A stretch of 32,724 bases of DNA from NCBI GenBank assembly GCA_020344395.1, contig CP070824.1, positions 2,649,599 through 2,682,322 on the forward strand, given 5' to 3'. Within the stretch, counting starts at the first letter, position 1; each line of letters opens with the position of its first letter. Below are positions 1 to 32,724 of this stretch, one piece after another. This DNA comes from Candidatus Zixiibacteriota bacterium. Lineage in GTDB: Bacteria > Zixibacteria > MSB-5A5 > GN15 > FEB-12. The translations under genes and the position numbers were made by a program. Under the pieces are notes generated by a model that worked only from the letters and a program-made list of their open reading frames with translations, ran no database searches and was not told the origin of the DNA.

Positions 1-637
1 ACGCAGGATTTGGACCTCCCTCTTCAGCCGTGAACTCCAGCAATTGTGGTTCTACCATCAGGACGGTGGTCGGTGCGTCAGGGTCGAAGACAGTCCAGCA
101 CTTCTGACCGGACCAGTCCGGGTATACCTGGGGAGTGGCATCCAGCGGAGCCCATTTCCACACGCCGCCGGGAGGGTAATAGCTCGAATCCAGGCAGATC
201 TTCTTCATGTGATCAGCCTTAAAGGTCGGGCCGATGGTGATCTCGTAAGCAAGGGCGTCATAGCCTGGCGGCAAACCCTCGGGAGGCCCGAACGATACGC
301 CAGCGAAGCCAATAGTGTCAGAGCCTGCTCCATCAACACCAAACGGATTAATATAGGTCCTGATGAAGAGATCATCAAAACTGTTCAGCCAGGCGCCGGA
401 CATGGTAGTCCAGGTAGCGCCGTCATCGGAGAAGATACGGAAGCCATTAGCTGTGTTATAAAGGCTGGTGTCGGTGTTGGTAACCCGCAGCGAAATAACG
501 TGCGTGTTGCCCGCTACAAGCAGGGTGTCGTCCTGGACGTTCGTGATGCTCTCGAAGCTAACCAGGTGAACTTGCGAGGTTGCAGAGCCCGCCAGGATGG
601 CCAGCGCTAGGATTGCGAACAGCGTTACTCTCTTCAC
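1..637 (-). CDS. Secreted protein with BACON-like segment, C-terminus beyond window
   Basis: The reading frame is open from a GTG at 637 to the left edge, so only about 212 N-terminal residues are present. GTG is chosen because AAGGAG lies six bases upstream and no in-frame ATG precedes it. The protein starts with a signal peptide (VKRVTLFAILALAILAGSAT), so it is exported. The following 160 residues are beta-rich and unrecognised, with few charges and several aromatic residues. Near the cut, residues around 193-212 (PTTVLMVEP, LLEFTAEEGGPNPA) match the start of the BACON-like modules common in secreted FCB proteins. The missing part probably holds one or more beta-sandwich repeats and perhaps a sorting or dockerin-like tail. 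A secreted or surface role is inferred and no enzymatic motif is visible. The plus-strand frame over the same bases is a shadow. Confidence 0.75.
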   Translation of the reverse strand, partial: MKRVTLFAILALAILAGSATSQVHLVSFESITNVQDDTLLVAGNTHVISLRVTNTDTSLYNTANGFRIFSDDGATWTTMSGAWLNSFDDLFIRTYINPFGVDGAGSDTIGFAGVSFGPPEGLPPGYDALAYEITIGPTFKADHMKKICLDSSYYPPGGVWKWAPLDATPQVYPDWSGQKCWTVFDPDAPTTVLMVEPQLLEFTAEEGGPNPA

Positions 638-958
638 TTTTTGCTCCTTGACTTTATAACGTAACATTAACATTCTTCACTCTGAGTCTGGTGCCGGTAC
701 TCCATCAGTCAGCCAATTGGGCCCTTGTTTGTCCGAGACGAGACAATGCTGATTAGAATATTCTCCCGATTCGTCCTGGGAACCTCATCATTGGCGCTTG
801 GGCTGCGCCGGTAATGTTAGACCGAAAAGAAGTAGGAAAGACTTGCCCGCAAGAAACGTAGCACAAGCTTTTCCCCTTATCAACCAATTGGAATATACTG
901 GATTATCCGCTGCTGTCAAGGGATTCTAGGGGATAACGCCTGCTGAAAGTTTGAACAG
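638..958. other. Intergenic region, probably the leader of the left-edge gene
   Basis: This gap lies between the 3' end of the VanZ-like gene and the start of the left-edge secreted protein, both on the minus strand. It carries a good sigma70-type promoter (892-919) firing toward the secreted gene. That implies a leader of about 245 bases. A short inverted repeat, CTTGC/GCAAG, lies near 842-853. No open frame of interest, terminator with a T tract, or recognisable riboswitch is visible. Confidence 0.5.
892..919 (-). promoter_or_regulatory. Sigma70-type promoter for the left-edge secreted gene
   Basis: On the minus strand, a perfect -35 TTGACA (914-919) is separated by 16 bases from the -10 TATATT (892-897), one mismatch from consensus. 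Transcription would start near 885 and read toward the GTG at 637. Only sequence match supports it, but it is one of the two best promoter matches in the window. Confidence 0.55.
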
Positions 959-1399
959 TCAGGATCGACCTGTGTCTCTGCGGGAACGCCTTCGCAGCCA
1001 AAGGATTGCCAGTACCAGACTTGCCCCGCAGACGTCGGCGATCAGGTCCGCAGTATCTGATTCTCTGCCCGGCACGTATCCCTGGTAGTGTTCATCAAGC
1101 CCGGCAAAAATCACCAGAAAGACCAACGACAGCACAGCCGGAACGGTTGGCCTTCCTGATGGAATGAAGTTTGACAGCGATCGGAAGGTCAGAAATGCAA
1201 ATACTGCGTACTCGAGGAAGTGTGCCACTTTGTCCACAGGAAAGAGCTCTACATCGGGGCCCGGAAGCTGTCTGATTGAGGATAGCGTGACCACTCCGGC
1301 AGCATAGATTATGACGGGCAAATGGTATGAGGCAAACGTTTTGAATGGGCTCACTTTCAGGGCGCGCCTGGCCTTGGGACTGTCCTCCTGCCGCGGCAT
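959..1399 (-). CDS. VanZ-like membrane protein
   Basis: This 146-residue protein matches the VanZ-like family: about four membrane segments, with DKVAHFLEYAVFAFL in the middle and LDEHYQGYVPGRESDTADL followed by a hydrophobic helix near the end. The aspartate- and histidine-rich LDEHYQ..PGR..D..D motif is the family signature. The founding member, VanZ, gives low-level teicoplanin resistance, but most family members are uncharacterised, so no antibiotic function should be assumed. The ATG at 1399 follows a basic N-terminus (KARRALK) and has only a weak upstream AGG. It lies head to head with the TrkA-N remnant and upstream of the secreted gene, which has its own promoter. Confidence 0.85.
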   Translation of the reverse strand: MPRQEDSPKARRALKVSPFKTFASYHLPVIIYAAGVVTLSSIRQLPGPDVELFPVDKVAHFLEYAVFAFLTFRSLSNFIPSGRPTVPAVLSLVFLVIFAGLDEHYQGYVPGRESDTADLIADVCGASLVLAILWLRRRSRRDTGRS

Positions 1400-1489
1400 A
1401 CCTGGAGTTAATCGATTTAAATCCGGGGCGCAATTTCAATTGATCAGTTTTTTGTGGAAACAGCCTCAGACACCTGTTATTAGATACCT

Positions 1490-1780
1490 ATGAGTTCATT
1501 CGAGCTTGCGCCAGCTGTCAGCCCGATTCGGAAACTGTCCAACCATTGCCTGATCGCCGGTTATAGCAGAGTAGGCCGTCAGGTTGCAGAGGAATTCGCT
1601 CAGCGCAAGACTCCCTTTATCGTGATGGAGTCCGCCCCGGATCGAAGCAAACAACTTGTGGATGACGGCTACCTCTTTGCCCGGGGTGACGCGACGTCCG
1701 ATGAAGTTCTCAAGGAAGCAGGCATCGACCGTGCGCAGACACTCGTCTCCCAAGAGGCAATGAACTCGATGCTTCAATGA
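1490..1780 (+). pseudogene. Truncated TrkA-N (RCK_N) domain remnant
   Basis: The 96 codons begin like the NAD-binding TrkA-N domain that gates K+ channels and KefB-type transporters: HCLIAGYSRVGRQVAEEFAQ (glycine-rich first strand and helix), then ARGDATSDEVLKEAGIDRAQ. A complete domain needs about 120 residues plus a membrane pore or second domain. Here the match stops near residue 85 and the frame ends ten residues later in unrelated sequence. The central glycine of the expected GYGRVG loop is serine. There is no clear ribosome binding site and no membrane gene upstream, only 90 bases before the VanZ-like start. A decayed fragment is the simplest reading; a small NAD-binding protein cannot be excluded. 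Confidence 0.6.
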
Positions 1781-1813
1781 CATCCGTGCCGTCCGGCCTG
1801 CGTGGGAACGTAT

Positions 1814-3283
1814 ATGCTGTTTAACTCGCTTGAGTTCCTCGTCTTTTTCCCCACTGTTGTTATAATCTACTTTCTGCTGCCGCACCGATTCCGGTGGGTG
1901 ATGCTCCTGGCCGCGAGCTACTACTTTTACATGTGCTGGAAACCGGAGTATGTCGTCCTGATCATGGTCTCGACCCTGATAGACTACTTCGCCGGTCTCA
2001 GGATGGGCAGGCTTGGCCGGAAGACGAAAAGACGAAAATACCTGCTGCTCAGCCTGCTGGCCAACATCGGACTTCTCTTCTCGTTCAAATACTTCAATTT
2101 CTTCAGCGAATCGGCCAGGTTGTTACTTGCCGAGTTCAACATATTCTATGGCAGTCCGGTGCTGGACGTGCTCTTGCCCGTGGGTATTTCGTTCTATACT
2201 TTCCAGACCCTCAGCTACACGATCGACGTCTACCGCGGGGCCCGTCCCCCTGAGCGACATCTCGGTATCTTCGCACTGTATGTGTCCTTCTTTCCACAAC
2301 TGGTGGCGGGGCCGATCGAGCGCTCTACTCGACTACTGCCGCAGTTCCTTGAGAAGAAGAGTGTCGACGTACAGCGCATGGCCGACGGCGTTCGTCTGAT
2401 GATGTTCGGCTTCTTCAAAAAGGTGGTCATCGCCGACCGGCTGGCCGTCTATGTCAATAACGTCTATAACCACCCCGACGACCACAGCGGCCTTACCCTT
2501 ATTGTTGCCACTTACTTCTTTGCAATTCAGATCTACTGTGATTTCTCCGGCTACTCCAACATTGCCATTGGTGCCGCAAGAGTGCTGGGTTATGACCTGA
2601 TGACTAACTTCAATAGGCCGTATATCTCCCGCTCGGTTGCAGAGTTCTGGAAACGCTGGCATATCTCTCTGTCAAGCTGGTTTAAGGATTATCTCTATAT
2701 ACCTCTTGGAGGGAACCGGGTTGGTAGATGGCGCTGGCATTATAACATAGCTGTGGTTTTCCTGGTGAGCGGGCTGTGGCACGGTGCCAACTGGACTTTC
2801 CTGGCCTGGGGCATGCTGCACGGCATCTACCTGATGGCATCGACCTGGACGAGAGACTGGCGGGACAGGATGTGGCGACTGGTGCGGCCATCCGGCAATG
2901 AGCGACTCAGACTCGGCCTGAGTATATTCATCACTTTTCATCTTGTCCTGTTTGCATGGATATTCTTTCGGGCCAACAGTATCGGTGATGCGTGGGTTAT
3001 CCTGCAGGGTATTGCCGAGACCAGCCTGACCAATTTCAAGCTCGATATTCCCGCCGGTTTCCATCGCGAGAATCTGATGTTTGCCTGGTTTGAACTCCTG
3101 CTGGCCGGATTGTCCGTTGCCGTTATGGCGTTCATCTCGCATATCCACCGAAACCAGGAATTGAGATTGTTTATGGGCGGTCGAGCCCGCTGGCAGCGCT
3201 GGGCCGTCGATTATGCTCTAATCCTTGGTATTTTTCTGATGGGAGTTTACGAACATGCCGAGTTCATATACTTCCAGTTCTGA
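1814..3283 (+). CDS. MBOAT-family O-acyltransferase (AlgI/DltB-like)
   Basis: This 489-residue polytopic membrane protein belongs to the membrane-bound O-acyltransferase family that moves acyl groups across the membrane onto extracellular polysaccharide or teichoic acid. The ATG at 1814 is preferred over the in-frame GTG at 1802 because MLFNSLEFLVFFPTV is the standard AlgI/DltB beginning. Family hallmarks are FPQLVAGPIER, AVQIYCDFSGYS-like FAIQIYCDFSGYS, NRPY.S.SVAEFWKRWHISLS, and the catalytic histidine in SGLWHGANWTF at residue 323, essentially the position of AlgI His322. The next gene starts 11 bases downstream and encodes an SGNH protein, the usual partner, so the pair probably acetylates an exported glycan. 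The substrate cannot be read from sequence. There is only a weak GGGAA upstream of the start. Confidence 0.93.
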   Translation: MLFNSLEFLVFFPTVVIIYFLLPHRFRWVMLLAASYYFYMCWKPEYVVLIMVSTLIDYFAGLRMGRLGRKTKRRKYLLLSLLANIGLLFSFKYFNFFSESARLLLAEFNIFYGSPVLDVLLPVGISFYTFQTLSYTIDVYRGARPPERHLGIFALYVSFFPQLVAGPIERSTRLLPQFLEKKSVDVQRMADGVRLMMFGFFKKVVIADRLAVYVNNVYNHPDDHSGLTLIVATYFFAIQIYCDFSGYSNIAIGAARVLGYDLMTNFNRPYISRSVAEFWKRWHISLSSWFKDYLYIPLGGNRVGRWRWHYNIAVVFLVSGLWHGANWTFLAWGMLHGIYLMASTWTRDWRDRMWRLVRPSGNERLRLGLSIFITFHLVLFAWIFFRANSIGDAWVILQGIAETSLTNFKLDIPAGFHRENLMFAWFELLLAGLSVAVMAFISHIHRNQELRLFMGGRARWQRWAVDYALILGIFLMGVYEHAEFIYFQF

Positions 3284-3294
3284 CGAGGTGACCG

Positions 3295-4731
3295 TTGGTT
3301 AGGCGCGTGACTGTTTGGGTCGGTCTGCTTTTCGGCCTCTACCTGACGGCTGTGTTAGTGCTCTCCAACATCTACATTGGTGACCATTCGATTTTGCACC
3401 TGATGATCGGTAACGCGGTGGTCCCTTACCAGCACGGCTACACCCTGCAACGGTTTCGTGAAGCCGAGAGTCGTTCGGATGTTGACATACTGTTCATCGG
3501 CTCATCCCACTCGTATCAGTCGTTCGATCCGGCCGTACTTGCCCGTCTGGGTCTGAAGACCTTCAACATCGGCTCGGGCTCCCAGGCACCTCTCAATACT
3601 TACTACCTGTTGCACCAATACTATGCCCGTCTGAACCCGAAGCTGGTCGTTCTGGAAATATATCCACCCATGCTGCAACTGGAAGGTCTTGAGGGCTTCT
3701 ACGATCTGGCGGCAAATCGGGAAATTGCCGGGGATCATTTATGGATGTGTCTTGCCATGAAATCACCCCAGGCGATCAATACTCTCGTTGCCAGGGTGAT
3801 GTACGATTTGACGCATTCGTTTGACGACGTCGAGCAGAAGGTCATGCCGAACCAGGAATACCGTGAAGGCGGTTATGTCTTCTCGAAGATCATCTACACC
3901 AGGGATTTCTTCGGGGCCGTCAGAGATGTCAGGGTGGAAGAGAAACAGGTCAACTACCTGAGAAAAATCATAAACTATGTGAAGCAGCACAACGGGGATA
4001 TTCTGTTAGTCACGGCGCCTCTGCCGCGCAAAGGTGTGGCCGCCATGACAAATTACGCCGAGGTGTCGCATCTTCTGGAATCGGTGGCGGGTGAGCACGG
4101 CGTAAACTACTACGATTTCAACCGCACCATGTCACTGCCGACCCTCGAATATTTCCGCGATTATCACCATCTCAACGGCAATGGGGCCAAAGTGTTCAGC
4201 TACGTCCTGGCCGATTCGCTCCTGGCTTTGGCTCCGACGCTGAAGCATCTGGAGATCAAACCGGTTAATGCGTCCGATGTCGTCTGTGGGCGAGCTATTA
4301 CCGCTATGAGCAAGGGGCAGATCGAACAGGCGATATCAGATTTGGACCTGGCTCTGTCGCTGGATTCCGGCAATGCCCGGGCTTATCTGAATCGGGGGAT
4401 AGCTCTGGTGAGCAGCCAGCAGGCCGAGTTGGCTATTGGCAACTTCGATCGCGCCCTGACCCTGTCTCCGAACGATCCGGCTGTCTACTATTATCGTGGG
4501 ATAGCCTATTCAAGTCTTGGCCGGTATGAAAAAGCGCTGACCGACTTTGACCGGGCCCTGGCCCTGCAGCCCGAATTGGCCGAGCTGTACTACAACAAGG
4601 CTCAAGCCCTCGAGGCTGTCGGACAGACGGCCGCTGCTGTGCGGGCCTACGAAGAATTTCTGAAGTACGCTTCATCTCAGATGCAGCCGGTTGTGGATCT
4701 TGTACGAACGAGGATAGCCGAGCTTCAGTAG
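3295..4731 (+). CDS. SGNH-hydrolase-like acyltransferase partner fused to TPR repeats
   Basis: The 478-residue protein has one N-terminal membrane anchor (about residues 5-25), an SGNH/GDSL-type domain and a C-terminal TPR array. The block-I motif is GSSHS at residues 69-73, with Ser71 the likely nucleophile. The catalytic Asp-x-x-His is D289-Y-H-H292, followed by LNGNGA. This resembles the AlgJ/AlgX/DltD-type partners of MBOAT proteins, which act in the periplasm. From about residue 330 there are roughly four TPR units (KGQIEQAISDLDLALSLD, then QQAELAIGNFDRALTLSP and two more), a protein-binding module not usual in these partners. A TTG start at 3295 is used because GAGG lies six bases upstream; GTG at 3307 is the alternative. 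The 11-base gap to the MBOAT gene implies one transcript. Confidence 0.88.
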   Translation: MVRRVTVWVGLLFGLYLTAVLVLSNIYIGDHSILHLMIGNAVVPYQHGYTLQRFREAESRSDVDILFIGSSHSYQSFDPAVLARLGLKTFNIGSGSQAPLNTYYLLHQYYARLNPKLVVLEIYPPMLQLEGLEGFYDLAANREIAGDHLWMCLAMKSPQAINTLVARVMYDLTHSFDDVEQKVMPNQEYREGGYVFSKIIYTRDFFGAVRDVRVEEKQVNYLRKIINYVKQHNGDILLVTAPLPRKGVAAMTNYAEVSHLLESVAGEHGVNYYDFNRTMSLPTLEYFRDYHHLNGNGAKVFSYVLADSLLALAPTLKHLEIKPVNASDVVCGRAITAMSKGQIEQAISDLDLALSLDSGNARAYLNRGIALVSSQQAELAIGNFDRALTLSPNDPAVYYYRGIAYSSLGRYEKALTDFDRALALQPELAELYYNKAQALEAVGQTAAAVRAYEEFLKYASSQMQPVVDLVRTRIAELQ

Positions 4732-4937
4732 GCCAGTGCAATTCTCTGTAACGTTTCCTTTCTTAGACACGTAGATATTGCCATATCATGATTTGGAGTT
4801 GAGCGTCCAAAGGGAACGAGATAGCAGGAAGGTGTCTGTCCCCAGAATCCTTGCATCTTGGATTTCATCATGGAAAGTCTACTTGTTTCGATGATCGGAA
4901 TCGGGAATACACGCACTAAATCGGCGGAGGGTAGGAA

Positions 4938-5789
4938 ATGAAGATCGACAAACCCGCGCTCATTAAACAGGGATGGTTGCGAGCCATTGTCGGCCTGGTC
5001 GTATTCTACCTGGTGGTTGATAATTCAGTCTATATACCGAGGCTGATTATGCAGCTATTCGGGACCAGTATTGACAGGTTGGGTTCTGTCACGAATAGCG
5101 TGATCTTCATGCTCCTGGCCGTTTACCTGTTCAGAAGGTTTGTGGACAGGCAATCATTTGTCTCATTGGGATTTGCAGTCAGGGGATTCGGCAGGGATGT
5201 GATTCTCGGTCTTCTTGGTCCACTCCTTCTTATGGGAACGGGATTCCTGGTCCTTCACTTTCTTGGGAATATTGAGATCACATCATTCAACCCCAGCTTT
5301 GGGATGTTGCTGTACTGGGCGATAGGTTTGCTGTTTGCTGCTGCCCTGGAAGAAGTCCCCCTACGCGGGTATATGCTGAATAACATGATGCAGTCGATGA
5401 ACAAATACATTGCCGTCGGAATCATCAGCGTGATTTTTGGATTATTACATGCAACCGGTCAGAACGTGAATATCATCGGTATCCTGAACTGCACGCTTTT
5501 GGGTTTACTTGTCGGACTGTATTACGTCCGTAAGCGTAATATCTGGGTGCCGTTGGTCTTCCACACCGCATGGAACTTCTTTCAGGGTACGGTATTCGGC
5601 TTTGAAGTAAGCGGACGACCGCTGGACTATAATCTCATAACTACCGAAATCTCCGGGAACGAATTGCTGACTGGTGGTGGTTTTGGACTTGAAGGCTCTT
5701 TAATTCTCACACTCTTGACAGTTCTGATGATTACTGTTCTTGAAATGCGAGAATTCAAACGGCGAAAAATCCGCATGCTGAAGAGTTGA
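4938..5789 (+). CDS. CPBP-family intramembrane metalloprotease (CAAX protease-like)
   Basis: This 283-residue protein with about eight membrane segments belongs to the CPBP/Abi (Rce1-like) family of intramembrane glutamate-histidine metalloproteases. All three conserved blocks are intact: E138-E139-V-P-L-R143, H171 in LLHAT, and H209-T-A-W-N213, which would form the membrane-embedded active site. In bacteria such proteins process or protect against peptides, or have no known substrate. No prenylation motif partner or bacteriocin peptide is visible next door. The ATG follows GGAGGGTAGGAA, a good ribosome binding site. A 206-base gap separates it from the SGNH gene, so it probably has its own promoter. 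The coding sequence looks somewhat more AT-rich than that of the MBOAT pair. Confidence 0.9.
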   Translation: MKIDKPALIKQGWLRAIVGLVVFYLVVDNSVYIPRLIMQLFGTSIDRLGSVTNSVIFMLLAVYLFRRFVDRQSFVSLGFAVRGFGRDVILGLLGPLLLMGTGFLVLHFLGNIEITSFNPSFGMLLYWAIGLLFAAALEEVPLRGYMLNNMMQSMNKYIAVGIISVIFGLLHATGQNVNIIGILNCTLLGLLVGLYYVRKRNIWVPLVFHTAWNFFQGTVFGFEVSGRPLDYNLITTEISGNELLTGGGFGLEGSLILTLLTVLMITVLEMREFKRRKIRMLKS

Positions 5790-6140
5790 ATACGGAGGGA
5801 TTGCAGCAACTAGCTGTGCAACCAAAATACCTGCAGCTTCTCGCGTAACAGCCAATCAGCCGGCCCTAACAGTAGAAGGCCCGGAGGCCAACCCATTGAA
5901 CCAAAACCAACTGCGGCGAAGGTGGTGTAAGTTAGTTTCTTGAGGCGCGGCCGCCAAGGTTCTCCGGTTGATGCTTCACCCCAACTACGAAACTAATCGT
6001 AAAACAGGCCGTAATCTGTAATAAGTCAGATTACTGACGCTGTATTATCTGCTTGGGAGCACGGTGATCAGCGGTTGGACATAGCGGCCTGAGTAATTGC
6101 AGGCAGGTAGGTTTCTGGTCGTCACGAGGAGTGTGGAGAC
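5790..6140. other. Intergenic region with two inverted repeats
   Basis: No gene is visible in these 351 bases. Two features stand out. TTAGTTTC (5932-5939) is repeated in inverse as GAAACTAA (5989-5996), enclosing a GC-rich centre with the palindrome GCGGCCGC. A compact hairpin, GTAATCTG/CAGATTAC, lies at 6011-6034. Neither has a T tract. The region is the leader or promoter of the downstream permease gene. No convincing -35/-10 pair was found. Confidence 0.45.
6011..6034. repeat. 8-bp perfect inverted repeat upstream of FtsX-type permease
   Basis: GTAATCTG (6011-6018) and CAGATTAC (6027-6034) flank an eight-base AT-rich loop, about 105 bases before the permease start. It could be an operator for a dimeric regulator or an RNA hairpin. 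No T run follows, so an intrinsic terminator is unlikely. Confidence 0.5.
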
Positions 6141-8462
6141 ATGAGCTATCTCAAGGTTCTGCTGCGTAACGCAGTCAAGCAAAAGGGCTATTCATTCATC
6201 AACATCCTGGGACTGGCCATCGGCATTGCCGTGTGCAGTCTGATATTCCTGTGGGTACAGGATGAACTGAGCTACGACGCCTATCATGAAAACCTTGACA
6301 ACATACACAAGGTGGTGTTGAGGGTCGAGGGAAAGTGGTGGGATTCCAGTAACTGGGCCCTGTCTCCTTTACTGAAGCAGAACTATGCGGAGATCGAGAG
6401 AGCCACTAGGTATGCCTCCCGGAACTTGCTTCTGAGATATGGGACGAACAATTTCTATGAGCAGGGTGCCCTGGTTGATGAGGATTTCCCTGAAATATTC
6501 ACTTATCCGTTCATCGAGGGTGATCCGAAGACAGCCTTATCCACAACGAACTCCATCGTCCTTACCGAGACGACCGCGAAGAAGTACTTTGGTTCTGAAG
6601 ATCCGATGGGCAGAACACTCAAGCTTAACAACGCTACGGATCTGACGGTGACCGGAATCATAGCAGACGTGCCATCCAACTCTACTTTCCGGTTTGGTTT
6701 TCTCGCTCCGGTAAGACTATTTGGGGAGGAGAGACTGAACAGCTGGGCGGTGGAGAGTTTTTCATACGTCCTCGTAAATGAACGCACATCAGTGCCGGAC
6801 TTGGTTGGGAAAATATCCGGTATCGTAATGGAACATGATACCAGAACCGACCAGAAGGTGGAAGTCTTCCTTCGTCCCTACAATGAACTTCACCTGTATT
6901 CACTGACCGGCACAGGTCCCATATTATACGTTTACCTGTTTTCCGCCATCGCCGTGTTCATTCTTCTGATTGCATGCATCAATTTCATGAACCTCACCGT
7001 GGCCAGGGCCGGCCGGCGGGCGAAAGAGATCGGCATGCGCAAGGTTGCCGGCGCGACGAAGCGAAACCTGGTCGTACAGTTCTTCGGCGAATCGATAGTG
7101 TTGTCCTTCGTCGCTCTTCTAGTAGCCGTACTGTTGATCAAGTTGTTCATTCCGGCTTTCAACGACCTGTCGGGCAAGCAACTGGCTCTGGATCTAGCCC
7201 GCAATTCAACTCATCTTCTGGGTTTACTGCTGATAACACTCCTTACCGGGCTGGTATCCGGAAGCTACCCTGCCCTGGTGCTCTCGTCCTTCAAGCCGAT
7301 AACCGCGATAAGGGCATCCACGAGTTCCGGCTCCAGCAAATCCATGTTTAGAAAAGCCCTGGTGATCAGCCAGTTTGCGGCAACGATTGTCCTGGTGATT
7401 GGCTCGCTGGTTGTCTTCAGACAACTGGACTACATCAGCAGTAAGGATCTGGGTTTCAACAGAGACCAGGTGGTCGTCGTCCGTCTTAACAACAGTCTGA
7501 GGGAAAGCCTTGAGTCTTACAAAAATGAAGTCAAGAATCTGCCGGGCGTTATCAATGTCACCTGTGCATCCAGCATACCAACCAATGTGGGGAACATTAA
7601 CCCGGTCTACTGGGAAGGCCAGACTGCGGATGACTACCAGACCATAAACTGGGTCGCCATGGATTGTGATTATTTCGACACCTTTGAGATGACCATGGCT
7701 GCAGGCAGAGCATTCTCGAAAGAACTGGCCGCTGATCGTCAGAACTATGTCATAAACGAAGAGGCGGCGAAACTGATGGATATGGAATCGCCCGTCGGGA
7801 AGATGTTCTCAATCTGGGACAGGGAGGGTCAGATAGTGGGCGTGGTCAAGAATTTTCATTCCCGCTCACTTCACAATGGAATTGTCCCTGTCGTGTTCAC
7901 CATGGATCAGCACTGGGATTGGAGTCTGGCTAACGTTTTTGTGAAGATAGCACGGATTGATGTATCGGGAACTCTGGATCGTCTGAGAAACACCACTCTT
8001 AAGTTCGCCCCCGAGTTTCCTTTCGATTATTCCTTTCTCGACGAACATTTCGAGAGACAGTATCGCGGTGACCGGCGGGTCGGAACGATCTTTGAGTACG
8101 CCAGCTACATTGCCATCTTCATTTCTTGCCTGGGTCTTTTCGGTCTGACCACCTATATGGTCGCCCGGAGGACAAAGGAGATCGGCATTCGAAAAGTTCT
8201 CGGTGCTTCAAAACCCGGTATCGTCACGATGCTGCTCAAGGAGTTTCTGTCCTTGATCCTCATCGCCAATGCGATTGGTTGGCCTGTTGCCTACCTGGTG
8301 ACGAGGAAGTTGATGAGTAGCTATGCTTATCAGGCGGACGGTAACATCTGGTTGTTCCCCGCCGCCGGCATTCTCTCATTGCTATTAGCCTTTCTGACCA
8401 TCAGTATCCAGACTCTAAAGGCGGCCCAAACGGATCCTGTTGAATGCCTGAAGTACGAATAG
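6141..8462 (+). CDS. FtsX/MacB-type ABC transporter permease, duplicated-core form
   Basis: The 773-residue protein has the layout of the large FCB-group permeases: an N-terminal helix after a basic start, a periplasmic MacB_PCD domain (about 45-250), a three-helix FtsX core (about 275-400, with AREIGMRKVAGA-like RAKEIGMRKVAGA), a second helix and periplasmic domain (about 410-640), and a second FtsX core (about 650-770, TKEIGIRKVLGAS). Both EIG(I/M)RKV coupling segments that dock onto the ATPase are intact. No ATPase gene lies nearby, so it must use a subunit encoded elsewhere. Likely roles are lipoprotein or peptide export or envelope stress relief; the substrate is unknown. ATG follows GGAGTGTGGAG. 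A same-length paralogue lies at 20567-22888. Confidence 0.93.
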   Translation: MSYLKVLLRNAVKQKGYSFINILGLAIGIAVCSLIFLWVQDELSYDAYHENLDNIHKVVLRVEGKWWDSSNWALSPLLKQNYAEIERATRYASRNLLLRYGTNNFYEQGALVDEDFPEIFTYPFIEGDPKTALSTTNSIVLTETTAKKYFGSEDPMGRTLKLNNATDLTVTGIIADVPSNSTFRFGFLAPVRLFGEERLNSWAVESFSYVLVNERTSVPDLVGKISGIVMEHDTRTDQKVEVFLRPYNELHLYSLTGTGPILYVYLFSAIAVFILLIACINFMNLTVARAGRRAKEIGMRKVAGATKRNLVVQFFGESIVLSFVALLVAVLLIKLFIPAFNDLSGKQLALDLARNSTHLLGLLLITLLTGLVSGSYPALVLSSFKPITAIRASTSSGSSKSMFRKALVISQFAATIVLVIGSLVVFRQLDYISSKDLGFNRDQVVVVRLNNSLRESLESYKNEVKNLPGVINVTCASSIPTNVGNINPVYWEGQTADDYQTINWVAMDCDYFDTFEMTMAAGRAFSKELAADRQNYVINEEAAKLMDMESPVGKMFSIWDREGQIVGVVKNFHSRSLHNGIVPVVFTMDQHWDWSLANVFVKIARIDVSGTLDRLRNTTLKFAPEFPFDYSFLDEHFERQYRGDRRVGTIFEYASYIAIFISCLGLFGLTTYMVARRTKEIGIRKVLGASKPGIVTMLLKEFLSLILIANAIGWPVAYLVTRKLMSSYAYQADGNIWLFPAAGILSLLLAFLTISIQTLKAAQTDPVECLKYE

Positions 8463-9010
8463 GGCCTGGCATTTCTGGTCTTTAGAATTTGATCGAAAAA
8501 AACCGGTTTTCGCAGGTAGATTTGGCGACCGGAAGTGGTTTAAACTACAGCCTGTAACACGGGCCACGCTAGCCAGGAGTTGAACGTTAGACCGAATCTG
8601 ACTCACCTGCATGTGGTTCTGGTGGTGCCCGCTAACGTCAAACAGCGTGGGTACATAGGGCTCTGGGCGGCACTCCGGCGTGCGAACGGGAGCGTGCCAC
8701 GGGCGCCGGGAAAGGCCTTGCTGTTTAATGCCCCAGACAGTATCTTAAAAAGTTAAGCTCTTTTGCAGAAATCAGTTGCTGATATGTGCGGCGATTGGAA
8801 TCTGTGATTGATAAGACAGTGAATTATTTTGAACGGCCCGATTTGGCCTTGTGGTTGTCCAAAGGGACCCGGGACTGGAACGTAGGCAAGCTAACTGAGC
8901 AGGTTGAATGGAAGGATGATCCCTCCGCCGGGCGACGAATTTGGAATATGACAGTTCCGGAAGCATCTGGATAATTCCCGGCAATTAGACCTGAACGAGA
9001 TGGGAAAAAC
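8463..9010. other. Long intergenic region with structured repeats and a candidate promoter
   Basis: These 548 bases hold no convincing gene. A palindrome, AAAACCGGTTTT (8499-8510, extended by CG on both sides), follows the permease. Further on, ACGTTAG (8584-8590) and CTAACGT (8632-8638) form one inverted repeat. AAACAGC (8639-8645) and GCTGTTT (8720-8726) form another around a GC-rich stretch that itself contains GGCAC/GTGCC arms. A candidate promoter for the symporter-like gene lies at 8718-8746. A 62-codon frame at 8786-8974 is probably chance. Confidence 0.45.
8718..8746 (+). promoter_or_regulatory. Candidate promoter for the symporter-like gene
   Basis: TTGCTG (8718-8723) is followed by 17 bases and TATCTT (8741-8746). 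It is a moderate match to sigma70 consensus and would give a leader of about 255 bases. It overlaps the right arm of an inverted repeat. The support is weak. Confidence 0.3.
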
Positions 9011-11236
9011 ATGACAGGTAAAGCAGTAGGTTGGGTAGGTATCGGATCGGCAGTTGCGATCCTCTTGGGAGGATTTCTGGGGTACCGCGTGCCGTTGTTC
9101 ATGGAGACATTCGGTTTCATTGGTGATTTGTTTGTGTACGGTCTTTTATTCGTATCACTTACATGGATTGTAATCAGCGCGATTGCGGGCATCTCGCAAA
9201 TGGGAAATCGGGGCAAACTTAGCCGGGCTGCAGGAAAGGCCCTGCTGTATTTCTTTGCGCTTGGTCTTGCCGGCAGCATCATCGGCGTGGTCGTCGCCGA
9301 GATCATCCGTCCGGGTGACGGTATCGGTCACCTGATGACCGACCTCTACAAGGACTGGGCACCAGTCAAACCGTTTGCCGTCTCCTGGCCGGTGGTCGGC
9401 GGGATAGTGTTTGTGGCTGTGATGCTCGGAGGCGGACTGATCTCGTTTGGTGCCAGAGCCAGAGCGATCACAAACCTGTTGAGCCAGTCGCAGATGCTGT
9501 TGCAGAAGGTAGTGGCCGGAATGACCCAGGTGGCGCCGCTGGGTCTGCTGTTCCTTGTGGGGGCTCTGGTGGCCCGCGATGATTTCGTGAGATCGGCCGT
9601 TGGCGGGCTGTTCGGTGCCGGGCCTTCATCTTCTGTGCTTTTTGCGCGCACGGCGGCCAGTTATCTCTTAACGGTCGTGGCGGGATTTCTGTTTTTGAGC
9701 GTAGTAGTACTGCCTCTAATTCTTAAGATTTTCGGTCGGCGCTCCGTGCTGTCTCTGCTCAGCTCTCTCGGCTCAGCCTCACTCGTTTCCTTCGGTGCTT
9801 CATCTTCGCTGGCCGCTCTGTCGTTGACCCAATCAGCGCTGGCTGATAAGCACCATATCGATAACCGGGCGGTCGGGTTGGTCCTTCCCTTCGGTATGCT
9901 GGCCGGTACTGCGGCAACAGCTTTGTGCGTGGTAGTCGGCACTCTCTTTCTCACCCAATCAGCGGATATCCAGCTGTCCGTGTGGCAGTACATCCTGCTT
10001 ATGGTATTACCGCTGCTGTTGGCGTTCGGACGGGTCGGACTGCCGTACCCGCAGGTGCCTGTCATGCTCGTTCTGATCGCCGCGCTCGGTCTGCCTACGG
10101 TTGTGGCGGCCGGGCTTGGGATGATACTAGTGGTAGAGTGGCTCGTGGACCGAATCAGAAGTGCCGTAAATACCTGGGCGGACTCAGTAGGAGTGGCTGT
10201 GATCGCAGAAACGTTTGAGTTCAAGACGGCGCGATCCACGAGAGGCCCGGCTCAGGAACGTCAGCCCGCACGGGCGGGCCGACCGTTACGCGGAAAACCG
10301 GACCGACCGACGCCGGAACGCCGTCGCGTGGACAGTCGCACGAGCAGGCGCGGACGGGACAGAAAAGATGATCGCAGGCACACACCTCGGTCGACCGGCC
10401 GAACACCGGTACGATCTGCCGGAACCTCTCTTGGCCGGCAGAGACCGACCCCTTCGGCATCATCGCCATCGACCAGGCGATCCCCCTTTGAAATGTCTAC
10501 CGATAGAGCGCCGGAGTATGATATGGATCTGACCGGTCCGGACACAGGCGGAGCCGCCAGAGATCAGGCAGCGACGCCGGCAAAACAGAGGCGGAACGGT
10601 CGTGAAAAACCAACGCAGGACAGCAGGACCCAGGAGAGGGGAGCATTTCAGCGCGCCTCCCAGACGAGACCTGAAGCGAAGCGCGGCAAGCCTGGCGACC
10701 GGAAGCCGGAGCCGGAAACTCCGGCGGTGAAAGCGGTTTCAGACGGACGGCTGAGCCCGGAGGTCATTGCCCGTGAACTGAAAAAGGTCTCGGCTCAGAT
10801 TGATCGCAGCGAGGTCAACGGGTCCGCAGACAAGAGCGCGCCCTCTGACAAGCCGCCGGAGAAAAGTCACTCGACCGAAGTTCCTGATTCCAGCGCGGAC
10901 GAAAACGTGTCACTGCCGGTCGCAGCCGATACACCCGGAGACAGGGAAGTTAATGAATCGGTCGAGTCACCGGAGAGTATCATAGTTGACAAGCCGAGTC
11001 ATGAAAGAGCGGACGATTCGAAAACCAACGAGCAGATTCCGAAACCGGACCCGACCAAGGGCGATGCTGAGACAGCAGAAATCAGGTACGGTCGCGGACC
11101 AACCAGGCGCGGCGATGCCATGCGTAAGAATAGTCCGCCAGTTAACAATGACAGCGAGGAATCTGACGTGAAAAACGGTTTTGCTCAGGAGGAAATCAGT
11201 TCGTTCGGAAGAGGCAAGCGCAAGAGGACGAAGTGA
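9011..11236 (+). CDS. DAACS (glutamate/dicarboxylate symporter-like) membrane protein with long disordered C-terminal tail
   Basis: Residues 1-400 are polytopic and align by eye with the dicarboxylate/amino acid:cation symporter fold: an N-terminal scaffold ending in IIRPG, the hairpin-1 serines (S264-S266 in SFGASSSLAALSLTQ), a helix-7 segment, and a helix-8 motif D380-R-I-R383-S384-A-V-N387 equivalent to D394/R397/T398/N401 of GltPh. The NMDGT sodium and substrate motif of helix 7 is replaced by M296-L-A-G-T300, so the key Asn and Asp are lost. Residues 405-741 are an Arg-, Ser-, Pro- and Glu-rich, apparently disordered cytoplasmic tail. It has one likely helix (577-600, SPEVIARELKKVSAQ) and two related motifs, EIRYGRGPTRR (690-700) and EISSFGRGKRKR (728-739). 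Transport specificity is unknown; an altered or regulatory function is possible. Confidence 0.78.
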   Translation: MTGKAVGWVGIGSAVAILLGGFLGYRVPLFMETFGFIGDLFVYGLLFVSLTWIVISAIAGISQMGNRGKLSRAAGKALLYFFALGLAGSIIGVVVAEIIRPGDGIGHLMTDLYKDWAPVKPFAVSWPVVGGIVFVAVMLGGGLISFGARARAITNLLSQSQMLLQKVVAGMTQVAPLGLLFLVGALVARDDFVRSAVGGLFGAGPSSSVLFARTAASYLLTVVAGFLFLSVVVLPLILKIFGRRSVLSLLSSLGSASLVSFGASSSLAALSLTQSALADKHHIDNRAVGLVLPFGMLAGTAATALCVVVGTLFLTQSADIQLSVWQYILLMVLPLLLAFGRVGLPYPQVPVMLVLIAALGLPTVVAAGLGMILVVEWLVDRIRSAVNTWADSVGVAVIAETFEFKTARSTRGPAQERQPARAGRPLRGKPDRPTPERRRVDSRTSRRGRDRKDDRRHTPRSTGRTPVRSAGTSLGRQRPTPSASSPSTRRSPFEMSTDRAPEYDMDLTGPDTGGAARDQAATPAKQRRNGREKPTQDSRTQERGAFQRASQTRPEAKRGKPGDRKPEPETPAVKAVSDGRLSPEVIARELKKVSAQIDRSEVNGSADKSAPSDKPPEKSHSTEVPDSSADENVSLPVAADTPGDREVNESVESPESIIVDKPSHERADDSKTNEQIPKPDPTKGDAETAEIRYGRGPTRRGDAMRKNSPPVNNDSEESDVKNGFAQEEISSFGRGKRKRTK

Positions 11237-11247
11237 TCAGAGATCAC
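11233..11247. repeat. Short inverted repeat over the symporter-like stop codon
   Basis: GTGATC (11233-11238), AGA, GATCAC (11242-11247) form a 6-bp hairpin that includes the TGA stop at 11234-11236. There is no T tract, so it is at best an RNA-stabilising hairpin. It lies 46 bases before the HtpX-like start. Confidence 0.35.
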
Positions 11248-11292
11248 ATTAGCTTAACTGCAGGTTTATGCAGAGCGTAAGGATTCGTATAC

Positions 11293-12162
11293 GTGATGAA
11301 TAGTCTCAAAGTGTCGCTCTTGATGATAGGCATGATGCTGCTGCTCATGTGGGTGGGTTACTACGTGGGGGGGCAGTCCGGTCTGGTGGTTGCCTTCGTG
11401 ATAGCCGCAGTGCTCAATTTTGCCACATACTGGTTTTCGGATAAGGTTGTTCTGCGGATTTATCGGGCCCGCGAGGTCACCTCGGCCGATCATCCACGGC
11501 TGCACGGGATTGTCAACAGGGTCGCTCAACAGGCCAGTCTGACCGTACCGCCGCGAGTTTGTGTGGTGCCGTCACGTGCGCCCAACGCTTTTGCCACGGG
11601 GCGTAGCCCGGATCACGCAGCGGTAGCGGTAACGGAGGGGCTACTCGAGTTGCTCAATGATGAGGAACTGGAAGGTGTTATAGGTCACGAGATTGCACAC
11701 ATCACCAATAAGGACATGCTGATTGGCACCATCGCGGCCACCTTTGCTGGTGCTATCGGTATTCTGGCGTCCATTGCCAGATGGGGAGCAATTTTTGGCG
11801 GTTTAGGCCGCGGTGATGACAACCGGGGTGGGGGTATCGGCCTGCTGATTGCCGCTATCGTCGCCCCATTGGTAGCCTTGGTTTTGCAGATGGCGATCTC
11901 CCGTCAAAGGGAATACAAGGCTGACGCCCGGTCAGGGCAGATCACCGGCCGGTACCTTCCGCTGGCCAGAGCGCTGGAGAAGTTGCATCGGGCACCCGTT
12001 AAAATGAGGCTGGATGACCGTCCGGCCACCGCGCATCTAATGATCGCCAACCCTCTTTCGGGTCGGGGCTTATCGGCCATTTTTTCCACCCATCCCCCCG
12101 TCGAGGAGAGAATTGCCCGGCTTGAGAGACTTGCTCAGCGGGTGCCGTATACTAATGTCTGA
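11293..12162 (+). CDS. htpX: HtpX-like M48-family membrane zinc protease
   Basis: This 289-residue protein matches HtpX, an inner-membrane metalloprotease that clears misfolded membrane proteins, with the active site facing the cytoplasm. It has two N-terminal membrane helices, then PNAFATGRSPDHAAVAVTEGLL, the zinc motif H132-E-I-A-H136, a second hydrophobic pair, and the third ligand E207 in RQREYKAD. The end has the usual THPPVEERIARL. The residues after the third ligand (ADARSG) differ from the common ADxxGA. Tandem GTG (11293) and ATG (11296) starts are both possible; TAAGGAT upstream favours the GTG by spacing. It is first in a close row with the CNNM, YqaA-like, CDF and RlmD-like genes. 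Confidence 0.9.
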   Translation: MMNSLKVSLLMIGMMLLLMWVGYYVGGQSGLVVAFVIAAVLNFATYWFSDKVVLRIYRAREVTSADHPRLHGIVNRVAQQASLTVPPRVCVVPSRAPNAFATGRSPDHAAVAVTEGLLELLNDEELEGVIGHEIAHITNKDMLIGTIAATFAGAIGILASIARWGAIFGGLGRGDDNRGGGIGLLIAAIVAPLVALVLQMAISRQREYKADARSGQITGRYLPLARALEKLHRAPVKMRLDDRPATAHLMIANPLSGRGLSAIFSTHPPVEERIARLERLAQRVPYTNV

Positions 12163-12221
12163 GGCGGAACCAAGCGAACCGTGCAGAGCCAACCTGCTCT
12201 TCAAGGAGGCCGGGAACCGGT

Positions 12222-13538
12222 ATGGCTGACCGTCTGCCAATAGAGTTGTTGGCCATCCTGATTCTGGTGCTGGCAAACGGCTTCTTTGCCCTTTCGGAAT
12301 TTTCCATTATCGCCAGCAGAAAGAGCCGACTTCGCGAGGATGCGGCGCGTCGTAAAATGGGGGCGGCCAAGGCGCAGGAACTCCGGGACAACCCGGAACG
12401 GTTTCTTGCGACGATCCAGGTCGGTATAACACTGGTCGGCGCTATGCTCGGGGTGTTCAGTGGCATTACCCTAGTAGGCGAACTGCAGAGCTTTCTTTCG
12501 CGGCTCCCGGTGCCGTTCGTCGCCCGTGTTGCCGCACCTCTGGCCTATGGGATCGTAGTAGTGGCGATCACTGTTCTGTCGGTCGTGTTGGGCGAACTGG
12601 TGCCCAAGTACATCGCTCTTTCGTTCCCCGAGAAGTATGCGCGGCTGGTCGCCGGGCCGCTGAAGCTGTTCGTTCAGGTGACCTCGTTTCTGTCCCGTTT
12701 TCTGGCGGCTGTCGCATCGCTGATAGTGAGGGCCCTTGGAGTCCGACGGGGCCAGATGGACAGCACTGTATCCGAGGAAGAGATCAACCTGCTGATTCGC
12801 CAAGGGAAAGACGAGGGCGTGTTCGGTGAGACCGAACAGAGCTTCATAAGGTCAGTATTTGACTTTACCAATTCTACGGTCAAGCGGGCCATGAAACCAA
12901 GGGCCGACGTAGTCGGCTTTGAAAAAGGAACTGCTCCGCAGCAGATCGTCAATGAGATCAATAGACACGGCTACAGCCGGTATCCGGTCTACGACGATAC
13001 CATCGACCGCGTTCTGGGCATAATCTATGCCAAGGACCTGATCGGCGTTGATGTCGATTCTCGGCGCTTCTCGATCGAGAAAACCATGCGGAAACCGTTG
13101 TTTGTCCCGGACTCCATGCCTCTGGCTCGGCTGCTCAAGGAGTTTCAGAAGGGAAAGAACCACATCGCCATTGTCCTTGACGAGTACGGCGGTACCTTCG
13201 GGATTATTACGCTCGAAGACATACTTGAGGAACTGGTTGGCGAAATCAGGGATGAGTATGACGATGAGGCCGCTCCTCTGGTCAGGCATTCCGACCAGGT
13301 TGTCTTCGCCGACGGAACCGTCTGGCCCGGTGAGGTCAACGATTTACTTCAGTCAAATCTCCCGGAGGAGAAGGCGGAGACCCTTGCAGGCCTGTTCATT
13401 GATACCGTCGACAGGTTTCCCGATAAGAACGAATCGATCCAGATTGAAGATGTTCGGCTGACGGTGCTGGCCAAGGAGAAGAACCGAATCCTCCGTTTGA
13501 AAGTGGAGAAGATCCAGTCGGAGCAACCAGAATCCTAA
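12222..13538 (+). CDS. CNNM/CorC-type (HlyC/CorC family) divalent-cation transporter
   Basis: The 438-residue protein has the full CNNM/CorC architecture. The DUF21 membrane domain is about residues 1-185, with [21 protein letters not shown] and [17 protein letters not shown] tandem CBS pair covers about 205-325, with [18 protein letters not shown], and [30 protein letters not shown] CorC_HlyC domain covers about 345-430. These proteins export or sense Mg2+ or related cations; the hemolysin label of the family is historical. A perfect AAGGAGG lies 12 bases before the ATG. The gap to the HtpX-like gene is 59 bases and to the YqaA-like gene 16 bases, so co-transcription is likely. Confidence 0.93.
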
Positions 13539-13554
13539 CGCCACGACCGACCCC

Positions 13555-14232
13555 ATGAGTTCTATGAGAAGACTGCTGGGAATACCGTTCAAGTGGAGCC
13601 GACAGCTATACGACTGGGTGCTGAGCTGGGGTGAATCGAAGCACGGACAGACAGCGCTCTTTTTGCTCTCAGGGGCTGAAGCCTCGTTCTTTCCTGTTCC
13701 CCCGGATGCCCTGCTGATCGCCCTGTGTATGGGTGCCCATAAGAAATGGCTGCGTTTTGCTCTCGTCTGTTCCGTCGGCTCGGTGGTGGGCGGTGCCCTT
13801 GGGTATTTGATTGGCTCTGTGGCATTCGAACTGATCGGTCAGAGGATAATAGACTTTGTCGCCTCACTGTCAGGAGTAAACTCGACAGAAATGCTTGAGA
13901 CGGCTCAATTCTGGTTCAATGAGAAAGAGATATGGGGGATGAAAGTCGGCGCGTGGGCGGTCGGTATAGCCGGGTTCACGCCGATTCCATACAAAGTGTT
14001 CACGATCGCGGCTGGTTTCTTTGAGATGAATTTCGGAATATTCCTGATCGCTTCGGCGGTGAGCCGCTCGGCACGGTTCTTTGTTGTGGCTGGACTCATC
14101 GGCCTTTTGTTTGAAAAATACGGAACTCGGATTCAGCAGTTCATCGACCGGTATTTCAATATTCTGGCCGTACTCTTCATGGTGTTGCTCGTGCTCGGTT
14201 TCCTGTCCCTGAAGGCCCTTAAGGGAGAGTGA
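13555..14232 (+). CDS. YqaA-like membrane protein (SNARE-associated/VTT domain)
   Basis: This 225-residue inner-membrane protein matches the YqaA branch of the DedA/VTT superfamily. It has GAEASFFPVPPDALLIALC near the start, two glycine-rich re-entrant stretches, GIAGFTPIPYKVFTIAAGFF in the middle (the family's P-x-P-x-K turn), and a final hydrophobic helix. The superfamily includes lipid scramblases and undecaprenyl-phosphate flippases, but the YqaA branch is functionally unassigned, so a role in lipid-carrier or envelope homeostasis is inference. Two in-frame ATGs (13555 and 13564) are possible and neither has a clear Shine-Dalgarno. It starts 16 bases after the CorC-type gene, and its stop overlaps the CDF start by one base. 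Confidence 0.88.
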   Translation: MSSMRRLLGIPFKWSRQLYDWVLSWGESKHGQTALFLLSGAEASFFPVPPDALLIALCMGAHKKWLRFALVCSVGSVVGGALGYLIGSVAFELIGQRIIDFVASLSGVNSTEMLETAQFWFNEKEIWGMKVGAWAVGIAGFTPIPYKVFTIAAGFFEMNFGIFLIASAVSRSARFFVVAGLIGLLFEKYGTRIQQFIDRYFNILAVLFMVLLVLGFLSLKALKGE

Positions 14233-15152
14233 TGGCGCATTCCCACGGTTTACATGAGGTTTCACGAGGTCGGCTTGTCTGGACTCTGCTGGTCAACTCA
14301 GCCATCACCGCCGCCGAATTCATAGGTGGTTTTATCTCCGGATACCTGGCTCTTATTGCCGACGCCGTCCACAATCTGTCGGATGTTGCCGCCCTGGCCC
14401 TTGCCTGGATGGGAGCCAGGGGCTCGGCCATGCCGGCCACCAAGAAATCAACATACGGATACAAGCGTATCGAGGTCATGACGGCGCTGATCTCGGCGGC
14501 TGCGCTGGTCGTAATCGCGATCTTCATATTTTTTGAAGCCTATGATCGCTGGATGAATCCAACCGAGCTAACGCAGCCATGGGTCTTCTTCACCGTGGCT
14601 GTCATTGGCCTGCTCGGGAACATCTTCTCTGTAGTCATCCTGTCGCCTGAAAAAGGCAAATCACTTAACATGAAGACCGCCTTCCTGCACATGCTGTACG
14701 ATGCCGTTTCTTCAGTTGCCGTGATTATCGGAGGAATTGTCATTCTGAGCACCGGATGGGTGTGGGTCGATGCCTTTCTGTCGTGTGTGATTGCAATGAT
14801 GATACTCTGGTCGTCGTATCTGGTCATCAGGGAAGCCGTCTGGATATTCCTCGAAGCCGTACCGCCCGGCCTTGAGTTTGACACCGTCATGAGGGCAATC
14901 GGTGAGATCTCTCGTGTGCAGGGGGTTCACCACCTGCATATCTGGTCGTTGTCTTCGCGAGATGTCGCCATGTCCTGCCACGTATGTCTTGGCGAAACCG
15001 ACTATCAGGACGGCCCCGCAGTCATCGCTGAGATTAGCGAGATGCTGTGTCGACGCTTCAGTATCGATCACTGCACAATTCAGCTTGAAAAAGACGACTG
15101 CGCCGAGTCAGGTCCGCCCTGTACACCCGGCAGAGATTCCGAAGATGCCTGA
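14232..15152 (+). CDS. Cation diffusion facilitator (CDF), probable Zn2+ exporter
   Basis: The 306-residue protein is a CDF/SLC30-type H+-coupled metal exporter. Six membrane helices are followed by a cytoplasmic ferredoxin-like domain (from about residue 200, VQGVHHLHIWSLSSRDVAMSCHV). The transport site is complete: H47-x-x-x-D51 in helix 2 (DAVHNLSD) and H153-x-x-x-D157 in helix 5 (FLHMLYDAVSS). An HDHD tetrad of this type usually goes with zinc, sometimes with cobalt or cadmium. An N-terminal MAHSHGLH and a C-terminal CAESGPPC add possible metal ligands. The ATG at 14232 shares a base with the YqaA-like stop (TGATG) and has AAGGGAGAG just upstream. Its last eight bases overlap the RlmD-like gene, so translation is probably coupled. 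Confidence 0.94.
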   Translation: MAHSHGLHEVSRGRLVWTLLVNSAITAAEFIGGFISGYLALIADAVHNLSDVAALALAWMGARGSAMPATKKSTYGYKRIEVMTALISAAALVVIAIFIFFEAYDRWMNPTELTQPWVFFTVAVIGLLGNIFSVVILSPEKGKSLNMKTAFLHMLYDAVSSVAVIIGGIVILSTGWVWVDAFLSCVIAMMILWSSYLVIREAVWIFLEAVPPGLEFDTVMRAIGEISRVQGVHHLHIWSLSSRDVAMSCHVCLGETDYQDGPAVIAEISEMLCRRFSIDHCTIQLEKDDCAESGPPCTPGRDSEDA

Positions 15153-16506
15153 CAAGGAACCGGTGCAAATTGAGATCGAGGATCTTGCCTTCGACGGCAA
15201 ATCAGTCGGGCACCTTAACGGCAAGGTCGTATTCTGTGACCGAGGCCTACCGGGCGAGACGGTTCTGGCCAGGATAACGCGCTCCAGGGCTCGCTATTCT
15301 CAAGCAGCAGTAGAAGAAATAATCAGCAAATGTACCGACCGAAGAGAACCGGTATGCCCGCATGTGAGACAATGCGGTGGCTGCACCTGGCAGGATCTCA
15401 TCTATGCAAGGCAGCTCGCATGCAAGCAACAGCAGGTGGTAGCTTGTTTGGAGCACATCGGTGGTCTGGAGAATACGGATGTTGCCGCCATCAGGCCGTG
15501 TGAAAGCGAGTTCTTCTACCGCAACAAGATGGAGTTCTCATTTCACGTCAGACCCGACAACGGATTCAACCTGGGGCTGCATCGACGCGGTCGCTTTGAT
15601 GACATCTTTGACCTGACCGAGTGCCATCTTCAGTCCGATCTGTCCAATCGCATTGTCGCCTGGACGAGAGAATTTGTACGAAGCCGGGAAATACCGGTAT
15701 ATGACGTTCGTGACCATACCGGGTTTATGCGTTTCCTGGTCATTCGCGAGGGTAAACGGACCGGTCAGGTACTGGTCAACCTGGTCACAAACGTCGGGAG
15801 CATGCCGTTTAAGGACATTTTGGTCAGTTCGATGTGCGTCGAGTTTCCGCAGGTTACGACAATTGTCCAGAATCAGACCGCGAAAAAGGCTAATGTCGCC
15901 GTCGGGGAGTCTGAAGAGATCCTTTATGGTCCTGGCTATATTGAAGAGGAAATGTGCGGTTTGCGTTTTCGAATTATGTCAAACTCTTTCTTTCAGACCA
16001 ACAGCCGCCAGGCCGAAGTGCTGTATGAGACGGGATTCGAGTTGCTTCAACCGGTCAGTACCGATCGACTCCTCGACCTGTATTGTGGTACCGGCACGAT
16101 TGGGATTCTGGCCGCCTCGAAAGTCGCTGAGGTGATTGGAGTTGAGCTTGTTCCGGACGCCATCGAGATAGCCCGGAAGAACAGCGCCCTCAACAATATC
16201 GGCAATATAGCTTTCTTTCAGGGCCACGTGAAGGATGTTCTGAACTCAGATGCCCTGGCCGGACAGGCATTTGATGCTGTGGTGGTAGATCCGCCGAGAG
16301 CCGGACTCCACCCCAGGGCGATGAAGCGGCTGATGAGGCTCAGATCGGACAAACTGCTCTATATATCCTGCAACCCCGCTACCTTCTCCCGGGACGCCAG
16401 GCATATTGTCCGGCAGGAATACTCGCTCCACAGGGTTATTCCTGTGGACATGTTTCCGCAGACTAAACACATCGAACTGGCGGCCCTTTTTCAACGTACA
16501 AAGTGA
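15145..16506 (+). CDS. rlmD: RlmD/RumA-type 23S rRNA (uracil-C5)-methyltransferase
   Basis: The 453-residue protein transfers a methyl group from S-adenosylmethionine to C5 of a uridine in RNA. An N-terminal TRAM domain (about 5-60) is followed by an iron-sulfur cysteine set (C71-x5-C77-x2-C80, plus C160). A Rossmann methyltransferase domain contains LLDLYCGTGTIGI, VVDPPRAGLHP, and the catalytic C409 in YISCNPATFSRD. The ATG at 15145 is chosen because it gives the standard TRAM start (MPDKEPVQIEIEDLAFDG); a longer upstream frame only re-reads the CDF gene. It overlaps the CDF gene by eight bases. RlmD acts on U1939 of 23S rRNA in Escherichia coli. RlmC or RlmCD activity cannot be separated by sequence reading alone. 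Confidence 0.88.
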   Translation: MPDKEPVQIEIEDLAFDGKSVGHLNGKVVFCDRGLPGETVLARITRSRARYSQAAVEEIISKCTDRREPVCPHVRQCGGCTWQDLIYARQLACKQQQVVACLEHIGGLENTDVAAIRPCESEFFYRNKMEFSFHVRPDNGFNLGLHRRGRFDDIFDLTECHLQSDLSNRIVAWTREFVRSREIPVYDVRDHTGFMRFLVIREGKRTGQVLVNLVTNVGSMPFKDILVSSMCVEFPQVTTIVQNQTAKKANVAVGESEEILYGPGYIEEEMCGLRFRIMSNSFFQTNSRQAEVLYETGFELLQPVSTDRLLDLYCGTGTIGILAASKVAEVIGVELVPDAIEIARKNSALNNIGNIAFFQGHVKDVLNSDALAGQAFDAVVVDPPRAGLHPRAMKRLMRLRSDKLLYISCNPATFSRDARHIVRQEYSLHRVIPVDMFPQTKHIELAALFQRTK

Positions 16507-16566
16507 AGACTTGCATCTGATAAACTACTTGGCTACTTTTGCCGATTGATTTGTCAAGGAGAACTC

Positions 16567-18294
16567 GTGCTTCGCAGAACCACCACCATAGGCCCCCTCG
16601 TATTCAGCCTGATCATACTGGGGATATCAACCCCCGGTTTTGGCAAGAAACGGACTTTTGAGCAGAGGACCGCTGAAATACTCGAATGCCTTCAGTCCTT
16701 TGACCCGGTAAGAGCAACGGAGCTGGGGATTCACTCCTACGATCACCGGCTGGCCGATTATTCATCGCGGGCCGTCAAGGACCAGATCAAGAAACTGAAA
16801 CAGTTTGAGCAAGTGCTGTACGGTTACCGGAAAGCCCAGTTTTCGCAGCAGCAGAAAATCGACTACAAGCTCATTAAATCGAATGTTGATATTGCTCTTC
16901 AGGACCTCGACAAGATTAAATGGCACCGAAAGTTGCCCCAACTTTATATAGATGAGGCGGTGGACGGAATATTCACCCTCATGGTGTCCCGTCACGCACC
17001 GATGTCCGAAAAAATCCACTCCATTCTGGGCCGTATGCGACAGGTCCCCGATTTATTCGCCACCGCCCGGAGGAATATCAAGAACCCCCCGCAGGTCTGG
17101 ATCGACCTGGGCAAGGAGGCCCTCGAATCCGGCCTTGAGTTTTATCGCCGGGTAGCCGGTCAGCTTATGGCCGAGTTTCCCGAGAAAGCAGACGAGATCC
17201 TGCAGGTGTCAACGGCCGCGCGCGAGGCCATGAATGATTACCTTGTTCACCTCTCCGGGATGGAGGCTGGAGCTGAAACAGCATTTGCCATCGGTCGCAA
17301 CAATTATGATTACAAGCTTCTTCACGAGTATTTCCTGCCGTTTGGATCGGATTCTCTGCTGAAGATCGGACAGAGCCTGCTCGAAGAGGCGAGCCGGCAA
17401 TACAGCGAGTACGAAGAGAACGTTGAAACGAACCACCAGAACGGCCTCGACTCGGTGTTTGTCCCGGCCAGTTTCTCCAAAGAGGATCTGCTGGATTATT
17501 ATTCATGGGAGTGCAACCAAGTTAGGACTTTCCTTGAAAGCGAAAACATTCTCTCGTTGCCGGACAGCCTGGCACCGGTGCAGGTTATCGAGGCCACTCC
17601 CGCTCTGAGTACCGTTATTTCCGGGAATTCCTATCAGCCGGCCGGGCCGTTTGAGCGGCAACAGACCGGCTATTTCTACGTTCGACCAGTGCCCGACGAT
17701 ATCGACCGCCGGCAGCTTGAAGCCCGTTACCGGTACGTTCACAGGCGAGGGTTCAGGGGGCCGGTAGTGCGTGAAGTGTACCCTGGACGCCACTTACAAA
17801 TGCAGATCGCCACGCAGCAGGAGAGCGATGTGCGCCGCTGGCAACAGAGCCCGATGATGATCGAAGGATGGGCGCTGTATGTAGACGAGTTAATGCACCA
17901 GCGGGGACTTTATGGAGAAGAGGACCCGGCCGCATGGCTCACCGTGCTCGGCGGAATCAGGTTCAGCGCAGCTTGCATAGTAGCCGAAGTGAAGCTTCAA
18001 ACAGGTCAGTTCACCTATGATCAATGTACCGACTGGCTGGTGCAGGTCCTGGACGCCCGCACCGAGTCAGCCGAACTCTACCTGCAGAATTCTGTGCGTC
18101 GACTGACCCTTGCGCCTACTGCCTGGATGACTCCCTTAATCGGCAGGCGGGAAATCAAACGGCTTCGTGAAGCGTGTGAACTGGCGGCGGGTCCCGCCTT
18201 CGTTGAGTCGGACTTTCACGACCGCCTGCTGGCCGAAGGATCTATCCCTCCCGCTCTGCTGTGGGAGATCCCGCCCTTCAGTACAGGCAATTAG
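16567..18294 (+). CDS. Secreted DUF885 protein with altered metal-site motif
   Basis: A GTG at 16567 with AAGGAG five bases upstream begins a 575-residue protein with a signal peptide (VLRRTTTIGPLVFSLIILG). It matches the DUF885 family along its length: SFDPVRATELGIHSYD near the start, VIEATPALSTVISGNSY, RPVPDD, EGWALYVDELMHQRGLY and SAACIVAEVKLQTGQ toward the end. Family members usually carry HExxPGHHLQ, read as a zinc-protease-like centre. Here it is R402-E-V-Y-P-G-R408-H409-L-Q, so the first and one later histidine are arginine. Catalysis may be lost or changed. The gene starts 60 bases after the RlmD-like stop and could be last in that transcript. The exported location and peptidase relationship are inferred from family membership. 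Confidence 0.85.
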   Translation: MLRRTTTIGPLVFSLIILGISTPGFGKKRTFEQRTAEILECLQSFDPVRATELGIHSYDHRLADYSSRAVKDQIKKLKQFEQVLYGYRKAQFSQQQKIDYKLIKSNVDIALQDLDKIKWHRKLPQLYIDEAVDGIFTLMVSRHAPMSEKIHSILGRMRQVPDLFATARRNIKNPPQVWIDLGKEALESGLEFYRRVAGQLMAEFPEKADEILQVSTAAREAMNDYLVHLSGMEAGAETAFAIGRNNYDYKLLHEYFLPFGSDSLLKIGQSLLEEASRQYSEYEENVETNHQNGLDSVFVPASFSKEDLLDYYSWECNQVRTFLESENILSLPDSLAPVQVIEATPALSTVISGNSYQPAGPFERQQTGYFYVRPVPDDIDRRQLEARYRYVHRRGFRGPVVREVYPGRHLQMQIATQQESDVRRWQQSPMMIEGWALYVDELMHQRGLYGEEDPAAWLTVLGGIRFSAACIVAEVKLQTGQFTYDQCTDWLVQVLDARTESAELYLQNSVRRLTLAPTAWMTPLIGRREIKRLREACELAAGPAFVESDFHDRLLAEGSIPPALLWEIPPFSTGN

Positions 18295-18449
18295 CCTGAG
18301 CGATCGCTGGTACCTGACCCGTTGTACGAATCCCCTCAGCGAAAACTCGGTGTTGCCTGGTCGGCAGATATTGAGTATATTCCCTGCGACCGGTTTCCCC
18401 ACCACTGTCAACACATCTTGCCGCGACCCGGCTGTTAGCTCCGTAGCTT

Positions 18450-20066
18450 ATGAACGATTCTGAACACCATAAGGACGATCCTGAGCGCAATCTGGATCTT
18501 ATAGCCTCCTGCGTGGAGCAGACTTCTGAAGGCATATCGGTATCTGACCTTGATGGGAATATCCTGTATGTCAATCAGGCATATGCCGCGATGCACGGAT
18601 ATAAGCCCGAGGAACTCGTTGGTGAGCACCTTTCCATCTTTCACACCGCTGAGCAAATGCCCGATGTTGAGACAGCCATCCGGCAACTCAAAGAAACCGG
18701 CCAGTTCATCGGGGAACTGGAACATGTCCGGCGGGACGGCACCGTATTTCCGACCTTCATGCACAATTCCCTGCGGCGAGATACGGACGGCAATTCGGTC
18801 GGAATGATAGCAACCGTTCGAGACATCAGCGATCTTAAGGAGACCGAGCGGGCCCTGCGTCACAGCGAAGCACGGCTCCGCACTATATTCCAAACCACCC
18901 CGGATGCAGTCTCCATCTCACGACTGGCCGATGGGTTGTATGTGGAGGTTAACGATGGCTTTATGGCCAGTACGGGTTACCAGCGGAGCGAAGTAGTCGG
19001 ACGATCATCGTTGGACCTTGGTATCTGGGATAATCCGGAGGATCGAGTTGCGTTAGCGCAGGGATTGAGAGAACGTGGTCGGATGGTTAACCTTGAAGCC
19101 AACTTCCGCGCCAAGAACGGCACTATTATAGTGGGTTTGTTGTCAGCCCAACTGATAGATCTGGAGGGTGAACCCCATATTATTGCTGTCGTTCGGGACA
19201 TCACAGAGCGTAAAGCCTCAGAAGAAGCGCTGAGGGAAAGCGGACAGAAGTTCAGAGACCTTGGAGAAAGCACACGTGCCGCCATCTTCATTTTTCAGGG
19301 CTCGAAGAATGTCTACGCCAACCCGGCCGCACTGACGATCACCGGATACTCCTTGGAGGAAATCCAAACGATGGATTTCTGGGAACTGATTCACCCCGAG
19401 TTCAGAGATCTGGCCAGGGAAAGGGGGATGGCGCGCCAGCAAGACCACCGGATTACACCTAGATATGAGTTGAAAATCCTCACCAAATCCGGTGAGACTC
19501 GATGGGTGGACTATGCCGGCACACGCATATCTTACCTCGGAAATCCAGCGGTTCTGGGGACAGCTTTTGATATAACCGACCGCAAAGAGGCAGAGCAGTT
19601 ACTCAGAGAGACTACCGAAGAACTGCGCACGGAACAGCAGGCGCTGGCTGACAAGAACGTCGCGTTAAAGCAGGTTCTGGAGCATATCGAGGAGGAACGG
19701 CGGGGCTACAAAAAGCGTATCTGCGATGACGTTCGGCAGACGGTGACCCCGTTTATCGAAAGGCTCAGGCGAATTGTCCGGGACGAAAGGGTTGAACCGG
19801 AGATAGAAGCTCTGATGGATAAGCTTAACGCTGAACTGGAACGGAATATCGACGCCTTCAGCGAATTATATGCGAGCCTCACGCCGCGCGAGTTACAGAT
19901 ATGCGAGTTGATCAAGGAAGGCCGGTCATCCAAACAGATATCCTCAGATCTCAGTCTGTCGTTGCTGACCGTTCATAAGCACCGGGAACAGATCAGGGAA
20001 AAGCTGGGTATCACCAATAAGCAGGTCAATCTGTCCGTATATCTGCGAAACCGACAAGCCACCTGA
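18450..20066 (+). CDS. Triple-PAS LuxR-type transcriptional regulator
   Basis: The 538-residue soluble protein carries three PAS sensor domains with PAC tails (about 12-130, 140-255 and 260-380; each ends in a VRDIS/VRDIT/FDITDRK motif). A long charged coiled coil follows (about 385-470), then a LuxR/GerE helix-turn-helix from about 476 (SLTPRELQICELIKEGRSS, then SLLTVHKHREQIREKLG). There is no histidine kinase, receiver or membrane segment, so it appears to be a one-component cytoplasmic sensor-regulator. The PAS ligands cannot be told from sequence; no obvious haem or flavin signature is visible. The ATG at 18450 lacks a clear Shine-Dalgarno. The gene stands alone, 155 bases after DUF885, with a probable terminator right behind it. 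Confidence 0.9.
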   Translation: MNDSEHHKDDPERNLDLIASCVEQTSEGISVSDLDGNILYVNQAYAAMHGYKPEELVGEHLSIFHTAEQMPDVETAIRQLKETGQFIGELEHVRRDGTVFPTFMHNSLRRDTDGNSVGMIATVRDISDLKETERALRHSEARLRTIFQTTPDAVSISRLADGLYVEVNDGFMASTGYQRSEVVGRSSLDLGIWDNPEDRVALAQGLRERGRMVNLEANFRAKNGTIIVGLLSAQLIDLEGEPHIIAVVRDITERKASEEALRESGQKFRDLGESTRAAIFIFQGSKNVYANPAALTITGYSLEEIQTMDFWELIHPEFRDLARERGMARQQDHRITPRYELKILTKSGETRWVDYAGTRISYLGNPAVLGTAFDITDRKEAEQLLRETTEELRTEQQALADKNVALKQVLEHIEEERRGYKKRICDDVRQTVTPFIERLRRIVRDERVEPEIEALMDKLNAELERNIDAFSELYASLTPRELQICELIKEGRSSKQISSDLSLSLLTVHKHREQIREKLGITNKQVNLSVYLRNRQAT

Positions 20067-20068
20067 CA

Positions 20069-20090
20069 TACGTATTAAATACGTAATTTT
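20069..20090 (+). terminator. Probable intrinsic terminator of the PAS-LuxR gene
   Basis: Three bases after the stop, TACGTAT and ATACGTA form a 7-bp stem around a TAA loop, followed by ATTTT. The stem is AT-rich and therefore weak, but its placement directly after the gene supports termination. Confidence 0.5.
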
Positions 20091-20158
20091 CCCTCATTGA
20101 CGCAGGCATTCAACTGGATATATTTGGCCACTGACACCGGGGATTGACATCTTGTAAA

Positions 20159-20214
20159 TACCCACCGGCCTTGTCCGACTAACACCGTGCTATTGCCCTA
20201 TAGGCCGGCGGGTA
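20159..20214. repeat. Imperfect 12-bp inverted repeat
   Basis: TACCCACCGGCC (20159-20170) and GGCCGGCGGGTA (20203-20214) are complementary at 11 of 12 positions with a 32-base loop. No T tract follows on either strand. Confidence 0.55.
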
Positions 20215-20225
20215 TAAAATTTGTG

Positions 20226-20323
20226 GCACATGTGCCTGAGGTAGCTCCCCCCTACTCGAAGCGGTTCTTAGCGGTACTGCCCCATTATCCCGCGAAGTTC
20301 GCACAATGATCAGGCACATGTGC
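20226..20323. repeat. Paired GCACATGTGC palindromes in inverted orientation
   Basis: GCACATGTGCCTGA (20226-20239) recurs exactly in inverse as TCAGGCACATGTGC (20310-20323), 70 bases apart. Each copy contains the 10-bp palindrome GCACATGTGC, extended to GGCACATGTGCC at 20225-20236. Two symmetric half-turn-sized sites look like binding sites for a dimeric regulator or arms of a cruciform. Confidence 0.55.
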
Positions 20324-20566
20324 ATTCTTATTTGTTGTCTGCGTCTCTACTGTTATTTCCAAATATGGTGGCCCGCCTGCACGCTTGGAGGTAGTTATTC
20401 GCAATTTCTGCGACCGTAACTTATTTGCTCCAGGTTGTCTGATGTCTCGGCCTCATGGATATCTGCTCATAGCCCGATTGGTTGCCCTGGCAGCTACACG
20501 GTACTGACGGGTGCTGACCGCCCGAAAACCGGCGTGCGGGGTCAACTAACTTGCAGGTCGTGCGTT

Positions 20567-22888
20567 CTACTCACACCTGAGCGCGTCGCTGGGGTTGGCC
20601 TGGGCGGCTCGGAGGGCATAGTGGCCGGCGGTGGAAAGAGCAATCAGCAGCGTCAAACCTCCAGCCACAGCGAAGGTCAGCCAGGAGGGCGAAATTGCAT
20701 AAGCGAATGAAGTCAACCAGCGGTCGGCTGCATAGTAGGCCAACGGCCAGGCAATCAGGCAGGCCAGACCGACCCCAACGATAAATTCTGTTGTGATCAG
20801 ACGCAGGATGGCAGTCACGGAGGATCCCAGCACTTTGCGGATCCCGATCTCACGGGCACGTTGCCGCACGGCATATGACACCAGTCCGATCAATCCCAAG
20901 CACGACATAAAGACTGCCAGAATCGAGGCCGCCGTCAACATGCTGGCCGTTCGCCGCTCCGACCGGTAGTGAGCCTCCAATCGCTCATCAAAAAAGCGTA
21001 CTTCTACGGGATAGTCCGGGACATACTTCTTCACTATTGCCTGAATGGCCCTGGCCGTACCCACGATATCAGCCGGGGCCACTCTAATCGCCAGGTTGTC
21101 GCTCCAACCGGGCCGTATGGCCAGCACCAGAGGCTGTATTTCATAATGCAGGGAACGATGATGGTAATCCTTGACCACGCCAACGATGCGACCGTCCTGA
21201 CCTGACAGAGAAAACCGTTTGCCCACCGGCGAGGTCATGTTCATTGCAGCTACCGCCGCTTCATTCACTATGTAGCCACTTTCCAGATCAGTGGCAAAGT
21301 TGGGCGAGAAAAATCGCCCCTCGACCATCTCGATACCGAAAACTTCGGCGAAGCTGTACCCGGCTGATTGCACACCCACACATATCTCCTCACCCTCCAA
21401 CTGGCCTTCCCAGGCAACGTTGCGGGTGGTGGATTCACGTCGGTCCAGCATGGTGTTGGTAAACGTATATCTGAGCACATTCGGATTGGCGTCCAGATCA
21501 TTCATGATTGGCTGCAACTGAGCGAAGATGTCGCTCTGCAGCGTCAGATAGAGAATCGCCTCGTGATTGTAGCCTAAGTCCTTGGATTTCAGATAGTCCA
21601 TTTGATGGTAGACCACCATGGCACCTGTTATCAGGAATATCGAGATACTGAACTGACCCACCACCAGAGCCCGGCGAATCAGTGAGGTGCGGCCGCCCCG
21701 GCCAGACGAGACCCGGAAAACCCTCGTGGGCTGAAATGAGGAAAGAACCAGCGAAGGGTAGATGCCGGCTATGACACCCGTAATCAGCGCAACTACCAAC
21801 ACCCCGACAACCAGCACTGGATCGGTGAACACTCCTGATGACAAATTCCGATTTACCAGCGCCTCAAAAGGCTCTCGGAGAAATTCGGCAAGGCTGAGCG
21901 CCAGTATGGCCGAGACCGTCGCCACGACAACCGTCTCGCCCATGAATTGTCGGATAAGGTGTGATCGCCGTGCGCCGACAACCTTTCTGATGCCGACCTC
22001 GCGAGCGCGATCGGAAGCACGGGCGGTGGCCAGGTTGACATAGTTGACGCCGGCCGACAGCAATATCAGCAAGGCCGCCCCTATGAATACATAGATATAG
22101 ACGATGGGTGGGTTACCGTCCCCACTCCCGGCGAGATATATTTCCCTGATCGGCTCCATTCGCATCTGAACCTCAAACCCTCTGGCGTCGGCGAATTGCT
22201 GAACCTTGGCCAGCAGGGCCGTTACATCGGTACCGGGCTTGACCATGACGTAATTCCACATGTCACCATCTTCCCAACTGTCCATCGGGGGGAACCAGGA
22301 GAAAATGACATTCAGGAACCTCACGTTCACCAGGGCTTCGAATTGGAGATGGGAATTGAAAGGAACGTCCTTCATGACGCCTGTCACCATCACATTTTGG
22401 CGTTTCTCGATACTGATCGTCTGGCCGATTGGATCTTCGTCACCGAAAATGCGTGCCGCCAGGCTCTCGCTCAGGACAATCGATTCCGGTGATTCCAGCA
22501 CTCGGGCGGCATCACCCTGAAGGAGGTCAAACGAAAACATGCTCAGAAACGACGGGTCGACGCAGTGCACCCGAGCATTGCACGATTCATCCTGGTGGCC
22601 GATTTGCCACCAGCGAGGGTGAACGCGTGCGGTGTTCTCAATTTCGGGGTACGACTCTTTCAGAAATGGTGCCAGGGCTGTCGGTCCCTGTCGGCTGGAA
22701 TCGTGGTAGACCTGGTAGATGTACGGGGCACTGGTGTGAAAAGAGTCATAGCTCAGTTCGCCGCTGACCCAGATCGATATCATGATCGAACAGGCCAGCC
22801 CTACTGTGAGTCCGAGTATACTGATAGCCGATTGACCTTTGCGCCTGAGCAGGCTTCGAATAGCTGATTTGAGAAAGTTGTGTAACAC
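20567..22888 (-). CDS. FtsX/MacB-type ABC transporter permease, second copy
   Basis: This 773-residue permease has the same length and domain order as the one at 6141-8462: an N-terminal helix (SILGLTVGLACSIMISIWV), MacB_PCD domain, FtsX core with AREVGIRKVVGARRSHLIRQ, a second periplasmic half, and a final FtsX core with AREIGIRKVLGSS. The two proteins clearly share ancestry but differ at most positions, so the duplication is old. No ATPase gene adjoins it. The start is a GTG at 22888 preceded by GGGAGGG on the minus strand. The PD40 propeller gene ends 136 bases upstream, so the two could share a transcript. The substrate is unknown; peptide or lipoprotein export is the usual inference for this family. 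Confidence 0.93.
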   Translation of the reverse strand: MLHNFLKSAIRSLLRRKGQSAISILGLTVGLACSIMISIWVSGELSYDSFHTSAPYIYQVYHDSSRQGPTALAPFLKESYPEIENTARVHPRWWQIGHQDESCNARVHCVDPSFLSMFSFDLLQGDAARVLESPESIVLSESLAARIFGDEDPIGQTISIEKRQNVMVTGVMKDVPFNSHLQFEALVNVRFLNVIFSWFPPMDSWEDGDMWNYVMVKPGTDVTALLAKVQQFADARGFEVQMRMEPIREIYLAGSGDGNPPIVYIYVFIGAALLILLSAGVNYVNLATARASDRAREVGIRKVVGARRSHLIRQFMGETVVVATVSAILALSLAEFLREPFEALVNRNLSSGVFTDPVLVVGVLVVALITGVIAGIYPSLVLSSFQPTRVFRVSSGRGGRTSLIRRALVVGQFSISIFLITGAMVVYHQMDYLKSKDLGYNHEAILYLTLQSDIFAQLQPIMNDLDANPNVLRYTFTNTMLDRRESTTRNVAWEGQLEGEEICVGVQSAGYSFAEVFGIEMVEGRFFSPNFATDLESGYIVNEAAVAAMNMTSPVGKRFSLSGQDGRIVGVVKDYHHRSLHYEIQPLVLAIRPGWSDNLAIRVAPADIVGTARAIQAIVKKYVPDYPVEVRFFDERLEAHYRSERRTASMLTAASILAVFMSCLGLIGLVSYAVRQRAREIGIRKVLGSSVTAILRLITTEFIVGVGLACLIAWPLAYYAADRWLTSFAYAISPSWLTFAVAGGLTLLIALSTAGHYALRAAQANPSDALRCE

Positions 22889-23024
22889 CGTCGTCCCTCC
22901 CTAAGATGAGCAAATCACTTGGTTGGTACTACGATTGCCCGCCCCCTTTGGTTTCGGACATTGACAGCCTTATATCATGTGGTATCGCCAATTAGCCTTT
23001 GAAGGCCCTATGATATCGGGCTTA

Positions 23025-23945
23025 CTAATCCGTGAATCCATCTTTGGGCTTTAGACTTTCTAAGAACGAAGCCTGCACCCAATATATATCTCCTCGTGAG
23101 CTGAAGAACAGGTAGTTACCGTCTGGTGATACATGCGGGATGGCAGCATGATTCGGGAATTGCAGATAATCATTAATATTGAACGCTGGGCTCCATTCGT
23201 CCTGTGCTGATCTGAAACTTATGAACAGGTTCTTGGTACCTTTCAGATCAACATTTGAATCGAATAATAGATATCTCTCCTCGGGATCTACAAAAGGATG
23301 ACCGGCCCAGTTCAAGCCGTTAATGCAATGCGGTAGTCTGACAGGCTCACGGATTGTTCCGGAATCACACTCGGCTCTGTAAATTCCTCTTTCAGTATTC
23401 CCTGTAAAATAGATGGTGCCACCCTTCGTCTCTGTCACAAACATCGGTTTGTAATTACTCACCGGAGCACCGAGAACTTCGCAGTCTGTCCAAGATCCGT
23501 TAGTCCTTCGTACTTGCCAGACATTCATTTCATGGCCAGTTGTAACACCATCTGGTAAAGGCCTGCGTGAGTTAAAGAAGATCCTTGGGCCGCTAGGTGA
23601 GAAATTGGGCTCCGATTCTCTGCTGCCATCACTGAACGGCGACAGCTGCGGACTGGTCCAAACACCACCTATACACATTGAGTGGTAAATGCGATTCTTC
23701 TTACTGTTGGGCATACGCCTGGTGAAGAAAATCTCTCTGCCGTCGGGTGCGAATGTAATACCTAATTCGAAAGCAGTATCAGTGGATATTATTCCAGGAG
23801 CAAAGACTTCAGGTGTGGTCCCCGGCGGCTCCAGGCCTAGATAGGGGCCGTTTAAAACCGGGAAATTGTTCGCCTGCGCCCCCGCGAGAGATGTAAACAC
23901 TAAGAGTGGCAGAAACACGAGTACAACCAACTTGTGTATTGTCAT
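23025..23945 (-). CDS. Secreted PD40 beta-propeller protein
   Basis: The 306-residue protein has a signal peptide (VVLVFLPLLVFTSLAGAQA) and then repeated PD40/WD40-like blades: ITFAPDGREIFFTRR, PNFSPSGPRIFFNSRR, GGTIYFTGNTERGIYRAE, PFVDPEERYLLFDSN and PHVSPDGNYLFFSSRGDIYWV. Such TolB-like propellers are exported, probably periplasmic, and bind proteins or ligands; no catalytic motif is visible. The ATG at 23945 follows AAAGGAAC. Codon use and base composition look more AT-rich than most of the window, a feature shared with the divergent ankyrin-peptidase gene. It lies just upstream of the second FtsX-type permease on the same strand. Confidence 0.87.
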   Translation of the reverse strand: MTIHKLVVLVFLPLLVFTSLAGAQANNFPVLNGPYLGLEPPGTTPEVFAPGIISTDTAFELGITFAPDGREIFFTRRMPNSKKNRIYHSMCIGGVWTSPQLSPFSDGSRESEPNFSPSGPRIFFNSRRPLPDGVTTGHEMNVWQVRRTNGSWTDCEVLGAPVSNYKPMFVTETKGGTIYFTGNTERGIYRAECDSGTIREPVRLPHCINGLNWAGHPFVDPEERYLLFDSNVDLKGTKNLFISFRSAQDEWSPAFNINDYLQFPNHAAIPHVSPDGNYLFFSSRGDIYWVQASFLESLKPKDGFTD

Positions 23946-24429
23946 CGAAATGTTCCTTTCAAGTATCGTCTATCTTTACGTTTATGGGCAAGTTTTGTTG
24001 TTACTCAAGCTATTATCTCCCAACGAGTTCCCGTGGTCGATGAATAGACAGTTTTCACTGGAAATGCGAACTCTGCATAAGTTTGGGGAGAGTGATATTG
24101 GAGCCGCTATTGCCTACTCAAGCCCGAGCCGCATCCGAAAGGTTCTGTATTTGGTAACGTCAACCTCACCATTGTTGATAAGCCGTTGCAATACAGGGGG
24201 GTACTTCATGGATATAAATCCGGCCAAAGTGTAGGCCACCGGCGGATGGGTCAGAGTTTGAATTATCCATTTCAGTTATGTGAATTATGTATAATTAGAG
24301 CGCTTCCAACCACCATGTGATTGACAAGATCTGGAACACAAAATACTACAATGCGTATAAGGCTTTATCAATGATTCAGGTTTGCGGGATCATCCGCTTG
24401 ACGACAACAGGAAGAGAGGAGTGGGATTG
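23946..24429. other. AT-rich divergent intergenic region
   Basis: These 484 bases separate the divergent PD40 and ankyrin-peptidase genes. Candidate promoter parts for the plus-strand gene are a lone consensus -10 TATAAT at 24290-24295 and a TTGACA at 24321-24326. On the minus strand, bases 24114-24275 are open for 54 codons and end in a protein-like stretch (NNGEVDVTKYRTFRMRLGLE), but have no ATG until 24209. That may be a gene remnant. Nothing else is recognised. Confidence 0.4.
24321..24349 (+). promoter_or_regulatory. Candidate promoter for the ankyrin-peptidase gene
   Basis: A perfect TTGACA (24321-24326) is followed by 17 bases and TACTAC (24344-24349), a poor -10. A consensus TATAAT at 24290-24295 with no good -35 is the competing candidate. 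Either would give a leader of roughly 75-130 bases. Confidence 0.3.
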
Positions 24430-25836
24430 GTGAGTAAGTTGCGTCTGGTTGTAATTGTGGGGCTATTGACTTTGTCCGATGGGCTTCTGGCAAATGATAT
24501 TCTCGAGGCATCCAGATCAGGCGATTTGGAATTAGTGCAAACTATCCTTGATAGTGATAAAACCGCCATAGGAATGAGTAATGATCGAGGTTCGACAGCT
24601 CTGCATATTGCTGTCGCAAACGGACACATTCGAATTGTTGAATTGCTCCTGGATCTGGGAGCTGATTTAGAGGCGATTGATGTCGATGGAGACACTCCGC
24701 TTATGCGTGCAGCCATCGGTGGTCATTCAGAAATCTTCAAGTTGCTGCTATCCAGAGGTGCTGATGCGCACATTAAGAATATCAACAAGCACGATATTCT
24801 GCACTATGCAGTCTTAGGGGGATCAGTTGAGATTATCGATCATACTCTGGATATGGGAAGAGATATCAATGCCAAGAGCAGAGATGGATCAACGCCGCTT
24901 TTTCAAGCCGTCTGGAAGAACGATAGGGAAGTTGCCAGGTTTCTGCTGGAGAAGGGGGCTGATATTGAGGCTCAGAACAATCATGGATTCACACCCCTTT
25001 ACGTGGCTCGTGCGGTGAGCAATGTAGACATGGCTCAGCTGTTGGTGGATAATGGAGCAAATGTAGAGGCTCCGGTCGGATTTGCTGCGCGCGCGCTCAA
25101 TAACCAGGGCTTCGATTGGAAAACACGGTCATCGGACCACTTTCGCGTATATTACTTGCCCGGATCGGTTGCTGAGCGTGAGATCGACACACTTATAAAA
25201 CAGAACGAGGCTCATCTGGCATCGCACCTGGCTTTACTTGGAGTGACAGACTATGACAAGGTTGTTGATTTATTTTATTGCGACTCCCGGGATCAGGTCA
25301 AGGAGATCTGTTCGTATCCAGTCAGAGGTATTTCACAACCCGGAAGCAGGACTGTCCTGACCATTCGAAACGATGAAGAAATTGGCCGTGACGCTCACGA
25401 GATCATGCACGTCGTTTCTTCTGACTTGTGGGGCGGCTGGGAATGGAACCGAGCACCTGCCCTGTCATGGCTGTCAGAAGGACTGGCGTGCTACGCCGAC
25501 GAACCTTGCAATGGCTACGAGCCGGCGGAACTTGCAGCGCATATACTGAAGAATACGGGAAATTCGGTCCCGCTTGATTCCCTGGCAACTGATTTCAGGC
25601 AGCACCCCGAAATGATTGGGTACATGCTGATGGCTAGCTTTGTGCATTTCGTCCTTGATCAACACGGAATCGAGCTCTTCCACAACCTTTGGAATGAGGG
25701 TTACGACGGCTTTGAAAGGGTTTTTGGAAAAGATGTGGCTACGGTCGAGCAAGAGTGGCACAAATATATGGAAAAGAAATACCCGAACCCGCAGGTTCCC
25801 GATTGGGCCGATTTGACAGAACACGGATGCAAGTGA
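24430..25836 (+). CDS. Secreted ankyrin-repeat protein fused to a gluzincin-type metallopeptidase domain
   Basis: A GTG at 24430 with AGGAG eight bases upstream gives a 468-residue protein with a signal peptide (KLRLVVIVGLLTLSDGLLA). A TTG at 24382 would bury that signal behind 16 charged residues. About six ankyrin repeats fill residues 24-225 (RGSTALHIAVANGHIRIVEL, DGDTPLMRAAIGGHSEIFKL, DGSTPLFQAVWKNDREVARF and others). The remainder resembles Peptidase_MA-type gluzincins: H323-E-I-M-H327 and, 23 residues later, E350 in WLSEGLACYAD, the expected three zinc ligands and catalytic Glu324. An ankyrin array exported together with an intact zinc site is unusual. A role in substrate recognition or attack on other cells is speculation. 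It has several cysteines and an AT-rich composition. Confidence 0.82.
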   Translation: MSKLRLVVIVGLLTLSDGLLANDILEASRSGDLELVQTILDSDKTAIGMSNDRGSTALHIAVANGHIRIVELLLDLGADLEAIDVDGDTPLMRAAIGGHSEIFKLLLSRGADAHIKNINKHDILHYAVLGGSVEIIDHTLDMGRDINAKSRDGSTPLFQAVWKNDREVARFLLEKGADIEAQNNHGFTPLYVARAVSNVDMAQLLVDNGANVEAPVGFAARALNNQGFDWKTRSSDHFRVYYLPGSVAEREIDTLIKQNEAHLASHLALLGVTDYDKVVDLFYCDSRDQVKEICSYPVRGISQPGSRTVLTIRNDEEIGRDAHEIMHVVSSDLWGGWEWNRAPALSWLSEGLACYADEPCNGYEPAELAAHILKNTGNSVPLDSLATDFRQHPEMIGYMLMASFVHFVLDQHGIELFHNLWNEGYDGFERVFGKDVATVEQEWHKYMEKKYPNPQVPDWADLTEHGCK

Positions 25837-26131
25837 GGCGACTTAACACGGAGGTTCTTGAGACCATGAACCTACCTCCTGCAATGGATCACCAGACTGG
25901 GCTGGACCAGAACGCTACGCGAAGCCGCCCGCGGAGGCCTCACGGGAAGCCGACTAACTGTTAAAGCGGGCAATCAGAGTTCTATATTTACCCCATGCCC
26001 CGCATTCATGATTACGCGAAGAGAGACCGAATATGCCCGTTCAGCTCACCGGCTTCCATATGCTCCAAGCCGGTCAGGGTAGTTCCAAGGCTGTCCGTAA
26101 CATACCGCTCACCGGGATGGTAACGCTTACT
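25837..26131. other. Convergent intergenic region with one strong hairpin
   Basis: No gene is visible between the convergent ankyrin-peptidase and CoA-binding genes. A short GC-rich symmetric stretch (CCGCCCGCGG) lies near 25927, and a clean hairpin at 26048-26074. The plus-strand frame starting at 26033 runs antisense into the CoA-binding gene and is rejected. Confidence 0.45.
26048..26074 (-). terminator. Hairpin downstream of the CoA-binding gene
   Basis: ACCGGCTT (26048-26055) and AAGCCGGT (26067-26074) form a perfect 8-bp stem with an 11-base loop, 57 bases beyond the minus-strand stop. It may end transcription or protect the 3' end. No T tract follows on either strand, so intrinsic termination is uncertain. 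Confidence 0.4.
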
Positions 26132-26512
26132 TCAGAACTGCCCGGTCTGCAGCAGGACCAGGGTGCAAGCCTCTACCACCTCTATACCTGCTTCTTCGAG
26201 CTTTCGCGCCAGGGTGGAATTCTCGGCTCCGGGGTTGAACACAACCCGTCGTGGCTTCAGTCGAATAATGCGGTGATACTCGCCGTCCGAAACTGCCGGC
26301 CCAACGTACATTGTGAGCGTGTCGACCGGGCGGGGAACGTCGTCGAGGGATGCCACTGCTGCCTGTCCAAGGACTTCATGGCCCGATGGATGAACCGGCA
26401 CCGGGCGGTGGCCGTGTTCGGTAAGCATCTTCATTGCTTTAAACGAGTAGCGTTCTTCTTTAGGTGAAGCACCGAGGACGGCAACTGTTGAGTTGGCAGG
26501 AGCTCTATTCAT
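26132..26512 (-). CDS. CoA-binding-domain protein (YccU-like)
   Basis: The 126-residue protein is a stand-alone CoA_binding_2 Rossmann domain. It has the nucleotide loop VAVLGASPKEERYS near the start, VPVHPSG, and the family signature VVFNPGAEN followed by AGIEVVEACTLVLL. Such proteins bind coenzyme A in vitro, but their cellular role is not settled. Of the two adjacent ATGs, the one at 26512 is preferred because GGAGG sits five bases before it; GTG at 26524 overlaps that ribosome binding site. It begins 27 bases after the FAD-binding gene ends, so the two are probably co-transcribed. Confidence 0.88.
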   Translation of the reverse strand: MNRAPANSTVAVLGASPKEERYSFKAMKMLTEHGHRPVPVHPSGHEVLGQAAVASLDDVPRPVDTLTMYVGPAVSDGEYHRIIRLKPRRVVFNPGAENSTLARKLEEAGIEVVEACTLVLLQTGQF

Positions 26513-26539
26513 CATTACCTCCACACCAGATGAACCTGA

Positions 26540-27292
26540 TTACACTATGGGCAAAACACCTGCAGGATCGAACCTGTTCTTTATTTTTCTGCAGTATACG
26601 GCGTCAGTGTCCTGGTTGGATTCATCAAAACCAGCCAGGAACCTCTCACGCACGGTCTCTTTCATCCTCATATTCCGATATTCCTCTGCCGCCGATATCG
26701 GCATTATGCGGAAGGTAGCTGAGACGATCAGCCCAAGCAGGCCCCAGCTGGGTGCCAGTATCTTGACGATATCGTAGCCGGAAACAGATTTGAAACTGAC
26801 AGATCCCGGTGTGATGATCTCACCCTCCGGTGTGACCAGCGTTGCCTGAATCAAGAACCGCTTGATCGGAAGGTCGTGCTTCTCCAACGCGGCAGAAACG
26901 TTTACCGCGACAGCCCCACCCACGGAGCCGACATAGGGAAGAGCCGCATGCGGGAAGTACAGGCCCTGCTGCGACAGGCGTTTGTTGATCTCATGCAATG
27001 GATACCCCGTTCCTGCCCTCACGTAGAAGTCTTCAGGGGCAATTTCCTCCAGACGGTTCAGCCGGTCGGTACGGACCACGACCATGTCCGAAAATGGTTT
27101 GCCGGTCGGGTCTATGTTATTGGCGAAGCCCGATATGAATAACTTCTGTTGAAATTGGTTGGCCAGCTTGACCGTTTCGGCGGCCTCATCCGCCGATTCC
27201 GGATGAAATGTCGCAACGCCCTTCTGGAAGGTCATTCGCTCCGATGGGAACTTCGACGCAACAGCCGCAAGGAAATCCTTCTGCTTGGCCAT
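26540..27292 (-). CDS. Shortened FAD-binding oxidase-like protein (PCMH/GlcD type)
   Basis: The 250-residue protein resembles the FAD-binding (PCMH) domain of glycolate or D-lactate oxidases: VRAGTGYPLHEINKRLSQQG, PYVGSVGGAVAVNVSAA, and SGYDIVKILAPSWGLLGLI. Full-length relatives have about 450 residues. Here the substrate-binding cap is reduced to about 35 residues, yet the terminal FDPAGVL signature is kept. The usual glycine-rich pyrophosphate loop is replaced by FISGFANNIDPTG, so FAD binding is uncertain. The ATG at 27292 is preferred because the longer frame would start inside the groEL terminator. There is no clear Shine-Dalgarno. It may be a partner subunit of another oxidoreductase or a decayed paralogue; none is adjacent. 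Confidence 0.75.
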   Translation of the reverse strand: MAKQKDFLAAVASKFPSERMTFQKGVATFHPESADEAAETVKLANQFQQKLFISGFANNIDPTGKPFSDMVVVRTDRLNRLEEIAPEDFYVRAGTGYPLHEINKRLSQQGLYFPHAALPYVGSVGGAVAVNVSAALEKHDLPIKRFLIQATLVTPEGEIITPGSVSFKSVSGYDIVKILAPSWGLLGLIVSATFRIMPISAAEEYRNMRMKETVRERFLAGFDESNQDTDAVYCRKIKNRFDPAGVLPIV

Positions 27293-27370
27293 ACCGGAAA
27301 AGAAACAGATTACGCCGCTACCTGCAACGTAAATCACGATAGGATAGAAGTGGGATCTCAGCGCACCGCC

Positions 27371-27405
27371 ATAAAAAAGGCCCGACCATTCGGGTCGGGC
27401 CTTCT
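27371..27405 (-). terminator. Intrinsic terminator of groESL
   Basis: On the minus strand, GGCCCGACC and GGTCGGGCC form a perfect 9-bp GC-rich stem with a CGAAT loop (27379-27401), followed by six T residues. It lies about 30 bases after the groEL stop. This is the best terminator in the window. Confidence 0.92.
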
Positions 27406-27432
27406 TCATTGCATATACAGTTGAGCGGCAGC

Positions 27433-29103
<1,671 letters not shown>

Positions 29104-29118
29104 TCACTTTCACGAGAC

Positions 29119-29412
29119 TCAGCTATTCACCACGATGGCGAATATGTCGGACTCCCGCATGATCAGGTACTCTTCGTTGTCGATAGAGACCTCTGTCCCC
29201 GAGTACTTCCCGTAGAGTACGCGATCACCCTTCTTAACGCTCATATTAACGAGCTTACCGTCATCAGTGGTCCGACCGGGGCCAATCTCGATTATCTCGC
29301 CCTGCATCGGCTTTTCTTTAGCCGTATCCGGTATGATGATACCGCCCTTCTTGGTCTCCATTTCCTCAAACGGCCTCACCACGACACGATCTGCGAGTGG
29401 TTTGAACTGCAT
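29119..29412 (-). CDS. groS: Co-chaperonin GroES
   Basis: The 97-residue protein is the seven-subunit lid of GroEL. It has [20 protein letters not shown], the mobile-loop region [18 protein letters not shown] that contacts GroEL, and [16 protein letters not shown]. The ATG at 29412 follows AGGAGGAA, a strong ribosome binding site. It is the first gene of the CIRCE-controlled groESL operon. Confidence 0.98.
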
Positions 29413-29476
29413 CAGAAATTCCTCCTAAGAAATATTATGGTTGTTGATTGTAACTTTATTCTATCTACTAACACCA

Positions 29477-29503
29477 TTAGCACTCACTAGCGGCGAGTGC
29501 TAA
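29477..29503. promoter_or_regulatory. CIRCE operator (HrcA-binding site)
   Basis: TTAGCACTC (29477-29485), nine bases, GAGTGCTAA (29495-29503) is a perfect match to the CIRCE consensus. It lies just downstream of the groES promoter and 65 bases before the start codon, so HrcA bound here would repress groESL at normal temperature. hrcA itself is not in the window. Confidence 0.97.
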
Positions 29504-29506
29504 CAA

Positions 29507-29536
29507 ACAATACACATTGAACACAGTATTTGTCAA
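29507..29536 (-). promoter_or_regulatory. groESL promoter
   Basis: On the minus strand, TTGACA (29531-29536) is followed 18 bases later by TATTGT (29507-29512); TGTATT at 16 bases is the alternative. Transcription would begin within CIRCE, the classical arrangement for HrcA repression. Confidence 0.75.
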
Positions 29537-29748
29537 GAGGGTTCCGAAAGAAAAATGCCACTTTATCAATGTTACTGCCATTATGGCAGGTTGCATGGCA
29601 GCGGTTGAAAGTGAAAGTCGGAATCCGGCTGGTAAAGCTCTGATCTTGGTTATAGTCTCAGGCTGTTACCTGCCGCCGTTCGGAAGCGAGATTAAAGTCG
29701 TGCTGGGTTTCTGAGTCGGGCAGAAGTGCCGTCGCTGGGCTACGAAAA

Positions 29749-32214
29749 TCACAGACAGTCGGCTGGCGGAGTGAAACTGATAAACAGGTAATCAATCAGC
29801 CCGGTCAGATCTCCGATGTCGACGTTCCCCTGTCCGTCGACGTTGGCCTCATTCATGCAGGCTGGTTCGGTCTGGCTGATAAAAAGGTAGTCGACCAGCG
29901 TTGTGAGATCACCAATATCCACAACATCGTCCGGATCATCATTCGTATTGCCGGCAAGCCCGCGGCAGCAACAGGCGTCCCCGATTCCATCCTGGTTTAT
30001 GTCTTCTTGAAGCGGGTTAAATGCGACCGGGCAGTTGTCTTCCGCATCCAGGATTCCGTCGCCATCCTGGTCCAGCTCGTCGCTCGGGCATCCGTAATAT
30101 GTCACGGTCACGGCGTCGACCGCTGCCTCAAGAACAGTGAGATAGAAGTTACCAGCCTCGAAGCGAACGTTGATACTGTCATGTTCATCCACGAAGTCAG
30201 CAGGCCAGAAAGAGTGCATGTGCCAACCCCCCGATGCCTCAGGGTGATCTTGCGCGAGCGAATCCACAACAGACCAATTTTCCTCACCTGCGCTTCTGGC
30301 CAGGACTTTGAAATATCCCGAGAAATACGAGGGGCTGATGTGGAAGAACCACGATGCATAACTCATCCTTGCTCGCGGGGCGGGGATCAACATTATCGGC
30401 GATGTAAGTTGCGTGATACCGTTACTTACGTTGCCAAAGCCCCCGTCATTGCCTGTCAGATAACACTGACCGGATCCGTCAAAATCAAACAGAGGACCGC
30501 CTGTATAAATGTAGTCGTTCTTGATATTCGGTACACCGCGCTGCCACTCACCATGGTCTACCTCTCCCGTTACCGTCCATCCCTGGTCAGTTTCAAAATC
30601 ATCATCAAACAGAACCAGGGACGTAGTAGCAGAAACTGCCTCAAGTGCAGACATACAGGTATCCGGAAAAGTGAATGTCCCCAGGCCGTCCTCTTCAATT
30701 GAGAACCTGAAGGACACTGCCGACAGGCAGTTCATCGCGGGAAGGATTGCCTGATAAATGTGCGTGGAAGTATTAAGCATGGCCTCCGATATCACCGACC
30801 CGCCATCGAGTGCATAATGTACGCTTGCGCTTGACGGCAGGGGTTCAGCTCCCCAGCAGCCGGTAATTTCAACTTCGATGACAGTCTCTTCACCCGGCCC
30901 GAGGAGTTCGGGAAGCCCTGTCGGGAACGAAAAGACAATCGCTGGTTCGGGAACATAAGCCTCCGAAATTGCGTAAATGGCGGCTAAAGTGCTCTGAACG
31001 AGGCTCTTCATATAGTCGAAGCTAATGTAGGTTGTACTGTCCCGTGAGGTATGGAAGACAGCGGACAGTACATGTTCCGAAACAAGGGTGGCTGTGTAAC
31101 CATATTGCAGGAACGGATGATGGTCGGATAACGAAATCTCTCCCCCGAATTCGGCCGTAATCCCCACGAGTGAGTCCGCCAGTTCTGCCCACAGCTCGGC
31201 ATACGATGAATCCGCACCGTAGTACAGCATGGCTTCTGTGCTGTTTTCGTAGTATCCAATCATGTCCATGACCAGAGCGGTCACAATACTGTCACCGCGA
31301 GAGATCGCAGACTCAACATAATAATATGATCCCCAGAGGCCGGGCTCCTCGGCGTCGAACAGCACGAACACTATGGTACAGGCTGTCTCAACGTCTCTGA
31401 GCAAGCGGGCTGTCTCCAGCACGGTCGCAGTGCCGGAACCGTTGTCATCGGCGCCGGGCGAGCCGGGGACTGCGTCACGGTGCGCACCAACGATAACATG
31501 ATGGTTTGGATGAACGCTACCGACCTTTACGGCGAGTACATTGTGACACTCCTTCACGCCTACGTATGTGTCTGCCATGAATGCTTCTGTATACACGGAG
31601 TCGTATCCAAACTCCAGGAACTTGTTGCTCAGCCAATCCCGTACTTCATTGCTCGAATCGGTGCCTGCCACCCGTCCATCGAATGCCTGTAAGCGCTCCG
31701 TATAAGCAATCAGCGAATCTCTGTTTACCATCGATACAAGGGAGTCAATATCAATCATCGCTGACAAATCCGGCCGGGGTATCATGGGCGATTCCTGAAA
31801 GAATATCTTCGGCTGCCGGTGACCAATGAAAAGGACATCGGAGATATCCACACCCGCCAGGGCAGCTTCAGTCCGATCACAGCGGAACAGCCGCAAACCG
31901 TTCTCCTCATGAATAAGGGGTAAACGACCGACATTGGTCCGGTCACGTCGCCGATCCAGTGCAATCTCAGCTCTGGACAGCCCCGATGCTATATGCTCAG
32001 CCGGGAGACCGGATGCCGTCAGTCGCTGTGCCCCGCCACCGTCGGCAAGCACCAGATACCCATCATGTACCCTGACGAGGGGATCGACGCGAACCGCCTC
32101 AAGCCGTTCGGCATCCATCTTGTTCCCAATGACCACCTTGTACAGATCCGACCCCGGCACGTCCGTGGCGCCTGTGAACAGCAGAAGAGCAGTTATGACA
32201 AAGAGGTCTCGCAT
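29749..32214 (-). CDS. Secreted M28-family zinc peptidase with dockerin-like tail
   Basis: This 821-residue exported protein has a signal peptide (residues 1-21), a prodomain-like region (to about 160), and an M28 aminopeptidase-type domain. Zinc ligands are visible: H245-R-D247, D257 in GADDNGSG, the EE pair in VLFDAEEPGLWGS, the Asp of VMDMIGY, and the late His in SAVFHTSRDST. Beta-sandwich regions follow, then a thrombospondin-3-like calcium segment (about 709-747, DQDGDGILDAEDNCP and DINQDGIGDAC). Two dockerin-like repeats close the protein (about 752-821, DIGDLTTLVDYLF and DIGDLTGLIDYLF). The tail type is typical of Zixibacteria-like secreted proteins and probably mediates attachment or secretion, not cellulosome assembly. 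ATG at 32214; the nearest GGAGGG is rather far upstream. Confidence 0.92.
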   Translation of the reverse strand: MRDLFVITALLLFTGATDVPGSDLYKVVIGNKMDAERLEAVRVDPLVRVHDGYLVLADGGGAQRLTASGLPAEHIASGLSRAEIALDRRRDRTNVGRLPLIHEENGLRLFRCDRTEAALAGVDISDVLFIGHRQPKIFFQESPMIPRPDLSAMIDIDSLVSMVNRDSLIAYTERLQAFDGRVAGTDSSNEVRDWLSNKFLEFGYDSVYTEAFMADTYVGVKECHNVLAVKVGSVHPNHHVIVGAHRDAVPGSPGADDNGSGTATVLETARLLRDVETACTIVFVLFDAEEPGLWGSYYYVESAISRGDSIVTALVMDMIGYYENSTEAMLYYGADSSYAELWAELADSLVGITAEFGGEISLSDHHPFLQYGYTATLVSEHVLSAVFHTSRDSTTYISFDYMKSLVQSTLAAIYAISEAYVPEPAIVFSFPTGLPELLGPGEETVIEVEITGCWGAEPLPSSASVHYALDGGSVISEAMLNTSTHIYQAILPAMNCLSAVSFRFSIEEDGLGTFTFPDTCMSALEAVSATTSLVLFDDDFETDQGWTVTGEVDHGEWQRGVPNIKNDYIYTGGPLFDFDGSGQCYLTGNDGGFGNVSNGITQLTSPIMLIPAPRARMSYASWFFHISPSYFSGYFKVLARSAGEENWSVVDSLAQDHPEASGGWHMHSFWPADFVDEHDSINVRFEAGNFYLTVLEAAVDAVTVTYYGCPSDELDQDGDGILDAEDNCPVAFNPLQEDINQDGIGDACCCRGLAGNTNDDPDDVVDIGDLTTLVDYLFISQTEPACMNEANVDGQGNVDIGDLTGLIDYLFISFTPPADCL

Positions 32215-32380
32215 CGGTGATGATTACCGTACCCTCCCCCCGGGGGCAAGACGAACAGACGTAAACTCTGTCTATTCGGTGTTATCTTCAAAATACCCAG
32301 AATTTTCGATATGTCAACGATCTTTCTTCTGGGACAGCCACCCAAATTGGTGCAGCTACACAAACGCGCTCAGTGAACCA

Positions 32381-32724
32381 TTATCCGGGCTTGTCCATCG
32401 CAACAAATCCTGCGATCAGTCGTAGCCCCTCAAGGGTCAGGTCCTGTTCAACCATCTTGATGTGGCGCGAATGCTCCTGAATGCCCGCGGCATAACCTCC
32501 CGTGGCTACGATCACAGGCTGATCGAAACCCGCCTCTTCGATTATCCGATCCAGAATGAAATCAACCTGCCCGATGGTGCCATAGAAAAAGCCGCTCTTG
32601 AGCGCGCCCGCGGTGGATCGGCCGATCACGCTCTGGGGTTTTTCAATCTGTATTTCGAACAGACGGGCCGCCCTCTTCGCCAGTTCGGCCATCGATGTCT
32701 CCGGCCCGGGGCAGAGGACGCCAC
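32381..32724 (-). CDS. coaX: Type III pantothenate kinase, C-terminal part
   Basis: The last 114 residues of CoaX, the ATP-dependent enzyme that phosphorylates pantothenate in the first step of coenzyme A synthesis. The frame is open through the right edge, so the N-terminal ATP-binding motif is outside the window. Family features present are GVLCPGPETSMAELAKRAA (the glycine-proline segment), VIGRSTAGALKSGFFYG, and the closing PVIVATGGYA. The ATG at 32692 is an internal methionine, not the start. The M28 peptidase gene lies 166 bases downstream on the same strand. Confidence 0.93.
   Translation of the reverse strand, partial: GVLCPGPETSMAELAKRAARLFEIQIEKPQSVIGRSTAGALKSGFFYGTIGQVDFILDRIIEEAGFDQPVIVATGGYAAGIQEHSRHIKMVEQDLTLEGLRLIAGFVAMDKPG

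Follow-up and report, generated by a model that had tools for sequence, protein, structure and literature searches.

The window, that is, the whole stretch of 32,724 nucleotides analysed, encodes a tailed SDF/SLC1-fold protein of 741 amino acids (9011..11236, + strand), in a single open frame that has orthologues. The protein is real, conserved and unusual, a known fold in a new arrangement. Its Na3 sodium site is lost and a separate, ordinary copy keeps this site, so it is probably not a sodium pump but a membrane anchor or sensor acting via its tail. The reading proposed here, to which a probability of about one half is given, is that of an SLC1-fold member in which Na+ coupling has gone and whose maintained function would lie in a tail that docks a putative partner. 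The earlier note had likewise suggested a sensor or scaffold following loss of the sodium site. This is the best supported reading on three grounds: purifying selection acts on the changed domain, the tail motif has outlived the ion site, and there is a canonical paralogue; it is from these features that we infer sensing or scaffolding. Below, f1 designates the family of the window and f2-f4 its sister families in the same order of uncultured Zixibacteria.

The symporter fold recognised in the earlier note is borne out by profile and structure. In a Pfam profile search, the window ORF matches PF00375 (SDF) over residues 15-400 with 146.5 bits against a cut-off of 27.9, no other domain being found in the 741 residues, and the PDB matches obtained with phmmer are EAAT1, EAAT3, ASCT2, an 'aspartate transporter' (9bgz) and GltPh. 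In an AlphaFold2 model computed from the window protein and 43 relatives, the membrane half is well predicted, most blocks of residues 1-400 having a pLDDT of 70-98, and the tail lies mostly below 50 except for a helix at residues 583-602 (pLDDT ~85). The comparison with known folds that the note had advocated retrieves GltPh among the Foldseek matches of this model, together with outward-facing EAAT1, ASCT2 and EAAT3 and the ancestral uncoupled aspartate transporter. The best match is 9i7m (EAAT1; E 1.4e-15, TM-score normalised by target 0.80); target-normalised TM-scores reach ~0.85 and the rmsd is often 6-7 Å, so that the fold is well established and the arrangement of the domains is less certain. 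On the basis of PF00375, AlphaFold2 and Foldseek, residues 1-405 (9011..10225, + strand) are assigned to a membrane domain with the SLC1/DAACS elevator fold. An insertion of ~17 residues around residues 200-215 (approximately 9605-9660) is observed in the window protein and its nearest relatives, and the tailed f1 copies have ~4 extra residues between HP2 and TM8 (approximately 10091-10115).

The position of the helix-7 NMDGT motif had to be revised. The earlier note had read it as MLAGT (residues 296-300; 9896..9910, + strand), a register that is off by three and is ruled out by two sets of alignments. The phmmer alignment with EAAT1 pairs VLPFGMLAGTAATAL with VLPVGATINMDGTAL and places NMDGT at GTAAT (residues 299-303; 9905..9919, + strand), three residues further downstream, and a gap-free alignment with orthologues of 43-47% identity (VLPLGSVLNSGATAFC and VAPLGPVLNVGATALC versus VLPFGMLAGTAATALC) gives the same column, which reads NSGAT, NVGAT and NTGVT in the near orthologues L041, L042 and L043, respectively. 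The claim that the Na+-binding Asp and the neighbouring Asn are gone survives this correction: N310 of GltPh aligns with G299 and D312 with A301, T314 being kept. The extent of the loss had nevertheless been understated. In TM3 (residues 81-85; 9251..9265, + strand), the columns of Y89, T92 and S93 are F, L and G, T92 aligning with L84 and S93 with G85, and the side-chain ligands of Na3 are therefore lost. In GltPh, this site is formed by T92, S93, N310 and D312 together with the backbone of Y89, and neither the N310A nor the D312A mutant shows uptake above background (PMC3302783). Without the Na3 site, the usual Na+-coupled uptake would not be possible in the window protein and would be carried out by the tail-less canonical paralogue.

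The residues of the substrate and Na1 sites are present. The HP1 serines 264-266 (9800..9808, + strand) and the D380/R383/S384/N387 set listed in the earlier note are all found, S265 being invariant in 42/42 tailed f1 copies. In TM8 (E376-D391; 10136..10183, + strand), D380, R383 and N387 correspond to D394, R397 and N401, and D391 is the equivalent of D405; the S277 equivalent is also kept, and the substitutions are D390 to E and T398 to S. The window protein is therefore similar to GltPh/GltTk and EAAT/ASCT (SLC1, DAACS; PF00375) in its fold, its HP1 serines and the D/R/N/D set of TM8, and differs from them in the loss of N310, D312, T92 and S93 and in the possession of a 336-residue disordered tail with conserved motifs.

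Across the family, the changes are unevenly distributed. The best-kept columns among the 42 tailed f1 copies are S277 (42), D405 (40), N310 (39), R397 (36), D390 (35) and T314 (33, plus 6 with Ser), and the columns of T308, M311, T352 and D312 are as variable as the average or more, D312 being kept in only 11 copies and lying at the 75th percentile of variability. This column pattern points to a selective loss of Na3/Na2 features with retention of a ligand/Na1 core, and not to uniform decay. The window protein is one of three tailed f1 copies in which N310 is also lost, and may for this reason be more decayed than its kin. By a permissive count, all ten core classes are kept in a single one of the 42 copies; most keep 6-8 and the window protein 6.

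That the tailed gene is a decaying, dispensable duplicate freed by the canonical paralogue was already disfavoured and is very improbable, although its divergence is indeed faster than that of the paralogue and its motif variants are many. Between the same pairs of f1 genomes, the tailed membrane domains have a median identity of 36%, compared to 70% for the short paralogues and 67% for HtpX; tailed f4 pairs share 68% when both are intact (HtpX 75%) and 44% when one of them is changed (HtpX 78%). However, dN/dS values calculated by the Nei-Gojobori method for close pairs are 0.08-0.16 for the changed f1 membrane domains, which are thus not pseudogenes, compared to 0.03-0.18 for the short copies and 0.25-0.48, where estimable, for the f1 tails. 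The changed membrane domain evolves faster yet stays constrained. Moreover, the open frames are intact, the tail motif and the neighbourhood are conserved, and in G039, a genome 98% complete and in one contig, the changed tailed copy is retained as the sole SDF match. The short canonical SDF copy of the window's genome (G000:C1:3269703-3270164, L085) has the NMDGT motif and, over its readable 161 residues, shares 90% identity with L096. It is broken by a gap of 100 N, which means that the single 'contig' is a scaffold.

The membrane half probably still adopts the elevator fold and, having equivalents of S277, T314, D394, R397, N401 and D405, could hold an amino-acid or dicarboxylate-like ligand. 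These residues are mostly kept among the tailed f1 copies, and the main rival explanation is accordingly a Na+-uncoupled facilitator that would still let an amino acid or dicarboxylate pass down its gradient through elevator movements, the tail serving only to place or regulate it. Judged from the residues, retention of the R397/D405/S277 core is just as compatible with transport that continues uncoupled, which counts against an anchor or sensor. Uncoupled relatives are known: according to PMC12668577, the ancestor AncInt needs no Na+ to bind and transport aspartate, and all Na+ ligands are kept in only 16% of its present-day clade. Nevertheless, 6/42 tailed f1 copies have F, L, Q or K in place of R397 and D394 is changed in 14, and yet the R397F clade is still constrained (dN/dS 0.08-0.10); in addition, the T398 position is mostly Ala. 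The AncInt relatives often adjoin genes for amino-acid enzymes, as described in the same article, whereas the neighbours here are HtpX, CNNM, VTT and CDF. On balance the facilitator is a possible but rather doubtful explanation.

By analogy, the closest precedent is nevertheless this Na+-uncoupled AncInt and its present-day clade (AncInt and ExtInt, aspartate transporters of Bacillota; PDB 9bgy, 9bgz, 9bh0), for which PMC12668577 discusses uncoupled transport, adjacency to amino-acid enzymes and, with Na+ ligands no longer kept, compensation by other copies. The window protein differs from it in phylum and in its neighbours; AncInt itself still has all Na+ ligands, the parts of the article consulted describe no long tail, and the HtpX neighbourhood is absent. 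With the tailed proteins, loss of Na+ ligands combined with retention of the substrate core is met a second time, now outside Bacillota.

Coupling to another ion, which the earlier note had also considered, is not favoured. In the HP2 tip AFGRVG (residues 338-343; 10022..10039, + strand), R341 occupies the position of GltPh T352, and an Arg or Lys is found there in the window protein, L041 and L042. This or another charge might replace bound Na+ in a transporter driven by H+ or K+, and E. coli GltP and DctA, which belong to the same family, are annotated as H+ and not Na+ symporters. However, the latter two keep N310 and D312, change D405 to N and have no long tail, whereas the window protein shows the reverse, with A301 and D391. 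Only the nearest relatives of the window protein carry a charge at T352, whereas the D312 column varies throughout the family. A switch of coupling ion is quite unlikely.

In the reading preferred here, the maintained function would reside in the tail. This region (10226..11233, + strand) comprises 336 disordered residues without a Pfam match, with a basic N-terminal half (net +22) and an acidic C-terminal half (net -6), and the same order of charges is typical of the tailed relatives. In the established topology of SLC1 proteins, the region after TM8 is cytosolic, and we infer the same location for the tail from its position. The earlier note was right that a very long, charged tail is joined to the membrane half, and its reservation that a frameshift might reveal a separate tail gene does not apply: the tail is in frame with the membrane domain in ~59 orthologous loci, which rules out a frameshift or gene fusion. 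The tail ORFs of L065 (G057) and L043 (G025) contain runs of X; an apparent IspG fusion in the former and a tail anomaly in the latter were rejected, these runs being read as assembly gaps.

Several short motifs are conserved within the tail. The protein ends with FGRGKRKRTK (11204..11233, + strand), conserved as [FW]GRx[KR][KR] and situated 8-11 residues from the end, FGRx[KR][KR] prevailing in f1 and WGRx[KR][KR] occurring in f2 and f4. An [FWY]GR occurs within the last 22 residues in 54/59 tails, compared to a mean of 0.28 and a maximum of 3 in shuffled sequences. The f1 tails have a further [FY]GR motif, in most cases at a distance of 44-59 residues from the end, represented in the window protein by YGRGPTRRG (11087..11113, + strand), 49 residues before the C-terminus. 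Motif counts also single out SPF, present in 27/41 f1 tails (2.5 expected from shuffles) and here in the form SPFEM (residues 491-495; 10481..10495, + strand). The predicted short helix at residues 583-602 (10757..10816, + strand), within LSPEVIARELKKVSAQIDRS, has a strict pattern that recurs in 8/41 f1 tails (0.01 expected). Among the loci read after pattern searches (42 sites for the F form and 17 for the W form), there was no second clear C-terminal copy of [FW]GRx[KR][KR] in the genome of the window; a 130-aa reading frame in L193 ending in FGRARRRCAVGR was discarded as not an evident gene.

On the preferred reading, the basic stretch adjoining the bilayer is followed by acidic sequence and, in f1, by a pair of [FYW]GR-basic motifs, one of them C-terminal, which would dock a putative partner, and the whole would serve as a membrane anchor or a ligand-responsive sensor. 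Transceptors such as yeast Gap1, Mep2 and Sul1, or bacterial CbrA, which combines a transporter domain with a histidine kinase, similarly associate a transporter fold with a possible cytosolic signalling output, but the cytosolic part of the window protein is disordered and carries short linear motifs in place of a catalytic domain, and signalling is here only a possibility.

The distribution of the tail does not coincide with that of the site changes. A search of relatives and of the phylum found long-framed SDF proteins (~590-890 aa) only in the order of the window, in families f1-f4, and tail-less copies of ~400-500 aa in the other families of the class examined. All ten core site residues are intact in 15/19 tailed copies of f2-f4, the exceptions being those of G046, G039, G052 and G089. 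Two of these, the f4 copies L083 (G052) and L084 (G039), have no VLPLG stretch in front of the motif. Loss of the motif and presence of the tail are therefore separate events that did not arise together, contrary to the co-occurrence suspected in the earlier note; the 15 intact orthologues rule out a tie between them. This is most simply explained by a tail common to the order and a later loss of the site, chiefly in f1. In the three sister families the tail is borne mostly by apparently intact transporters and may do no more than regulate or localise transport, which counts against the preferred reading. In a tree built without the site columns, the 42 tailed f1 copies form one clade (SH-aLRT 100) adjoining f4 tailed copies, and the short copies of f1 fall with other tailed copies of f4. 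In this 'quick' tree, which has several long branches and no Bacillota rows, the tailed family lies within the SDF copies of Zixibacteria; the duplication history that it suggests is provisional and may include transfer. The f1 tail-less paralogues listed read NMDGT, except five that belong to a distinct tail-less NQNGT clade found across the class (L097, L098, L160-L162, L151-L154, L159), with Asn at the D312 position and its own TM3 pattern.

The family offers a natural experiment on the reasons for retaining an SLC1 protein after sodium coupling goes. Among dozens of orthologues at the same locus, the ion site may be intact or changed to various degrees, at times strongly, and the C-terminal motif is fixed, which would make transport and non-transport roles separable.

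The analysis also brought to light a conserved SDF-HtpX-CNNM neighbourhood. In the window, the tailed gene is followed on the + strand by genes for the M48 membrane protease HtpX (11293..12162), a CNNM/CBS/CorC_HlyC protein (12222..13538) and a VTT-domain membrane protein (13555..14232), all conserved neighbours, and by a frequent one encoding a CDF cation efflux protein (14229..15152). In the four families HtpX comes next, CNNM is usual, and VTT, CDF and TrmA are frequent. As called, the CDF gene and the TrmA-family ORF (14902-16506) overlap by 251 bases, and the TrmA start probably lies further downstream. Literature searches for tailed or HtpX-linked SDF proteins returned none.

It has to be considered whether the tail acts as an adaptor in membrane quality control or for HtpX, with the SDF part as a mere anchor. 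Tail and htpX adjacency are both seen only in the order of the window, and no htpX match was found near tail-less SDF copies elsewhere in the class within the flanks of 1-2 kb examined. The argument is, however, one of adjacency alone, the loci outside the order having these short flanks, and genus g21 (G021, G079, G080, G083) kept the tail and lost the adjacency, tailed SDF and htpX being on different contigs; the tailed gene away from htpX counts against the preferred reading as well. Such an adaptor is unlikely. A broader scheme may tentatively be put forward: the fold would have been split by duplication in one family, the short paralogue keeping Na+-coupled transport and the tailed copy keeping motif-based docking beside HtpX, with the ligand core as sensor. 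If this holds, the tailed copy would represent an SLC1 'pseudo-transporter' in bacteria, with short linear motifs as its means of signalling or tethering.

Elsewhere in the window, two MacB/FtsX-type (ADOP-like) permeases of 773 aa each lie on opposite strands (6141-8462 and 20567-22888), and an ankyrin-repeat protein (24382-25836) shows a weak C-terminal match to Peptidase_MA_2 (29.1 bits against a cut-off of 32.4).
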